64,000 nucleotides of DNA from Sphingomonas sp. LT1P40 (lineage in GTDB: Bacteria > Pseudomonadota > Alphaproteobacteria > Sphingomonadales > Sphingomonadaceae). The notes below the pieces were generated by a model that ran no database searches, was not told the origin of the DNA, and saw only the letters and a program-made list of their open reading frames with translations. A program made the position numbers and the translations under genes. Positions 1 to 64,000 of the stretch are shown one piece after another. The first letter of the stretch is position 1. Every line of letters begins with the position of its first letter. Location: assembly GCF_036663835.1 (NCBI RefSeq), contig NZ_JAXOJT010000002.1, positions 620,001 through 684,000 on the forward strand. Direction: 5' to 3'.

Positions 1-299
1 ACTAGCAGATAGAAAACGCTGGCCGTCAATGCCAATCGAAATAGGAATTTCATCTCCTCGGGCTTGGTATCGACCGTTTTTGGCGGACCGGCGAAATAAG
101 CCACCGCGCCGGTCAACGTCATCGAAGGAAGGACGTGCGGCAGCAGCCACCCCAGCAACTCGTGTGTATCGCGCGAAACACTCGGCACCGCAGCCAAGCC
201 GAGCACAAGCAGGATCAGCAACGCCCCGCCGAGCCACCAAACAAGAGTGATTAACCGGCGATATCGGCCTAAGCGCGCGGAGAGAACGGCATTGGTCAT
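1..299 (-). CDS. Membrane protein, partial (3' end outside window)
   Basis: A reverse-strand frame opens with ATG at 299 and stays open to the left edge, so only the first 99 codons are seen. The product has a basic N-terminus, a strongly hydrophobic helix (roughly residues 15-39, rich in W, L and V), then a second hydrophobic stretch (about 50-70) and a third beginning at the edge. It looks like an inner-membrane protein with several helices; I do not recognise the family. The start codon overlaps the stop of the preceding lipoprotein gene (ATGA at 299-296), so the two are probably translationally coupled. Confidence 0.7.
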   Translation of the reverse strand, partial: MTNAVLSARLGRYRRLITLVWWLGGALLILLVLGLAAVPSVSRDTHELLGWLLPHVLPSMTLTGAVAYFAGPPKTVDTKPEEMKFLFRLALTASVFYLL

Positions 300-988
300 G
301 GGCAAGCTCCGTTAACAATGGCGTTCAGACCGGCCCCTGCAAGATGTGCCTCCGGGCTGAGATGCGTCACACGTACGGCGTCGTCACCCAGCGTCTTGCG
401 CTCATACTCATAGACGAACAGCTGTAGATGTTTGCCAGGGCCGGCCGCCGCATTCGCCAGACTTGGGGGCAGGCGGTAGGGGTTGTCTTGGAACAACGTG
501 ATCGCCGTGCCGAAATCGGCTGCGGTGCTGTTGGTTGCCATATTGGGACCATAGACAAACAACAGTGCTCGATAGCGACCAGGCAGTGCTTTGCCGGTGA
601 AGATATCCCAAAGGTTGTTCTTGAACGGACCGGTTTGCCAGCGCCTACCCGCAATAGCCTTACCGTCGTGGCCGATACTCTCGAATGCAGTCGCGATCGC
701 AAAGCCGCCCGCAACGACAAATAACTTACGCCTATAAGCGCGAGTGTCGAGCTTCCCGTTCAACCAAGTTTCGACTTGACCAAGTGAGTGGGTGGCTGTG
801 AAGCATCGTGAACTTAGGTTCTTCGAAACCGATGCGGCGGGTACCGCATTTAGCCGGGGGATCGCATGAAACGACGGGCCGGGGCCAGGGCCGGGTGGCA
901 GCGTGTTGGGTCGCATCGCCATGCACCCGGTCAACAAGGATAACGTGAGCAGCCCGGTCGCTAATAGCGCTATAGTTCGAGATGGCAT
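296..988 (-). CDS. Putative lipoprotein of unknown function
   Basis: Predicted 230-residue protein. The ATG at 988 is chosen because AAGGAG lies just upstream and because it puts a lipoprotein signal at the very N-terminus (MPSR, a hydrophobic run, then LLTGC with the lipobox cysteine near residue 22). The mature part is proline-rich at first (PPGPGPGPS) and then mixed alpha/beta, with no motif I recognise. A longer frame reaches 1057 but would bury the signal peptide. It is followed by a membrane-protein gene with a 4-base overlap, suggesting a two-gene envelope operon. Function unknown. Confidence 0.7.
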   Translation of the reverse strand: MPSRTIALLATGLLTLSLLTGCMAMRPNTLPPGPGPGPSFHAIPRLNAVPAASVSKNLSSRCFTATHSLGQVETWLNGKLDTRAYRRKLFVVAGGFAIATAFESIGHDGKAIAGRRWQTGPFKNNLWDIFTGKALPGRYRALLFVYGPNMATNSTAADFGTAITLFQDNPYRLPPSLANAAAGPGKHLQLFVYEYERKTLGDDAVRVTHLSPEAHLAGAGLNAIVNGACP

Positions 989-1148
989 TGCATCTCCTTC
1001 CCCGTTGCCAAGCTTATTCGAGATCGGCCAAATATCAAGCCAGCGAACTATCCGCATCTGTCAATCTTCCAGCCGATCTGTTCGCTCTTTCCCTTTGCGA
1101 GCGCCATCAAGTGCTGCCACAAGTCCTGCCCTGAAACACCCGGAGAAG

Positions 1149-2831
1149 ATGTCGATGCGTCTCGCGTTTTTGGCTCCGCTGGCCCTGTTGGGTCTGGCCG
1201 CCTGCAACACCGCCCCCTCGGCCCCGCCCGAGGAAGCCATGCCTGCCATGCCGATGGAGACGCTGAAGGAGGCGACGCGCATCCTTTCGTCCGACGAATA
1301 TGAGGGTCGCGCGCCCGGTACGCCGGGGGAGAAGAAAACGCTCGATTATCTCGTCGCGCAATTCCAGAAGGCGGGGCTGCAGCCCGGCAGCCCAAATGGT
1401 CCTGATGGCCCCAGCTGGTTTCAGGACGTGCCGCTGGTGGCGATCACCGCGAAGAACGTCTCGACATTGAACTTCACCGGCGGCACCGCACCGATCGCGC
1501 TGAAATACGGTCCGGAATTCGTCGCCGGCACCTATCGCGTCACGTCGAAGATCGACATCAAGGACAGCCCGGTCGTGTTTGTCGGATACGGCATCAACGC
1601 GCCTGAGCGTGGCTGGAACGACTATGCCGGGGTCGATGTGAAGGGGAAGACCGTCGTCATCCTCGTCAACGATCCCGACTGGGAAACCGCAGGGGCCGAA
1701 GGGACGTTCGGCGGCAAAGCGATGACCTATTATGGCCGCTGGACCTACAAATATGAGGAAGCGGCGCGACAGGGCGCGGCGGCGGCGATCATCGTCCATC
1801 AGACCGAACCGGCCGCTTATGGCTGGAATGTCGTCCAGTCGAGCTGGACCGGCGAGCAGCAGGTCGCCGACGCCGCCAACGGCCATGCCGACCAGTCCGC
1901 CGCGATCGGCTGGATCCAGCTCGACAAGGCGAAGGCGCTGTTCGCTTCGGGCGGGCAGGATTTCGCCAAGCTTGCCGCCGCCGCCAAGACCAAGGGTTTC
2001 AAGGCCGTGCCGCTGGGCGCAGTCAAGGCATCGCTCAGCTTCGACAACGACATCCGCAAACACGCGTCGAAGAACGTCATCGGCATCCTGCCCGGCACCA
2101 AGCGCCCCGACGAGGTCGTGCTCTACACCGCGCATTGGGATCATCTCGGCCGCTGTGAGAAGGCGCCGGACGGCGACGATATCTGCAATGGCGCGATCGA
2201 CAACGCCACGGGTACCGCCGCGCTGATTGCCATCGCGGAGGCCAACAAGAAAGCCGGCGCGCCCGACCGCAGCCTCGTCTTCCTCGCCGTCACCGCCGAG
2301 GAATCGGGCTTGCTCGGATCGGCCTATTACGGTGCCAACCCGGTCTATCCGCTGGCCAAGACGGTGGGCGGCGTGAACATGGATGCGCTCAGCGTCACCG
2401 GCCCGGCGAAGAACGTGATCGTGGTGGGCAAGGGCAAGTCGGCGCTTGATGGCTTCCTCGATCGCGCGTTGGCGAAACAGGGCCGCACCGCCACCGCCGA
2501 ACCCACCCCGGAAAAGGGCTTTTACTACCGGTCCGACCATTTCATGCTGGCGAAGCAAGGCGTGCCGATGCTCTATTTCGACGGTGGCGACGATCTGGTC
2601 GAGGGTGGCAAGGACGCGGGCAAGGCGGCCGCGATGGACTATGAGAAGAACCGCTACCACGGGCCGAAGGACGAATATAATCCGGCGTGGAACTGGGCGG
2701 GGGTCGAACGCGATCTGGCGATTTACTACAGCGTCGGCCGCGCGCTGGCGATGACGGGCGACTGGCCGAACTGGGTGGAGGGCGACGAATTCCGCGCCAT
2801 CCGCGACAAGAGCCGCGCCGGAGCGAAGTAA
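1149..2831 (+). CDS. M28 family zinc metallopeptidase, lipoprotein
   Basis: Exported aminopeptidase-type enzyme that would remove residues from peptides in the periplasm or at the cell surface. The N-terminus is a lipoprotein signal ending LLGLAAC. A protease-associated (PA) region covers about residues 130-290, followed by the M28 catalytic domain. Zinc-ligand motifs of the family are visible in order: HWDH (about 329), AIDNATG (about 349), TAEESG (about 384), NMDAL and YYRSDHF. The upstream frame extends to 903, but GGAG at 1142-1145 supports ATG 1149 or the in-frame ATG at 1155. The agmatine deiminase gene follows after 6 bases, so they are probably co-transcribed. Confidence 0.93.
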   Translation: MSMRLAFLAPLALLGLAACNTAPSAPPEEAMPAMPMETLKEATRILSSDEYEGRAPGTPGEKKTLDYLVAQFQKAGLQPGSPNGPDGPSWFQDVPLVAITAKNVSTLNFTGGTAPIALKYGPEFVAGTYRVTSKIDIKDSPVVFVGYGINAPERGWNDYAGVDVKGKTVVILVNDPDWETAGAEGTFGGKAMTYYGRWTYKYEEAARQGAAAAIIVHQTEPAAYGWNVVQSSWTGEQQVADAANGHADQSAAIGWIQLDKAKALFASGGQDFAKLAAAAKTKGFKAVPLGAVKASLSFDNDIRKHASKNVIGILPGTKRPDEVVLYTAHWDHLGRCEKAPDGDDICNGAIDNATGTAALIAIAEANKKAGAPDRSLVFLAVTAEESGLLGSAYYGANPVYPLAKTVGGVNMDALSVTGPAKNVIVVGKGKSALDGFLDRALAKQGRTATAEPTPEKGFYYRSDHFMLAKQGVPMLYFDGGDDLVEGGKDAGKAAAMDYEKNRYHGPKDEYNPAWNWAGVERDLAIYYSVGRALAMTGDWPNWVEGDEFRAIRDKSRAGAK

Positions 2832-2837
2832 GCTGCC

Positions 2838-3803
2838 ATGAAACCGACCCCACCCCCTGAATGGGCGAAGCACAAGGCCGTGTGGATCGGCTTCCCCAGC
2901 CATCCCGAATTATGGGAATCGCTGGGGGCCGCCCGTGCCGAGGTTGCCGCCTTTGCCCGTGCCGTCCATGCCGATGGCGCGGGCGAGCAAGTGTTGCTGG
3001 TCGCGGCGGATGAGGAAGCCGCCACCGCCGCGCGGCTGCTCGCCGGGGATTCGGCCAAAGTCGTCGTCGCCCCGTTCGGCGACATCTGGCTGCGCGACAC
3101 CGGGGTTATTCTCGATAACAAGGGCGTCGGCCACGATTTCGCGTTCAACGGCTGGGGCGGGAAATATGAGTATGCCGGAGACGAGGAGATCGGCGCGCGT
3201 TTGGCGGACAAGCGCCGGATCGAGGTCGAACCGCATGACTGGGTGCTGGAGGGCGGCTCGCTCGACTGGGACGGCACCGGTCTGGTCGTCACCACCGAAC
3301 AATGCCTGCTCAACCGCAACCGCAATCCCGGCCTGTCGATGCGCGAGGCGGAGGAGCGGCTGTACAGCGACCTCGGCTTCGACCGCGTGTTGTGGCTCGG
3401 CAACGGCCTGACGCACGACCACACCGACGGCCATGTCGACAATCTCGCCCGCTTCGTCGGCCCCAATCGGCTGGCGATCCCGGTGGCGGAGGAAAACGAC
3501 CCCAACTGGCTGGTCTATCAGGACGCCAAACGCCGCGCCGAGGCGTTCGGAGTGGAGGTGGTGCCGATCCCCTCACCGGGCCGCGTGATCCATTCGGATG
3601 AGGTGGTCCCGGCAAGCTATATGAACTTCTACATCGGCAATGCGGTCGTGGTGGTGCCGGTCTACGGCCAGCCCAACGATCGCAAGGCGGTCGAGACGAT
3701 CGGCGCGCTGTTCCCGGGGCGGCAGGCCGTGGGGCTGCGGGCGGACCATATCCTGACGGGCGGCGGGAGTTTCCACTGTATCTCGCAGCAGATTCCGAAG
3801 TAA
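2838..3803 (+). CDS. aguA: Agmatine deiminase family protein
   Basis: 321 residues, slightly shorter than many family members (about 345-370). It belongs to the peptidyl-arginine-deiminase-like guanidine-modifying fold. Agmatine deiminase converts agmatine to N-carbamoylputrescine and ammonia in arginine-to-putrescine metabolism. Visible motifs include DIWLRDTG (substrate-binding Asp/Arg), FNGWGGKYE, LEGGSLDWDG, the catalytic-His region HTDGHVDN and the C-terminal catalytic cysteine in GGGSFHCISQQ. It follows the M28 peptidase gene closely and ends before a hairpin at 3818. Some close relatives act on other guanidino substrates, so the substrate is inferred. Confidence 0.93.
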   Translation: MKPTPPPEWAKHKAVWIGFPSHPELWESLGAARAEVAAFARAVHADGAGEQVLLVAADEEAATAARLLAGDSAKVVVAPFGDIWLRDTGVILDNKGVGHDFAFNGWGGKYEYAGDEEIGARLADKRRIEVEPHDWVLEGGSLDWDGTGLVVTTEQCLLNRNRNPGLSMREAEERLYSDLGFDRVLWLGNGLTHDHTDGHVDNLARFVGPNRLAIPVAEENDPNWLVYQDAKRRAEAFGVEVVPIPSPGRVIHSDEVVPASYMNFYIGNAVVVVPVYGQPNDRKAVETIGALFPGRQAVGLRADHILTGGGSFHCISQQIPK

Positions 3804-3817
3804 CTATCCTCTCGTCA

Positions 3818-3836
3818 CCCCGGGCTTGACCCGGGG
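3818..3836 (+). terminator. GC-rich hairpin after aguA
   Basis: CCCCGGG and CCCGGGG form a perfect 7-bp stem around a 5-base loop (CTTGA), followed by TCCCGCTTCTTT. It lies 15 bases after the aguA stop, so a terminator role is likely. The surrounding wording (GTCACCCCGGGCTTGACC) resembles dispersed intergenic repeats common in sphingomonads. Confidence 0.55.
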
Positions 3837-4171
3837 TCCCGCTTCTTTCCTCCGACGAATCAGGGCAGCCGACCTCGCTCAAGGCCGGGCGACGGATAAG
3901 GACGTCGGTTGCATGGCCTCAGCACAGTCTGGCGCACCGTGCGTGCCAACCCACTCCCAACCCCTCCCTTTTCGAGAGCGGCGAAGAAGAGTCGATGTTC
4001 GCAATTGCGTGGAAAGCTGACGAACGACGATCAGCAGGGGCCATGCCAGTATATGTAGCCAGTTTAGAGCCAATTCAAACGTCCGTAATTGGGAGAAAGC
4101 GGGCGTTACATCCACTGGGTAACGTCGCCCGTTGGCTTGTACGCTTCGAGGCTATGGGCAGCGCAGTCTCT
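3837..4171. other. Gene-poor intergenic stretch
   Basis: I see no convincing gene in these 335 bases. Short frames exist on both strands but lack ribosome binding sites and protein-like composition. The only structure noted is the hairpin at its left end. Confidence 0.5.
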
Positions 4172-4306
4172 TCAAAAACCGCCGCCCTCATCTCTTTCAG
4201 GCGGTCGTTCGCCACCATCGGACGACGACCCGCCACCTCGAAAGAGCTGGATTACGAACCAGAGCATCAAAGCGCCAAGTGGGATAAACCACCAGAGCTT
4301 GCTCAT
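4172..4306 (-). CDS. Small single-span membrane protein (44 aa)
   Basis: Short reverse-strand frame with a clear GAGGAG six bases before its ATG. It encodes MSKLWWFIPLGALMLWFVIQ, one hydrophobic helix at the N-terminus, then a short tail rich in Gly, Ser, Asp, Glu and Arg. It begins 18 bases after the stop of another 44-codon ORF, so the two probably form a mini-operon. No known family recognised. The ribosome binding site and membrane-helix composition make it more credible than the other short frames in this gap. Confidence 0.55.
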   Translation of the reverse strand: MSKLWWFIPLGALMLWFVIQLFRGGGSSSDGGERPPERDEGGGF

Positions 4307-4324
4307 ACGCTTCTCCTCGCTTGT

Positions 4325-4459
4325 CTACGTCGACTGCTCTGTGCTGCCACTTTGTTGTAGTCGGGTTAGGTCCGCAAGGTCGTTAGCGACACTCGCGTCT
4401 TCTTCTTCCGCAGTCCAAATCGACCGCCGACCAAACCCACTGGTAATGTTGGATTTCAT
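4325..4459 (-). CDS. Small hydrophilic protein (44 aa), possible
   Basis: Reverse-strand frame from ATG 4459 with AGGA about eight bases upstream. It encodes an acidic, polar peptide with no membrane helix (an AEEEDASVANDLADL segment in the middle). It sits directly upstream of the small membrane protein gene and could be its partner. It could also be a chance frame; the main support is the matching orientation and tight spacing. Confidence 0.35.
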   Translation of the reverse strand: MKSNITSGFGRRSIWTAEEEDASVANDLADLTRLQQSGSTEQST

Positions 4460-4514
4460 CTGATCTATCCTGATCGATGAACCGCCGCTCGCACCACCCT
4501 ATTCCCACACCCCG

Positions 4515-4714
4515 CCGCGTCGATGGCGCATATATCGCGCGTCAGTGCCGCAAACCCGTCGCTTCGGTGTCGCGCCGCTGTAGCCCCTCTGTCGCGTCAG
4601 CGGCGCGCGCGTGTCGCGTCACTGTCGCGCAACAGTCGCGTCGCAGGCGCAAAGCTGTCGTTTCACCGTCGCTTCCGCCAAAAACCCTGCCAAACCGTCA
4701 ACCGCGTCAACCGG
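4515..4714 (+). repeat. 11-bp degenerate tandem array A with conserved tail
   Basis: Fifteen consecutive 11-base units run from 4515 to 4679. Most read [T/C/G]CGCGTCnnTG; examples are TCGCGTCACTG, TCGCGCAACAG and TCGCTTCGGTG. The period holds even where individual units diverge. The array ends in a short A-rich spacer and a tail at 4691-4714 that begins CAAACCGTCAACCGCG. A second array with the same unit and nearly the same tail lies at 57339-57550 on the other strand. The 11-base period is not a codon multiple, so a protein-coding origin is unlikely. This array lies between the small-ORF pair and the 3' end of rlmE. Confidence 0.75.
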
Positions 4715-4734
4715 CTGACCACGGCCCCACCCCG

Positions 4735-5433
4735 TCAGTCCGACTCAGCTCCGTCCGCAACCGCTTCCTCGGCTCGCCCCTTGAACCCCTGCGCCACCAC
4801 GAACCATTCGACCGAACCCTTGCGGCTCGACGGCGGCTTGGCGTGCTTCACGGTGGCGAAGTTGCGTTTCATCTCGGCGACGAACTGGCTGTCGCCCCCG
4901 CCCGCAAAGATCTTGCTGACGAAGGTGCCGCCCGGTTCCAGATTCTCGATTGCGAACTGGAACGCCGCCTCGACCAGCCCCATCGTGCGCAGCGCGTCGG
5001 TCTGCGGATGACCCACCGTGTTCGCCGCCATGTCCGACATCACCAGATCGGGCGCGCCGCCCAGCGCCTCGACCAGCCGGTCGGGTGCGGAATCGTCCAT
5101 GAAATCCATCTGAAAGATCGTCACGCCCTCGATCGGATCGACCGGCAACAAATCGATGCCGACGATCGCCGCCTTTGGCACTTGCCGCCGCACGACCTGG
5201 CTCCACCCGCCGGGGGCCAGGCCCAGATCGACGACGCGCTTCGATCCCTTCAGCATGCCGAACTTCTCGTCCAGCTCGATCAGCTTGTAGGCGGCACGGC
5301 TGCGATAGCCCTCCGCCTTCGCCTTTTTGACGTAGGGGTCGTTCAACTGCCGCTCCAGCCAGCGGATCGACTGGCTGGTGCGTCCGCGCCCGGTGCGGAC
5401 GCGGGTATGGCCTCTGGTGCCGCCCCTGCTCAT
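4735..5433 (-). CDS. rlmE: 23S rRNA 2'-O-ribose methyltransferase RlmE
   Basis: RlmE (FtsJ/RrmJ) methylates the 2'-OH of U2552 in the A-loop of 23S rRNA using S-adenosylmethionine, a late step in large-subunit maturation. The 232-residue protein has a basic N-terminal tail (RGHTRVRTGRGR), the SAM motif VVDLGLAPGGWSQ and the K-D-K-E catalytic tetrad at about K50 (AAYKL), D134 (VMSDMA), K174 (FVSKIF) and E209 (SVEWF). An upstream TTG at 5439 is in frame, but ATG 5433 has AGAGGA at good spacing. It follows ppx by 13 bases and is probably co-transcribed with it. Confidence 0.95.
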   Translation of the reverse strand: MSRGGTRGHTRVRTGRGRTSQSIRWLERQLNDPYVKKAKAEGYRSRAAYKLIELDEKFGMLKGSKRVVDLGLAPGGWSQVVRRQVPKAAIVGIDLLPVDPIEGVTIFQMDFMDDSAPDRLVEALGGAPDLVMSDMAANTVGHPQTDALRTMGLVEAAFQFAIENLEPGGTFVSKIFAGGGDSQFVAEMKRNFATVKHAKPPSSRKGSVEWFVVAQGFKGRAEEAVADGAESD

Positions 5434-5446
5434 CGCCAAATCCTCT

Positions 5447-6508
5447 TCATCGAGCGCTATTCTTCATCAGATGGCGCAGGATGCCCTCGCGGATGCCGCG
5501 ATCGGCGATGCCGATGCGTTCGGCGGGCCAGATGTCCATGATACTCTCCAGAATCGCGCAGCCGGCAACCACCAGGTCGGCGCGCTCGGCGCCTATACAC
5601 GGAATGGCCGAACGTCCCGCCATATCCAGATCGGCAATCCGCTGGCTGACGGCACGCATCGACGCAGCGGGCACGATCAGCCCGTCGATCGCCGAGCGGT
5701 CATAGGAGGGGAGGCCCAGATGCACGCTGGCCAGTGTCGTCACCGTCCCGCTGGTGCCCAGCAAGCGCGGCGTGCCGGTAATCGCGGGCAGCCGTGCGAT
5801 GAACGGCGCAAATGCCTCGGCCACGCTGTCGCGCATCCGCGCATAGGCCTCGCTGCGGATCGCATCGTCGGGATCGCCCCCGCCGCGCCCCTTCGCCTCG
5901 GTCAGCGACACCACGCCCCATGGCGCGCTGTGCCAGTCGAGAATGCTGGGCTGCTCACTCGCGGTATCGACCAGCACCAGCTCGGTCGATCCGCCGCCAA
6001 TGTCGAACACCAAAGCGGGTCCGTCACCCGGCTCCAGCAGTGCGTGACAGCCCAGCACCGCCAGCCGCGCCTCTTCCTCGGCGGTAATGATGTCGAGCAC
6101 GATGCCGGTCTCGCGATAGACGCGCTGGATGAACTCCGCGCCATTCTCCGCCTGTCGGCACGCTTCGGTCGCCACCGACCGCGACAGCGCAACGTTGCGG
6201 CGGCGCAGTTTATCGGCGCAGATTTTCAGCGCGGCGATGGTCCGTTCGATCGCCGCATCGGACAGCCGCCCGCTCGACGCCAGCCCCTCGCCCAGCCGCA
6301 CGATGCGCGAAAATGCGTCGACCACGGTAAAGCCCGACCCTTGCGGTCGTGCGATCAGCAACCGGCAATTATTGGTGCCAAGGTCCAGTGCGGCGAAATG
6401 CCGTGCTTCCGGCCAGCGCGCCCGCCCCGCTGGCGGGGATACCGGTGGGGCCGGGCGGGCCGGAGGCGATTCCGGCGGGCGCGGCATCCTGGCGGAGCCT
6501 TCCCCCAT
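5447..6508 (-). CDS. ppx: Ppx/GppA family exopolyphosphatase
   Basis: Member of the ASKHA phosphatase family that releases terminal phosphate from polyphosphate or converts pppGpp to ppGpp. Actin-like motifs are DLGTNNCRLL (about 42-51, phosphate-1), DIGGGSTEL (169-177, phosphate-2), a GTSGTVTTLA loop and the C-terminal ADRGIREGIL. At 353 residues it is the short form and lacks the long C-terminal HD-like extension of E. coli Ppx. The N-terminus is proline-rich. ATG 6487 (MPRPP), preceded by GGAAGG, is a plausible alternative start. Pairing with rlmE is common in sphingomonads as far as I recall. Confidence 0.9.
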   Translation of the reverse strand: MGEGSARMPRPPESPPARPAPPVSPPAGRARWPEARHFAALDLGTNNCRLLIARPQGSGFTVVDAFSRIVRLGEGLASSGRLSDAAIERTIAALKICADKLRRRNVALSRSVATEACRQAENGAEFIQRVYRETGIVLDIITAEEEARLAVLGCHALLEPGDGPALVFDIGGGSTELVLVDTASEQPSILDWHSAPWGVVSLTEAKGRGGGDPDDAIRSEAYARMRDSVAEAFAPFIARLPAITGTPRLLGTSGTVTTLASVHLGLPSYDRSAIDGLIVPAASMRAVSQRIADLDMAGRSAIPCIGAERADLVVAGCAILESIMDIWPAERIGIADRGIREGILRHLMKNSAR

Positions 6509-6636
6509 GTTGAGTCACTCACTTATGTTCTTCCGTCACGGCCGAAACGGCCGCCGGTGCTTGAAGGCAAAGCTAGCAGGGCACCACGGCGCCGGCAAGG
6601 CGAGCGACCGGCGGGGGCAAAACCGGCCCGAATCGC

Positions 6637-6665
6637 CTTGACCCGTGGTTTCTCGCCACCTAGAG
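6637..6665 (+). promoter_or_regulatory. Sigma-70-like promoter for tRNA-Gln
   Basis: TTGACC at 6637-6642 and TAGAGC at 6660-6665 are separated by 17 bases, ending 11 bases before the first base of the tRNA. The -10 is imperfect, but spacing and position fit a tRNA promoter. Confidence 0.5.
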
Positions 6666-6676
6666 CAGCCCCCGAT

Positions 6677-6750
6677 TGCCCGATCCTCTAATGGTAAGAG
6701 AGCGGACTCTGACTCCGTCAATCAAGGTTCGAGTCCTTGTCGGGCATCCA
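6677..6750 (+). tRNA. tRNA-Gln (anticodon CUG)
   Basis: A complete cloverleaf can be drawn by eye. The acceptor stem is TGCCCGA/TCGGGCA. The D arm is CTCT/AGAG with AATGGTA in the loop. The anticodon stem GCGGA/TCCGT encloses loop CTCTGAC, so the anticodon is CTG and reads CAG. The T arm CAAGG/CCTTG has loop TTCGAGT. CCA is encoded at 6748-6750. The discriminator base is T, not the G typical of E. coli tRNA-Gln. Confidence 0.95.
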
Positions 6751-6834
6751 CTATTCACATTTTCCATAACCTGGATCAGCACGAATCTTGATTCGGTTGC
6801 GCAACCTTGCCCGGTAACGCCGCGTTGGACGGGC

Positions 6835-7530
6835 ATGCTGAAACCATCGAACGATAGCGACCACCCGCTCGCCGACGCCTTCCGGCGCTTTGTGAAGGAC
6901 CCTGCTTTTCCTTGCGTCGGCGCGAAATCCGCGTTGAGTCGCCACCAGATGCGTTTTGTAGTGGGCCGCGACATCCGTTCCGCCTGGGACGATTTGCGCA
7001 TTTATCCCAATCTGCTTGCCTTGGCTGAGGGCTATAAGGTCGAACCGACCCTGTTCCAGTCGCTGGTCGTGTTGTTCGAAGAGGACGCCGGTCTGGGCGA
7101 GGACGAGTTTGAGGCCAATCTATGGGCCCGCGTCCAGTCGCTCAGCGAAAAGGACGAATGGCTGGGGCAAAAGCCAGATCCGCGCGTCAGCGACGATCCC
7201 GACGATCCGCATTTTTCATTGAGCTTCGGCGGCGAGGGGTTCTTCGTCGTCGGCCTCCACCCGCACGCCAGCCGCCCGGCCCGCCGCTTCGAGCGCCCGG
7301 CACTTGTGTTCAACCTGCACGACCAGTTCGAACAGCTGCGCGCGCTGGGCCGTTACGACAAATTGCGCGATTCCATCGTCGAGCGCGATGTGGCGCTGGC
7401 CGGTATGGCTAACCCCATGCTCGCGCGACACGGCACGGTGTCGGAAGCGCGCCAATATAGCGGGCGACTGGTCGATGCCGACTGGGTCTGCCCCTTCTCG
7501 GGCCGCAAAGGGGCGCGAAATGCCGCATAG
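6835..7530 (+). CDS. YqcI/YcgG family (GntA-like) heme-dependent N-hydroxylase candidate
   Basis: 231 residues matching the YqcI/YcgG family. Characterised relatives (GntA of guanitoxin synthesis, DcsA-type enzymes) are small heme proteins acting on arginine-like guanidino compounds. Family features visible are the early FPCVGAKSAL segment, RDIRSAWDDL, the central HPHASRPARRFERPALVFN region and the FNLHDQFEQLR stretch. The open frame extends back through the tRNA gene, so ATG 6835 is the sensible start. The last 11 bases overlap the start of a DUF1989 gene, pointing to coupled translation and a shared pathway. Substrate and heme binding are inferred from family only. Confidence 0.8.
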   Translation: MLKPSNDSDHPLADAFRRFVKDPAFPCVGAKSALSRHQMRFVVGRDIRSAWDDLRIYPNLLALAEGYKVEPTLFQSLVVLFEEDAGLGEDEFEANLWARVQSLSEKDEWLGQKPDPRVSDDPDDPHFSLSFGGEGFFVVGLHPHASRPARRFERPALVFNLHDQFEQLRALGRYDKLRDSIVERDVALAGMANPMLARHGTVSEARQYSGRLVDADWVCPFSGRKGARNAA

Positions 7531-8110
7531 GATCGAACCACGATCAGGCGTGGCGTTCGAGGTGCCGAAAGGCGCGCTGCTGACCGTCACCGACCCCACT
7601 GGCGAGCAGGTCGCCGACCTGCTGGCGTTCCGCAAGGATGACATCCGCGAGGTTATCTCCTCGGGCCGCACGCTCGATTATGCCAGCCGCATCTACCTGA
7701 CGACCGGCGACAAGCTCTATTCCAACCGCAGCAACGTGTTGCTGGAAATCATCGAGGACGATGTCGGGCGGCATGATTTCCTGCTTACGCCGTGCTCAAA
7801 AGACACGTTCCGCATCATTTATGGCGATACCGATCCGCATCGCGGCTGTTTCGGCAACCTCGTCGCAGCGCTTGAGACTTATGGCATCGGCCCCGACGAC
7901 ATTCCGGTCGCATTCAACTGCTTCATGAACGTGCCGGTGGACGGAACGACGGGCGAACTGCGCGTTGATCCGCCATTGAGCAAGGCCGGCGACCGCATCG
8001 TCTTCCGTGCGATGGACGACCTCATTATCGGCCTCACCGCCTGTTCGGCGCTTCAGTCCAACAATGGCTCGTTCAAACCGATCGACTGGGAGGTAACGCC
8101 GCCGGAGTAA
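7520..8110 (+). CDS. DUF1989 / urea carboxylase-associated family protein
   Basis: 196 residues. DUF1989 proteins include the subunits of carboxyguanidine deiminase (CgdA/CgdB) found with urea/guanidine carboxylases. Typical features here are the N-terminal beta-rich part (VPKGALLTVTDPTGEQVADL), SRIYLTTGDKLYSNR, DFLLTPCSKDTF with a conserved Cys, HRGCFGNL with another Cys, and a C-terminal DDLIIGLTACSA. Only one DUF1989 copy is present and no carboxylase is nearby, so a role in guanidino-compound chemistry with the preceding GntA-like enzyme is an inference. AAGGGG precedes the ATG. It converges on the M3 peptidase gene. Confidence 0.85.
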   Translation: MPHRIEPRSGVAFEVPKGALLTVTDPTGEQVADLLAFRKDDIREVISSGRTLDYASRIYLTTGDKLYSNRSNVLLEIIEDDVGRHDFLLTPCSKDTFRIIYGDTDPHRGCFGNLVAALETYGIGPDDIPVAFNCFMNVPVDGTTGELRVDPPLSKAGDRIVFRAMDDLIIGLTACSALQSNNGSFKPIDWEVTPPE

Positions 8111-8128
8111 CCCGGCGGCGCCAATGCC

Positions 8129-10282
8129 TCACTCCGACGGAAAACCGCGACGCTTGAATAGCGCCTTCACGTCCGGATCGCGGCCCCGGAACGCCCTATA
8201 TGCTTCCTTGCGATCCGTCTCGTTGCCGGTGGCGAGCAGCACGGTGCGGAACTTGTCGGCGGTCGCCTTGTCCCACACATTCCCCGTCGCCTCGAACGCC
8301 GCCCAAGTGTCGGCGTCCATCGTCTCCGACCATAGGTAGCTGTAATAACCCGCCGAATAGGCGTCCGACGAGAACAGGTGATTGAACTGCGGCAACCGGT
8401 GCCGCATCACGATCTCTTTCGGCATCTTCAGTTCCGCCAGCGTGTCCCGTTCGAATGCATCGGGGTCCGCCACCGGCGTCTCACGGTCGTGCAGCTTCAT
8501 ATCGACGATTGCTGACGACAGATATTCGACCGTGTCGAACCCCTGGTTGAACGTATTCGCCTTCTGGATCTTGTCCACCAACGCCGCCGGGATCACTTCG
8601 CCGGTCTTGTAATGCTTGGCATAACGGTTGAGCACATCCGGCGTCAGCAGCCAGTTTTCGTTCACCTGGCTGGGATATTCGACGAAATCACGCGGCGTGC
8701 CGCCCAGTCCCGGATAATAGACATTGCCGAGCAGGCTGTGCAGCGCATGGCCGAATTCGTGGAACAATGTCGATGCATCGTCGATGCTGATGAGCGTCGC
8801 TTCACCCGCGCCGCCCTTGGTGAAATTGTTGTTGTTCGACGCCAGCACGATATTTTCACCGCGCAGCCCCGAACGGCTGCGATAGCTGGTCGCCCACGCT
8901 CCCGAACGCTTGCCCGCACGCGCGAAATTGTCGAGGTAGAAGACCCCGACGGTCTTGCCCTCGCGGGTCACTTCAAACGTGCGGACATCCGGGTTGAACA
9001 CGGGAATCGTGCCGGTATTCTCCTTGAACTGCAGATCGTAGAGGCGTCCGGCGGCGTAGAACATGGCGTTGACCATGTTGTTCAGCTCCAGATACGGCTT
9101 CACTTCGCTTTCATCCAGATCGTACTTCGCCTTGCGGACCTTCTCCGCATAGAAGCGATAGTCCCAGCCCTCGATCTTGATCTTGGCACCTTCCTTATCG
9201 GCCAGCGCCTGCATGTCGGCGACTTCCTCCAGCACGCGGGCGCGGGCGGCGGGCCAAACGGACATCATCAGCTTGCTGGCATTGGCGGGCGTCTCCGCCA
9301 TCGTGTCGTCCATGCGATAGGCGGCGTGGTTCTTGAACCCCAGCACCACCGCGCGTTCCTGCCGCAGCTTCAGGATGCTGGCGATGATCGCATTGGTATC
9401 GTTCGCGTCGCCGTTATCGCCGCGATTGATATAGGCGTTGTACACCTTCTCGCGCAGGTCGCGGCGGGTCGAGTACATCAAAAACGGCTGCATCGACGAA
9501 CGCGTGTTCTTGACCGCCCATTTGCCTGCCTGGCCGCGCGCCTTCGCCTCATCCGCCAGACTTGCCTTGAAGCTGTCGGACAGCCCCGCAAGCTCGGCTT
9601 CGCTGGTCAGGATGATCGCGGTTTCCTCGTCTGCCAGCACGCGCTTGCTGAACTCGGTATAGGCTTTCGACAGCTCGCCGTTGATGCGCTTGATCTCGCC
9701 CTTCTGCGCTTCGTTGAGAAGCGCGCCCGAGGTCACGTAACCGCGATAGCTGCGTTCGAGCAGGCGCATCTGCTGGGGATTGAGGCCGAGCGTCTGGCGC
9801 TTGTCATAGAGCGTCTTGACCCGCGCGAACATCTTGGGGTCGAGGCTGAGTTCGGTCGAGAAAGCCGACAGTTTCGGGCTCCATTCGGTGGCGATCTTCT
9901 GCACCTCGGGCGTGGCGAGGTTGCTGGTATAGACGCCCCACACCGGGAACACACGGCTGAGCGACGTGGTCGATTTCATCGGCGCTTCGATCGTGTTGGC
10001 AAAGGTCGGCGCTTCGGGGTTGTCACGGACCTTGGCGAACTCCGCGCGTGCCTCGGCCATGCCCGCCTCGAACGCGGGACCGAACATTGCGGGGGTCACC
10101 TTGTCCCACTGCGGCACCCCGTCGAACGGGCCGGGCCATTGTGCCAGCATCGGTGCGGCATCGGGAGCAGGGGTGGCGGCCTGGGCAGGGGCGGACGCGG
10201 CTTTTGGCATGGGTTGAGCCTGTGCATTGACGGAAAGGAGCGAGGTGGTGGCGAGCAGAATCGCGCCGGAAACGGGCTTCAT
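8129..10282 (-). CDS. dcp: M3 family peptidyl-dipeptidase (Dcp-type), exported
   Basis: 717-residue zinc metallopeptidase of family M3. Such enzymes remove C-terminal dipeptides from short peptides. A signal peptide is clear (MKPVSGAILLATTSLLSVNAQAQ), followed by a low-complexity Ala/Pro linker, so the enzyme is likely periplasmic. The catalytic HEXXH is LFHEFGHALH at about residues 505-514, and further M3 signatures follow (DFVEYPSQVNENW with the third ligand Glu; FSSDAYSAGYYSYLWSE near the C-terminus). It diverges from the SOS mutasome operon across a 130-base gap. A long opposite-strand frame covering the gene is a GC-rich shadow. Confidence 0.93.
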   Translation of the reverse strand: MKPVSGAILLATTSLLSVNAQAQPMPKAASAPAQAATPAPDAAPMLAQWPGPFDGVPQWDKVTPAMFGPAFEAGMAEARAEFAKVRDNPEAPTFANTIEAPMKSTTSLSRVFPVWGVYTSNLATPEVQKIATEWSPKLSAFSTELSLDPKMFARVKTLYDKRQTLGLNPQQMRLLERSYRGYVTSGALLNEAQKGEIKRINGELSKAYTEFSKRVLADEETAIILTSEAELAGLSDSFKASLADEAKARGQAGKWAVKNTRSSMQPFLMYSTRRDLREKVYNAYINRGDNGDANDTNAIIASILKLRQERAVVLGFKNHAAYRMDDTMAETPANASKLMMSVWPAARARVLEEVADMQALADKEGAKIKIEGWDYRFYAEKVRKAKYDLDESEVKPYLELNNMVNAMFYAAGRLYDLQFKENTGTIPVFNPDVRTFEVTREGKTVGVFYLDNFARAGKRSGAWATSYRSRSGLRGENIVLASNNNNFTKGGAGEATLISIDDASTLFHEFGHALHSLLGNVYYPGLGGTPRDFVEYPSQVNENWLLTPDVLNRYAKHYKTGEVIPAALVDKIQKANTFNQGFDTVEYLSSAIVDMKLHDRETPVADPDAFERDTLAELKMPKEIVMRHRLPQFNHLFSSDAYSAGYYSYLWSETMDADTWAAFEATGNVWDKATADKFRTVLLATGNETDRKEAYRAFRGRDPDVKALFKRRGFPSE

Positions 10283-10345
10283 CGGAATTCCCTAAAACAG
10301 GTGTGATAGCAGGACGATACGCCTCTGCGGTCAGGATTGGCAAGT

Positions 10346-10379
10346 TGACTCGGACGAAAATTAGAACAAAATAGGAACA
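10346..10379 (+). promoter_or_regulatory. LexA-controlled promoter of the imuA-imuB-dnaE2 operon
   Basis: GAAC-N7-GAAC at 10365-10379 matches the alphaproteobacterial LexA box exactly (the reverse complement of GTTC-N7-GTTC). A TTGACT element at 10346-10351 lies 17 bases before AAAATA, which overlaps the box, so bound LexA would cover the -10 region. The operon's first start codon is 34 bases further on. SOS control of imuABC is well established in alphaproteobacteria. Confidence 0.85.
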
Positions 10380-10412
10380 ATCATCCCGAGTCGATTTGTT
10401 GAGCACCCCGTT

Positions 10413-11159
10413 GTGGCCGACCCTGCCGTCATCAGCCAGTTGCGTGAGACGCTGAATGCGATCCAGGGCAGTGGATATCGCCGCCGTCCGGTGTTGCCGT
10501 TCGGGTTGGACAAGATCGACACGCGGCTGACCGATGGCGGGCTCAGGCTCGATGCGTTGCACGAAATCGCCGGCGACACCGCCGATCTGACCGACGATGC
10601 CGCCGCCACCCTGTTCGTCGCGGGGATTGCGGCGCGGGCATGGGGGCCGGTTTTATGGGTGGTGCGGCGGCGCGACCTGTTCGCACCCGGCCTGTATCAG
10701 GCGGGACTGGCCCCGAAACGCGTGCTTTATGCCGAGGCGGCGGACGACGCAGAATTGCTGGCGATCATGGAGGAAGGGCTGCGCCATCGTGGCCTGGGCG
10801 CGGTGGTGGGGGAGGCGCAGCGGGTGGGCATGCCGGCGACGCGGCGGCTACAATTGGCGGCGGAGGGCGGGCGCACGATCGCGCTGCTGATGAAACGCCA
10901 TCCGCGTTACGCGGGCGACCCGCTTGGCGCGCCCTCCGCCGCCGTCACCCGCTGGCGCGTGGCCTGCGCACCCTCGACGCCATTGCCCGTGGAGGGGGTG
11001 GGCCGCGCCCGCTGGCGACTGACGCTGGCGCGGCAAAAGGGAGGTGAGGGTTTTCAACAATTGGTGGAGGCGTGCGATGAAACGGGTCGCTGCGCTCTTC
11101 CTGCCCGACTGGCCCATCGAAAGGCTGCGGCAGGTGGAGCGAACCGCGAAGCAGCCTGA
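10413..11159 (+). CDS. imuA: ImuA, SOS mutasome accessory protein
   Basis: ImuA is a RecA/SulA-like accessory factor that works with ImuB and DnaE2 (ImuC) in error-prone translesion synthesis. The 248-residue product has a RecA-like core (ALHEIAGD near 50, a hydrophobic LFVAGIAARAWGPVLWVV strand, LLMKRHP) without an intact Walker A motif, as in the family. The chosen start is GTG 10413; no strong ribosome binding site is seen. Its 3' end overlaps imuB by 83 bases. The order imuA-imuB-dnaE2 directly behind a LexA box supports the assignment. Confidence 0.88.
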   Translation: MADPAVISQLRETLNAIQGSGYRRRPVLPFGLDKIDTRLTDGGLRLDALHEIAGDTADLTDDAAATLFVAGIAARAWGPVLWVVRRRDLFAPGLYQAGLAPKRVLYAEAADDAELLAIMEEGLRHRGLGAVVGEAQRVGMPATRRLQLAAEGGRTIALLMKRHPRYAGDPLGAPSAAVTRWRVACAPSTPLPVEGVGRARWRLTLARQKGGEGFQQLVEACDETGRCALPARLAHRKAAAGGANREAA

Positions 11160-12978
11160 GCGGCCATCCGATCTGGCAGTCCTCGCATCGATCGAACCGT
11201 TGCGGGCGGCGGCAGCGGCTGAGCAGGTGCATGCCTGTTCGGTGCCGCGCGGCGGCGGCTGGCGACCGGGCGCGAAATGGGCGCGAGCGGAACGCGACGC
11301 ACAAATTGCCGCGCTGCCCGCACATCAGCGCCCATCCCGGCGCGAGTTGGGGCGGCGCGACGAGGCAGCAGGCAATCCCTTTCGCCCAATGCAATCGGAC
11401 GAGGTCGGCAAGCAGATTCCGGCGGGAAAGCCGGACAAGCCAGCGCGCGTTGCCGTCACGCCACCACCACAGCCTGTTCAGGGCGGTTTGGTCACTACGA
11501 TCCGTGAGGGCAGCCGTATCGTCATCGCCGCCGCCTCTGCCGAAGCGCGTGCCGCCGGAATCCGATCCGGCATGCCGGTCACTCAGGCACGAGCACAAGT
11601 GTCCGGCCTCGACATCCGCCCCGCCGATCCCGATGGCGATCTCGCCGTACTCAACGCGCTGGCGCTGTTCGCCGCGCGGCGCTGGTCGCCGATCGTCGCG
11701 GTCGAGGGAACGGATACCTTACTGATCGACATCACCGGCACCGCACATTTGCACGGCGGTGAAGCGATGATGGCGCGGCGGATCGTCCGGCTGCTCAGGC
11801 GGCGGGGCTATTCGGCGCGGATAGCGATTGCCGACACGGTCGGCGCGGCATGGGCGCTCGCACATCATGGCCGCGATCCCGTAAGCATTCTGTCGGCAAC
11901 CGAGCAGGCAAAGGCAATCGCTGCCTTGCCCATTCCTGCCCTTCGCGCTGACACAAAATCAGTCGAACTTCTCCGCCGGCTGGGCATCGACACGATCGGC
12001 CAGCTTGCCGCAATGCCGCGCGCACCCCTCACCCGGCGTTTTGGCGCAACGCTGGTGACGCGGCTCGAACAGGCGCTGGGAAGCTTGCCCGAACCGCTTG
12101 CCCCGGTGATTCCGCGCGAAGCCATCATGGTCGTGCGCCGTTTCATCGATCCGGTGGCGACGGCCGAGGGGATCGCGCACTGGATCGGCGCGCTCGTCCC
12201 CGAACTCTGCGCCGCGCTTGAGAGCGAAGGGCTGGGCGCGCGCGCAGTCGAGCTGGTCGCGGATCGCGTGGACGGCGTCCCGCAACGCATCCGCGTCGGC
12301 CTCGCCCGTGCGACCCGCGACCCGATGCATTTGGTTCGCCTGATCGCGCGGCGGATCGAGGATGTCGAGCCCGGCTATGGCATCGACGCCATCACCCTCT
12401 ACGTCCGCCGCGCCGAACCACTCACCGCGCAACCATTCGACGAACGGTTGGATGAGGATACCAAGCCCGACCTGGCCCCGCTGGTCGATACGCTGGCGAC
12501 CCGGATCGGGCTGGCACGGCTGTCACGACGGCGTCCGGTCGAAAGCGACGTCCCCGAACGCAGCGTCGCCCGCGACGGCGTGCTGGATGCACCGGCGCGG
12601 CGCGGCGCAAGACTGAAACCCGGCGATGTCGGCCAGCTCGATCGCAGTACCGTGCCTGACCCGTGGCGCATCGACTGGCCCCGTCCGGTGCGGCTGTTGC
12701 GGCAGCCCGAACGGCTCGATCATGTGCTGGCCGCGCTCCCCGACCAGCCGCCACGCCGCTTCACCTGGCGCGGCAGCGTCATCCACGTGATGCACGCCGA
12801 TGGCCCCGAACGCATCACGGGCGAATGGTGGCGACGTGCGGCGGAGACGCATGCCGTGCGCGACTATTTTCGCGTCGAGGACGATGCAGGCCGCCGCTAC
12901 TGGCTGTTCCGCAGGGGGGATGGCGAACGCGGCGTGACCGGCGATCTTAGCTGGTATCTGCACGGGCTGTTCGGATGA
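11077..12978 (+). CDS. imuB: ImuB, Y-family polymerase-like hub of the mutasome
   Basis: 633 residues. ImuB resembles DinB/UmuC but lacks polymerase activity; it bridges the beta clamp, ImuA and DnaE2. The sequence begins KRVAALFLPDWPIERLRQ, contains the Y-family-like segments GTDTLLIDITGTAHLHGG and RRGYSARIAIADT, the thumb-like LLRRLGIDTIGQLAAMPR and a C-terminal region ending in RYWLFRRGD. The first third holds a long Arg/Ala-rich insert (about residues 20-140) of low apparent structure. ATG 11077 has GGAGG six bases upstream. It overlaps dnaE2 by four bases (ATGA). Confidence 0.92.
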   Translation: MKRVAALFLPDWPIERLRQVERTAKQPERPSDLAVLASIEPLRAAAAAEQVHACSVPRGGGWRPGAKWARAERDAQIAALPAHQRPSRRELGRRDEAAGNPFRPMQSDEVGKQIPAGKPDKPARVAVTPPPQPVQGGLVTTIREGSRIVIAAASAEARAAGIRSGMPVTQARAQVSGLDIRPADPDGDLAVLNALALFAARRWSPIVAVEGTDTLLIDITGTAHLHGGEAMMARRIVRLLRRRGYSARIAIADTVGAAWALAHHGRDPVSILSATEQAKAIAALPIPALRADTKSVELLRRLGIDTIGQLAAMPRAPLTRRFGATLVTRLEQALGSLPEPLAPVIPREAIMVVRRFIDPVATAEGIAHWIGALVPELCAALESEGLGARAVELVADRVDGVPQRIRVGLARATRDPMHLVRLIARRIEDVEPGYGIDAITLYVRRAEPLTAQPFDERLDEDTKPDLAPLVDTLATRIGLARLSRRRPVESDVPERSVARDGVLDAPARRGARLKPGDVGQLDRSTVPDPWRIDWPRPVRLLRQPERLDHVLAALPDQPPRRFTWRGSVIHVMHADGPERITGEWWRRAAETHAVRDYFRVEDDAGRRYWLFRRGDGERGVTGDLSWYLHGLFG

Positions 12979-15900
12979 GTTACGTCGAGCTTCAGGTGAC
13001 GACGCATTTCTCATTCCTGCGCGGCGCGTCGGCACCCACACAGCTGTTCGAATATGCCGCGTTGATGGGCTACTCCGCGCTCGGCGTCACCGATCGCAAC
13101 TCGCTCGCCGGTGTGGTGCAGGCGCTGTTTGCTTGCGACGAACTTGCCAAGCAGGGTGTGACGATTCGCCCCGTCACCGGCTGTCGGCTGGACCTTGTCG
13201 ATGGCGCTTCATTGCTGGTCTGGCCGGAAGATCGCGCCGCCTGGAGCCGCCTCACGCGGCTGATCACGCTCGGCAAATCGCGTGCCGATCCGCAAGCTGG
13301 CGAGAAGGGGAAATGCTTTCTCTACTGGGAAGATATTTCCACCCATTGCTCAGGCCTGGTTGCCGCATTGGTCCCACGTGGCGTCGATGGCGACCTGCAG
13401 TGGATGGCCGACCTGTTCGGCGCACACGGTCATGTTTGCCTCACCCATCAGCGGCGCCCGGGCGAGGCTGTGCGCCTGTACGAAACATATGAAACAGCGC
13501 ATCGCTATGCCCTGATGCCGCTCGCCACCGGCGACGTCCTCTATCACCATCCCGATCAGCGTATGCTTCAGGATGTCGTCACCGCAATTCGCAACAAATG
13601 CACAATCGATGAACTTGGTTTCAGGCGTGAGCGCAATGCTGATCGACACCTTAAATCGCCGGACGAAATGCTACGCCGCTTTGCGCATTACCCTGATGCG
13701 TTGCTTGCCAGTGAAGCGATCACCGAACGCTGCGCCTTCTCACTGCGCGACCTGAACCATCAATATCCGGAAGAGGAAGTCCTGCACGGCCAGTCGCCGC
13801 AACAGGCGCTGCAAAAACTGGCATGGAACGGCTTGCGGCAACGCTTTGGCGGTAAACCTTCACAGGCACATTGCGACCTGCTGACCCACGAACTCGGACT
13901 GGTCGAGCAGATGGACTATGCACCCTATTTCCTGACCGTGAACTCGATCGTGCAGTACGCGATTAGCCAGCAGATATTGTGTCAGGGCCGCGGGTCCGCT
14001 GCGAATTCTGTCATCTGTTTTGCGCTTGGCATCACATCGATTGATCCGGTCAAGCACCAGTTGCTGTTTGAACGCTTCATCAGCACCGAGCGTAAGGAGC
14101 CGCCCGACATCGACGTCGATTTCGAGCATGAACGGCGCGAGGAAGTGATCCAGTGGATCTATGACAGCTATGGCCGCGATCATGCCGCGCTGACCGCTGT
14201 CGTCAGCCGCTTCCGCTCGCGCGGCGCGGTGCGTGAAGTGGGCAAGGCGCTGGGCTTGCCCGAAGACCTGACCGGCGCGCTGGCGAGTCAGGTCTGGGGC
14301 TGGTCGAACGAAGGCGTGCCCGACGCGCATGTCGCCGCGCTTAATCTCGACAATAGCGACCATCGGCTGGCGCTGACGCTGGAGCTGTCAAAGGCCTTGC
14401 TCGGCACGCCCCGGCATTTGTCGCAACATCCCGGCGGTTTCGTGCTTACGCGCGATAAGCTGCACGACCTGATTCCGGTCGAACCTGCCGCGATGGTCGA
14501 TCGTCACGTCATCGAATGGGAAAAGGTCGATCTCGAATATCTGGGCTTCATGAAGGTCGATATTCTCGGCCTCGGCATGCTCGGCTGCCTGCGCCGGTCG
14601 TTCGACTTGCTGGCCAAACACAAGAGCATATCGATCACGATGGCCTCCCCCGTGATGCAGGAGAATGACGAACCTACATTCAGGATGATCCGCAAGGCCG
14701 ATACGCTGGGCGTTTTCCAGATCGAAAGCCGGGCGCAGATGTCGATGCTGCCGCGCATGAAACCGATCAACTTCTATGACATCGCGATTCAGGTCGCGAT
14801 TGTCCGGCCCGGCCCGATCCAGGGCAACATGGTTCATCCTTATCTGAAGCGACGGCAGAATCCGCATCTGGTCGATTACCCCTCGCCCGCGCTCAAAGCC
14901 GTGTTGAAAAAGACGCTGGGCGTGCCACTGTTTCAGGAACAGGCGATGCAGGTAGCGATCATTGGAGCCGGTTTCCCCGCGAGCGAGGCCGACCGGCTAC
15001 GTCGCGCCATGGCGACGTTCAAATCCACCGGCGGCATTGGTGAGTTCGGTCCCAAGCTGCTCGCCGGCATGCGCGCGAACAACATCAGCGACGAATTTGC
15101 GCAGCGGCTGGTCGCGCAGATCGAAGGGTTCAGCAATTACGGCTTTCCCGAAAGCCACGCCGCCAGCTTCGCCAAGATCGCCTATGCCTCGTCATGGATG
15201 AAGTGTCGGCATCCGGATGTGTTCTGTGCAGCCTTGCTCAACGCACAGCCGATGGGTTTCTATGCCCCCGCGCAGATCGTGCGCGACGCGCGCGGGCATG
15301 GCGTGGAGGCGCTGCCGGTGTGCATCAACGACAGCGGTTGGGATACGCGGATGATCCCCGGCGGGCCGAATCTGCGGCCGCGCGCTGCAGGGTTTTGCGG
15401 GGACGATGCGGACTGGGCGAGCCTGCATCCACTGCGGTTAGGGATGCGGATCGTGCAGGGGCTGGCACAGATGGACGCCGAACACATCCTCGCTACGCGG
15501 GCGACAGGTGGGCCGTTCGCGTCGATCGAGGAAGTGTGGCGGCGGTCCGGGGTGAAACCGGCGGCGCTGGAACGGCTGGCGCGCGCGGATGCGTTCCAGT
15601 CGTTGGGTCTCGACCGGCGACACGCATTATGGGCGGTGAAGGCGCTGCGGGAAGCGCCGTTGCCGCTGTTCGCAACGATGGACGCACATGCGGGCAGAGT
15701 GCAGCCTGAAGTGGTCGAGGAACCGGTCATGCTCACCCCGCTGACGGCGGGGCGCGAGGTGGTGGAGGATTATCGCGCCACGCAACTCAGTCTGCGCAAT
15801 CACCCCGTCCATTTCCTGCGCGATCGGCTGGCGGCGGCAGGCAGGGTGCCGTGTGGCGATCTGGCGAGAATGAAGGACGGGCAGCGGGTGGAAGTCGCCG

Positions 15901-16298
15901 GACTGATCCTCGTTCGCCAGCGACCCGGCAGTGCCAAGGGCGTGGTATTCATCACGCTGGAGGACGAGACCGGCATCGCCAATGCCGTGCTGTGGCCCGA
16001 CCGGTTCGAGGCCAACCGGCGCACGGTGATGTCAGCGACGATGCTCGGTATTCGCGGGCGGGTGCAGCGCGAGGGGCTGGTGATCCATGTCGTCGTCGAT
16101 CATCTGACCGATCTGACGGGCATGCTGCGCGATGTCGGCGATCTCGATCTGCCACGCATGACCATGCCCGGCGACGGTGCAACGCATGGCGGGACGATCG
16201 ACCCGCGCGACCGAAAGGTCGGCTGGCCGCAACCCTATGACAGCAACCACTGGCGCGATGCCGACCGGATTCCGGTCAAGTCGCGGGATTTTCACTGA
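12975..16298 (+). CDS. dnaE2: Error-prone DNA polymerase DnaE2 (ImuC)
   Basis: 1107-residue C-family polymerase that carries out mutagenic lesion bypass in the SOS response. An N-terminal PHP domain begins YVELQVTTHFSFLRGAS. The polymerase core includes CQGRGSAANS and the acidic catalytic motif PDIDVDFEHERR (about 377-388), then FQEQAMQVAI and a C-terminal OB-fold (VEVAGLILVRQRPG). It starts at the ATGA overlap with imuB and ends in a TGATG overlap with the next gene, so four genes form one translationally linked operon. Length and domain order are normal for DnaE2. Confidence 0.95.
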   Translation: MSYVELQVTTHFSFLRGASAPTQLFEYAALMGYSALGVTDRNSLAGVVQALFACDELAKQGVTIRPVTGCRLDLVDGASLLVWPEDRAAWSRLTRLITLGKSRADPQAGEKGKCFLYWEDISTHCSGLVAALVPRGVDGDLQWMADLFGAHGHVCLTHQRRPGEAVRLYETYETAHRYALMPLATGDVLYHHPDQRMLQDVVTAIRNKCTIDELGFRRERNADRHLKSPDEMLRRFAHYPDALLASEAITERCAFSLRDLNHQYPEEEVLHGQSPQQALQKLAWNGLRQRFGGKPSQAHCDLLTHELGLVEQMDYAPYFLTVNSIVQYAISQQILCQGRGSAANSVICFALGITSIDPVKHQLLFERFISTERKEPPDIDVDFEHERREEVIQWIYDSYGRDHAALTAVVSRFRSRGAVREVGKALGLPEDLTGALASQVWGWSNEGVPDAHVAALNLDNSDHRLALTLELSKALLGTPRHLSQHPGGFVLTRDKLHDLIPVEPAAMVDRHVIEWEKVDLEYLGFMKVDILGLGMLGCLRRSFDLLAKHKSISITMASPVMQENDEPTFRMIRKADTLGVFQIESRAQMSMLPRMKPINFYDIAIQVAIVRPGPIQGNMVHPYLKRRQNPHLVDYPSPALKAVLKKTLGVPLFQEQAMQVAIIGAGFPASEADRLRRAMATFKSTGGIGEFGPKLLAGMRANNISDEFAQRLVAQIEGFSNYGFPESHAASFAKIAYASSWMKCRHPDVFCAALLNAQPMGFYAPAQIVRDARGHGVEALPVCINDSGWDTRMIPGGPNLRPRAAGFCGDDADWASLHPLRLGMRIVQGLAQMDAEHILATRATGGPFASIEEVWRRSGVKPAALERLARADAFQSLGLDRRHALWAVKALREAPLPLFATMDAHAGRVQPEVVEEPVMLTPLTAGREVVEDYRATQLSLRNHPVHFLRDRLAAAGRVPCGDLARMKDGQRVEVAGLILVRQRPGSAKGVVFITLEDETGIANAVLWPDRFEANRRTVMSATMLGIRGRVQREGLVIHVVVDHLTDLTGMLRDVGDLDLPRMTMPGDGATHGGTIDPRDRKVGWPQPYDSNHWRDADRIPVKSRDFH

Positions 16299-16822
16299 TG
16301 GCCGGGCAGGTGACTCGCCGCGCCGAACGGCCGCTGTACATGATGTTCAAGCCGCCACCGCGCGAGCGCGCCCGCCTCATCCGGCTGTGCGCGGCGCTGG
16401 GCATCGAGATCGGCTACGCGCCCGAACGCTGGCACGGAACGCTCCTGCCCATCGGCGAAACCGCATCGGCGGCGATCGATGCGGTGCATCGCGCGCTTGA
16501 AACGTTCGACGCCGCACCGTTTTCGGTCGCCTTCGACCATATCGAGGGCGACACGCTCAAGCCCCGCAAAGGTCAACGCACACCGGGATATTTCCAGCGT
16601 GCGCTGGCAGCACGGATCGCGCGTTGCGGCGTAATGCTACCCGACTACGCGTTCAGTCTGCACCTCAACCTCGCTTATGGCGGCGCATCGCTCCGGTGCG
16701 CGCGCTTGCCGCCCATCGAATGGCCGGTCGAGGAAATCCTGCTGATCGAAAGCGGGAGCGGGCGGCATATCGAGCATGGCCGCTGGCCGCTGATCGACCG
16801 GCAGGGCATGTTCGCATTCTGA
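16298..16822 (+). CDS. 2'-5' RNA ligase / 2H phosphoesterase family protein
   Basis: 174 residues with the two-histidine phosphoesterase layout: first motif RWHGTLLP (HGT, about residues 47-49), second motif SLHLNLAYGG (HLN, about 123-125), so the second copy departs from strict HxT. LigT/ThpR-like enzymes act on 2'-5' linkages or cyclic phosphates in RNA or nucleotides. It starts on the last base of the dnaE2 stop (TGATG), so it should share the LexA-controlled transcript. The role in damage tolerance is unknown. The gene converges on ogt. Confidence 0.82.
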   Translation: MAGQVTRRAERPLYMMFKPPPRERARLIRLCAALGIEIGYAPERWHGTLLPIGETASAAIDAVHRALETFDAAPFSVAFDHIEGDTLKPRKGQRTPGYFQRALAARIARCGVMLPDYAFSLHLNLAYGGASLRCARLPPIEWPVEEILLIESGSGRHIEHGRWPLIDRQGMFAF

Positions 16823-16831
16823 TCGCGCTGC

Positions 16832-17368
16832 TCAGAAACCCAGCCCCAGCTGCGGCGTGTCGCGGGTGACGATACCGGCCTTCACCTCGACGCCCTCGAT
16901 CTCGAGCATGCGCGCCTTGGACAGCGATCCGCCGGGTGCCGAAAAGCCGCCGATCTGCCCGTTCGCAGCCGTCACGCGATGGCACGGAATGATCAGCGGC
17001 ACCGGGTTGGCCGCCATTGCCTGGCCGACATCACGGGCGAATTCCGGCCCCGCTTCGAGCCTCTTGGCGATCACACCATAGGTCGCCGTCTCGCCCCAGC
17101 CGAGTTGGCGCACGACACCGTAGACGCGCTCGAAAAAGGGCTGCTGCGCCCCGAGATCGACGGGCACGCCGGTAAAATCGACGCATCCGCCGACGAAATA
17201 GCGCTGCGCGTCGTCGATCACAGCCTGCACCAATGGCGGTGGCAATACCGCTTTCGCTGCGGGCGAACGCCGAAGTAGCGCCAGCTCCGCCGCTTGCACT
17301 GTGCCCGCCGGGAGGCGGAAGCTGCTGACGCCTTTCCCGTTCCAGCCAATCGCAGCGAAACCGGCCAC
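16832..17368 (-). CDS. ogt: Methylated-DNA--[protein]-cysteine S-methyltransferase
   Basis: Suicide repair protein that transfers a methyl group from O6-methylguanine to its own cysteine. The C-terminal domain is complete: QLGWGETATYGVIAKRL (helix-turn-helix), the active-site IPCHRV, then GQIGGFSAPGG. There is no Ada N-terminal domain. The start is uncertain: homologues normally begin just before the YHIFET segment, but no ATG, GTG or TTG lies between the upstream gene's stop and that point, so GTG 17368 is given as the first usual codon. The true start may be nonstandard or lie inside the upstream gene. It follows the FAH-family gene by about 30 bases. Confidence 0.85.
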   Translation of the reverse strand: MAGFAAIGWNGKGVSSFRLPAGTVQAAELALLRRSPAAKAVLPPPLVQAVIDDAQRYFVGGCVDFTGVPVDLGAQQPFFERVYGVVRQLGWGETATYGVIAKRLEAGPEFARDVGQAMAANPVPLIIPCHRVTAANGQIGGFSAPGGSLSKARMLEIEGVEVKAGIVTRDTPQLGLGF

Positions 17369-17400
17369 GGTCTCGAATATGTGATAACCGCTCGAGATGC

Positions 17401-18405
17401 CTATCCCCCGACGGTCTGCTCGATCGTGCCGAAGATCGCGTGGTGCTTGTCGTCCTCGGCCCAGATGCGGACGGTGTCGCCGGTCTTCAGGAACGGGGTG
17501 ACCGCCTTGCCGCCGTTGATCGTTTCCACGGTGCGGACTTCGGCCAGGCAGGAATAGCCGACGCCGCCCTCGGCGATCGGCTTGCCCGGGCCGCCGTCCG
17601 CATCGCGGTTGGAAACCGTGCCTGATCCGATGATGGTCCCCGCGCCCAGCGCACGCGTCTTTGCCGCATGCGCGATCAACGTGCCGAAATCGAAGGTCAT
17701 ATCGACCGCCGCCTCGGCCCGACCGAACGGCTGGCCGTTGAGATCGACCATCAGCTTGCGGTGCAGCTTGCCGTCCTGCCACCACACACCCAGCGCGTCG
17801 GGCGTGACGAAGACGGGCGAAAATGCGCTGGCGGGCTTGGACTGAAAGAAGCCGAACCCCTTGGCCAGTTCCTCGGGGATCAAATTCCGCAGCGAAACAT
17901 CATTGGTCAGCCCGACCAGCCGGATCGCAGCCAGCGCTTCCTCGCGGCTCGCGCCCAGCGGTACGTCGCCGGTCACCACCACCACTTCCGCCTCGAGGTC
18001 GCAACCCCAGCTCTCGTCCTTCAGCGGGATCGGATCGCGCGGGCCGAGAAAACCGTCACTTCCGCCTTGATACATCAGCGGCTCGGTCCAGAATGTCTCG
18101 GGCATCTCCGCCCCGCGCGCCTGCCGCACCAGCGCGACATGATTCACATAGGCCGATCCGTCGGCCCATTGGTAGGCGCGCGGCAGCGGTGCCGCCGCCT
18201 GACGTTCGTGAAAGCGCATCATCGGGATCGCTTCATGGTCGAGATCGGTGGCGAGGTTGCGCAGATCGCTCTCGACCTGGCCCCAATTGTCCAGCGCGGC
18301 CTGCAATGTCGGCGCGATATGCGCGGCATCGGCATACCAGGCGAGGTCGGTGGACACGACGACGAGCCGGCCATCGCGGCCATTCTTCAGACTGGCGAGT
18401 TTCAC
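17401..18405 (-). CDS. Fumarylacetoacetate hydrolase family protein
   Basis: 334 residues. FAH-superfamily enzymes cleave C-C bonds in acylpyruvate-like substrates, such as fumarylacetoacetate in tyrosine breakdown. Metal-binding and catalytic motifs visible are DLEAEVVVVTG, LTNDVSLRNLI, FFQSKPASAFSPVFVTPD and GSGTVSNRD, with a terminal beta-strand domain (LKTGDTVRIWAED). GTG 18405 is chosen because AGGAG lies seven to eight bases upstream; the frame stays open further but adds no homologous sequence. No other tyrosine-degradation gene is adjacent, so the exact substrate is not assigned. Confidence 0.88.
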   Translation of the reverse strand: MKLASLKNGRDGRLVVVSTDLAWYADAAHIAPTLQAALDNWGQVESDLRNLATDLDHEAIPMMRFHERQAAAPLPRAYQWADGSAYVNHVALVRQARGAEMPETFWTEPLMYQGGSDGFLGPRDPIPLKDESWGCDLEAEVVVVTGDVPLGASREEALAAIRLVGLTNDVSLRNLIPEELAKGFGFFQSKPASAFSPVFVTPDALGVWWQDGKLHRKLMVDLNGQPFGRAEAAVDMTFDFGTLIAHAAKTRALGAGTIIGSGTVSNRDADGGPGKPIAEGGVGYSCLAEVRTVETINGGKAVTPFLKTGDTVRIWAEDDKHHAIFGTIEQTVGG

Positions 18406-18510
18406 GCTTCTTCTCCTGCTCCTGGACGACCAGCATAAGCGGCTGATTTCAGGTGTCGAGGGGCGTGCGGCGCATTGACACCACGGGTCGCCCATCGCAA
18501 CGCTATACCC

Positions 18511-21500
18511 ATGTACTCCGAGTTGCGATTCCTCGAACATGGCGGCGAGATGGGTCGCCTGATCCGGGCGCATGACTGGCACGCCAATCCGCTTGGCGAA
18601 ATCGACACCTGGCCACAGCCGCTGCGCTTTGCGCTGGGCATCTGCATGGGGTCCGAATTCCCCACCGCCATCTATTGGGGGTCGGACCTGCGGCTGTTCT
18701 ACAACGACGCCTGGGCGACGATCCCCGCGGAGCGTCATCCCTGGGCGCTGGGGCAGCGCGGTGCCGATGTATTTCCCGAAATCTGGGCCGTTGTCGGCCC
18801 ACAATTCGCGCGCGTGATCGAGACCGGGGAGGGGTTCGCCGCCTATGACCAGCGGCTCGACATGATGCGCGGTGGACGCACGCACGAAACCTACTGGAAT
18901 TACAGCTTCACCCCGATCCGCGACGAGTTCGGCGCGGTCGTCGGCATTCTCAATCAGGGGAATGAGACAACCCGCGCCGTGCTGGGCGAACGCGCCCGGC
19001 TGGCGGAAGTGGGGCGGCTGCGCGAACTGTTCCAGCAATCGCCCGCCGCCGTCGCGCTGTTGCACGGGCCAGCGCATGTCTTTGAACTGGCCAACCCGGC
19101 CTATCTGGAACTGGTGGGCAACCGTTCGGTGCTGAACAAGCCGGTGGGCGAGGTGTTGCCCGAAATCGTCGATCAGGGCTTTGTCGATCTGCTCGATCAG
19201 GTGTTCGCCTCAGGCACGGCATATCGTGCCAGCGAGACGCCGATCATGCTTGAACGCGGTGGCGCGATCGAGACTCGGCTGCTCGACTTTGTCTATCAGC
19301 CGATCAAGGATGCCAACGGCGTCACCACCGACATTTTTGTCGAAGCCAATGACGTGACCGAGCGGGCCATGACCGAAGCGCGGCTGCGCGAGAGCGAAGA
19401 GCGGCTGCAGCTGGCCCTCGACGCATCGCACGGCGTCGGTACATGGGACTGGGATGTTCCTGCCAATCTCGTGCGCGCCGACGCGCGCTTCGCACGCCTG
19501 TACGGCGTCGATCCCGTGCTCGCGGAGCAGGGCGGGGCCATCGAAACCTTCTTTGCCGCAGTCCACCCCGATGACATCGCGCGGGTAAAGACCGCGATCG
19601 ATCAGGCGATCCGCAGCGGCGACCGGTTCGAGGCCGAATATCGGCTGGTCCAGCCGGACGGGTCGATGCGCTGGGTCACCGCACAGGGGCGGTGCGGCTA
19701 TGACGATGTGGGCAGGCCGACGCGCTTCCCCGGCGTCAGCTTCGATGTGACCGAACGGCGCAATGCCGAAGAAGCCGCCCACCGCGCCGCCGCCGATCTC
19801 AAGGCCGCGACCGAGGAACAGGCGTTCATCTACGGCCTGGTCGATCGTCAGCGCGCCCTCGACTCGCCCGACGCGATCATGCGGTTGAGCGCGACCGCGC
19901 TGGCCCGCCGGCTGAAGATCGACCGGGTCGGCTTCTATCGTGTCGGCGCGGACGGAAATGTGAACTTCGGCCCGTCCATCAACAACGGCAAGCTGCCAGA
20001 CGCGAAGGGTGTGATTCCAGCTGAAAACCTGGGTCCCGCGCTGGACTCCTATCGACAGGGGCGGACCGTGGTGGTGGGCGATTCGGCCACCGACCCGGCC
20101 TATGCCGCCACCGAGTTCGCGCGGCTGTCGCCATCGGCGGTGGGCGTGCCGTTGATGCGCGGTGGCATTTGGGTGGCGACGCTTTACGCGAACACCGCCG
20201 TCCCGCGTGCGTGGAGGCCCGAAGAAGTGAGCTTCATCGAAGCGGTGGCGGAGATTGCGTGGGACGCGGTCGAGCGGGCCGCCGCCGTTACCGCATTGCG
20301 CGAAAGCGAGGCCAAGTTCCGCGGCATCGCCAATTCAATCGATCACATGATCTGGTCGACCCGGCCCGATGGCTATCACGATTATTATAACGACCGTTGG
20401 TACGAATATACCGGTGTCCCCTATGGCACCACCGACGGCGAGGCGTGGAACGACATGTTCCATCCCGACGATCAGGATCGCGCTTGGGGAAAGTGGCGGT
20501 ACAGCCTGGATACGGGCGAACCCTATCATATCGAATATCGGCTGCGCCATTATAGCGGCGTCTATCGCTGGGTGCTGGGCCGGGCACAGGCGGTGCGCGA
20601 CGATGACGGTAACATCACCCGCTGGTTCGGCACCTGCACCGATATTCAGGAAATCGTCGATGCGCGGGAGGTTCTCGCCCGGTCGCGGGTCGAACTCGAA
20701 CAGGCCGTGGCGGAGCGCACCGGGCAGCTGATGGCCGCCGAAGAGCGCTTGCGGCAGGCGCACAAGATGGAGGCGGTCGGCCAGCTGACCGGTGGCATTG
20801 CGCATGATTTCAACAATATGCTGGCGGTGGTGATCGGCGCGCTCGACATGCTGGAGCGGCGCATCGCGCAAGGCAGCACCGAACTGGACCGCTATATCGT
20901 CGCGGCGAAGGACGGGGCCACGCGCGCAGCGGCACTGACTCAGCGCCTGCTCGGCTTTGCCCGACAGCAGCCGCTGGCGCCGACCGCGCTCGACATTAAC
21001 AGCCATGTGCTGGGGATGATCGAGCTGCTGATGCGCACCTTGGGCGAAGACGTGACGATCGAAACTCATCTGACGCCGACACTCGATGCGGCGCTGGCCG
21101 ACCCTAACCAGCTCGAGAACGTCGTCCTCAATCTGTGCGTCAACGCGCGCGATGCGATGCCCGGTGGCGGGACGCTGACCATCGCCACCGTCAACCGGAC
21201 GATCGCCGACGCGATCGCTGCGGGGATGGGGATTCAGCCCGGCGACTATGTCGAACTGACTGTCGCCGATACCGGCTCCGGCATGTCGCAGGAGACGGCC
21301 GCGCGTGCCTTTGACCCGTTCTTCACGACCAAGGGGGTCGGCAAGGGGACCGGACTTGGCCTAAGCCAGGTGTTCGGGTTCGCGCGCCAGTCCGACGGGC
21401 ATGTCACGATCGATACCGCGCCGGGGCGCGGGACGCGCGTAAGCCTGCTGCTGCCCAGCCGCGAATCGCCGCTTGCAGCACAGCCAACCACCGAACGCCC

Positions 21501-21888
21501 CGTCGCGATTGCGCAGGGGTCGATCGACGAGGTCATCCTGGTCGTCGAGGATGAGGAGCGGGTGCGCAACTATTCGGTCGAGGCGCTACGCGAGCTGGGC
21601 TATACCGTATTGCAGGCCCCTGACGGGATTGAGGCGCTGCGCCTGCTCGATCGCGGCCAGCGCGTGTCGCTGTTGTTCACCGATGTCGTGATGCCGGAGA
21701 TGACCGGCGACGAACTCGCTCGCGTCGCACGGAGCCGCCAGCCCGGCCTGAAAATATTGTTCACCAGCGGTTACACGCCCGACGAAGCCGCGATCGCCGA
21801 ACGGCTTGATGCGACCGGTGCGCTGTTGCCCAAACCCTTTGGCGTCGATGCGCTGGCGGAGAAGGTCCGCGCCGCGCTCGACAGGTGA
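18511..21888 (+). CDS. PAS/GAF hybrid sensor histidine kinase with receiver domain
   Basis: 1125-residue cytosolic-looking kinase with no clear membrane helix. Order by eye: PAS-like N-terminus (to about 150), second PAS (about 165-290), PAS_3 with VHPDD and ending DVTERRNAEE (about 310-425), GAF (about 440-590), another PAS_3 (MFHPDDQDRAWGKW, about 600-730), HisKA with phospho-acceptor HDFNNML (about 765), HATPase_c (N box LNLCVNARDAM, G boxes DTGSGM and GKGTGLGLSQV) and a C-terminal receiver (VVEDEE, phospho-Asp in LFTDVVMPEM, Lys in PKPFG). The HDFNNML type is common in bacterial light or redox sensors; the signal here is unknown. It diverges from the FAH-family gene. Confidence 0.9.
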   Translation: MYSELRFLEHGGEMGRLIRAHDWHANPLGEIDTWPQPLRFALGICMGSEFPTAIYWGSDLRLFYNDAWATIPAERHPWALGQRGADVFPEIWAVVGPQFARVIETGEGFAAYDQRLDMMRGGRTHETYWNYSFTPIRDEFGAVVGILNQGNETTRAVLGERARLAEVGRLRELFQQSPAAVALLHGPAHVFELANPAYLELVGNRSVLNKPVGEVLPEIVDQGFVDLLDQVFASGTAYRASETPIMLERGGAIETRLLDFVYQPIKDANGVTTDIFVEANDVTERAMTEARLRESEERLQLALDASHGVGTWDWDVPANLVRADARFARLYGVDPVLAEQGGAIETFFAAVHPDDIARVKTAIDQAIRSGDRFEAEYRLVQPDGSMRWVTAQGRCGYDDVGRPTRFPGVSFDVTERRNAEEAAHRAAADLKAATEEQAFIYGLVDRQRALDSPDAIMRLSATALARRLKIDRVGFYRVGADGNVNFGPSINNGKLPDAKGVIPAENLGPALDSYRQGRTVVVGDSATDPAYAATEFARLSPSAVGVPLMRGGIWVATLYANTAVPRAWRPEEVSFIEAVAEIAWDAVERAAAVTALRESEAKFRGIANSIDHMIWSTRPDGYHDYYNDRWYEYTGVPYGTTDGEAWNDMFHPDDQDRAWGKWRYSLDTGEPYHIEYRLRHYSGVYRWVLGRAQAVRDDDGNITRWFGTCTDIQEIVDAREVLARSRVELEQAVAERTGQLMAAEERLRQAHKMEAVGQLTGGIAHDFNNMLAVVIGALDMLERRIAQGSTELDRYIVAAKDGATRAAALTQRLLGFARQQPLAPTALDINSHVLGMIELLMRTLGEDVTIETHLTPTLDAALADPNQLENVVLNLCVNARDAMPGGGTLTIATVNRTIADAIAAGMGIQPGDYVELTVADTGSGMSQETAARAFDPFFTTKGVGKGTGLGLSQVFGFARQSDGHVTIDTAPGRGTRVSLLLPSRESPLAAQPTTERPVAIAQGSIDEVILVVEDEERVRNYSVEALRELGYTVLQAPDGIEALRLLDRGQRVSLLFTDVVMPEMTGDELARVARSRQPGLKILFTSGYTPDEAAIAERLDATGALLPKPFGVDALAEKVRAALDR

Positions 21889-21948
21889 ACTGGACGGGGG
21901 CAGCGCCGCGCTCTAGGGGAACCGCGCATAGCCAGGAAGGACCGGTAG

Positions 21949-23238
21949 TTGGCGAACGTTGCGGTGATTGGTGCCCAATGGGGCGATGAGGGCAAGGGCA
22001 AGATCGTCGACTGGCTGGCCAGCCGCGCCGATCTGGTGGTGCGGTTCCAGGGCGGGCATAACGCCGGCCACACATTGGTCGTCGGCAACACCACCTATAA
22101 ATTGTCGCTGCTCCCGTCCGGGCTCGTGCGCGGCACGCTGTCGCTGATCGGCAACGGCGTCGTGTTCGACCCGTGGCATTTCCGCGACGAGATCGAACGG
22201 CTGCGTGCGCAGGGCGTCGAGATTACCCCGGAGAATCTTCAGGTCGCTGAGACCGCACCGCTGATCCTGCCGTTCCACCGCGACCTCGATGCATTGCGAG
22301 AGGATGCCAGCGGCGCGGGGAAAATCGGCACCACCCGCCGCGGCATCGGCCCGGCCTATGAGGACAAGGTCGGCCGTCGCGCGATCCGCGTGTGCGACCT
22401 CGCGCACCTCGACGATCTCGAAGCGCAGCTCGACCGCGTCTGCGCGCATCACGATGCGCTGCGTGCCGGGTTTGGCAAACCGCCGATCGACCGCGCCCGC
22501 CTGATCGAGGAATTGCGTGAGATCGCCCCGTCGTTGCTGCCCTATGCCGCGCCGGTTTGGCTGACGCTGAAGGCCGCCAAGGAAAAGGGTCGCCGCATCC
22601 TGTTCGAGGGTGCGCAGGGCGTGCTGCTCGACGTCGATCACGGCACCTATCCGTTCGTGACCTCGTCGAACACGGTTAGCGGATCGGCCGCATCCGGCTC
22701 CGGCCTCGGCCCTGGCTCGGTCGGGTTCGTGCTGGGGATTACCAAAGCCTATACGACGCGTGTCGGTTCCGGCCCGTTCCCCACCGAACAGGATAACGAG
22801 ATTGGGGAGTTGCTCGGTACTAGGGGGCGCGAATTCGGCGTCGTTACCGGGCGCAAGCGTCGCTGCGGCTGGTTCGACGCGGTGCTGGTCCGCCAATCGG
22901 TCGCGGTCAGCGGCATCACCGGGATCGCGCTGACCAAGCTCGACATCCTCGACGGGATGGACCGGCTGCGCATCTGCACGGGCTACAAGGTCGGTGACAA
23001 GCATTACGACTATCTGCCGCCCGCCCCACAGGATCAGGCACGCGTCGAGCCGATCTACGAGGAATTTGACGGCTGGAGCGAATCGACGGCAGGCGCGCGC
23101 AGCTGGGCACAGCTTCCGGCACAGGCGATCAAATATATCCGGCGGATCGAGGAGCTCGTCGGCTGTCCGGTTACGCTGGTTTCGACGAGCCCGGAACGTG
23201 AGGACACGATCCTCGTCCGAGATCCGTTCGCAGACTGA
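21949..23238 (+). CDS. purA: Adenylosuccinate synthetase
   Basis: Catalyses the GTP-dependent condensation of IMP and aspartate to adenylosuccinate, the first committed step to AMP. 429 residues, the usual length. Motifs: [11 protein letters not shown] (P-loop, residues 8-18, with catalytic Asp), GGHNAGHT (catalytic His), [33 protein letters not shown] and [13 protein letters not shown]. It begins with TTG at 21949, with AGGAAGGA at good spacing. It stands alone between the histidine kinase gene and a bidirectional hairpin. Confidence 0.97.
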
Positions 23239-23242
23239 AGAT

Positions 23243-23288
23243 CTTCGTCATCCCGGACACGGCCCATGCCGCATCCGGGAGGACGAAG
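23243..23288. terminator. Bidirectional hairpin terminator between purA and a convergent small gene
   Basis: Two 15-base arms (CTTCGTCATCCCGGA and TCCGGGAGGACGAAG) pair with one mismatch around a 16-base loop. The hairpin lies directly after purA and just before the stop of the convergent gene, so it can end transcription from both sides. The arm wording also resembles a dispersed intergenic repeat. Confidence 0.65.
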
Positions 23289-23294
23289 CCCCGC

Positions 23295-23540
23295 TCAATA
23301 GCTGGTGGCATTCGGTTCCGGCGCAGTCTCGGTGCCGTTATCCGTGGGATCGGTTGGTTCGGTGCTCGGCGAACTCTCGTTCGACGACGTGTCGTTGCCA
23401 GTCGTGTCGACAGGCGGCACGGCCTGATTGGTCACTTCGTTTTGCAGCGGTGCCTCGGTCTGGCTGCCGGGCGCCATATGCGCGAGCGCTGCGGTCGAAC
23501 CGCAAAGGACGATAAGGCTGAACAGCGTCTTGTGGCGCAT
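23295..23540 (-). CDS. Small secreted Thr/Ser/Glu-rich protein
   Basis: 81 residues: a cleavable signal peptide (MRHKTLFSLIVLCGSTAALA, cleavage after ALA) followed by about 60 disordered residues rich in Thr, Ser, Asn, Pro, Glu and Asp (TTGNDTSSNESSPSTEPTD). AGGAG lies seven bases before the ATG, supporting it as a real gene. No family recognised. It is convergent with purA. Confidence 0.7.
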   Translation of the reverse strand: MRHKTLFSLIVLCGSTAALAHMAPGSQTEAPLQNEVTNQAVPPVDTTGNDTSSNESSPSTEPTDPTDNGTETAPEPNATSY

Positions 23541-23669
23541 GAGGTAACTCCTGGTTATGTGGCACAGGAGAAACGCGCCCTTGCCAACATAGTCGCAGCG
23601 GCGCTCCTCGCCCCGTCCCCGATCCGCTTCGCCTCGCCCTCCACCCGCATGCTTCGCGGGATGAGGCGA

Positions 23670-24737
23670 TCAGCCGATTTGCGCGCGATGCAGTAATTTC
23701 TGATCGGCCAGCACCAGTGCCATCATCGCCTCGACCACCGGAACGCCGCGAATGCCGACACACGGGTCGTGGCGACCCTTGGTGCGGATATCGGCCGCAT
23801 TCCCTTCGCGGTCGATCGTCTCGACCGGCGTCAGAATCGAGCTGGTCGGCTTGAACGCCACGCGCACCCGCACCGGCTGTCCGGTCGATATCCCGCCCGC
23901 AATGCCGCCAGCATGGTTGGCGAGGAATTGGGGGCCGTCGACGCCGGGTCGCATCGGATCGGCATTGCCCTCACCGGCCAGCGCAGCGGCGGCGAAACCG
24001 TCACCAATCTCGACGCCTTTCACTGCGTTGATCGACATCATCGCCGCCGCCAGTTCGCTATCGAGCTTGGCATAAAGCGGCGCCCCCCAACCGGCAGGCA
24101 CGCCGGTCGCCTCGCACGCGATCACCGCGCCCAGCGACGACCCCGCCTTGCGCGCGTTATCGACCAGCGTCTCCCAACGTGCCGCTGCCGTCGCATCGGG
24201 GCAGAAAAACGGGTTGTTGCCGATCTCCGCGGCGTCGAAATTGGCATAGTCGATCGCATCGCCGCCAATCGCCTCGACCCAGGCGGTGATCGTCACCTCC
24301 GGGATCACCAGCCGTGCAACGCTACCCGCCGCGACCCGCATCGCGGTTTCGCGCGCCGACGATCGCCCGCCGCCGCGATAGTCGCGAAAGCCGTATTTGG
24401 CGTCATAGGCATAATCGGCATGGCCGGGGCGATAGGCGACCGCGACCTCCGAATAATCCTTCGATCGCTGGTCGACATTCTCGATCATCAGGCTGATCGG
24501 CGTGCCCGTCGTCTTGCCCTCGAACACGCCCGACAGGATGCGCACCGCGTCCGGCTCCTGTCGCTGTGTGGTGAAACGCGACTGGCCGGGGCGACGTTTG
24601 TCGAGATACGGCTGAATATCGGCTTCGGACAGCATCAATCCCGGCGGACACCCGTCCACCACTGCGCCGATCGCCGGGCCATGGCTCTCGCCCCAGGTGG
24701 TGAAGCGGAACACGCGTCCGAAAGTGTTGAAGCTCAT
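23670..24737 (-). CDS. aroC: Chorismate synthase
   Basis: Last enzyme of the shikimate pathway: EPSP to chorismate, needing reduced FMN. 355 residues. Signatures: [20 protein letters not shown] (N-terminal signature 1), [28 protein letters not shown] with [13 protein letters not shown] (signature 2), [12 protein letters not shown] and [17 protein letters not shown] (signature 3). ATG 24737 overlaps the stop of the upstream membrane-protein gene (ATGA), so it ends a chain of overlapping reverse-strand genes from fabI. Confidence 0.97.
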
Positions 24738-25159
24738 TCCCCGGCGTCGCCTTCCGTCGTGGACGCCACATAGGCGCCGAGCAGCGCCGTCGTCCTCAGC
24801 ACGGCGATGCGACGTTCCATCCGCCTGCGCAAGAACTTCAGCGCGAAAAACCGGATCAGAAAGAACAGCAGCGCGTAGCTGCCCCAAAGCACATAGGCCG
24901 CCCCGCGCGGCAGCGGCGTTCCCAGCGCGCTCAGAAGGGGGCGGTTGACGATTGCGACGAGGGCGATGGCGGGCACCAGCCAAAGCCAGTGCAGCAGCAT
25001 CCAGCCAAACGCCCCCACAGCGGTTTGAAAATAGCGATAGGCGCCTGCCGCCCAGCGATCGTCCGACAGCGGGATATAGACGGCCCCTAGCAACGATATG
25101 AACGCAAAAGCCGCGAAACCCGGATCGCTGCGCATGACATCGAGCAGCGCGGCGATCAT
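24734..25159 (-). CDS. Small polytopic membrane protein, hypothetical
   Basis: 141 residues with about three membrane helices: around 12-30 ([18 protein letters not shown]), a long Trp-rich hydrophobic region near 50-75 ([19 protein letters not shown]), and about 90-112 ([17 protein letters not shown]). A basic amphipathic tail follows ([15 protein letters not shown]). Start ATG 25159 overlaps the GNAT stop and its own stop overlaps the aroC start, both as ATGA. Function unknown; coupling to aroC may be only operon economy. Confidence 0.75.
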
Positions 25160-25688
25160 GACTGCGCGTGTTCGCCCAGCATCGAGAATGCCACTGCATG
25201 CGCCGCCTTGCCACGCGCGCCGCATGCCAGCTTACCGCCCTGTAACGGCACCGCCATGAAATAGTCGCCAGCATAGGGCGAGGCAAACCCCTCGGCATGC
25301 GCCGCTGAAAACCCGAACCGTCCATAATAGGACGGATCGCCCAGCACGAAGCACAAAGCCGCCCCGGCATCGCCCAGATGGTCGAGTCCTGCCTGGATCA
25401 GCGCCTCTGCTACCCCCTGTCGTCGATACACCGCGCCGACCGCAACCGGGGCCAGCGCGACGGCGGGGATCACCTTGCCGCCCGCCTCTGCCGTCATGCG
25501 GCTGAACACCACGACCCCGGCCAGTTCGCCGCTCTCGTCATCATCCGCCACCAACGTCAGCACCATATCGCCATCGACGCACAGCCGCTGCACGAGCAAC
25601 GCTTCGTCAGGTGCCGGGAAACTGCGCCGCAGCAACGCGTCGATCGCCGCCACGTCGCCGCCGGTGGCCGGACGGATTGCGATGGTCA

Positions 25689-25689
<1 letters not shown>
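25156..25689 (-). CDS. GNAT family N-acetyltransferase
   Basis: 177 residues with the GNAT fold in order: [20 protein letters not shown] (beta1/alpha1), a VVVFSRMTA strand, the [21 protein letters not shown] acetyl-CoA-binding motif A (R-R-Q-G-V-A), and the [20 protein letters not shown] segment typical of the YhbS-like subgroup. Acetylation target unknown. ATG 25689 shares its A with the fabI stop (TGATG), and the stop overlaps the next gene. Confidence 0.88.
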
Positions 25690-26488
<799 letters not shown>

Positions 26489-26492
<4 letters not shown>

Positions 26493-27445
26493 GTCTTACC
26501 CTCCGGCACTTCCTGCCGCTCCTCTAGCGCGCGTTGTTCTAGCGCTTTCTCCGGCACTTCCGCCAGCGCGGCATTTAGTTCCGCCCCGATAACGACACCA
26601 AAGCCGATGAGGAAGAAGAAGATCAGCGCCACCATCACCCCCGCCAGGCTGCCATAGGTGAGGCCATAGCCGCCGAAACTGCCGATCACCCACGGCAGGG
26701 CGGCCGTGCAGGCCATCCACCAGCAAGTGACGAATGCCGGTCCCGGCCATTTCGGGCAATCGGACTTGCGATAACGCGACGGGGTGAGCGTGTAGAACAG
26801 GATATACATGGCACCGAATAACGCGACCGCCGGGGCCAGCCGGGTGACGGATACGATCCGCGCCGCGTCCGACGCATAGGGAATCACCCGCCAGATGAAC
26901 TGCTCCGCGCCGATCAGCACGACCTGAAAACTGAACGCCATCATCGCCAGAATCACCGATGCGATGACCATGCCGATTGCGCCCAGCTTCAACCGCCAGA
27001 ACGGCGAAGCGGACGGAATGCCATAGGCCTTGCGCAGGATATCGCGGATCGTTTCGATGAACCCGGATGTCGTCCACAGCCCGACCAGCGCGCCGAGCCA
27101 TAACAGCGAGCCGGATCGCCCCGCCAGCACCTCCAGGATCGCGGGCCGGAGGAGTTCGGCAACTTCCGGCGGCAATGTCCGCAAGAATGCGACCACTGCC
27201 TGCAACCCGTCGCTCGTCCGCCCGACCAGCCGTGCGATCGCGGTGGCGACGATAAAAAACGGGAACAGCGTGACCAGGCTCAGATACGCCAGATTCCCGG
27301 CATGGGTGAACCCGTCGTTGAACGCACCGATCGCCACACGCTTGGTGACCTCGATCGCCCGCTCGGTGACGCCCAGATCCGACAGCCTTTTGTGAAAGCC
27401 ATGCCGCCGCGCTTCGGGCGATTCTGGGGAAATCGGTTCGCTCAC
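26489..27445 (-). CDS. YihY/BrkB family inner-membrane protein
   Basis: 318 residues with about six membrane helices and the family features HAGNLAYLSLVTLFPFFIV near residue 55, LWTTSGFIETIRDILRKAYG and a closing VALIFFFLIGFGVVIGAELNAAL. YihY proteins were once called ribonuclease BN; transport or envelope roles are only proposed. The C-terminus is charged and cytosolic. GTG 27445 is chosen as the first start after the DnaJ-like gene stop; GGAC precedes it. It belongs to the overlapping reverse-strand operon with fabI. Confidence 0.87.
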
Positions 27446-27453
27446 TAAGTCCG

Positions 27454-28380
27454 TCAAACGCCCAGACGTGCGCGCGGGTTGCTCGTGTCTTCCCACCCGC
27501 CGACAAAATCGGTCAATGCCGCATCGTCAGCCGGAATCTCGATCGCCAGCGTGACCAGCAGATCGCCGCGCGCCGCCTTGCCGTGAAAGCCGCGCCCCTT
27601 CAGCCGCAATGTCTTGCCCGACGACGATCCCATCGGAACCTTGACGCTCAACGCCCCTTCGGGTGTCGGCACCCGCACTTCGGCCCCCGCCACGGCTTCC
27701 TTCAGCGTTATCGGCAGGTCGATCCGGATATGGTCGCCGTCGCGCGTGAAGAAACGGTGCGGTTCGACCTCGATCGTCACGATCGCGTCGCCATTGCCGC
27801 CGGGGCCGGCATCGCCTTTGCCGCCCAGCCGCATCTGCGTGCCGGTCTCGACCCCCTTGGGCAGCTTCAGGTCGATCGTCGATCCGTCGCGCAGCTGGAT
27901 ACGCTGCGGTTTCAACGCCGCCGCATCGTCGAACGGCACGCGCAGCCGATAGGCGACATTGGCCCCCTTTGCCGGGGGTGACCGTCGCCCGAACCCGCTG
28001 GAAAAGCCACCGGGGCCGCCGCCCGCGCGGCCGCCGAACAGCCCCTCGAAAATATCGCCGATATCCGGCTCGCCGCCACCGCCGCCGCCAAAGTCCGGGC
28101 GAAACCCGCCCTGCGGCCGTCCGCCGCCGGCAAAGCCGCCGCCGAACGGCGAAGTCGGATTGCCGTCGCCGTCGATCTCTCCACGATCGAAGCGCGCGCG
28201 CTTGTCCTTGTCCATCAACAGGTCATAGGCCTGGGTCACGATACCAAAGCGTTCGGTCGCCTTCGGATTGTCCTTGTTGCGGTCGGGGTGCAGTTCCTTG
28301 GCGAGCTTGCGGTACGCCTTCTTCACCTCGTCCGGGCTCGCCCCGCGCGAGACTCCCAAGGTTGCGTACGGATCGGCCAT
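27454..28380 (-). CDS. DnaJ/CbpA-like co-chaperone
   Basis: 308 residues: J domain at 1-65 with HPD at about 31-33 (KELHPDRN), a Gly/Phe-rich linker (about 75-125, GGGFAGGGRPQGGF) and two beta-rich C-terminal substrate domains (PHRFFTRDGDHIRIDLPI and later). No zinc-finger repeats, so it is a type II J protein like CbpA that stimulates DnaK ATPase. GGGG precedes the ATG. It heads the run leading to yihY and fabI; the functional link to them is unclear. Confidence 0.92.
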   Translation of the reverse strand: MADPYATLGVSRGASPDEVKKAYRKLAKELHPDRNKDNPKATERFGIVTQAYDLLMDKDKRARFDRGEIDGDGNPTSPFGGGFAGGGRPQGGFRPDFGGGGGGEPDIGDIFEGLFGGRAGGGPGGFSSGFGRRSPPAKGANVAYRLRVPFDDAAALKPQRIQLRDGSTIDLKLPKGVETGTQMRLGGKGDAGPGGNGDAIVTIEVEPHRFFTRDGDHIRIDLPITLKEAVAGAEVRVPTPEGALSVKVPMGSSSGKTLRLKGRGFHGKAARGDLLVTLAIEIPADDAALTDFVGGWEDTSNPRARLGV

Positions 28381-28448
28381 GTTTTCCCCGGTTTAATCTT
28401 ATTGGCGTGTTACTGCGCTACATCGGCGCGCAACGTCCGCGTTGCAAG

Positions 28449-29336
28449 TCAGGCCGATACTTCAAGCGGCTCAACATCTACCGAAACTTTCATATTCTGC
28501 GCGCCGGAGCCGAGCACGATGCCATCGATCGGCGCGATATCGGTATAATCGCGCCCGACCGCGACGATGATGTGATCGCTCGCCATCCAGATACCGTTGG
28601 TCGGATCGACCCCGACCCAGCCGAGATCGAGTCCGCCCCACAGCAATACCCAGGCATGCGTCGCATCCGCCCCCACCAGCCGCGGCTGGCCGGGTGGGGG
28701 CAGGGTGCGCAGATAGCCCGAGGCATAGGCGGCGGGAAGGCCAGCGGCGCGCAGGCCGGAGATCATGATCTGGGCGAAATCCTGACACACCCCGCCGCGC
28801 TTATCGAAGGCTTCGCGCGGAGGGGTATCCACCAGTGTTGCGGTCGGGTCGAAATCGAACTCGTCCTGAATGCGCTTGGCCAGCGCAAAGCCAGCCTCCA
28901 GCACGCCGCGCGTCGGATCGAGGTCTTTCGCGCACCACGCCGCAATCTCGGCATCCAGCGGGATCAGCGGTGAGGGAAACAGATAGGCCGCCGGACTGCC
29001 CGGTCCGGCATCGCGGCTGTTACGTGCCAGTGCCGCGACCTCTGTCAGCGTTGGATCGCTTGGCGAGGGAAACGGGATCGGGCGATCGACGGTAATCCGG
29101 CATTTGCTCTCGATCGTCAGGCTTTTCGATGCGTCCGAAACCACCAGCCGCACGACATTGGCCAGCCCCGCCTCCGCCCGCGCCGGCGCGACATGCCCGC
29201 CTGGTACCACCGTCAGATCATAGTCGTGGAGCGTCTGGCCCGACCAGTGGATCGGTTTCAGCCGCAAGTTGCAGCGTGCGAACCCGACCGGCTTCGCATA
29301 GTCGAACCGGGTGACGTGGCGGATTGAGTATAACAT
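28449..29336 (-). CDS. Transglutaminase-like cysteine protease family protein
   Basis: 295 residues. An N-terminal beta domain (BTLCP-type, MLYSIRHVTRFDY) precedes a transglutaminase core with catalytic Cys in RGGVCQDFAQ, His in DATHAWVLL and Asp in GVDPTNG. These bacterial enzymes are predicted to cleave or transfer at amide bonds. The ATG shares its A with the stop of the ATP-grasp/alpha-E gene (TGATG). This gene partnership is conserved in many bacteria and suggests peptide or amide metabolism, but I know of no proven reaction. Confidence 0.9.
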   Translation of the reverse strand: MLYSIRHVTRFDYAKPVGFARCNLRLKPIHWSGQTLHDYDLTVVPGGHVAPARAEAGLANVVRLVVSDASKSLTIESKCRITVDRPIPFPSPSDPTLTEVAALARNSRDAGPGSPAAYLFPSPLIPLDAEIAAWCAKDLDPTRGVLEAGFALAKRIQDEFDFDPTATLVDTPPREAFDKRGGVCQDFAQIMISGLRAAGLPAAYASGYLRTLPPPGQPRLVGADATHAWVLLWGGLDLGWVGVDPTNGIWMASDHIIVAVGRDYTDIAPIDGIVLGSGAQNMKVSVDVEPLEVSA

Positions 29337-31819
29337 CAGGCGAAGACAAGCCCCGCCGCACGCAACGGTTCCGCGCCCTGCAGGAAATAGCGCCGCGCCA
29401 CCGCGTCGGACAACGAGCCCAGCAGATTGCCAATCTCGATCAGCCGCCCGTCGTCCAGCGCCGACGCGTGGGCGGTCGTGACCGCGGCGGACAGCTTTGC
29501 CGCCAGCGCCTGTTGCGGTTCGGCCAAACCGTCGTCGGACAACACCGGCAAATCGCGCATATGGTCGCAAATTGCCGCCACCTGAAACGCGATGCCGCGC
29601 GGATTGCCGGGGTCGAGCGCGACCAGGTCGAGCACCGGCACGCGCGCGATTCCGGTCAGATAGCGCTGGCGATAGCTGATCTGGCTGTCCGCGAGATCGA
29701 GTAACGTGGACAGATCGTCGCTGGTCGCGCCCGGGTGACCGAAGGCGTGGATCGCGCGAATCGCCGCCATCGCGCGCTCGATCCGGCGGCCCAGATCGTG
29801 AAATCGCCACGCATCGGTGCGCCCGAGATGTTCCGCGCCAAGTCCGGCCAGCGCATAATAGCGCCGCTGCAACGATCCCGCCCGATCGAGCGCACCGCCC
29901 TTGGCTGGATAGGGCGCGTCGAGCAGCCGGATCATGTCGGCGGACAGGCGGTCGCGGCTGACCGCGCCGATCCCGCGCGCCTGACGGTTGATCGCGCGCA
30001 CGCTGGACCCTTCGACTGCTTCCATCGCGGCGCTGGCGAAGCGGGTGAGATCGACGCGCTTGAGGCTGGGCGGGGCCGGGGCCGCCCCCGATCCGACGAC
30101 GAGGTTCACCAATTGCTGAACCGTCGCCACCGACAGCGCCGCACCGGTATCCGCGCTGATCGAATGGCCAAGCAACGATCGGATCAGCCCGAGCAGCGCC
30201 TCGCCACGCTCCAGATAGCGGGCCAGCCAGAATAGATTGTCGGCCACCCGGCTTGGCAATGTCCCGGGATTGCGGCGCAGCTGCGTGGTGTCGTCGGATG
30301 CCAGCAGGGTTACCGGCGGCACCGCATCGCTGCCATGGATGACGACGTCCGCCGACCAGCTGCCCTCACCCATCACCGCCGCGCGCGCGTCGGGGTGCTC
30401 GCCGATCTGTGCGAAGCCGCCGGGAAGCACATGCCAGCTGCCGTCAGGACCACGCGCCGCGAACACGCGCACGGTGAAGGGTCGCGCGGCAAGGCCACCA
30501 TCGGCGACCACCGGCATGGTCGACAGCCGCACGACTTCCTGACCGACATAATCCTGCGGCCGCCGCTCGAAATCGGCGAGCAGTGCGGCACGTTGCTGCG
30601 GCAGCATGTTCGACCCCAGAACGGCCGCACCATCGCTCAGCACGTTGGTGGCGACGCCGAACGCGGACGCGATCAACATATTGTCGAGATCGTCCGCCAC
30701 TTCAGCGCGCTCGCGTTCCTGTCCGCACCACCAGGTCGCAATATTGGCGAGCTTGAGGTTTTCGCCGGTCAGCCGCGTGCAGAGGCGCGGCAGGAACGCG
30801 GCAAAGGCAAGCGCCTCCAGCATCGCCGCACCCGGCGCATTGGCGACCACCACTTCGTCCGCCGCCATCGCGTCAACCAGCCCGGGCACGCCGATCGTCG
30901 AATGCGAATCAAACGCCAGCGGATCGAGCATCCGCGGATCGACCCGCCGCCACAGTGCGTCGATGCGCTTGAGGCCGGCAATGGTGCGAAGGTAAACGCG
31001 GTCGTCGCGGACGGCGAGATCGCCACCCTCGACCAGCAAAAAGCCCAGATAGCGCGCCAGATGTGCCTGTTCAGCATAGCTGGGGTTGAATCGGCCCGGT
31101 GTCAGCAGCCCGATGCGCGGCTCGGCACGGCGGCAACGTGCCGCCAGCCCGTCACGGAACGCGGCGAAAAACGGCGCGTGGCGTTCGATGTTCAGGCGGC
31201 TCTGCAATCCCCCCAGCATCCGCGACATCGCCAGCCGGTTCTCCAGTGCATAGCCCGCGCCCACCGGGGCGCGCAGCTGATCCGCCAGCACGCGCCACTC
31301 GCCGGTCGGCCCGCGACACAGGTCGACCGCGACGAAATTGAGGTGATAGCCACCCGGCGGGATCAGCCCCATCATCGGGCGCAGAAAGAACGGGCTGCCC
31401 GTCACCAACGCGGCGGGGATATAGCCGCCCGACACCAGTTTCTGATCGCCATAGCAATCCGCCAGGATCGCCTCGAGCAAATCAGCGCGCTGCGCCACGC
31501 CCGCGACGATGCCGTCCCATTCGTTCTTGTCGATCAGCAACGGTACTGGCGACAGCGGCCAGGGGCGTTCCTCACCTTCGCCCGCGATGCGGAATCCGGT
31601 GCCGATATCCTCGGCATGGCGCTGCGCGCGTTCGCGCACATGATCGAGATCGTCGCCAGAACGCCCGGCCAGCTCCTCGAACACCGCGCCCCAGGACGGA
31701 TCATCGAGTCCGGCGGCGTAGAGCACATCGGTGGCGGGCGTAGCCGCGCGATAATCGGCGACCCAGCGGGCGGCAATCGTCGCTGCATCGAACAAGGACG
31801 TCGCCGCTGCGCTCGCCAT
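29336..31819 (-). CDS. Circularly permuted ATP-grasp fused to alpha-E domain protein
   Basis: 827 residues joining two domains usually encoded separately. The circularly permuted type 2 ATP-grasp covers about residues 60-490 (FLRPMMGLIPPGGYHLNFVA; RVLADQLRAPVGAGYALENR; GLLTPGRFNPSYAEQAHLAR; ADEVVVANAPGAA; the later VVRLSTMPVVADGGLAARPF). The helical alpha-E domain follows from about 510 (RVADNLFWLARYLERGEALL). ATP-grasp enzymes of this type are predicted peptide/amide ligases. ATG 31819 has AAGGGG upstream; an earlier start at 31876 lacks support. Operon partner: transglutaminase gene immediately downstream. Confidence 0.9.
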   Translation of the reverse strand: MASAAATSLFDAATIAARWVADYRAATPATDVLYAAGLDDPSWGAVFEELAGRSGDDLDHVRERAQRHAEDIGTGFRIAGEGEERPWPLSPVPLLIDKNEWDGIVAGVAQRADLLEAILADCYGDQKLVSGGYIPAALVTGSPFFLRPMMGLIPPGGYHLNFVAVDLCRGPTGEWRVLADQLRAPVGAGYALENRLAMSRMLGGLQSRLNIERHAPFFAAFRDGLAARCRRAEPRIGLLTPGRFNPSYAEQAHLARYLGFLLVEGGDLAVRDDRVYLRTIAGLKRIDALWRRVDPRMLDPLAFDSHSTIGVPGLVDAMAADEVVVANAPGAAMLEALAFAAFLPRLCTRLTGENLKLANIATWWCGQERERAEVADDLDNMLIASAFGVATNVLSDGAAVLGSNMLPQQRAALLADFERRPQDYVGQEVVRLSTMPVVADGGLAARPFTVRVFAARGPDGSWHVLPGGFAQIGEHPDARAAVMGEGSWSADVVIHGSDAVPPVTLLASDDTTQLRRNPGTLPSRVADNLFWLARYLERGEALLGLIRSLLGHSISADTGAALSVATVQQLVNLVVGSGAAPAPPSLKRVDLTRFASAAMEAVEGSSVRAINRQARGIGAVSRDRLSADMIRLLDAPYPAKGGALDRAGSLQRRYYALAGLGAEHLGRTDAWRFHDLGRRIERAMAAIRAIHAFGHPGATSDDLSTLLDLADSQISYRQRYLTGIARVPVLDLVALDPGNPRGIAFQVAAICDHMRDLPVLSDDGLAEPQQALAAKLSAAVTTAHASALDDGRLIEIGNLLGSLSDAVARRYFLQGAEPLRAAGLVFA

Positions 31820-31872
31820 ATCAACCCCTTTGGCGACGTTGTGGCTATAATCAGGGTGCGGCGCAACAAAGA

Positions 31873-34305
31873 TCAAATGTCGGGCAGTACTTGCGCGGCT
31901 TGTCCCCAGCCTTTCAGCGCGCGTCCGTTGGCGCGTTCAATCAGCGTGTCGGCGTCGCGCACGCTGAACAATTGCGGCGTGTCGATGTCGCGCAACTCGC
32001 TCCAGCTGACCGGCGCGGCGACCGGCGCGCCGGGCCGCGCGCGGGCGACATAGGGGAGCACCGCCGTCGCGCCCCGCTGATTGCGCAGATAGTCGATAAA
32101 GATCCGGCCTTTCCGATCGATCTTGCGGATGCTCGCAGTGTATCGTTCTGGCTCCGCCTGCGTCATTGCGCGGGCAAAGCGGTCGGCGAATGATTTGACG
32201 GCGGGCCATTCGGCTTCGGGCGTCAATGGCACCACCACATGCACCCCCTTGCCACCCGACAGCAACGCGAAACTGGTCAGGCCCATATCGGCCAAATGCT
32301 GTTTCAGATCATCCGCCGCCTTCTTCACGATCTCGAAAACCAGCCCCTCATCGGGGTCGAGGTCGAACACCAGCCGGTCCGGTTTTTCGACATCCTCGAC
32401 GCGGGCACCCCAACCATGAAACTCGATCGTCCCCATCTGTACGCACGCCATCACGCCATCGACATCCTCGACATACAGATAGGGTTCGACGCTGCCGTCC
32501 TTCTCGCGAATATCGACCTGACGGACATGATCGCCGAAGCTTCCCGCGTCGTGCTTCTGGAAAAAACATTGTTTGGCGCGCCCCTGCGGGCAGCGGACCA
32601 GGCTGATCGGGCGGTGCGAAACCCAGGGCAGCAGGATCGGCGCCACGGCCGCGTAATAATCCGCGAGCTCCCCCTTGGTGATGTTCGAATCGGGAAAGAT
32701 CACGCGCTCGCGGCTGCTGATCTTTACGTCGCTGACCGGTACGTCGGGGGTTGTCGCCGCGACTTCGGCGACAATCTGATCGACCGGCTTGTCCTCACGC
32801 AAACCCGTAAAGCTGGCGTGACGAACGACGCCTTCGGAGGTGAATTCGGCAAAGGCAATTTCCGCCACCAGCTTCGGCGTCACCCAGCGCGCGCCGCGCA
32901 CCGCCGCTTTGGGCGCTTCGACCGGCGCCGTCTTGCGCTCGATCTTTTCCATTCGCGTGACCAAATCGTCCATCGTCGTGGCGTTGAAACCGGTGCCGAC
33001 CTTGCCCGCATAACGCAGCGCGCCATCCTCGTTCAGCCCGAGCAACAACGACTTCAGCCCGCGTCCTTTCGCGCTGCTCGGAAGCCAGCCCAGAATCACG
33101 AATTCCTGCCGCCGCGTGCACTTGGTCTTCAGCCAGCTTTTCGTGCGCTTGCCGCGATAAGGGGCATCGGCACGCTTCGACACGACCCCTTCCTGTCCCG
33201 CGCCGCACATCGCATCGAACAATTTCTCGCCCGCGCCCAGCACATGTTCGGAAAACAGCAACCGCGTATCCGCGCCTATGAGCAACGCCCGCAACCGCTC
33301 CTTGCGCTCGATCTGCGGCAGCTTGCCGACATCCTCGCCATCCACCTCTATGAGGTCGAAGGCGAAAAAACTGAGGTCCGCGCCGCCGTTCGACAATGCG
33401 TCCTGCAAGGTCGAGAAATCGGGCCGCCCGTCCTTGAACGCCACTGCTTCTCCGTCGATCAGCGCCGATTTGACCGGCAGCATGGCGGCGGCCTCGGCAA
33501 TGCCGGGAAAGCGATCGGTCCAGTCCAGTCCCGATCGCGTGTAAACCTTTGGTCCGCCCTTGCCGATCGCGATCAGCGCGCGATAGCCGTCATACTTCAT
33601 CTCGTGCAGCCAGCCATTGCCGGAGGGTACGCTATCCACCAGCGTCGCCAACTGCGGTTCGCGGAATGCTGGAAGTTTGCCGGTCGCGGCCTTGGCTGAT
33701 GCGTTCTTCTCCACTGTCTTTGGCGGTTTCACCCCATCGGCGATCTCCTGCATCGTGCGCCCGGTGGTCACACTGGTCAGCCCGGTCTCGACCAGCGCAT
33801 CGGTGGCGCCGACAAACCCGTCGTCGATCTTGCGCAACAGCCAGTTCTCGCGCTTTTCCTTGGGGCGCGGCTTCAGCCGGATCAGCAGCCACTCGCCCTG
33901 CATTCGCTCGCCGGTCAGGGTGAAATGCAGATGACCTTTCTCCAGATCCTTCGCGCTCTTGCCGGGGATCGGCGCCCATTCGCCCTGATCCCACAGCATC
34001 ACCGTGCCGCCGCCATATTCCTTCGCGGGGATCGTGCCCTCGAACGACGCATAGGACATCGGATGATCCTCGGTCCGCACCGCCAGCCGCTTTTCGCCAG
34101 GATCGGAACTCGGTCCGCGCGTCACCGCCCAGCTTTTTAGGACGCCATCGACTTCCAGCCGAAAATCCCAGTGGAGCCGCGTCGCGTCATGCTTCTGGAC
34201 GATGAATTTGCGACCCGTACCCGGCGCGATCTCGCCCTTTGGTTCTGCGGTCTTCGCAAAGTCCCGCATCGCATTGTATTTTTCGAGCGGGTCGGCCTTC
34301 GCCAT
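31873..34305 (-). CDS. ligD: ATP-dependent DNA ligase D (NHEJ)
   Basis: 810-residue multidomain enzyme for bacterial non-homologous end joining. Order: 3'-phosphoesterase (about 35-160: FIVQKHDATRLHWDFRLE, HPMSYASFEGTIP), ATP-dependent ligase (about 210-520; adenylated Lys in EMKYDGYRA near 240, then LIDGEAVAF) and primase-polymerase (about 540-810; DLDPDEGL metal site, GGKGVHVVVPL). This PE-LIG-POL order is typical for alphaproteobacterial LigD. It follows the ku gene by four bases and must share its transcript. Confidence 0.96.
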   Translation of the reverse strand: MAKADPLEKYNAMRDFAKTAEPKGEIAPGTGRKFIVQKHDATRLHWDFRLEVDGVLKSWAVTRGPSSDPGEKRLAVRTEDHPMSYASFEGTIPAKEYGGGTVMLWDQGEWAPIPGKSAKDLEKGHLHFTLTGERMQGEWLLIRLKPRPKEKRENWLLRKIDDGFVGATDALVETGLTSVTTGRTMQEIADGVKPPKTVEKNASAKAATGKLPAFREPQLATLVDSVPSGNGWLHEMKYDGYRALIAIGKGGPKVYTRSGLDWTDRFPGIAEAAAMLPVKSALIDGEAVAFKDGRPDFSTLQDALSNGGADLSFFAFDLIEVDGEDVGKLPQIERKERLRALLIGADTRLLFSEHVLGAGEKLFDAMCGAGQEGVVSKRADAPYRGKRTKSWLKTKCTRRQEFVILGWLPSSAKGRGLKSLLLGLNEDGALRYAGKVGTGFNATTMDDLVTRMEKIERKTAPVEAPKAAVRGARWVTPKLVAEIAFAEFTSEGVVRHASFTGLREDKPVDQIVAEVAATTPDVPVSDVKISSRERVIFPDSNITKGELADYYAAVAPILLPWVSHRPISLVRCPQGRAKQCFFQKHDAGSFGDHVRQVDIREKDGSVEPYLYVEDVDGVMACVQMGTIEFHGWGARVEDVEKPDRLVFDLDPDEGLVFEIVKKAADDLKQHLADMGLTSFALLSGGKGVHVVVPLTPEAEWPAVKSFADRFARAMTQAEPERYTASIRKIDRKGRIFIDYLRNQRGATAVLPYVARARPGAPVAAPVSWSELRDIDTPQLFSVRDADTLIERANGRALKGWGQAAQVLPDI

Positions 34306-34309
34306 CGGT

Positions 34310-35170
34310 TCAGGCCCGCTTCTTCGCCGGCGGTTTCTTCGCCGGCGCCTTCTTTGCCGCCGCCGGTGCCTTGGCCCCCGGCTTTTCCAGCGACTTCTTG
34401 AGCGCGGCCATCAGGTCCACGACATTCGATCCGCGCGAATCCGCCGACGCGTCCTTGTCGTCGATAATCTTGCGATTGCCTTTCTGCTTCTGCTTGCGCT
34501 CGATCAACCCCTTCAGCGCATCGACATAGCGATCATGGAAGGTCGCCGGATCGAATTTCGCCGCCTTTTTCTGGATCAGCGATTCGGCCAGCCCCAACAG
34601 ATCCTCGTCGGGCTCGATGTCGGGAATGTCGCGGAAATAGCCCTGCGCCTTGTGCACCTCATCGGCATAGCGCAGCGTCTCCAGCACCATACCGCGTCCG
34701 CATGGCTTCAGGCTGACGACATATTCGCGCCCGCGCATTGCCAGCTGGCCGAGGCCGACCTTCTTCGTCCGGCGCAGCGCCTCACGCAGCACCACGAACG
34801 CCTCTTCCGCCAGATCGTCGGCGGGGACCACGAAATAGGGCTTCTCATAATAGAGCACGTCGATCTCATGCGCGTCGACGAACTGGGTCAGTTCCAGCGT
34901 CTTTTTCGACTCGAGCTTGACCGCGTCGATCTCGTCCTGATCGAGCAGGACATATTCGCCCTTTTCGACCTCGAACCCCTTCATGATCTCGTCGGTATCA
35001 ATCGCGCCGAGGCCGGGTACGACCTTCTCGTACTTGACGCGCTTGCCCGAGGGTTCGTGGATCTGGTGGAACGCGACTTGTGCGCCCGACTTGGTTGCGG
35101 TGTAAATCTCCACCGGGATCGAGACGAGCGCAAGGCGGATTTGTCCCTGCCAATAGGCGCGTGCTGCCAT
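34310..35170 (-). CDS. ku: Ku protein, NHEJ end-binding factor
   Basis: 286 residues forming the core Ku ring that threads onto DNA ends and recruits LigD. Family features: YWQGQIRLALVSIPVEIY at the start, FHQIHEPSGKRVKYEKV, ARGREYVV-type segment (MRGREYVVSLKP) and DRYVDALKGLIERK near the end of the core. The C-terminal 30 residues are a Lys/Ala/Pro tail (AAAKKAPAKKPPAKKRA) as in tailed Ku proteins that bind DNA internally. A possible stress promoter lies upstream. Confidence 0.95.
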   Translation of the reverse strand: MAARAYWQGQIRLALVSIPVEIYTATKSGAQVAFHQIHEPSGKRVKYEKVVPGLGAIDTDEIMKGFEVEKGEYVLLDQDEIDAVKLESKKTLELTQFVDAHEIDVLYYEKPYFVVPADDLAEEAFVVLREALRRTKKVGLGQLAMRGREYVVSLKPCGRGMVLETLRYADEVHKAQGYFRDIPDIEPDEDLLGLAESLIQKKAAKFDPATFHDRYVDALKGLIERKQKQKGNRKIIDDKDASADSRGSNVVDLMAALKKSLEKPGAKAPAAAKKAPAKKPPAKKRA

Positions 35171-35202
35171 GATCTTGTTCCCACTCGTTGCGAAGCCGAT
35201 TC

Positions 35203-35227
35203 AAAGCGTGAGCGCGGGAGTCGTTCC
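35203..35227 (-). promoter_or_regulatory. Possible EcfG-type (general stress) promoter for ku-ligD
   Basis: On the reverse strand, GGAAC (35227-35223) is followed after 16 bases by CTTT (35206-35203). The alphaproteobacterial EcfG consensus is GGAAC-N16/17-CGTT, so the -35 is perfect and the -10 has one mismatch. It ends 33 bases before the ku start. One match in a GC-rich genome is weak evidence. Confidence 0.3.
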
Positions 35228-35273
35228 CCCAGCAAAAGCGTGACGTCGCAGATTGTTCTGATAGCTTCCGGCG

Positions 35274-36803
35274 ATGACACCCCAATTCGCAACGCTCGAC
35301 TGGATCGTGGTCGGCCTTTACGTCGTCGTGCTGCTGGTCGGCGGCTGGCTGTTTTCGCGGTTCAAGGCCGACGATGGGAGCGATTACTTCCTTACTGGCC
35401 GCACCGTTCCGGCATGGCTGGCGGCGGTGTCGGTGCTGTCGGCGACGCAATCCGCTGCAACGTTCCTCGGTGCGCCGGATTACGGCTATCGCAGCGACTA
35501 TACCTATCTGGGCGTGGTCCTCTCACCGATCCTCGCCGCGTTATTTGTGGCGCACGTCCTGATCCCGCGCTTCTACGCGATGCGCGCGACGACGGTTTAC
35601 GAGCTGCTGGAACACCGGTTCGATGCGCGGGCGATGCGCGCGGCGGGGGGCATGTTCCTGATCGGGCGCGTGCTGGCCGGCGGCGCGCGCGTCTATCTGG
35701 CGGCGATTGCGATTGCGATGGTGGCGTTCGGCAGCATCGATGCGCAGGCGATCATCCTGTCTGCCGCAGGCGTCATGCTGGTCAGCTTCCTGTTCACCTT
35801 TCACGGCGGGCTGAAATCGGTGATCTGGAACGATTTGATCCAGTTCGTGATCTATGCCGGGTCGGCGCTGGCCGTGCTGGTGTTCCTCTATACCTCAATC
35901 CCCGCAAGCAACGCCGAGCTGATCGACGCGCTGCGCAACACGCCGGACGGGGGAAACAAACTGCGGCTGTTCGACTTCTCGACCGATTTGTCGAAGCCGT
36001 TCACGGTGCTGGCGCTGTTTACCGGCCTGTTCCTGTTGAACACCGCCAATGCCGGTCTCGATCAGGACACGACGCAGCGCTTGCTCGCAAGTCCCGATGC
36101 CAGGACTGGCGCGCGCGGGCTGATCCTGTCGGCACTGGCAAGCGTGCCGCTGATCGCGATGTTCGTGACGATCGGGCTGCTGCTCTACATCTTCTACAAC
36201 CGCCCCGATTTGATGGGCGCACAGAACCAGGCTGCGACCAGCTTCGCGGGCGAGAAGGTCACGGTGTTCGTCCATTATATCCTGACGCAGGTGCCGCCGG
36301 GGCTGCGCGGGCTGGTGACGATCGGCGTGACGGCGGCGGCGGTGGCGACGACCAATTCGGCGCTGAACGCGATGTCGTCGGTGATGATCAGCGACTTTTA
36401 CAAGCCGTGGAAGGATCGTCGCGGCGGGGCCGAACCGAAACATTATGTCCGCGCCGGGCGCTGGGGGATGGGCGCAGTCGCCATCGCTATGTTCGCGATG
36501 GCGGTGCTGAGCTTCTACTGGCAGCGGCACACCGACATGCCGCTGCTGGAATTCGCGTTGCAGGTGATGGTGTTCGCCTATGCCGGGCTGCTCGGCGTCT
36601 ATTTCGTCGCGGTGTTCACGGGGCGCGGCAACAGTGCGTCGGTGATCGCCGCACTGATTGCCGGGTTCGTCACCGTGCTGCTGATGCAGCCGTGGCTGAT
36701 CGGCCAGACCGGGCTGTCCTTCCCGTATCAGCTGTGCATCGGGACATTGGTCGCGGCGCTGGTCGCGGCGATTCCGGCGGGCCGCAAAACCGCATTGACA
36801 TAG
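35274..36803 (+). CDS. Sodium:solute symporter (SSS) family transporter
   Basis: 509 residues with about 13 membrane helices. SSS features include an early DYFLTGRTVPAWLAAVSVLSATQSAATFLG (helices 1-2 with the unwound region), LIGRVLAGGARVYLAAIAI, GGLKSVIWNDLIQFVIYAGS (family signature) and NAGLDQDTTQRLLAS. It would import a solute such as a sugar, amino acid or nucleoside with Na+. The early GAPDYGY is unlike PutP. Substrate unknown; no catabolic genes adjoin. ATG 35274 has only a weak ribosome binding site. Confidence 0.9.
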   Translation: MTPQFATLDWIVVGLYVVVLLVGGWLFSRFKADDGSDYFLTGRTVPAWLAAVSVLSATQSAATFLGAPDYGYRSDYTYLGVVLSPILAALFVAHVLIPRFYAMRATTVYELLEHRFDARAMRAAGGMFLIGRVLAGGARVYLAAIAIAMVAFGSIDAQAIILSAAGVMLVSFLFTFHGGLKSVIWNDLIQFVIYAGSALAVLVFLYTSIPASNAELIDALRNTPDGGNKLRLFDFSTDLSKPFTVLALFTGLFLLNTANAGLDQDTTQRLLASPDARTGARGLILSALASVPLIAMFVTIGLLLYIFYNRPDLMGAQNQAATSFAGEKVTVFVHYILTQVPPGLRGLVTIGVTAAAVATTNSALNAMSSVMISDFYKPWKDRRGGAEPKHYVRAGRWGMGAVAIAMFAMAVLSFYWQRHTDMPLLEFALQVMVFAYAGLLGVYFVAVFTGRGNSASVIAALIAGFVTVLLMQPWLIGQTGLSFPYQLCIGTLVAALVAAIPAGRKTALT

Positions 36804-36848
36804 TCAGGTTTCCATTACATATAGTCGCCATAAGCTGACACTAAGTCA
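36795..36848 (+). promoter_or_regulatory. Promoter with two operator-like palindromes upstream of the HTH gene
   Basis: TTGACA (36795-36800) and CATATA (36818-36823) are separated by 17 bases. Palindrome TGAC-ATA-GTCA (36796-36806) covers the -35, and TGAC-ACTAA-GTCA (36836-36848) lies just past the likely start site. Their centres are about 41 bases apart, near four helical turns. The -35 lies inside the end of the symporter gene. The arrangement suggests autoregulation by the downstream HTH protein. Confidence 0.55.
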
Positions 36849-36866
36849 GGGACGAATGACGTTGTA

Positions 36867-37058
36867 ATGCGAAACAGGTTGAAAGTGCTGCGCGCCGAAC
36901 GCGACTGGAGCCAAGCCGAGCTTGGCGGGTATCTGGGCGTGTCGCGTCAGGCCGTGAACGCGATCGAGACGGGGAAATACGACCCCTCGCTCCCGCTCGC
37001 CTTCCGCATCGCGCGACTGTTCGACCTGACGATCGAGGAGGTGTTCGATGATGCGTGA
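36867..37058 (+). CDS. XRE/Cro-type HTH regulator (63 aa)
   Basis: 63 residues comprising almost only an HTH_3 domain: MRNRLKVLRAERDWSQAELG, GVSRQAVNAIETGKYDPSLP, then ARLFDLTIEEVFDDA. This small type is usually found with a membrane protein of unknown function, as here. It overlaps the next gene by 11 bases. The palindrome pair upstream is the obvious candidate target. Likely a repressor of its own two-gene operon. Confidence 0.9.
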   Translation: MRNRLKVLRAERDWSQAELGGYLGVSRQAVNAIETGKYDPSLPLAFRIARLFDLTIEEVFDDA

Positions 37059-37470
37059 GGCAAGCGACGGACTGGCGGAAGCACGCAAGCGGCGGAACCG
37101 GCTGCATCTCATCATCGCGCTGTTGATGGGCGTCGGCGGCGTGATCGGCTTCATGTCGGCGATGCTGGAGACGAAAGACGGCGCGTTCCTAGAGGGGATT
37201 CCCGCCGAATGGGCGATTGCGGCGTCGGTGATGCTGGTCGTCGCCATCGGCTTCGGCGGCTGGCGCTACAACCTTGCCACCGACGAACTCGACCGACGTG
37301 ACAGCTATTGGGCGTCGGCGATGGCGCTCAACGTCTATTTGATAGCCTATCCGGTCTGGTATCTGTGGTGGCGCGGCGGACTGATGTCCGAACCGAGCCA
37401 CCAGACGATGTTCGTCATCACCTTTCTGGCGATGGCGGCAAGCTATGGCTACAAAAAGATAAAACCCTGA
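37048..37470 (+). CDS. Membrane protein partner of the HTH regulator
   Basis: 140 residues with about four membrane helices (LHLIIALLMGVGGVIGFMSAM; WAIAASVMLVVAIGFGGW; ASAMALNVYLIAYPVWYLWW; MFVITFLAMAASYG) and a short basic C-terminus. GAGGAGG sits six bases before the ATG, inside the HTH gene, so translation is coupled. HTH plus membrane-protein pairs of this size are common in proteobacteria; the membrane protein might sense or antagonise the regulator. Role unknown. Confidence 0.8.
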   Translation: MMREASDGLAEARKRRNRLHLIIALLMGVGGVIGFMSAMLETKDGAFLEGIPAEWAIAASVMLVVAIGFGGWRYNLATDELDRRDSYWASAMALNVYLIAYPVWYLWWRGGLMSEPSHQTMFVITFLAMAASYGYKKIKP

Positions 37471-37502
37471 TAATCAACGCAACTTCATGCTTGGAGATGA
37501 GA

Positions 37503-38420
37503 ATGTCGAACCTGTTTCTGCGCGCGGGCACCGCGCTCACGCTGCTCTTCGTATCGCCTGCCGCACTCGCGCAAACGGCCCCCGTGCCCGCGCCAGCTGT
37601 CGAGACCAAGGACGCCGATCCGGCTTTGTGGGTGGTCAAGGACGCGGACACCACGATCTATCTGTTCGGCACCGTCCATATCCTGAAGCCGGGCCTTAGC
37701 TGGTTCGACGAGGCGGTAAAGAAGGCGTTCGACGAAAGCGGCGAGCTGGTATCCGAAATCGGCGCGACTCCCGATCCCGCCGCCATGCAGCCTTTGGTCA
37801 TCAAATACGGGGTCAGCATGACCGGGCCGACGCTGACCGAAAAGCTGCCCGAGAGCAAACGCGCCGCCTTTGCGAAGGCGATGGCCGATGCCGGCGTGCC
37901 GCTGGCTGCAGCCGACCGCTTCGATCCATGGCTCGCGGCGGTTCAGCTGTCGATGCTGGCGGTGGTCAAGGCTGGCTATGATCCGGCGAGCGGCGTCGAG
38001 GAGGCGCTGAACAAGGCCGCCAAGGCTGCGAACAAGCCGATCACAGGACTGGAGACGGTCGAGCAACAGTTCGGCTTCTTCGATTCGATCCCGGAAGAGG
38101 CGCAGGTCAAGTTCCTGGTCGAGACGGTCGACCAGCTGGCCGACGCGCCAGCCACGCTCGACAAGATGGTCGGTGAATGGGCAACGGGCGATGCCGACGG
38201 TCTCGCGGTGCTGATGAATGACGGGCTGAAGGCTGCGCCCGAACTGTCGAAAATCCTGCTCGCCGACCGCAATGCGCGCTGGGCCGAGTGGATCGACACG
38301 CGGCTCGACAAGCCGGGCGTGGTGTTCGTTGCGGTCGGCGCGGGCCACCTTGCCGGGGCCGAGAGTGTTCAGGCGATGCTGGAGAAGCGCAAGATCAAGA
38401 CGACGCAGATCAGATATTGA
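37503..38420 (+). CDS. TraB/GumN family protein, exported
   Basis: 305 residues with a signal peptide (MSNLFLRAGTALTLLFVSPAALA). Family motifs: ALWVVKDADTTIYLFGTVHIL near the start (the GTVH His is a predicted metal ligand), a central GVEEALNKAAKAANKPITGLET and the C-terminal GVVFVAVGAGHLAGAESV. TraB/GumN proteins are metalloprotease-like in structure; bacterial roles are unclear. ATG 37503 is set six bases after GGAG; an ATG at 37497 is too close to it. Confidence 0.88.
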   Translation: MSNLFLRAGTALTLLFVSPAALAQTAPVPAPAVETKDADPALWVVKDADTTIYLFGTVHILKPGLSWFDEAVKKAFDESGELVSEIGATPDPAAMQPLVIKYGVSMTGPTLTEKLPESKRAAFAKAMADAGVPLAAADRFDPWLAAVQLSMLAVVKAGYDPASGVEEALNKAAKAANKPITGLETVEQQFGFFDSIPEEAQVKFLVETVDQLADAPATLDKMVGEWATGDADGLAVLMNDGLKAAPELSKILLADRNARWAEWIDTRLDKPGVVFVAVGAGHLAGAESVQAMLEKRKIKTTQIRY

Positions 38421-38435
38421 AGGTGATGCCCGCGG

Positions 38436-39539
38436 CTACCGGCTGGTGACTGCGGGCGCATCCGCCCAATCCCCTTTGGGCAGCCGTGCCGGATCGAGCA
38501 TGATGTGGCGGATGCGTTTGCGGTTGTGCGTGTAGGTGATGTGGACGCGCCCGTCGCGCGCCTGCATCACCGCCGGATAGGCATAGCCGGCCGGCAGCAT
38601 CGCATTCTCCAGCGTCAGCACCCTGCGCCAGCTGACCCCGTCGTCGGACAGCGCGACGTTGATCGGATAGCGGAAGCCCTTGCCGGGCCGCTCCAGGCTA
38701 TGGCTGCTGTGGTTATAGACGATCAGTTGTCGCCCATCGGCCAAGGTCACCGCGTCGGTACCGGAATTGGGATTGGGCAGGTCGATCGCGGCGAGCGGCG
38801 ACCAGCTTTTGCCGCCGTCCTTTGACCAGGTCGTCGCCAGCATCCCCTGTCGCGTTCGCGCCACCGCCTGTAGCCTGCCGCCCGCATGCCGCAGTACGCT
38901 CGGCTGGATCGCGTCGATCCGCTCGGGCGAGGCGACCGGGGCCGAGCGCTGCCAGCTTTTGCCGCGATCCGCGCTGCGTTCGAAATGCAGCGCCCAGCGA
39001 TTGCCCGCCGCCTCGGTACTCGACGGCGACAACCATGTCCCGTCCGCCAGTTCGACCGGCTTGTTCTTGATCGGGCCGAGAATGCCGTCGGGCAAGCGGC
39101 GCGGCGCACTCCATGTTCGCCCGTCGTCGGGCGACGTGATGACCATGCCCCACCAGGTCTGCGGACTGGGTCCGACTTTGTAGAACAGGGTCAGCGGGCC
39201 GTTGCTCGGCTGGAACAGCACCGGGTTCCACGCGGGCTGGCGCGGTTTGCCCGGCGCGACCCCCTCGGCCACCTTGATCGCGCGCTGCCAGCGGCCGTCA
39301 GCATAGCGCGCAATATAGATGCTGACATCGGGATTGCGCTCCTTCGTCCCCCCGAACCACGCCGCCATGATCGTTCCCTCACGCGTTTCGACGATCGTCG
39401 AGGCATGAACTTCGGGATAAGGCGCGGTGTCAAAGGTAAAGCCTGCGCTGACCACTGGGGACGGTTGCGCAGTGGCAGCACCGGGTGCGAGAAAGACGAA
39501 GGCGAGCGCAAGCGCTGCGCGGAAATGGCTGCTGAACAT
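38436..39539 (-). CDS. Exported sialidase-like beta-propeller protein
   Basis: 367 residues with a signal peptide (cleavage after GAATA). The sialidase/neuraminidase-like six-bladed propeller is shown by four Asp boxes (SPDDGRTWS, SADRGKSWQ, SKDGGKSWS, SDDGVSWRR) and the family-like PYPEVHASTIVE and AWFGGTKE segments, matching an uncharacterised bacterial exo-alpha-sialidase group. No sialic-acid genes are nearby, so another sugar substrate is possible. No ribosome binding site is visible; the bases before the ATG are AT-rich. Confidence 0.85.
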   Translation of the reverse strand: MFSSHFRAALALAFVFLAPGAATAQPSPVVSAGFTFDTAPYPEVHASTIVETREGTIMAAWFGGTKERNPDVSIYIARYADGRWQRAIKVAEGVAPGKPRQPAWNPVLFQPSNGPLTLFYKVGPSPQTWWGMVITSPDDGRTWSAPRRLPDGILGPIKNKPVELADGTWLSPSSTEAAGNRWALHFERSADRGKSWQRSAPVASPERIDAIQPSVLRHAGGRLQAVARTRQGMLATTWSKDGGKSWSPLAAIDLPNPNSGTDAVTLADGRQLIVYNHSSHSLERPGKGFRYPINVALSDDGVSWRRVLTLENAMLPAGYAYPAVMQARDGRVHITYTHNRKRIRHIMLDPARLPKGDWADAPAVTSR

Positions 39540-39582
39540 ATAGTAATACTAATGGAGATTTGCGTGGCGTCGAGTCCGCGCG

Positions 39583-40341
39583 TCAGAACAGCTGCGGCTG
39601 ACGCTTGGGCGGCTCGACCGGTGCGCCGCCACGCCGCCGTGCCAGTTCGATCTCCGCCGTGTAGCGGATGTCGACATCGCGATCTGCCAGGAACTTGTCG
39701 AGCGAATCGTCGTCGATCTCGCTCCACGCCTTGCCGCGATCGGGGCCATAGCGCACGCGCGGCAACAGGCCGGGCAGCTTCGACCATTCGATCAGTTGCG
39801 CGACGCTGACGGTGTTGAGCATGTCGCGCAGGTGGAATGCGGTGACATAGGCGTCGGGGAACGCGCGATGCGCAGGCAGGCCCCGCTCATGCTCCATCCC
39901 CTCCGGCATCCGGTAATAGCGCAGGAATTGGTTGGAAAATCCGGGACTGTCGGTCCACAGCCTTAGCGCGCATTTGTACGTGCAGATCCAGTCGGCACCC
40001 CGTGTCAGCGCAGGCGTGCAAAACTGCTCCTCGAAACTTGCGCGATGCGCCGCCAGCGCCACGCGGCGCGGCCATGGGTTCAGGATCGGGCCGGTCACGT
40101 CGTGCCACCACGGCGCGTCCGCCACATCCTCGTCGCGGATATGATGAATCGCCATCGTCAGCGGCGGTATCGGACGTCCCGGATTGACCAGCCGGTTGCC
40201 GCCCTCGCCATAGAGTTCCCAGCGCCCGTCTGCGCCGATCGCGACATCCTGCCAGCCGATTTCGCACACGCCATGCTGCGGCGGCTTCTCGCCGGTGGTT
40301 TCGAGGTCGATGACGCGGATGATCTGGGGCGGTGGGGCCAT
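39583..40341 (-). CDS. DEDD-type 3'-5' exonuclease (DnaQ-like)
   Basis: 252 residues. Exo I motif RVIDLETTGEKPPQHGVCEIG with DLE at about 11-13, Exo II-like LAAHRASFEEQF near 100, and Exo III HRAFPDAYVTA (His and Asp with four-residue spacing) near 155-162 point to an active DnaQ-like nuclease. It resembles ExoX-type or stand-alone proofreading-like enzymes rather than the Pol III epsilon subunit. Start uncertain: ATG 40341 has GGAGG too close, and an in-frame GTG at 40365 is possible. It is divergent from a TPR gene. Confidence 0.85.
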   Translation of the reverse strand: MAPPPQIIRVIDLETTGEKPPQHGVCEIGWQDVAIGADGRWELYGEGGNRLVNPGRPIPPLTMAIHHIRDEDVADAPWWHDVTGPILNPWPRRVALAAHRASFEEQFCTPALTRGADWICTYKCALRLWTDSPGFSNQFLRYYRMPEGMEHERGLPAHRAFPDAYVTAFHLRDMLNTVSVAQLIEWSKLPGLLPRVRYGPDRGKAWSEIDDDSLDKFLADRDVDIRYTAEIELARRRGGAPVEPPKRQPQLF

Positions 40342-40437
40342 GCCTCCATGTGGCGATCCACGCACGGTTTGGCCACCCCGGCGTGCGAGTCAGAGATCGT
40401 CACTGGCGACCAGCCGAAACGGCGATATGCTCGACCC

Positions 40438-41604
40438 ATGTTTCTGGTCCGCTGCCTTCTTTCCGCACTCCTGATCGCCTGCGCGGTGCCGGCCAGCGCG
40501 GGCGTGAAGCTCGGACCGGCATGGCCGCGCTGCCTCGATTTTGCGGCGGGCGATGCCGAACGGGCACGCTTGATCAGCGCGCGGCGCACCGCGTTCGCCG
40601 ATTGCGACCGTGCAGTGCCGACCAGCCGATGCGCGTCGATCTGGGGCTATCTGGTGGTCGCCAGCCAAGACGTGGGCGACGCGACCACAGCGGAAGCCTA
40701 TGCGCCACTGTTCGTCGAGAGCAGGGGTACTCGCCCCCGTGCGGCATGGTTCGCCGACGTCTATCTCCGGTTGGCGGAGTGGATGGATCTACAGACGTGT
40801 TTCACGGAGGGAGAGCCGCTCTATCGCAAGGCACTGGCGCTGCTCGAAGCCGAGCCGACGAGGGTGCTGGACGTGGCCAGCACTTACAGCCTGCTTGGGT
40901 TGAACCTAAACGAGCAAAATCGCCCCGCAGAGGCGGAAGCGGCGATGCGCGCCGCGCTCGCCATCCGGACGAAGCTGTTACCAGCCGGCGACCCCGCGCT
41001 GCTTCAGACGTGGCAGGATATCGCCTATTTTCTGGAGGACCAGCAACGGTTCGCGGAGGCTGAACCGATCTACAAAATGTTATTCGATGCGCGCGAAGGG
41101 GTCCCCAGTCTCCAGGGACAGCTCGACCTTGCCGTTACTTACACCAACCTTGCCTATAATCTCGCCGGGCAGGGGCGGCTCGCGGAGGGCGAGGCACTGT
41201 TTCGCAAGGGGTTGAAAATGGCCATCCCGATCGTTGGAGAGCATGACCCGATGATCGCGAAAGGGCGCACCTATCTGGCCGCTATTCTGGAACAGCAGGG
41301 CAAAGGTACCGAGGCGGAGGCGATGTACCGGCAAGCACTGGCCGTGCTCGCCCGTGCCTCCGCCCTGGATCCCGATCGCGCACGCGTCATCATAGCGCTC
41401 GCCCGCTACCTTCAGGCGCAGGGTCGCTCTCCGGCGGAGGTCCGCACCTTGTTCCGCATCGCCGGGGCTGACGCCCGGCTCCGGCTACAATCGTTTACCG
41501 GCTTCTCGGCGGGCGCGCAGGCGGAATTGTTGCGGAACGCGCCACTCTATATCGGACAGGTCCGCGCTGCGTGGGACTTGTCGCGCGCTTCGCCGACGCG
41601 CTGA
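40438..41604 (+). CDS. Exported tetratricopeptide repeat protein
   Basis: 388 residues. Signal peptide (MFLVRCLLSALLIACAVPASA), then several TPR helices of the kinesin-light-chain type (42-residue repeat with PAEAEAAMRAALAIRTKLL; FAEAEPIYKMLFDAREGV; LAEGEALFRKGLKMA; GTEAEAMYRQALAVLARAS). Likely a periplasmic scaffold. Function unknown. It converges on pgmG with 20 bases between. Confidence 0.8.
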   Translation: MFLVRCLLSALLIACAVPASAGVKLGPAWPRCLDFAAGDAERARLISARRTAFADCDRAVPTSRCASIWGYLVVASQDVGDATTAEAYAPLFVESRGTRPRAAWFADVYLRLAEWMDLQTCFTEGEPLYRKALALLEAEPTRVLDVASTYSLLGLNLNEQNRPAEAEAAMRAALAIRTKLLPAGDPALLQTWQDIAYFLEDQQRFAEAEPIYKMLFDAREGVPSLQGQLDLAVTYTNLAYNLAGQGRLAEGEALFRKGLKMAIPIVGEHDPMIAKGRTYLAAILEQQGKGTEAEAMYRQALAVLARASALDPDRARVIIALARYLQAQGRSPAEVRTLFRIAGADARLRLQSFTGFSAGAQAELLRNAPLYIGQVRAAWDLSRASPTR

Positions 41605-41624
41605 CCACACTCCCGCGGCCGCGC

Positions 41625-43007
41625 TCAATGCGCCGCCTGTGGCCCCCGCTCCAGCCCGCTGGCCGCCAGCTGTTCGTCGATCATCGCAAGGAGCCGGTCG
41701 AGCGCCGCCTGGCTCAGCGCTTCGGCACGGGCGACCAGCACGTCCTGGGTGTTCGACGCACGCAGCAGCCACCAGCCATCTGGCGTGGTTACGCGCGCGC
41801 CATCGGTTTCGTTGACGTCGGCGCCGCTCGCCTTCAGCCGCTCCAGCACTTCGTCGATCACCGCGAATTTGCGGCTTTCATCGACCTGAAAACGCATCTC
41901 CGGCGTGTTGACGAACGCAGGCATCGCCCCGCGCAACTCGGTCAGCGACTGGCCAGTCGTGTGGACCGCGCCGATCAGCTGAACGGCGGCATATTGCGCA
42001 TCGTCGAACCCGTAATAGTCCTGTGCGAAAAAGATATGGCCGCTCATCTCGCCCGCGAGTGGCGACCCGGTTTCCTTCATCTTGGTTTTGACCAGCGAAT
42101 GCCCCGTTTTCCACATCAGCGGCTCGCCACCCAGTTCGGACACGCGGTCGAACAGCATCTGTGAAGCCTTGACGTCCGCGATGATCGTCGCGCCCGGTTG
42201 CTTCTTGAGCACAGGTACGGCCAAAATGGACAGAAGCTGATCGCCCCAAATGACGCGGCCTTCGCCGTCGATCGCGCCGATTCGGTCGCCGTCCCCGTCG
42301 AAAGCCAGTCCGAAATCGAGGTTCTTCTCCGCGACGAGCGCCTTCAGGTCGGCAAGATTCGCCTCCTCAGTGGGGTCGGGATGATGGTTCGGAAAATTGC
42401 CGTCGATATCGGTGAACAACGTGTGATGCTCGCCGGGCAGGAGCTTGACGAGCTTTTCGATGACCTCTCCAGCGGCGCCGTTGCCGGCGTCCCAGCCGAT
42501 CCGATACGAGCCGCCCGAGTAACCGGCGAACAGCCGACCGACATAGTCGTCGATGATATCGGCGTCGGTGACCGTGCCGGTGCCCTCTTCCCAGTCGCCC
42601 TCGGCAGCCAAGCGCCCAAGATTCTGAATATCGTCGCCAAAAAATGGGCGGTGTTGAAACACCATCTTGAAACCATTGTAATTGCCGGGATTATGGCTGC
42701 CGGTTATCTGTATGCCGCCATCCACTTCTAGCGTGGCCTCGGCATAATAGAGCATCGGTGTCGGACCAAGGCCGACGCGAACCACGTCGCAGCCCGATGC
42801 CGTCAGCCCGTCGATCAGTGCTGCCTCGAACGATGGCGAGGACAGGCGGCCGTCGCGGCCCACTGCCACCCGCGTGCCACCCGCACGGCGCAACAATGTC
42901 GCAAAACCGCGCCCGATCGCCCGCGCGTCATCCTCGCCCAGCGTCTGGCCGACGATCCCACGGATATCGTATTCGCGCAGCGAGGTCGGATTGAAACGAT
43001 GCGTCAT
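41625..43007 (-). CDS. pgmG: Phosphomannomutase/phosphoglucomutase
   Basis: 460 residues, the length of PgmG of Sphingomonas, which converts mannose or glucose 6-phosphate to 1-phosphate for exopolysaccharide and LPS sugars. Motifs of the alpha-D-phosphohexomutase family: YDIRGIVG, the phosphoserine loop [12 protein letters not shown] (Ser near 104), metal-binding DGDGDR (near 248), sugar-binding GEMSGHIFF and the C-terminal phosphate-binding [13 protein letters not shown] 43007 has GGGAG five bases upstream. It converges on the TPR gene. Confidence 0.93.
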
Positions 43008-43060
43008 GCTATCTCCCGGAGAATCTCTTGAGCGCCTAATCCGCGAGACCGACGGAAAGT

Positions 43061-43360
43061 TCAATCGTCGGGTTTGCGAAGCAGCGTGTCGCGCGCGGCA
43101 TTCACCTGTCGCGTCAGTTCCGGCGAGCCGCCGCGATCGGGGTGGACGGTGGTAATCAGGCGGCGATGTGCGGCGCGGATTTCCTCCGGCCCGGCGTCGG
43201 TGCCGACGCCCAGGATGGCGCGCGCCTCCGCATCCGGGCCGGTCGGCACCGGCGGCGGCGGGGCGGGTTTCGGCGTGCCGGGCAGCGGGCGGCCAAAGCC
43301 ATGCCACAGCTTCCAGCCGATCCAGCCGATCAGCGCGCCGATCAATAGCTTGAAGATCAT
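43061..43360 (-). CDS. Membrane-anchored J-domain protein
   Basis: 99 residues: an N-terminal membrane helix ([18 protein letters not shown]), a Pro-rich linker and a J domain at about 48-99 with HPDRGG ([11 protein letters not shown]). It resembles the inner-membrane DjlA/TIM14-type minimal J proteins. An ATG at 43378 is in frame but would overlap mipZ more. It likely stimulates DnaK at the membrane. It lies 10 bases after mipZ and is probably in the same transcript. Confidence 0.82.
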
Positions 43361-43370
43361 GGCCGCGCCC

Positions 43371-44171
43371 TCATGCAAATAGCGGCATCGTGCTGGCGGT
43401 CTCGGGCAGCGCCAGTCCGGCCATCATCTCACGCAGTTCCTGCCGCGCCGCGACATGCGCCAGTGCCATCCCGCCGAACTCGCGGCTGTCGAGCATCGTC
43501 AGCCCCTTGGGGAACAGCTCGCGATAGATCACGCGCTCCGACAGACCGGGAATGACGCGGAAACCGACTCGCTTGGCCAGCTGGTCGATCGCCTCCGACA
43601 CGCGCTTCATGTTGCGCGCCTCGATATGCTGCATGCGGTTGCGCAGAACGACCCAGTCGATTGTCTGCCCGTCCGCCTTGGCGCGGCGCTTGCGCGAATC
43701 CCAGATCAGTTCCGAATAGAAGCTGGGGCGAATGACCTTGTACGTGTCGGGATCGACCTGTCCGATCAGGTCGAAATCGACGAAACTGTCGTTCATCGGC
43801 GTCACCAGCGTATCGGCATTGGTGATGGCGATGCGCCCGAACTTGTCGTCGCGCCCCGGCGTATCGACGATCAGGAAATCGGTATCCTGCCCCAGCCGCT
43901 CCAGCGATTCGGAAAAACGCGCGATATTTTCGCCATCATGTGTCTCGTAGCGTGGCATCGGCAGTTCACGCCCGCTACGCTTGATCGTCTCCGCTCGGTT
44001 ATCGAGATAGCGACCCATCGTGCGCTGGCGATGGTCGAGGTCGAGGCAAGCGACGCGCGCGCCCTTTGCCGCCAGGGCGATGGCGGTATGAACGGCGGTG
44101 GTGGATTTGCCCGTCCCGCCCTTTTCATTGGCGAACACGATCACATGCAGTCCGGTCGATGCTTCCGCCAA
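43371..44171 (-). CDS. mipZ: MipZ, division-plane positioning ATPase
   Basis: ParA/MinD-family ATPase that forms polar gradients via ParB and inhibits FtsZ assembly, placing the division site in alphaproteobacteria. 266 residues with deviant Walker A NEKGGTGKSTT, DLDHRQRTMGRYLDNR (MipZ-like switch region), DTPGRDDKFGR and the later QVDPDTY. No ATG exists near the N-terminus; TTG 44171 is chosen because GAGGAAG lies seven bases upstream. It is divergent from panC over about 97 bases. Confidence 0.93.
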   Translation of the reverse strand: MAEASTGLHVIVFANEKGGTGKSTTAVHTAIALAAKGARVACLDLDHRQRTMGRYLDNRAETIKRSGRELPMPRYETHDGENIARFSESLERLGQDTDFLIVDTPGRDDKFGRIAITNADTLVTPMNDSFVDFDLIGQVDPDTYKVIRPSFYSELIWDSRKRRAKADGQTIDWVVLRNRMQHIEARNMKRVSEAIDQLAKRVGFRVIPGLSERVIYRELFPKGLTMLDSREFGGMALAHVAARQELREMMAGLALPETASTMPLFA

Positions 44172-44268
44172 CGGATAACTTCCTCGATACCAATCCAGGT
44201 GATTGTCTGCCCGACCTAGCCCCCATAGAAGGCCGCGCTTCCCCGTCCATATCCAAGGCCTTGTGCGC

Positions 44269-45108
44269 GTGCAAACCATCCGTCAGCTTGCCGACCTCCG
44301 CGATGCCATTTCGGGATTCCGTTTGGCGGGTGAGCGTGTCGCCTTCGTGCCGACGATGGGCGCGCTGCATGCCGGGCATATGGCGCTGGTGGCGGAGGCG
44401 AAGCACGCCGCCCAGCGCGTGGTGGTGTCGATCTTCGTCAACCCGAAACAGTTCGCGCCGACCGAGGATCTGGCGAAATATCCACGGCGGGAGGCGGTCG
44501 ATTCGCGGATGTTGAGCGAAGCAGGCGTGGACCTGCTGTGGCTGCCGCCGGTCGAGGTGATGTACCCGGCGGGGCATTCGACCAATGTGTCGGTGTCCGG
44601 CGTCAGTGAGCCGCTGGACGGTGCCGCCCGCCCCGGCCATTTCGACGGGGTCGCCACCGTTGTCGCCAAGTTGTTCAACCAGGTCGCGCCTGACATCGCG
44701 CTATTCGGCGAAAAAGATTTTCAGCAGCTTGCGGTGATCCGCCGCATGGTCATCGACTTGGATTTCGATATCGACATACGCGGCGTGCCGACTCAGCGCG
44801 ACGATGACGGTCTCGCGCTGTCCTCGCGCAACGCATATCTCGCACCCGAAGATCGTTTGGCGGCGGTGGCGCTGCCGCGCGCGCTGGGGGTTGCGGCGCG
44901 CGCGATCGAGAAGGGGGATGATCCCGACGCCGTGCTTGTCACCGCTCGAACCGCGCTGACGGCAGCAGGGTTTGAGGTCGATTATGTCGAGCTGGCCGAT
45001 GCCGAAACGCTGGCCGCGCCGATTGCCGGTCGCCCACGCCGCCTGCTCGCTGCCGCCCGGATCGGCGGCACCCGCCTCATCGACAATATCGCGGTTGAAG
45101 CGGGATAA
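44269..45108 (+). CDS. panC: Pantothenate synthetase
   Basis: ATP-dependent condensation of pantoate and beta-alanine. 279 residues. Motifs: VPTMGALHAGHMAL (HxGH nucleotide site), FVNPKQFAPTEDLAKYPR, FDGVATVVAKLFN, FGEKDFQQLAVI and the KMSKS-like ALSSRNAYL. Starts GTG 44269; GTG 44263 is also possible and closer to AAGG. No panB or panD is in the window. Expressed divergently from mipZ. Confidence 0.95.
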   Translation: MQTIRQLADLRDAISGFRLAGERVAFVPTMGALHAGHMALVAEAKHAAQRVVVSIFVNPKQFAPTEDLAKYPRREAVDSRMLSEAGVDLLWLPPVEVMYPAGHSTNVSVSGVSEPLDGAARPGHFDGVATVVAKLFNQVAPDIALFGEKDFQQLAVIRRMVIDLDFDIDIRGVPTQRDDDGLALSSRNAYLAPEDRLAAVALPRALGVAARAIEKGDDPDAVLVTARTALTAAGFEVDYVELADAETLAAPIAGRPRRLLAAARIGGTRLIDNIAVEAG

Positions 45109-45135
45109 TCAGCGTTAACGATTTGGTTACCATGA

Positions 45136-45181
45136 ATGCCCCACGCTGTTCCCATGAGAACAGAAATCAAAAGTGGGGCAT
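45136..45181 (+). promoter_or_regulatory. Nested leader hairpin before the Sel1 gene
   Basis: Outer stem ATGCCCCAC (45136-45144) pairs perfectly with GTGGGGCAT (45173-45181), which contains the GGGG of the ribosome binding site. Inside lies a second hairpin, CTGTTC (45146-45151) with GAACAG (45158-45163). The start codon is at 45186. In RNA this would hide the ribosome binding site. Confidence 0.55.
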
Positions 45182-45185
45182 CGTC

Positions 45186-45482
45186 ATGGGCAGCAGTTAC
45201 AAGAGCGCACAATTCCTGATCGACAGCCGTCTGGCCGATGCCGCACGTGGCAACGCCGACGCGGCTTATGAACTGGGCATGGTCTATTCCAGCGGTTCGG
45301 CCGGTGTCGATGTCGACCTGATCGAAGCGCATAAATGGTTCAACATCGCCGCACTGAAGGGCAGCGAAAATGCCCCTTACATGCGCGCCGAAATCGCCGA
45401 CGACATGACCGCGCGCGAGATCATCGAAGCGCAGAAACAGGCGCGCGCCTGGCTTCAGATGACGACCCTGCGCGCGGCCTGA
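45186..45482 (+). CDS. Small Sel1-repeat protein
   Basis: 98 residues without signal peptide. One Sel1-like repeat is recognisable (DAAYELGMVYSSGSAGVDVDLIEAHKWFNIAALKG), followed by a Glu/Ala/Gln-rich helix (AREIIEAQKQARAWLQ). Likely an alpha-helical cytosolic binding protein. GGGG lies seven bases before ATG 45186, within a predicted hairpin. Its stop is two bases from the stop of the convergent topA. Confidence 0.8.
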   Translation: MGSSYKSAQFLIDSRLADAARGNADAAYELGMVYSSGSAGVDVDLIEAHKWFNIAALKGSENAPYMRAEIADDMTAREIIEAQKQARAWLQMTTLRAA

Positions 45483-45483
45483 A

Positions 45484-48018
45484 TTACTTCTTCGCCGCCG
45501 CCTTTTTGGGCGCGGCCTTCTTCGCCGCCGGTTTCTTGGCAGGTGCCTTGCGGCCCTTTTTCTTGACCGGCCCCGCCGCCGCCTTGGCGTCGATCAGTTG
45601 CACTGCCTCGTCCAGCGTGAGCGCTGCCTGATCCACCGTCTTGGGCAGAGTCGCGTTGGTCGTACCGTCGGTGAGATAGGGGCCATAGCGGCCCTCCATC
45701 AGCTTGATCTCAGCGCCCGACACCGGATGCGGCCCCATTACCTTGAGCGGCGCCTGCGCCCCGCGCTGCGGACGTCCGCCGCCCGCCGCAGCTTCGGCCA
45801 GCTTGACCACCGCGGCGTTCATGCCCGTCTCGAACACATCCGCCGTCGAGGTCAGCCGCGCATATTTACCGTCATGCGCCAGATACGGGCCATAGCGCCC
45901 GATCGACGCCGTGATCGGATTGCCGCTTTCCGGATGCGTGCCGATCGTGCGCGGCAGATTGAGCAGCTTGACCGCCCACTCCATGTCCAGCTCGGGAATG
46001 TCCTTCGGGATCGACGCGCGCGCCGCTTCCTTGCCTTCGCCGCGCTGGATATATGGCCCGAACCGCCCGGAACGACGGCTGATATCCTCGCCGGTCTCCG
46101 GATCCTGCCCCAGCACTTCCGGCCCGGTGTCGCCCCCATCCGCACCGCCCGGCTGGCCGAAACGTCGCGTGAACTTGCACTCGGGATAGTTGGAGCACGC
46201 GACGAACGCGCCGAACTTGCCGCCACGCAGCGCCAGTTGGCCCTCACCGCATGAAGGGCACAGCCGCGGATCGCTGCCATCGCCCTTGTCGGGAAATAGA
46301 TAAGGCGCGAGGAACAGGTCGAGCGCAGCGGTAATCTCGCTCGGCTTCTGCTCCATCACTTCGGCGGTGCGCGGGCTGAAATCCTTCCAGAACGCCTCCA
46401 GCACGCTTTGCCACGCGGCGCGACCGCCGGACACGTCGTCCAGCTCGTCCTCAAGCCCGGCGGTGAAGTCGTAATTCACGTATTTCTCGAAAAAGCGTTC
46501 AAGGAACGCCGTCAGCAGCCGTCCGGTTTCCTCAGCGAAGAAGCGATTCTTCTCGACGCGGACATAGTTGCGGTCCTTCAGCACCTGAATGATCGAGGCA
46601 TAGGTCGAGGGGCGCCCGATCCCCAGTTCCTCGAGCCGCTTGACCAGCGACGCTTCCGAAAAGCGCGGCGGCGGCTGCGTGAAATGCTGTTCGGAATCGA
46701 CGCCCTTCTTGGCTGGCGTGTCTCCGTTGCGGATCACCGGGAGGCGGCGCGAATCCTCGTCGCCCTCATCGTCGCGGCCTTCTTCGTACAGCGCGAGATA
46801 GCCGGGGAAGAGAACCACCTGCCCGGTCGCACGCAACGCGTCCTGACCGGTCGGCTCTTCCAGCTCGACCGTCGTGCGCTCCATTCGCGCGCTCGCCATC
46901 TGGCTCGCCAGCGCACGCTTCCAGATCAGGTCGTAGAGGCGGGCGTGGTCACCCGATCCGGCCTTGTCCTTGGTGAAATCGGTCGGGCGGATCGCCTCAT
47001 GCGCTTCCTGCGCATTCTTCGCCTTGGTCTGATACTGGCGCGGCTTGTCCGGGATGTAGCTCGGCTGATAGCGTTTCACGATCGCCTTGCGCGCTTCGTC
47101 GATGGCGCTGTGATCCATCTGGACGCCATCGGTCCGCATGTAGGTGATCGCGCCATCTTCGTAGAGCGCCTGTGCGACGCGCATCGTATGGCTGGCGGAG
47201 AAGCCGAGTTTCCGCGCCGCCTCCTGCTGCAGCGTCGACGTCGTGAACGGGGGCGGCGGGTTGCGCGTCGCGGGCTTGGTCTCGACCGACGCAACGGTGA
47301 ACCGCCCCTGCTCGACCGCCGCCTTGGCGCGGGCCGCCGTGCCGGCATCGCCGATCGTCAGCCGTTCGATCTTCCTGCCTTCGAACCGCGCCAGTCGCGC
47401 GTCGAACGCCGTGCCGTCATGCTCCAGATGGGCAACGACCGACCAATATTCCTGCGGAATGAACACTTCGATCTCGCGCTCGCGTTGCACGATCAGCCGC
47501 AAAGCAACCGATTGCACGCGCCCCGCCGACTTCGCCCCCGGCAGCTTGCGCCACAGCACCGGCGACAGCGTGAAGCCCACCAGATAATCCAGCGCCCGCC
47601 GCGCCCGATACGCGTCGATCAGGTCGGTATCCAGCTGGCGCGGATTGGCCATCGCCTCCAGCACCGCCGCCTTGGTGATCGCGTTGAAGGTCACGCGCTC
47701 GACCTCTTTGGGCAGCGCCTTTTTCTTCGCCAGCACTTCCTGCACATGCCAGCTGATCGCCTCGCCCTCACGATCCGGATCGGTGGCGAGGATCAGACGG
47801 TCAGCGGTTTTCGCCAGATCGGTGATCGCTTTTAGCTGCTTTGCCTTGTCGGCATAGGGCTCCCACTCCATCGCGAAACCGTCATCGGGATTTACCGATC
47901 CGTCTTTGGGCGGCAGATCGCGGACATGGCCGTATGAGGCGAGGACGCGATAGGCCTTGCCCAGATATTTCTCGATGGTTTTCGCCTTGGCGGGCGATTC
48001 GACGATGACAAGCTGCAT
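45484..48018 (-). CDS. topA: DNA topoisomerase I
   Basis: Type IA topoisomerase relaxing negative supercoils. 844 residues: Toprim domain (MQLVIVESPAKAKTIEKYLG; DPDREGEAISWH), active-site Tyr in AITYMRTDG (about 305), central gate domain, then one C4 zinc ribbon (CPSCGEGQ ... CSNYPEC) and C-terminal Topo repeats (GRYGPYL motifs). It ends in a Lys/Ala tail (APAKKPAAKKAAPKKAAAKK), typical of high-GC alphaproteobacteria and likely DNA-binding. Confidence 0.97.
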   Translation of the reverse strand: MQLVIVESPAKAKTIEKYLGKAYRVLASYGHVRDLPPKDGSVNPDDGFAMEWEPYADKAKQLKAITDLAKTADRLILATDPDREGEAISWHVQEVLAKKKALPKEVERVTFNAITKAAVLEAMANPRQLDTDLIDAYRARRALDYLVGFTLSPVLWRKLPGAKSAGRVQSVALRLIVQREREIEVFIPQEYWSVVAHLEHDGTAFDARLARFEGRKIERLTIGDAGTAARAKAAVEQGRFTVASVETKPATRNPPPPFTTSTLQQEAARKLGFSASHTMRVAQALYEDGAITYMRTDGVQMDHSAIDEARKAIVKRYQPSYIPDKPRQYQTKAKNAQEAHEAIRPTDFTKDKAGSGDHARLYDLIWKRALASQMASARMERTTVELEEPTGQDALRATGQVVLFPGYLALYEEGRDDEGDEDSRRLPVIRNGDTPAKKGVDSEQHFTQPPPRFSEASLVKRLEELGIGRPSTYASIIQVLKDRNYVRVEKNRFFAEETGRLLTAFLERFFEKYVNYDFTAGLEDELDDVSGGRAAWQSVLEAFWKDFSPRTAEVMEQKPSEITAALDLFLAPYLFPDKGDGSDPRLCPSCGEGQLALRGGKFGAFVACSNYPECKFTRRFGQPGGADGGDTGPEVLGQDPETGEDISRRSGRFGPYIQRGEGKEAARASIPKDIPELDMEWAVKLLNLPRTIGTHPESGNPITASIGRYGPYLAHDGKYARLTSTADVFETGMNAAVVKLAEAAAGGGRPQRGAQAPLKVMGPHPVSGAEIKLMEGRYGPYLTDGTTNATLPKTVDQAALTLDEAVQLIDAKAAAGPVKKKGRKAPAKKPAAKKAAPKKAAAKK

Positions 48019-48115
48019 GGGGTTTCGGCGGTCCTTACGTGTACGCGCGAGGATGGATAGTGGCGAAGGGCGGCGTCAAGGGGGGCATAGAGCTTGTTAA
48101 CCCACGTGCCGCTAG

Positions 48116-48130
48116 GGGCACACAGTGCCC
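48116..48130. promoter_or_regulatory. Perfect palindrome in the topA-hemerythrin divergent promoter region
   Basis: GGGCAC and GTGCCC flank a 3-base centre in the 140-base gap between two divergent genes. Size and place suit an operator for a dimeric regulator. No match to a known regulator that I recognise. Confidence 0.3.
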
Positions 48131-48158
48131 TCGAGTTCCCGCTTATGATCTTGCCGCA

Positions 48159-48605
48159 ATGATCTCGATCGAACGACTGATCCTGGAACACAGGACCATC
48201 GCAACGCTGGCCGATGCGTTGTCGCGTGCCGCTCCGGTTGCGGATGCCGCGTCGTTGCGCGGCATGCTCGTCGATCTCGATACACAGCTCGCGGCACATC
48301 TCCGCACCGAGGATCTCGAAGTCTATCCGATGTTGCTTGCCGCCGGTGACGCCAGCCAGCAGATCGCTGCCGCCAGCGCGATGGCCGATTTCGACACGCT
48401 CGCCGCCGACTGGCGCAACTATGTCGATCACTGGAGCGAAGCGGCGATCGCCGACGATCCGACCGGTTTCATCGAAGACAGCGCCATCATCCTGTCGGCA
48501 CTGTCGGCGCGGGTGCGGATTGAGAATGAGGTTCTTTATCCACTCGCGCTGCGTGGCGGTACGATCACGTTGCGCGAAGCGTCGGCCAAACTCAACGCAG
48601 GCTGA
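48159..48605 (+). CDS. Hemerythrin HHE domain protein
   Basis: 148 residues with the four-helix HHE layout: first His in LILEHRTIATL, the second in AAHLRTEDLEVYPML (HxxxE), third in YVDHWSEA and the last Glu-rich segment RIENEVLYPLAL. Would bind a di-iron centre and O2 or NO. ATG 48159 has only a weak ribosome binding site. Its last 14 bases overlap the 3' end of the convergent dprA. Confidence 0.82.
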   Translation: MISIERLILEHRTIATLADALSRAAPVADAASLRGMLVDLDTQLAAHLRTEDLEVYPMLLAAGDASQQIAAASAMADFDTLAADWRNYVDHWSEAAIADDPTGFIEDSAIILSALSARVRIENEVLYPLALRGGTITLREASAKLNAG

Positions 48606-49674
48606 CCCGGCCGCCGGCATGGCGTTCCAGCCGCCCGCCCAGCTCGAGTTCGAGCAGCACCATCTGCACCAAAGCGGGCGGCAGGCCCGACTGGCGCACC
48701 AGTTCGTCCACCGCGACCGGTACCGGACCCAGCAACCCCTCCAGATCGCGCCGTTCGCCCGCACTGGCGTCGATCGCGGGGCCACCCTCGAACGCGCTGA
48801 TCGGTGAGCGCACGGCGCGGGCGTCGATCGGGCGGATCATTTCCAGGATGTCGTCGACGCTCTGCACCAACGTGGCGCCTTCTCGGATCAGCAGATTGCA
48901 ACCCTGCGCACGCGGATCGAGGGGCGATCCCGGCACCGCCATCACCTCACGCCCCGCCTCCCCCGCAATCCGCGCGGTGATGAGAGAGCCGGAGCGCGGG
49001 GCCGCCTCGACCACCACCGTCCCCTGCGCCAGCCCCGCAATGATTCGGTTGCGTGAGGGGAAGTGGCGCGCGAGCGGTTCGGTGCCGGGCGGCTGTTCGG
49101 CGATCAGCAGGCCTTCATTGGCGACGCGCTCCTGCAAATCGCGATTCTCGGGCGGGAACGCGATGTCGATGCCGCTGGCGATGACGCCCACAGTGCCGCC
49201 ACCGATGGAACCGATATGCGCCGCCGTGTCGATGCCCCGCGCCAGCCCCGACACCAATGTCGCCCCTGCCTCCGCCAGCCCCTGCGCCAGTTGCCGCGCA
49301 AAGCGGCACGCGGCGGCCGAGGCGTTGCGCGCGCCGACCATCGCCACGCACGGTCGCCGGACCAGCGCGACATCGCCGCGTATCAGCATCGCGGCGGGGG
49401 CGTTCTCCAGTTCGGCAAGCAGTTCCGGATAATCGGAATCGCCCAGGAACAGATAGCGCGCGCCCAGTTTCGCCGCCGTCGCCATCTCCCGCTTCACCGC
49501 GCCGCTGTCGGCAATCACCGGCATATGCCCGCCGCCGCGTATCGCCAGTGCGGGCAACGCTTCCAACGCCGCCTCCGCGCTGCCGAACCGCGTCATCAAC
49601 TGGCGATAAGTGACGGGGCCGATGCGTGGGCTGCGGATCAGGCGGAGTCGGGCGACGTCGGCGTCGTCAGCCAT
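48592..49674 (-). CDS. dprA: DNA-processing protein DprA
   Basis: Loads RecA onto incoming single-stranded DNA in natural transformation; widely conserved even in non-competent species. 360 residues: N-terminal helical region, the Rossmann-like DprA core (CVAMVGARNASAAA; LVSGLARGIDTAAHIGSI; GGGTVGVIASGIDIAFPPENRDL; PSRNRIIAGLAQGTVVVEAAPRSGSLITARIA) and a C-terminal winged helix (LVRQSGLPPALVQMVLLELE). Start overlaps the end of plsY by 8 bases. Confidence 0.95.
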   Translation of the reverse strand: MADDADVARLRLIRSPRIGPVTYRQLMTRFGSAEAALEALPALAIRGGGHMPVIADSGAVKREMATAAKLGARYLFLGDSDYPELLAELENAPAAMLIRGDVALVRRPCVAMVGARNASAAACRFARQLAQGLAEAGATLVSGLARGIDTAAHIGSIGGGTVGVIASGIDIAFPPENRDLQERVANEGLLIAEQPPGTEPLARHFPSRNRIIAGLAQGTVVVEAAPRSGSLITARIAGEAGREVMAVPGSPLDPRAQGCNLLIREGATLVQSVDDILEMIRPIDARAVRSPISAFEGGPAIDASAGERRDLEGLLGPVPVAVDELVRQSGLPPALVQMVLLELELGGRLERHAGGRVSLR

Positions 49675-50272
49675 CCTTGCGGCCGATGCGCGGCTCCATT
49701 CCGGCCATCAGCCGCTCGACATTGGCACGGTGCTTCCACAGCACGACCAAAGCGAGCGCGATCAGTAGCGGAACAAGGTCGAATCGCGCAAAGGCCGCGG
49801 CGCTGACCGGCGCGCTGATTGCCGCCGCCATGCCAGCAACCGACGAGATGCGCAGCCCGCCCAGCAACGCAAGCCAGACGGCGGCGAAGATGAGGCCGGA
49901 CGGCCAGTGCAGCGCGAGTATGATGCCCATCAGCGTCGCCACGCCCTTGCCGCCGTTGAACTTCAGCCACACCGGATAGCAATGGCCGAAAAACGCGCCC
50001 GCCGCCGCGATCGGGCCGTTGCCGGGCCACAAGCCTTCGGCGATCAGTACGGCGGCGGCACCCTTGGCCATGTCGAGCAGCAGTGTCGCCGCCGCCAGCC
50101 CCTTGCGCCCGGTGCGCAGCACGTTGGTCGCGCCGATATTGCCCGACCCGATCGTGCGCAGATCGCCCGCGCCGCCCAGGCGTGTCAGCAGCACGCCGAA
50201 CGGGATCGAGCCGAGCAGATAGCCCAGCAGCAGCGCCAGCGTCGGCGTTACCCAGAGGATTTCGGTGGTCAT
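49667..50272 (-). CDS. plsY: Glycerol-3-phosphate acyltransferase PlsY
   Basis: Integral membrane enzyme using acyl-phosphate to acylate glycerol 3-phosphate, the first step of phospholipid synthesis. 201 residues with about five helices. The three cytosolic motifs are visible: GSIPFGVLLTR, GSGNIGATNVLRT and LKFNGGKGVATLMG. ATG 50272 has GGGGAAT upstream. It is followed by dprA with an 8-base overlap. Its start codon faces the murI start at a CATG. Confidence 0.94.
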   Translation of the reverse strand: MTTEILWVTPTLALLLGYLLGSIPFGVLLTRLGGAGDLRTIGSGNIGATNVLRTGRKGLAAATLLLDMAKGAAAVLIAEGLWPGNGPIAAAGAFFGHCYPVWLKFNGGKGVATLMGIILALHWPSGLIFAAVWLALLGGLRISSVAGMAAAISAPVSAAAFARFDLVPLLIALALVVLWKHRANVERLMAGMEPRIGRKDG

Positions 50273-51137
50273 GATTCCCCTAACTTGCGCCAACGCTAAG
50301 TCCTTCGGTAAGCGGGCGCAACAATCTCCATCAGGCGAATTCACGATCACCGACTCCCGGCCTCTGCTATTCTTCGATTCGGGCGTGGGTGGGCTGTCGG
50401 TGCTGGCCCCCACGCGCGCGCTGCTGCCGCATGCGCCGCTGGTCTATGCCGCCGACAGCGCGGGATTTCCCTATGGTATTCGCAGCGAGGGGGAGATCGC
50501 GGCGCGCGTCCCCGCTTTGCTCGGGCGGCTGGCGGAGCGCTATCGGCCCCGGCTGATCGTCATCGCGTGCAACACCGCGTCGACCATCGCGCTAACGCAT
50601 GTCCGCGCCGCGCTCGACATTCCCATTGTCGGCACGGTCCCGGCGATCAAGCCCGCCGCCCTGCTCTCCCGCACCCGCGTCATCGGCGTGCTCGGCACAG
50701 ATGCCACCGTGCGCCAGCCTTATGTCGCCAATCTCGCCGCCGAGTTCGCCGGCGATTGCACGGTGATTCGGCACGGCAGCGCCGATCTGGTGCAACTGGC
50801 GGAGGCAAAATTGCGCGGCGAATCGTCCGATCCTGCACAGTTCAGGGCGGTGCTCGACGGGCTGTTTGGCCAGCCGGGCGGCGACCGCATCGACGTGATC
50901 GTCAACGCCTGCACACACTTTCCGCTGGTGGTCGATGAACTTGCCGCTGCCGCGCCGCATCCGGTGCGCTTCGTCGATGGCGGCCCCGGCATTGCCCGCC
51001 GCGTCGTGCATCTGACGGCAGGGCAGGACTGGCCCGAAGCGCCATCACTCGGCATGGCCGTGTTCACCGGTCAGGCCAACAAGTCGCTCATTCCGGCGCT
51101 CGCCACCTACGGTCTTACCAAGCTGGAAACATTGTGA
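50271..51137 (+). CDS. murI: Glutamate racemase
   Basis: Interconverts L- and D-glutamate for peptidoglycan. The two catalytic cysteines are in IACNTAST and NACTHFPL, with the N-terminal FFDSGVGGLSVL and the GTDATVRQPYV loop. 288 residues from ATG 50271, but homologues normally begin just before LLFFDSG, about 30 residues later, and no ATG, GTG or TTG lies there in frame; the first 28 residues look nonhomologous. The start is therefore uncertain. It overlaps the next gene by GTGA. Confidence 0.9.
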   Translation: MIPLTCANAKSFGKRAQQSPSGEFTITDSRPLLFFDSGVGGLSVLAPTRALLPHAPLVYAADSAGFPYGIRSEGEIAARVPALLGRLAERYRPRLIVIACNTASTIALTHVRAALDIPIVGTVPAIKPAALLSRTRVIGVLGTDATVRQPYVANLAAEFAGDCTVIRHGSADLVQLAEAKLRGESSDPAQFRAVLDGLFGQPGGDRIDVIVNACTHFPLVVDELAAAAPHPVRFVDGGPGIARRVVHLTAGQDWPEAPSLGMAVFTGQANKSLIPALATYGLTKLETL

Positions 51138-52804
51138 ACGTTCGGCGCGAACTGCCCTGGGTCGCGTTGATTTGGCTTGCCGCAATGCTGGTCGCATTCC
51201 GCGACCCGGTGTTCAGCGGGTTCGACCTCGGCTTTGGGGACCGCGCCGACGGGATCATCGAGATCAGCCTGCTGGAGCATTGGCGCAACGTGTTTACCGG
51301 CCATGCGGTGTGGAACACGCCCGGATACTTCCATCCGCACACCGGGACGCTGGGCTATAATGACGGCTACTTCCTCTACGGCCTCGTCTATTCCTTCTGG
51401 CGCATCTGGTTCGATCCGTTTCTGTCCGACACGCTGAACGCCGCGACGTTCAAGACGATGGGCTTCATTGCCAGCTGGTGGCTGGTGCGGCGAACGCTCG
51501 GCTGGCAGGCACCGGTCGCGCTGCTGGTCGCTGCGATTTTCACGATCAACAACAGCATGGCGATCCATACGGTGCATGCGCAGCTTCAAAGCGTCGGGTT
51601 GTTGCCGGTGGCGATGATTCTGGCGATCGGCACGGTGCGGGCAGCGGTCGCGGGGGCATCAAGTCGCGCGCGAGGGTTCGGCATCGCGTTGGCGCTGCTA
51701 ATGGCGGCGTGGCTGATCACCGCTTACTATATGGCGTGGTTCACCTTGTGGTTCGGGTGCATTTTTATCCTGTGCTGGTTGATCGGTACCGGCAACTGGC
51801 GACCCCGCGCTGTGCTGACGCTGCTCCGAGCGCATTGGGTCACGCTGGCGCTGTGCGGCAGCGCGTTCGTCGTCGCCGTGATCCCGTTTTTGTCGGTCTA
51901 TCTGCCCAAGGCGGGCGAGTCGGGCGGGCACGGTTACTGGAAGATGCTCGGTTATCTCGTCACGCCGGTCGATCTGGTGAACACCGGGCCGGGCAATCTG
52001 ATCTGGGGCTGGATCAATCGCGGCATTCAGGCGCTGTTCGGTGCGTTCACGCCCGATCCCAAGGCACCGGGTCGGGCTTTCGGCGGCGAGCATGAGTCGG
52101 GGTTCCCACTATTCCTGTTCGTGTTGACGGTGGCGGCAGCATGGCGCGTGTTGAGGCGGCGAATCCCCGCCGATCCGGTGCTGTTCGCCTATGCGCTGGC
52201 GATCGTCGTCAGCTGGGCACTGACATTGCAACTCTGGGTCGCCTCGCCTTGGGGCGCGATCTTCCACCTCGTGCCGGGGGCGAAGGGACTGCGCGTCGTG
52301 TTGCGCTATCAGACCTTCCTCGTCCTGCCTGTCCTGTTGCTGGTCGCGGCGGTGTTTCGGGATCGGTTGACGGCGCTGCTGACCGAGCGCCGCGTACTTG
52401 GCATGGGGGTGGTCGCACTGCTGTTGATCGAACAGCTCAACAGCTTCTCCGCCGCGCAGCTCAGCCGCTCGGCTTGGTGGACGCCGCTGACCGTCATTCC
52501 CGCGCCACCCTCGGAATGCCGCAGCTTTTATGCGGTGCAGACGCGCGTCGGCGAACCGCTGTACCGCAATGCCGAGATGCACGCGAAACACCCGCATAAC
52601 GACGATGCGATGCTGCTCGCGCAAATCTGGCGCGTGCCGACATTGGGCGGCTATTCGACCTTCCAGCCCAAGGACTGGGTGTTCGTCGATCCGCTAAAGC
52701 CCGATTACGACGCCCGCGCCGCGCGCTACATCGCCAGCCACCGGCTGACCGGCGTCTGCCGACTCGACGTGCGTGACGCGCAGCCGTGGTGGCGAATCAG
52801 CTAG
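51134..52804 (+). CDS. Large polytopic membrane protein, GT-C-like
   Basis: 556 residues with ten or more hydrophobic helices and a C-terminal periplasmic part (about 480-556: PSECRSFYAVQTRVG; YSTFQPKDWVFVDP). The N-terminus has a charged loop after helix 1 (FRDPVFSGFDLGFGDRADGI with paired Asp) and WNTPGYFHPHTGTLGYND, the kind of acidic first loop seen in GT-C glycosyltransferases. A lipid-linked sugar donor would be expected, but no substrate can be named. GTG 51134 overlaps the murI stop. Confidence 0.7.
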   Translation: MNVRRELPWVALIWLAAMLVAFRDPVFSGFDLGFGDRADGIIEISLLEHWRNVFTGHAVWNTPGYFHPHTGTLGYNDGYFLYGLVYSFWRIWFDPFLSDTLNAATFKTMGFIASWWLVRRTLGWQAPVALLVAAIFTINNSMAIHTVHAQLQSVGLLPVAMILAIGTVRAAVAGASSRARGFGIALALLMAAWLITAYYMAWFTLWFGCIFILCWLIGTGNWRPRAVLTLLRAHWVTLALCGSAFVVAVIPFLSVYLPKAGESGGHGYWKMLGYLVTPVDLVNTGPGNLIWGWINRGIQALFGAFTPDPKAPGRAFGGEHESGFPLFLFVLTVAAAWRVLRRRIPADPVLFAYALAIVVSWALTLQLWVASPWGAIFHLVPGAKGLRVVLRYQTFLVLPVLLLVAAVFRDRLTALLTERRVLGMGVVALLLIEQLNSFSAAQLSRSAWWTPLTVIPAPPSECRSFYAVQTRVGEPLYRNAEMHAKHPHNDDAMLLAQIWRVPTLGGYSTFQPKDWVFVDPLKPDYDARAARYIASHRLTGVCRLDVRDAQPWWRIS

Positions 52805-52968
52805 GCTGCGCTTACCGTCTGTTGCGGTGCCATGGCGCGGTGACGTTCGGCATAGCGTTCCGCCATCATCAGATGCGCGCGGCGCGCCGTCTGCTCTTGC
52901 GCACGCTCGGCATTCAGCCGCTCTTCGGCTTCGCGCTGTCGAAAATATTCGTAATCATTGCGTTGCAC
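52801..52968 (-). CDS. Small charged helical protein (55 aa)
   Basis: GTG 52968 is preceded by GGGAG about eight bases upstream, and the product is a Glu/Arg-rich helix (QRNDYEYFRQREAEERLNAE, then ERAQEQTARRAHLMM). A longer frame reaches 53184 but has no ribosome binding site and unlike composition. It resembles small conserved sphingomonad proteins of unknown role. Its stop overlaps the 3' end of the large membrane-protein gene; it is divergent from hemA. Confidence 0.6.
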   Translation of the reverse strand: MQRNDYEYFRQREAEERLNAERAQEQTARRAHLMMAERYAERHRAMAPQQTVSAA

Positions 52969-53182
52969 GACCGCTTCTCCCTCGATCCGAGCGGGAGCAC
53001 AAGGGTCTCTCAGCCGCAGGAATGCTTCGAGTCCCGATCCTGCGATGATGCGGTGTAGCAGAAATAACCGACGACGAGTTGATCGAGGATAACCCCCATC
53101 GCGCAAATCATATCGCTCGATCGACATTATCGCGCGGACGGGTGCTGGCGTCGGGGCGACAAACCGGCTATCGGGACGCACC

Positions 53183-54424
53183 ATGACGACCGACGGTTCT
53201 GCACGCGCAGTCGATTATTCGCGCGTTTTCTCGTCCGCGATCGACCGGCTTCACGCCGAAGGGCGATATCGCGTGTTCATCGATATCCTGCGCAACAAGG
53301 GGTCTTATCCCAATGCGCGGTGCTTTGCGGGCCATAACGGGCCAAAGCCGATCACGGTGTGGTGCTCGAACGACTATCTCGCCATGGGCCAGCATCCGGC
53401 GGTGATCGCGGCGATGGAGGAAGCGCTGCACGATGTTGGCGCAGGTTCCGGCGGTACGCGCAACATCGGCGGCAACACGCATTACCATATCAACCTCGAA
53501 AACGAGCTGGCCGACCTGCACGACAAGGAAGCGGCACTGCTGTTCACCAGCGGCTATGTCTCGAACGAGGCGACGCTGTCGACGCTGGCCAAGGTGCTGC
53601 CGGGCTGCATCGTCTATTCCGACGAGCTGAACCACGCATCGATGATCGCGGGCATCCGCAATTCGGGGTGCGAGAAGCGGGTGTTCCGTCACAACGACCT
53701 CGCGCATCTCGAGGAATTGCTGGCGGCGGACGACCCCAGCGTGCCCAAGCTGATCGCGTTCGAGAGCGTCTATTCGATGGACGGCGATGTCGCGCCGATC
53801 CATGCGATCTGCGATCTGGCTGACAAGTATAATGCGCTGACCTATCTCGACGAAGTCCACGCCGTCGGCATGTACGGCGCGCGCGGCGGCGGAATTTCGG
53901 AGCGCGACGCCGCGGCGGCGCGGCTGACGATCATTGAGGGGACGCTGGGCAAGGCGTTCGGCGTGATGGGCGGTTATATCGCGGCCGACCGCACGATCAT
54001 CGACGTGATTCGCAGCTATGCGCCGGGCTTTATCTTTACGACCTCGCTTTCGCCCGTGCTCGTCGCCGGTGCGCTGGCCAGCGTGCGGCATTTGAAGGCG
54101 TCGAGCGTCGAGCGCGACGGGCAACAGGCGGCAGCGGCGACGCTGAAGGTAATGTTTGCCGATGCCGGGTTGCCAGTGATGGATTCGACCACGCACATCG
54201 TCCCGCTGATGGTGGGCGATCCGGTCAAGGCCAAGCGGATCAGCGACATCCTGCTCGCCGAATACGGCGTGTACGTTCAGCCGATCAATTACCCGACCGT
54301 GCCGCGCGGCACCGAACGGCTGCGCTTCACGCCGGGTCCGGCGCATGACGAGGCGATGATGCGCGAACTGACCAAGGCGCTGGCCGAAATCTGGGAACGC
54401 ATGGAGTTGCGCGCCGCCGCCTAA
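53183..54424 (+). CDS. hemA: 5-aminolevulinate synthase
   Basis: PLP enzyme condensing glycine and succinyl-CoA to ALA, the C4 route to heme typical of alphaproteobacteria. 413 residues. Motifs: [79 protein letters not shown], and the PLP Lys in [14 protein letters not shown]. No FNR-like or other operator is obvious in the 214-base upstream gap. Confidence 0.97.
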
Positions 54425-54511
54425 GGGTTTGGCGCATCAATGCGACGGGCCGTGGAACCCGTTTCGCTGCCGTTCATTCATGCCTGCTGAACCAACAGGA
54501 GGCGTAACACC

Positions 54512-54781
54512 ATGAAATCCATCCTAAAGGCCGCAATGGCCGGTGCAGGTCTGATCGCGCTGGCGGCGTGCGGCGGCAATGCCGACGACAAGGCAGCGGA
54601 CAATGTCGAGGCAGCGGCGGAGAATCAGGCCGATGCGCTGGAAAACCAGGCCGACATGGCACCGAACGAGACGATGGAAGACGCGCTCGACGACCAGGCG
54701 GACAATGTCGAGGAAGCCGGCGAGGCCAAGGCCGATGCGATCGACGATGCCGACGATGCTCGGCTGGAGAACGTCCGCTAG
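54512..54781 (+). CDS. Small acidic lipoprotein
   Basis: 89 residues: lipoprotein signal with lipobox LAAC at about residues 17-20 and an acidic Asp/Ala/Glu tail with heptad-like repeats (NQADALENQADMAPNE; DNVEEAGEAKADAID), likely helical. AGGAGG lies nine bases before the ATG. Similar small acidic lipoproteins are frequent in sphingomonads. A strong terminator follows 8 bases after the stop. Confidence 0.78.
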   Translation: MKSILKAAMAGAGLIALAACGGNADDKAADNVEAAAENQADALENQADMAPNETMEDALDDQADNVEEAGEAKADAIDDADDARLENVR

Positions 54782-54789
54782 GATTGGCT

Positions 54790-54825
54790 GGGACCGCGCA
54801 CCGTAACTGCGCGGTCCCACTTTCC
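54790..54825 (+). terminator. Intrinsic terminator of the small lipoprotein gene
   Basis: GGGACCGCGCA and TGCGCGGTCCC form a perfect 11-bp stem with a 7-base loop, followed by ACTTTCC. It begins eight bases after the stop codon. Confidence 0.8.
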
Positions 54826-54892
54826 CGGACGGTTGCGTCCGATGACGTTGAAGCGCACCATGGACACCGGTTACCTATCCCGGAGAGTCTCT

Positions 54893-55438
54893 ATGCGCGC
54901 CGTCGCCATTTCCCTCGCCGCCACCTTTGCCCTTGCTGCCTGCTCGCCGGCACCTGACGCTGCAAACACTGCAGAAAACGGGGTGCTTGCCGCTGGCCCA
55001 GAGACCGCGATCAGCAATGTGGCACAGTCCGACCTGCCTGCGGGTCTTGCTGAACTGGTCGAAGCGACGGTGCCGGGGATGCGGATCGCCGAAGCGGAGC
55101 GCAAGGAGCGCGACGGGCGGGTCTATTACGATGTCGAAGGAACGCGCCCTGACGGCACGGAGGTGGAGATCGACGTGCTGGCGGGTGCCGACGGGAAGCT
55201 GACGGCGGTTGAGGTGCAGCGTGACATCGCCTGGACCACCGCCCCCGCGCCGGTTGTGGCAGCGGCCGCGGCGAAGAAGGATGCTTTCACCCCCGAACGG
55301 GTGATCGAGAGCCGTCAGGTCGAGGACGGCGCGACGATCTATGAGCTGTTCGCCCCCGGCAGCCCCAAGGAACCGGCGATGGAAGTGAAGTGGCAGGGCG
55401 GCAAGGCCGAAGTGTTGGGCGAACGCTGGGCACATTAG
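54893..55438 (+). CDS. PepSY-like lipoprotein
   Basis: 181 residues: lipoprotein signal (MRAVAISLAATFALAAC) then a region whose pattern resembles PepSY domains (IAEAERKERDGRVYYDVEGT; VEIDVLAGADGKLTAVEV) and a second, weaker copy (VIESRQVEDGATIYELFAPG). CGGAGAG lies five bases before ATG 54893. PepSY proteins are thought to inhibit peptidases or bind peptides in the envelope. Function inferred only. Confidence 0.7.
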   Translation: MRAVAISLAATFALAACSPAPDAANTAENGVLAAGPETAISNVAQSDLPAGLAELVEATVPGMRIAEAERKERDGRVYYDVEGTRPDGTEVEIDVLAGADGKLTAVEVQRDIAWTTAPAPVVAAAAAKKDAFTPERVIESRQVEDGATIYELFAPGSPKEPAMEVKWQGGKAEVLGERWAH

Positions 55439-55498
55439 GCGGATGCCGCCAACCGGGTTAGGGTGGCCTGGGGCGAACCGCTCCGCGAAGGAACGATT

Positions 55499-55627
55499 AT
55501 GGCCAAGGGCCAGAAGAAGACGAGCCGCGAAGTGCGCAAGCCCAAGGCGGAAAAGCCACCCAAGGGCAACGCATCCAACCCCACGACCAAGGGCAATCCG
55601 GTCGGCATCGTCACCATCAAGGGTTGA
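55499..55627 (+). CDS. Small Lys-rich conserved protein (42 aa)
   Basis: Encodes MAKGQKKTSREVRKPKAEKP followed by PKGNASNPTTKGNPVG and a VTIKG ending. AAGGA lies six bases before the ATG. The basic, disordered composition with a C-terminal VGIVTIKG resembles small proteins annotated in many Sphingomonadales genomes, as far as I recall. It is too short for most gene finders. Its stop is three bases before the stop of the convergent PAP2 gene. Confidence 0.65.
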   Translation: MAKGQKKTSREVRKPKAEKPPKGNASNPTTKGNPVGIVTIKG

Positions 55628-55629
55628 GA

Positions 55630-56379
55630 TCAACGCCGGTTGGGCAGTCGCACCCGCAGCCACGCGCCCAGCGCCCACCATGCCAGCGCCCATAAGCTCC
55701 CGAATGCCCAGCCGGCGGCGACGTCGCTGGGCCAGTGGACGCCGAGATAGATGCGGCTGAACCCGATCGTGGTGACCAGCGCGATCGTGCTGCCGAACAT
55801 CAGCCAGCGGGCGTCGCGGCGCTGGACGATCTGCATGCATACCAGGGCGATGGTCAGATAGATGATCGTGCTGTTCGCGGCATGCCCGCTGGGGAAGCTG
55901 GCGGAGCCGACCTCGACCAGATGATCGACCAAAGCCGGACGTTCGCGCCCGACGATCAGCTTGGTCAGCGCCACCGCGATCGACCCGCTGACTGTGCCGC
56001 CGAACACCAACGCGGCGGTCAGCAAATGGCGATAGGCAATCAGGAAGCCGATGGTGATGGCAACGAACAGGGTAAGGATCGTCTCGCCGCCCAACGCGGT
56101 GATGTCGATCATCACTTGCCGCAGCCAGGCCGGACCGTCGGGGATCGCCGGATTGCCGTCCTGTCGCAGCCCCAGCATGATCGCGCGGTCGAACCCGAAC
56201 TGCGCACCGCGACTGATCGTGGCGCCGAGCGTCGCCACCGCCAGCACCGCCGCCGCCACCGCCGCCATTGCAATGAACACGAAGGGCGGGTGACGCACGT
56301 CGGGCGCGGAGCGATCCGGCGTGACGGGGGCGGTGGACAGCCGGTCGAGGCTGAGCGGCTGTTCGTCGTCGGCCGGCAT
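55630..56379 (-). CDS. PAP2 family membrane phosphatase
   Basis: 249 residues with about six helices and the three acid-phosphatase motifs: KLIVGRERP, PSGHA and SRIYLGVHWPSDV. The family acts on phosphatidic acid, undecaprenyl diphosphate or similar lipids. The ATG shares its A with the stop of the upstream gene (TGATG); GAGGAG lies just before. A non-homologous N-terminus (about 35 residues, acidic) is present. Confidence 0.92.
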   Translation of the reverse strand: MPADDEQPLSLDRLSTAPVTPDRSAPDVRHPPFVFIAMAAVAAAVLAVATLGATISRGAQFGFDRAIMLGLRQDGNPAIPDGPAWLRQVMIDITALGGETILTLFVAITIGFLIAYRHLLTAALVFGGTVSGSIAVALTKLIVGRERPALVDHLVEVGSASFPSGHAANSTIIYLTIALVCMQIVQRRDARWLMFGSTIALVTTIGFSRIYLGVHWPSDVAAGWAFGSLWALAWWALGAWLRVRLPNRR

Positions 56380-57269
56380 CACTCCTCGGGCGATCCGGCG
56401 TCCGAGCGGGCGACTTCATCGGCCATGCGACTGCGCATCGCGGTGCGCTGACGCGGGCCGAAATCATCCGCATCCACCGCATACAGCGCGCGCAGGAAGG
56501 CGATGTCCCAGCGCGTCAGCGTCACCGGCACCTGTGCCGAGGGCGCGGCATCGAGCACGGTGAGGATGGTCGCGGTCGGCGTGTCGCCCAGCCGTTTGGG
56601 ATCGGCCCCGCCATAGGCACGCATCGCGGCATAATCGGCAAGCTGGGTGGTGGTCAGCCCGACCACCGCATCGCGCTCGATCACCACCACTGCGGCCAGG
56701 AAGATCGGGCGAATCATCGAACTGAGCCGTGACGGCGTGATCGGCGAGCTGACGGTTGCTCCCGGTGCCGAGGACACCGGCGTGCCGCTGCGATCCAGCC
56801 GCCCGCGCAAATGCCAGGCGGTGGCAGGGCCGGGCTGTTTGCCGGGATCCATCATCGTCTTGTCATCGGTCAGGAAATAGGCCGGGAATTTGCGGCGCAG
56901 CGCGTCGATCATGCCGTTCTTGTCCGCCGCGACGATGACCAGCGCGTTGGGGCGGCACCCGGCATCGGCAAGCGGGATGCGCGCCGCGGTGGCGACACGA
57001 CGCATGCGGGCGGTGATCGCGGCATTCTGAGCATCCGCCAGCCCGACCGCGGCGGGGCAGAGCGGCGCCCAGTCGAACCGCGCGACCGGATCGATGCTGC
57101 CGGGGATGCTGGTCAGCGCGCGGACGAACTCGGTCGCTTCGCGCTTCGTCTCACGCTCGGCCCGGCCAACGACCAGTACATCCTCACCCGGCGCGGGTCC
57201 GTCGGGCTGTTGCGCGGCGACGGGGGCAGCCAGCGCGAACAGCGCGGCAAAGAAGGGGACGAAACGCAT
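56379..57269 (-). CDS. Exported protein of unknown function
   Basis: 296 residues with a signal peptide (MRFVPFFAALFALAAPVAA). The mature part has a GEDVLVVGRAERETKREATE start, CRPNALVIVAADKNGMIDAL and a late YAAMRAYGGADPKRLGDTPT region; similar proteins are annotated as hypothetical in sphingomonads. AGGAG lies eight bases before ATG 57269. The frame upstream to 58160 is not supported. Its stop overlaps the PAP2 start. Confidence 0.75.
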   Translation of the reverse strand: MRFVPFFAALFALAAPVAAQQPDGPAPGEDVLVVGRAERETKREATEFVRALTSIPGSIDPVARFDWAPLCPAAVGLADAQNAAITARMRRVATAARIPLADAGCRPNALVIVAADKNGMIDALRRKFPAYFLTDDKTMMDPGKQPGPATAWHLRGRLDRSGTPVSSAPGATVSSPITPSRLSSMIRPIFLAAVVVIERDAVVGLTTTQLADYAAMRAYGGADPKRLGDTPTATILTVLDAAPSAQVPVTLTRWDIAFLRALYAVDADDFGPRQRTAMRSRMADEVARSDAGSPEE

Positions 57270-57338
57270 GACAACGGCTCCTGAACAGGACGCGAGTGTA
57301 TCATGCGGATAGGACACGTACAAGCGATCGGCGAGGTC

Positions 57339-57550
57339 GGCGGTTGATGCGTTGACGGTTTGAGCGGTGCTGCGGGTGGAAGCGGCGGCTATGCGGCAGG
57401 TTCGGGCCGGGAACGCGGCAGCGACGCGGCCTCCATGCGCCATCCACGTCACAGCGACGCGGCACCGACGCTGCATGAGCGCGCGGTTTCGCAGCAGGAC
57501 TGCGCCAGGTACGCGGCACGCACGCCTCATCGACGCGGCGATGGCGCGGC
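57339..57550 (-). repeat. 11-bp degenerate tandem array B with conserved tail
   Basis: Read on the reverse strand, about 17 units of 11 bases run from 57550 down to 57366. The clearest are GCCGCGTCGCT (twice exactly) and GCCGCGTnnnn variants; two 10-base steps break the phase. The tail at 57362-57339 begins CAAACCGTCAACGCATCAAC, closely matching array A at 4515-4714 (one base missing, one changed). Array B begins inside the 3' end of an HTH gene on the same strand. Confidence 0.75.
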
Positions 57551-57808
57551 GGGCGCCAGCGGATCGGGGCCGAGCGGATCGGCGAGCCGGCGGGCATGGA
57601 CCGACAGCACCTGATCCCAACTGCGATCGAACGGCGTGCCGATCAGGCGATGGCGTAATCGCTGCGCGCTCGACCGCGACATCCCCGCCGCGTGCGCGGC
57701 CCGCCCGACACTGCCGGTTTCCAACAGGGCAGCAAGGAAGATGCGCTGTTTGGCGGGGGTCCAAATTGCGCGGCGCGGCGCGGCGGTGAGGGGGGCGGGC
57801 GAGGTCAT
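57527..57808 (-). CDS. Small helix-turn-helix protein running into array B
   Basis: 93 residues. The centre reads WTPAKQRIFLAALLETGSVG then RAAHAAGMSRSSAQRLRHRL, a homeodomain-like or resolvase-type HTH. The C-terminal tail (Pro/Ala-rich) is encoded partly by the first units of array B, so the repeats shaped its end. The ribosome binding site is weak. Similar HTH genes are frequent in sphingomonads; a link to the repeats is a hypothesis. Confidence 0.65.
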   Translation of the reverse strand: MTSPAPLTAAPRRAIWTPAKQRIFLAALLETGSVGRAAHAAGMSRSSAQRLRHRLIGTPFDRSWDQVLSVHARRLADPLGPDPLAPAAPSPRR

Positions 57809-57937
57809 CCGTCAGGATGAAGCATCCCGTTTCCAACATGTATCCAACAATCGGCGGACGATGGCGATTTGACGAAGGCGCGACGTTCAAGGAACGCTTG
57901 GCCGTGCCGATCGATGTGCCGGCAGGGAGAATGAGCG

Positions 57938-58459
57938 ATGGCGCAAACTGCCGAACGCACCAACCCGCGATTGTGGGAAGAAGTGAAGGCCGAAGTGATC
58001 GCCGGCGACAAGGGCGGCAAGCCCGGCCAATGGTCGGCACGCAAGGCGCAGATGGCCGTCGCCGAATATAAAAGGCGCGGCGGCGACTATGAGGAGAGCG
58101 GCCTGGCGCAGGACGAAACCGACCTGCATCAATGGACTCAGGCGAAATGGGGCACGGCATCGGGCGCGGACAGTGGCAAGAGCGGCGAACGCTATCTGCC
58201 GCGGGACATCCGCATGCTGCTGACCGATGCCGAATACGCTCGCAGCACCGCGAAGAAGCGGGCGGACGGCGCGAAGGGCAAGCAGTTCAGCACGCAGCCC
58301 AAGGACGTGCGCGACAAGATCGCCCGGATCAGGCGCGACGGACCGACCAAGGCGATGCTGGTCGAGCGGGCCACGGAACTGGGGATCGAAGGGCGAGCCG
58401 GGATGGACAAGGCGGCATTGCTGGCGGCGATCGACGCGGCGGTGGATCGCGGACGCTAG
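57938..58459 (+). CDS. DUF5872-like DNA-associated protein
   Basis: 173 residues. The N-terminus (NPRLWEEVKAEVIAGDKGGK then PGQWSARKAQMAVAEYKRRG) matches what I know of DUF5872; a basic centre (AKKRADGAKGKQF) follows and the C-terminus looks like a SAP/Rho-N helical motif (KAMLVERATELGIEGRAGMD). GGGAGA lies seven bases before the ATG. DNA or RNA binding is likely but not shown. Converges with the next gene by one base. Confidence 0.7.
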   Translation: MAQTAERTNPRLWEEVKAEVIAGDKGGKPGQWSARKAQMAVAEYKRRGGDYEESGLAQDETDLHQWTQAKWGTASGADSGKSGERYLPRDIRMLLTDAEYARSTAKKRADGAKGKQFSTQPKDVRDKIARIRRDGPTKAMLVERATELGIEGRAGMDKAALLAAIDAAVDRGR

Positions 58460-58460
58460 C

Positions 58461-58652
58461 TCAGGATGGCGCGCGACGGGCTTTGGCGGTGGCGCGGATG
58501 ATCGGCGGAACGCAAAGCAGGATGCCCGCGACCAGCGCGCCGATCGCTAGCAATCCCAGCGGCGTGACGCGCAGATCGGCGGCGGTGTGAACGCGCTTGC
58601 CGTCGAGTTCGGCATGCGCGGTTTGCGGGCTCGTGATCGACGCATAGGTCAT
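58461..58652 (-). CDS. Small single-span membrane protein
   Basis: 63 residues with one membrane helix near the C-terminus (LGLLAIGALVAGILLCVPPI) and a basic tail (RATAKARRAPS). Starts one base after the stop of the upstream lipoprotein gene; ribosome binding site weak (GGGTAGG directly before the ATG). No family recognised. Confidence 0.5.
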   Translation of the reverse strand: MTYASITSPQTAHAELDGKRVHTAADLRVTPLGLLAIGALVAGILLCVPPIIRATAKARRAPS

Positions 58653-58653
58653 C

Positions 58654-59289
58654 CTACCCGCAGCCCTCGACATAGCCGAGCACGGGCATGGTGCCGATAT
58701 GAATCAGGCTGACCTTGCCATCCGCGCCGATTTCGAAGCGCAGCGCCGGATCGCCGCTATCGGCATTGGGGGCGGTGAGATATTTGCCTGGCGCCCCGAC
58801 ATATTTGTGCGGCGCGGTTCGGAACCCGGCGAAGTCGGCCATCACCTGTTTTTCGGTGGCGCCGATGCCGATCCCCTCGACCAGTTTGACGTTGGAGCGC
58901 CGCCCGACGGTGATGCGACGAACCGCGTTGCGCTCAACGATGACATAGACGCCGGGATATTTGAGCGACGTGACCGTGGTGCAGGCGTCCGAAATCTGCG
59001 CGCCGCGTGAGGCAAAGCCGCTGTCCTTGGGCACGGGTTGGCCGATCCTGATCGGGCCGAGGCCCTCGAGCGTGAGGATATTGGCGGCTGTAGCGGCGGG
59101 CGTGGCGGAGGCCGTGGGGGTCGGTGCCGGGGTTTCGACGACGGGCGTCGCGGTTACATCGTTAAGCGCGGCTTCGCCCGACCAGCTTTCGTTGGTCGTT
59201 TCGGGCGTGTTGGTCGGTGTGTCGCCCGGTGTTGGCGAGCAGGCGGCGAGGCTGAGGGCGAGGGCGGTTGCGGCGAGGATGTGCTTCAT
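58654..59289 (-). CDS. Lipoprotein of unknown function
   Basis: 211 residues: lipoprotein signal (MKHILAATALALSLAAC), a Thr/Pro/Glu-rich linker to about 85, then a globular part (EGLGPIRIGQPVPKDSG; CTTVTSLKYPGVYVIVERNA; IGIGATEKQVMADFAG), resembling small periplasmic domains that precede hydrolases. No Shine-Dalgarno is visible before ATG 59289. Divergent from the yefM-yoeB pair. Confidence 0.72.
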   Translation of the reverse strand: MKHILAATALALSLAACSPTPGDTPTNTPETTNESWSGEAALNDVTATPVVETPAPTPTASATPAATAANILTLEGLGPIRIGQPVPKDSGFASRGAQISDACTTVTSLKYPGVYVIVERNAVRRITVGRRSNVKLVEGIGIGATEKQVMADFAGFRTAPHKYVGAPGKYLTAPNADSGDPALRFEIGADGKVSLIHIGTMPVLGYVEGCG

Positions 59290-59362
59290 GGGGGAGGCAA
59301 CGGCGGGGGGTGGGATGGGTTCCGTGAGCGTTGCGCCGACCGGAGCCAGGTGTCGCGTTGCA

Positions 59363-59391
59363 TTGACGTTGTACGACGTTTTGTCCATATC
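59363..59391 (+). promoter_or_regulatory. yefM-yoeB promoter with embedded operator
   Basis: TTGACG (59363-59368) and CATATC (59386-59391) are 17 bases apart. Between them ACGT-N-GTAC-N-ACGT (59366-59379) is palindromic except for the two N positions. The GTAC core resembles the TGTACA core of E. coli yefM operators. The expected start site coincides with the antitoxin ATG, and no ribosome binding site is visible. Confidence 0.55.
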
Positions 59392-59397
59392 GGTGAT

Positions 59398-59652
59398 ATG
59401 CAAGCAATCAGCTATTCCGAAGCCCGCGAGAATCTGAAGGCGGTGATCGACAAGGTCGTCGCCGACCGCGCGCCGATCGCTATCACCCGTCAGCGCGGCG
59501 AAGGGGCGGTGCTGATTTCCGAAAGCGAATGGGCGTCGATCGAAGAGACGCTGTATCTGTTGTCCTCCCCCGCCAATGCCAAGCATCTGATCGACGGCAT
59601 CAGGGAACTCGATGCCGGACTCGGCGAGGAGCATGAGCTGATCCAGCCGTGA
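59398..59652 (+). CDS. yefM: YefM-type antitoxin (Phd/YefM family)
   Basis: 84 residues. N-terminal DNA-binding fold (MQAISYSEARENLKAVIDKV; ITRQRGEGAVLISESEWASI) and an acidic C-terminus (ELDAGLGEEHELIQP) that would wrap the toxin. The classic gene order antitoxin-toxin with GTGA overlap. The transcript may be leaderless. Confidence 0.92.
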   Translation: MQAISYSEARENLKAVIDKVVADRAPIAITRQRGEGAVLISESEWASIEETLYLLSSPANAKHLIDGIRELDAGLGEEHELIQP

Positions 59653-59915
59653 AGATCGTATTCCGGGCCGACTGCTGGCGCGACTATGTCGCGTGGCAGG
59701 CGGAGGATGCGAAGGTGCTGGAGCGGATCAATCTGCTAATCGGCGAATGCCTGCGTCACCCGTTTAGCGGGACGGGAAAGCCCGAGCCACTGAAGCGGAA
59801 TCTGGCGAGCTGGTGGTCCCGGCGGATCGATCGCGAGCATCGGCTGGTGTATCGGGTCAGCGGATCGGGTCAGGCGCAGGCGCTGGAGGTGCTGAGCTGC
59901 CGGTATCATTATTGA
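59649..59915 (+). CDS. yoeB: YoeB-type mRNA interferase toxin
   Basis: 88 residues of the RelE/YoeB fold: WRDYVAWQAEDAKVLERINL, HPFSGTGKPEPLKRNL (catalytic Glu), SWWSRRIDREHRLVYRV (catalytic Arg) and the C-terminal SCRYHY with the His-Tyr pair. YoeB cleaves mRNA in the ribosomal A site. Starts GTG 59649 overlapping the antitoxin stop. Looks intact. Confidence 0.94.
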   Translation: MKIVFRADCWRDYVAWQAEDAKVLERINLLIGECLRHPFSGTGKPEPLKRNLASWWSRRIDREHRLVYRVSGSGQAQALEVLSCRYHY

Positions 59916-59937
59916 GTGCTGACGTCCGCGATTTTTA

Positions 59938-60213
59938 CTAAATAGATCGGCCTTCTTTACACACAACGCGATCTACTCGAACATCAACTAGAACTTTATA
60001 GTATCCGCAAGACATCACTATCCAGATTGATGTCGTTCCCGACTTACTAATCACTGGATATCCCATGGCTGATAACGCCGATCTCAGATCATCGTAGTCA
60101 TCCGCATCAACAAACAAACATTTGAGCTTGTCCAGGGACTTGCTGACAAGAGCGACGTTTTGCGGCAGCGGTGCCGACAAAATCGCTATCTTATCCCATC
60201 TTGCCACCTTCAT
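59938..60213 (-). CDS. Unknown small protein of the AT-rich island
   Basis: 91 residues from ATG 60213, overlapping the upstream membrane-protein gene by 23 bases. Cytosolic, alpha/beta-looking (CLFVDADDYDDLRSALSAMG; TSIWIVMSCGYYKVLVDVRV) with no motif I recognise. Codon use is much more AT-rich than in neighbouring genes. ATG 60252 is an alternative. Probably acts with the upstream membrane protein. Confidence 0.6.
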   Translation of the reverse strand: MKVARWDKIAILSAPLPQNVALVSKSLDKLKCLFVDADDYDDLRSALSAMGYPVISKSGTTSIWIVMSCGYYKVLVDVRVDRVVCKEGRSI

Positions 60214-60742
60214 TTTCTTGTTTCCCAGGCGAGTCCCAAATGGAGTTAACAATGCTGACGTATGATTCCTCGATTTGTTTACGATGTTGTCGATACGGCC
60301 AGCTTATTGATCGTAAAGATCCGGCGATAAAAATTACCGCAATTGGCACGTAAGCTAACAATACATACGACAATAACTTAACTGAAAAAGGGATTATTTC
60401 AGATGATTTCTCACTCGAATATATTAAAAGAACTAGACCAACAACCGAGGCTACAAAAGACGCTAATTTAGTTATTCTAAAACGCTCTTCTGCCTCGAAA
60501 TCAGTGGAAAGACGTTCCTGAATCTCTTCTATTTGATTCGATATTCCGTTGATACGATCAACTATGTCGGGCGGAAGATTAGGATGCCGAACATTAAGGC
60601 GATCGCTTACTTTCCAGAGTCTGGAAAATCGCCTGATCTCACGCTCAATGGGATCCTCAAACAAAGTGACCAAACCAGAAACACCCAAGGTCAATCCAGC
60701 GGTTAACTGAAATATACTTTGAAAATCACCGTATGTAGTCAT
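60191..60742 (-). CDS. Membrane protein with coiled-coil, AT-rich island
   Basis: 183 residues. Hydrophobic segment near 15-30 (GLTLGVSGLVTLF), then a long charged helical region (about 33-90, FEDPIEREIRRFSRLW; IDRINGISNQIEEIQERL) and two membrane helices (LASFVASVVGLVLLIYS; LLSYVLLAYVPIAVIFIAG). GGAG lies eight bases before ATG 60742. AT-rich codons suggest recent transfer. The layout recalls small membrane effectors of defence or toxin modules, but I cannot place the family. Confidence 0.65.
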   Translation of the reverse strand: MTTYGDFQSIFQLTAGLTLGVSGLVTLFEDPIEREIRRFSRLWKVSDRLNVRHPNLPPDIVDRINGISNQIEEIQERLSTDFEAEERFRITKLASFVASVVGLVLLIYSSEKSSEIIPFSVKLLSYVLLAYVPIAVIFIAGSLRSISWPYRQHRKQIEESYVSIVNSIWDSPGKQENEGGKMG

Positions 60743-60856
60743 CCTCAAGGCTCCATCCTGCCTGAGGAATCATACCATAAAACAAACAGTTAGGCAAAAA
60801 ATGAAGCAGAGCTAAGCGACTCGAATGATTCACTATTTTTTCCCTGCGCGAATCTT

Positions 60857-60976
60857 TTAGCGATTTCGTCGCGCTTGTTCTTTCAATTTGCCCCGCTCGC
60901 GCCGAAGCCGACGCTTTGAAATTTCTCGAGCCACTAATTCGCGCTTGCCTACATGACTTGGCTGAAACTTGACCAT
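60857..60976 (-). CDS. Small basic peptide ORF (39 aa)
   Basis: Encodes a highly basic helical peptide (VKFQPSHVGKRELVAREISK then RRLRRERGKLKEQARRNR). AAGGGGG lies a few bases before the ATG, inside the 3' arm of a perfect palindrome at 60983-60999. The composition resembles RNA- or DNA-binding peptides. Could be a leader or antitoxin-like peptide; unproven. Confidence 0.45.
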   Translation of the reverse strand: MVKFQPSHVGKRELVAREISKRRLRRERGKLKEQARRNR

Positions 60977-60982
60977 ATTGCC

Positions 60983-60999
60983 CCCTTCGAATCGAAGGG
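60983..60999. promoter_or_regulatory. Perfect palindrome containing the RBS of the 39-aa ORF
   Basis: CCCTTCGA and TCGAAGGG flank a single central base. On the reverse strand the 3' arm is the AAGGG of the ORF's ribosome binding site, so as RNA a tight hairpin could hide it; as DNA it could be an operator. Confidence 0.5.
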
Positions 61000-61095
61000 T
61001 GCAACAAAACTAGATAGTTAATTCTGTCAACCGGCGTCTCATGAAAAACGATGAACGTGTTAAGCGTGGAGAACCGGCTCGACTACCACCTATTA

Positions 61096-63130
<2,035 letters not shown>

Positions 63131-63166
63131 TAGGACAGCTTTAAGCGGGGGGATCGGGCTTGTCTA

Positions 63167-64000
63167 TCATTCGGGCTCCGATGCCTCACTGGGCAGGATG
63201 CGATAGCCCAACCGGTCGGGGCTCAACGCGGCCCAGGGCACGAAGCGTCCGCTGGCACGCAAGTACCATGCGCCATCGACTTGCGCGACGGTCACGGTAA
63301 TCCCGTCCATCGTCACCCGCTCGCCATCACGCAGCGGCAGTTCGACCGTTTGCCTGGAATCGGAAACCATGGGCGTGGTCATCCCGCGTGGCAGACTGTG
63401 CAAACGCGAGGCAAGCGTAACGTGCCGCGCATCGATCGACTTGACCCGGAGCTGCCGTGTCAGGACGAATCCCAGCGAGCGCGGGTCGGTTGATCGTGCG
63501 GATAGCGGCGTCCACGCCACCGGCCGACCGATCGTCTGGCTGATAACGGGGTTTTCGGGTCGATACGGTTCGGCCTTGATGCTATCGGGCGACCCGTCCT
63601 TGTCGCTGTCGAACAGACAAAGCGACGGGTAGATCGTCCGCCGCTCATCGACAAAGGGTTCGAATGCCTTCCCCGGTTCGCGTTCGATGCAGTAAAGTTC
63701 TTGCCCGCCGGCATCCCTGATTTCGCGGACGAGGATCGTTCCTGCCGGAACCTCGCCACGCAGGGGCTTGCCGAGCTTGATCGGCGCGTCGAGCTGCCAT
63801 GCTTCCGGCGTCAAGCCGAGCCGTTCCCACGCGATGATCGCATCGATCGTGGCGGGAACATCGGCCGCAGTTTCCGTCGCCAGGCTTTCGAGCGCGCGGA
63901 AATAGCGTTTGGCGGATGGCAATCGCCGAAGCGTTTGAACGGGTAAATCCTTGACCGTAGCGCCGGGCGGAAGGCCGAAATGTTTGCGGACAGCCTCAGG
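63167..64000 (-). CDS. Hypothetical protein, partial (5' end outside window)
   Basis: The frame is open from 64000 down to the stop at 63167; the N-terminus is off the window. At least 277 residues, mostly beta-rich (GEVPAGTILVREI; CLFDSDKDGSPDSI with a calcium-loop look; DGERVTMDGITVTVAQVDGA). No membrane helix in the visible part. I do not recognise the family; an exported role is possible. Confidence 0.75.
   Translation of the reverse strand, partial: PEAVRKHFGLPPGATVKDLPVQTLRRLPSAKRYFRALESLATETAADVPATIDAIIAWERLGLTPEAWQLDAPIKLGKPLRGEVPAGTILVREIRDAGGQELYCIEREPGKAFEPFVDERRTIYPSLCLFDSDKDGSPDSIKAEPYRPENPVISQTIGRPVAWTPLSARSTDPRSLGFVLTRQLRVKSIDARHVTLASRLHSLPRGMTTPMVSDSRQTVELPLRDGERVTMDGITVTVAQVDGAWYLRASGRFVPWAALSPDRLGYRILPSEASEPE

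Follow-up and report, generated by a model that had tools for sequence, protein, structure and literature searches.

In this study, we analyzed a 64-kb stretch of the genome of Sphingomonas sp. LT1P40, referred to as the window, and found that it carries two members of a family of tandem arrays with strict 11-base phase which are spread over Sphingomonas genomes and linked to one clade of genes for terminase-small-subunit-like (TerS-like) HTH proteins. The repeat family, the anatomy of its elements and the link to this HTH clade are well supported. Most array copies have no gene, while complete copies contain the terminase-like HTH gene, which was absent from the first-pass annotation of this DNA and gives the best hint of what the elements do. 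The leading idea is that the HTH protein would bind the arrays; a miniature mobile family and a role at the RNA level are the main rival explanations.

Array 1 is located at positions 4515–4690 on the plus strand and consists of 16 units of 11 bases with the core G-N-CGC. Array 2 runs on the minus strand from 57538 down to 57364 and also has 16 units, one of which comprises 10 bases. Both arrays open with CCGCGTCGATG, and each is followed by a tail, tail 1 (4691–4713, plus strand) being formed by the direct repeats GTCAA-N4-GTCAA and tail 2 lying at 57341–57363 (minus strand). The first-pass annotation had described fifteen units at strict 11-base spacing and a second array on the other strand with a similar unit and tail; the strict spacing and the second array were found as described, and the unit count was corrected to 16 per array. 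The arrays are genuine, with values well above those expected by chance: the identity at lag 11 (165 bases) peaks at 0.545 for the window start 4504 and at 0.558 for 57381, compared with 0.394 at the third-best place in the window and a top value of 0.448 when 64-kb sequences were simulated 100 times with a first-order Markov model, so that the proposed 11-base autocorrelation indeed exceeds that of random sequence. The tail is specific in one of its two search forms. For a 16-base tail string with up to three mismatches, 1.25 chance matches are expected in the window and the tail of array 2 was not among the matches; as a key to the family, this string alone was rejected as no better than chance. 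The longer gapped tail was found at exactly two places in the whole 3.47 Mb genome, namely tails 1 and 2, and the tail pattern was matched in 13 of 149 genomes of the bacterial family, LT1P40 included. A search against Rfam gave no match for the arrays in the window; its sole matches there were a tRNA and a TPP riboswitch (RF00059; 63027–63135, minus strand) located elsewhere.

The two elements differ in their content. Array 1 is preceded at a distance of 70 bases by a promoter-like head (4441–4479, plus strand; CTGGTAATGTTGGATTTCATCTGATCTATCCTGATCGATG), which ends in an ATG at offset 32 (4477–4479) and whose 35-base motif was found once and in none of 100 shuffles. Like the gene before array 2, this head is missing from the first-pass annotation. 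The diverged head of element 2 (57809–57840, minus strand) was missed by both head-pattern searches and recognized by eye; its start codon likewise lies at offset 32 and is that of a TerS-like HTH gene (57527–57808, minus strand; 93 amino acids), the TGA stop codon of which falls inside the first unit of array 2. Element 2 is complete, with head, HTH gene, array, and tail, whereas element 1 has head, array, and tail and no gene.

The spread of the family was analyzed by sequence searches. With array 1 as BLAST query, 20 of the 61 genomes from the same genus were hit (LT1P40 included, with 8 places), several of these by a single short match with an E-value of 0.001 to 0.009. A sequence-only profile of the last units and the tail built from 19 sequences (R1) yielded 51 rows in the LT1P40 genome at E ≤1 and 21 rows at E ≤1e-3, the latter corresponding in our own grouping to about 15 distinct array places. 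At E ≤1e-3, R1 had matches in 28 of the 199 genomes searched, LT1P40 included. All but one belong to Sphingomonas (27 genomes), 8 of them having one match with E 3e-5 or weaker; the remaining genome is from a different family and gave one weak match. With about 15 places in this genome and matches in 27 genomes of the genus, the earlier suggestion of a family of elements in sphingomonads is supported, and the mobile or structural nature suggested along with it is a possibility. A loose scan of genome contigs returned at least 112 matching stretches from many phyla; in plasmid or phage records, no arrays were detected by blastn. In a tree of the RlmE proteins of 29 genomes, array-rich genomes are spread over several clades and interspersed with array-poor ones. 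Altogether, the data support that the arrays belong to a repeat family dispersed in the genus Sphingomonas, of which we found no description in the titles and abstract openings listed by searches of an open-access library.

For comparison of the elements, 87 array loci were used, i.e., 85 loci fetched from the stronger BLAST or R1 matches and the two window arrays. In many elements, the array is preceded at a distance of about 70 bases by a conserved head of a first type (AATGTTGGATTTC..CTG) or of a second type (CTTTCCTAC), both of which we read as putative promoters. With heads sought only upstream of the array, the first type was assigned to 44 loci, the second to 19, and neither to 24. The first head motif occurs with up to three mismatches at 18 places in the LT1P40 genome (reversed control: 0). 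At up to one mismatch, 18 genomes out of 120 contain it; Sphingomonas accounts for 14, with up to 22 copies per genome and in some cases no array match at all, and the matches in the four genomes of other families (one or two sites each) are probably due to chance. In 20 head loci of relatives, no Rfam match was obtained at E ≤1. Of 30 HTH-family locus rows, 20 have the second head motif (up to one mismatch) within the 500 bases upstream; it directly precedes HTH genes at the loci L277, L281, and L283 and was found once ahead of a DUF6456 gene.

Several further observations concern the heads. At L276–L284 and at the HTH loci L375–L403, ACTTTCCTAC with a TA-containing box about 15 bases on is located upstream of HTH-family genes, and the same combination lies upstream of the DUF6456 gene and, by eye, of a DinB-like gene (DinB and, below, thiD are names from reading of translations); it is possibly a promoter class or regulon of Sphingomonas. 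Array-less heads with a GC-rich stretch and the boxA-like motif GCTCTTTGA behind them were observed at L256–L272 (genomes G204, G219, and G188) and at G000 L195, L239–L241, and L243, G000 being LT1P40. These loci make up a second class of elements, L267 with its HTH gene being the exception. A pair of direct repeats, for instance TGTCACCTTAG TGTCACCTTCC, closes many of them. Also, GCGAACATTGGGAACATTCGC or a close variant, which resembles a regulator site, is present inside head elements of G204 and G219 (L257, L259, L260, L265, and L268–L270).

Within the arrays, 922 of 963 unit steps are exactly 11 bases, and positions 1, 3, 4, and 5 of the unit (the G-N-CGC core) are about 90% conserved compared with 38–63% for the others (1042 units of 79 arrays, 8 arrays of more than 25 units having been dropped). 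In four orthologous 17-unit arrays before a gene read as thiD, pairwise mismatches amounted to 48/384 in the core and 164/672 elsewhere (by column 18/68 vs 48/119, p 0.059). The corresponding values were 7/144 and 48/252 in a second orthologous set, while a third set of two sequences showed no difference (6/32 and 10/56). All of these figures are inflated, because the core and the 11-base step were themselves built into the unit finder. The finder allowed only steps of 10, 11, 12, and 22, with 11 favored, and ran on into HTH coding sequence in several loci.

The 93-residue HTH protein of the window was taken as a member of a genuine gene family. It has 228 homologues at E ≤1e-3, and the best 120 of these, its own entry apart, are 62–89% identical over the aligned part and 81–132 residues in length; pipeline labels among the homologues listed are LysR-type, AraC-like, and terminase small subunit. 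PHROG 4044 (terminase small subunit) matches the window protein with an E-value of 1.8e-5 and, with 1.2e-23, the 311-residue HTH protein of G204 (L267), the gene of which starts exactly at offset 32 of its head and ends just before a tail-like repeat. For neither of the two proteins did Pfam give a family above the cut-off; the weak Pfam rows of the window protein comprise five HTH families and Terminase_2, and no match to Y1 or any other transposase was obtained for the linked HTH protein. The AlphaFold model of the window protein is a helical HTH with a mean pLDDT of 82. Its structural matches to terminase DNA-binding domains were weak and tied with unrelated folds, and a PDB sequence search with the HTH-family profile returned two rows with E-values of 0.15 and 0.34. 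Among nine neighboring proteins, there was no terminase and no sign of a recognizable prophage at the array 2 locus; eight of them had no PHROG match, and the one encoded at 57938–58456 matched two PHROGs of unknown function. In viral contigs, no relative of the window protein was found by tblastn, which was able to show close relatives only. Longer TerS-like genes without arrays (L374, L385–L387, and L392) have, by eye, short direct repeats soon after the stop codon, so that a tail may be a common feature of this gene family. In contig 1 of G173 (3.93 Mb), the same TerS-like gene is present near both ends (L387 and L393), reflecting a terminal duplication or an assembly overlap.

The link of gene and array was analyzed from both sides. 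An HTH gene is located ahead of the array on the array strand in 8 of the 87 array loci and on the opposite strand in none. A search of nine genomes with the HTH-family profile, which was blind to arrays, gave 38 rows, the window row (57578–57793, minus strand) lying directly before array 2. For classification, 46 loci were scored with a short-type (S) and a general profile; S-type proteins reached at least 125 bits to the S profile and the rest less than 60. Of the 38 rows, all seven S-type genes are followed by an array and none of the 31 others is, among which two pairs are repeats of one gene or ORF and L390 (38.7 bits, without array) would count as S under the scoring script's own rule. 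The largest lag-11 value in 30 measured non-S rows was 0.43 compared with 0.53 to 0.70 for array-followed rows; the non-S row L399, which has no profile match, gave 0.49 with a shorter window, for which array-followed loci gave 0.62–0.65. In a tree of 32 HTHs (6 of the 38 loci were left out, 4 as repeats of the same sequence and 2 without match), the array-followed proteins form one clade with a support of 98/94 (9/9 vs 0/23), 8 of the 9 having been found through their arrays. S-type genes and arrays also coincide at the level of genomes: G000 (LT1P40) and G173 have two S-type genes each with 17 and 15 R1 matches, and G177, G192, and G238 have one each with 19, 17, and 23 R1 matches. By the profile search, no S-type gene was found in G203, G204, G219, and G091. 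The latter three are outside the 28 R1-positive genomes, G091 having one 22-base BLAST match (E 0.009), while G203 is an exception with two R1 matches.

Compared with complete elements, the HTH coding part is absent from the stretch between the start codon and array 1 (4480–4514, plus strand). Probable traces of the gene are present in such copies. Of the 32 type-A heads that precede arrays, 30 have a start codon at offset 31 or 32 (sorting into type A and type B dropped 12 of 44 heads by rule), and the genes at the window array 2 locus (W2), L163, L374, and L397 start at offset 32. Read in the frame of the head start codon, 27 of 32 loci have no stop codon before the end of the array, compared with 14 and 19 for the other two frames; in the +1 frame, an ATGA often brings an immediate stop, and 21 of 32 loci are open as far as the array start. 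At the gene-less locus L299, the N-terminus is that of S-type proteins at 9 of 11 residues, and then the array follows. For 29 loci, the best N-terminal match was 4.28 of 11 residues vs 3.69 for shuffled peptides (p 0.002) and vs 3.76 (p 0.04) and 3.83 (p 0.10) for the other two frames. From the kept start codon, the open frame, and the L299 remnant, array 1 is best read as a copy with the HTH part deleted. The array itself was also considered as a coding repeat, and at some loci the overlap of its frame with a downstream start codon looked striking; this was rejected because the frame relative to the tail varies between loci and orthologues disagree. Due to this inconsistency, the open frame is read as a relic of the lost gene.

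For the function of the elements, we propose a model by analogy to phage packaging, in which the HTH protein binds its own array and the gene-less copies are dispersed sites; we consider its chances to be even. A complete element comprises a promoter-like head, a fixed start codon, an S-type gene, an array beginning at the stop codon, and a tail, the array with its tail being the 3′ part. With one unit per helical turn, the DNA would offer a single contact in each turn, always on the same face, which is why binding by the S-type protein is proposed; the protein would bind its array in this manner, possibly as a multimer or filament. The array would then be the protein's own DNA site, similar to a pac-type phage recognition site in or beside terS, and gene-less copies would be further landing strips acted on in trans. 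Protein bound there might wrap the DNA, stop transcription where genes end, or control the promoter of the element itself. According to two publications on phage terminases, pac of P22 lies within terS (PMC9611059), pac of SPP1 has direct repeats that extend over the promoters and the start of terS (PMC4737164), HTHs are displayed in a ring (PMC4737164), and the way in which terminase HTHs read DNA is an open question (PMC9611059). Like TerS and pac of P22 and SPP1/SF6 as described there, the elements combine a TerS-kind HTH protein (PHROG 4044) with a repeat site adjoining its own gene (PMC9611059, PMC4737164). Unlike these, they are chromosomal, with no terminase in the nine scanned neighbors, an apparently HTH-only protein, many gene-less dispersed copies, and a strict 11-base array. 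It is conceivable, and we lean only slightly against it, that a phage TerS family was domesticated together with its own recognition array for a non-packaging use, with gene-less copies seeded round the chromosome.

As a first alternative, the elements could be a family of miniature elements, the ends of which drive their spread, with the HTH protein either helping mobility or being a passenger and the array being a non-binding internal minisatellite. We consider this doubtful, although like ends indeed surround unlike contents (HTH gene, boxA-like leader, or array) and single loci point to movement. The array 3′ of rlmE, the product of which has a Pfam FtsJ match, is present in LT1P40 (G000) only and absent in 28 of 28 orthologues of relatives, suggesting that the element may be mobile; there is no clean empty site, as the downstream gene order differs in the relatives. 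At one shared site, head type and unit number (6 and 17 units) differ between species. Despite the flanks shared across species, gain, loss, or replacement thus seems to happen, given the unique rlmE site and the differing shared site. Arguments against miniature elements are the linked gene without transposase match, 16 groups of loci with a flanking gene common to different species (our own grouping of protein clusters), and the core, which outconserves the rest of the unit unlike in a decaying minisatellite, albeit with a finder built on this core. REP/REPIN elements with RAYT (TnpA-REP), in the parts of their literature considered here, are likewise dispersed intergenic repeats with few chromosomal genes for a related protein; unlike them, the 11-base unit is not palindromic, has no hairpin beyond shuffles (four strands), and is linked to a protein matching HTH families and no Y1 (HUH) transposase.

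An element acting at the RNA level, with the head as promoter and the array as transcribed leader or 3′ UTR for termination or as noncoding RNA, is unlikely in our view. In its favor, 65 of 84 loci have an upstream gene that runs in the same direction (p 5e-7 under independence, a value that is too small since orthologous loci are not independent), with gene directions taken from our own codon-usage caller, which misses small genes. Also, 10 of 44 loci with a first-type head contain GCTCTTTGA (up to one mismatch), which resembles the boxA consensus, in the stretch that separates head and array, about 0.002 being expected per 90 bases, and array and tail run straight into the thiD-read gene in six genomes. 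For comparison with an rRNA leader, a 16S gene was searched for in the LT1P40 assembly and none was found. On the other hand, four array strands folded about like shuffles (z −1.5 to +1.7, the best case being equalled by 10 of 200 shuffles), leaving RNA structure of the arrays unsupported, and a hairpin before boxA was only slightly favored (mean z −0.56, n = 34). The downstream gene is co-directional in 52 of 87 loci and convergent in 35, and some downstream genes seem, by eye, to own a TTGACA promoter after the tail.

Tandem half-sites of an OmpR/PhoB-type response regulator are very improbable. Such regulators also bind direct repeats with an 11-base period, and the two-unit tail TGTCACCTTAG TGTCACCTTCC of a relative resembles the Pho box consensus; however, the gene linked to the arrays is an HTH gene and not a response regulator, and OmpR/PhoB operators are shorter than the arrays of 6 to 25 units. 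Least credible of all is a neutral slippage satellite, which would account for a simple tandem repeat of varying copy number but not for conserved head and tail, uneven conservation within the unit, and linkage to one protein clade.

Two further known systems resemble the elements in part. The partition site parC of plasmid R1 has 11-base direct repeats next to the gene of the ribbon-helix-helix protein ParR. Our elements share the 11-base direct repeats beside a gene for a DNA-binding protein and differ by their about 15 chromosomal places and by an HTH instead of a ribbon-helix-helix protein. CRISPR arrays consist of a leader, boxA, and repeats with unique spacers; a leader followed by a tandem array and, in some loci, a boxA-like motif are also seen here, but the 11-base units are contiguous without spacers and no Rfam family was matched, in agreement with the earlier view that the array is not CRISPR.

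As the repeat family is tied to one protein clade, its function is directly testable. The results also suggest that a terminase-like family includes some of the proteins which annotation pipelines label as 'LysR family transcriptional regulator' or 'AraC-like'. Should binding of the arrays by the HTH protein prove true, a DNA-recognition module of phage packaging would have been turned into a chromosomal system, and the arrays would provide a natural long phased substrate for studying how terminase HTHs read DNA (PMC9611059). Sphingomonas would then possess a system, derived from a phage packaging module, in which an HTH multimer has landing strips in helical phase at many places of a bacterial chromosome.
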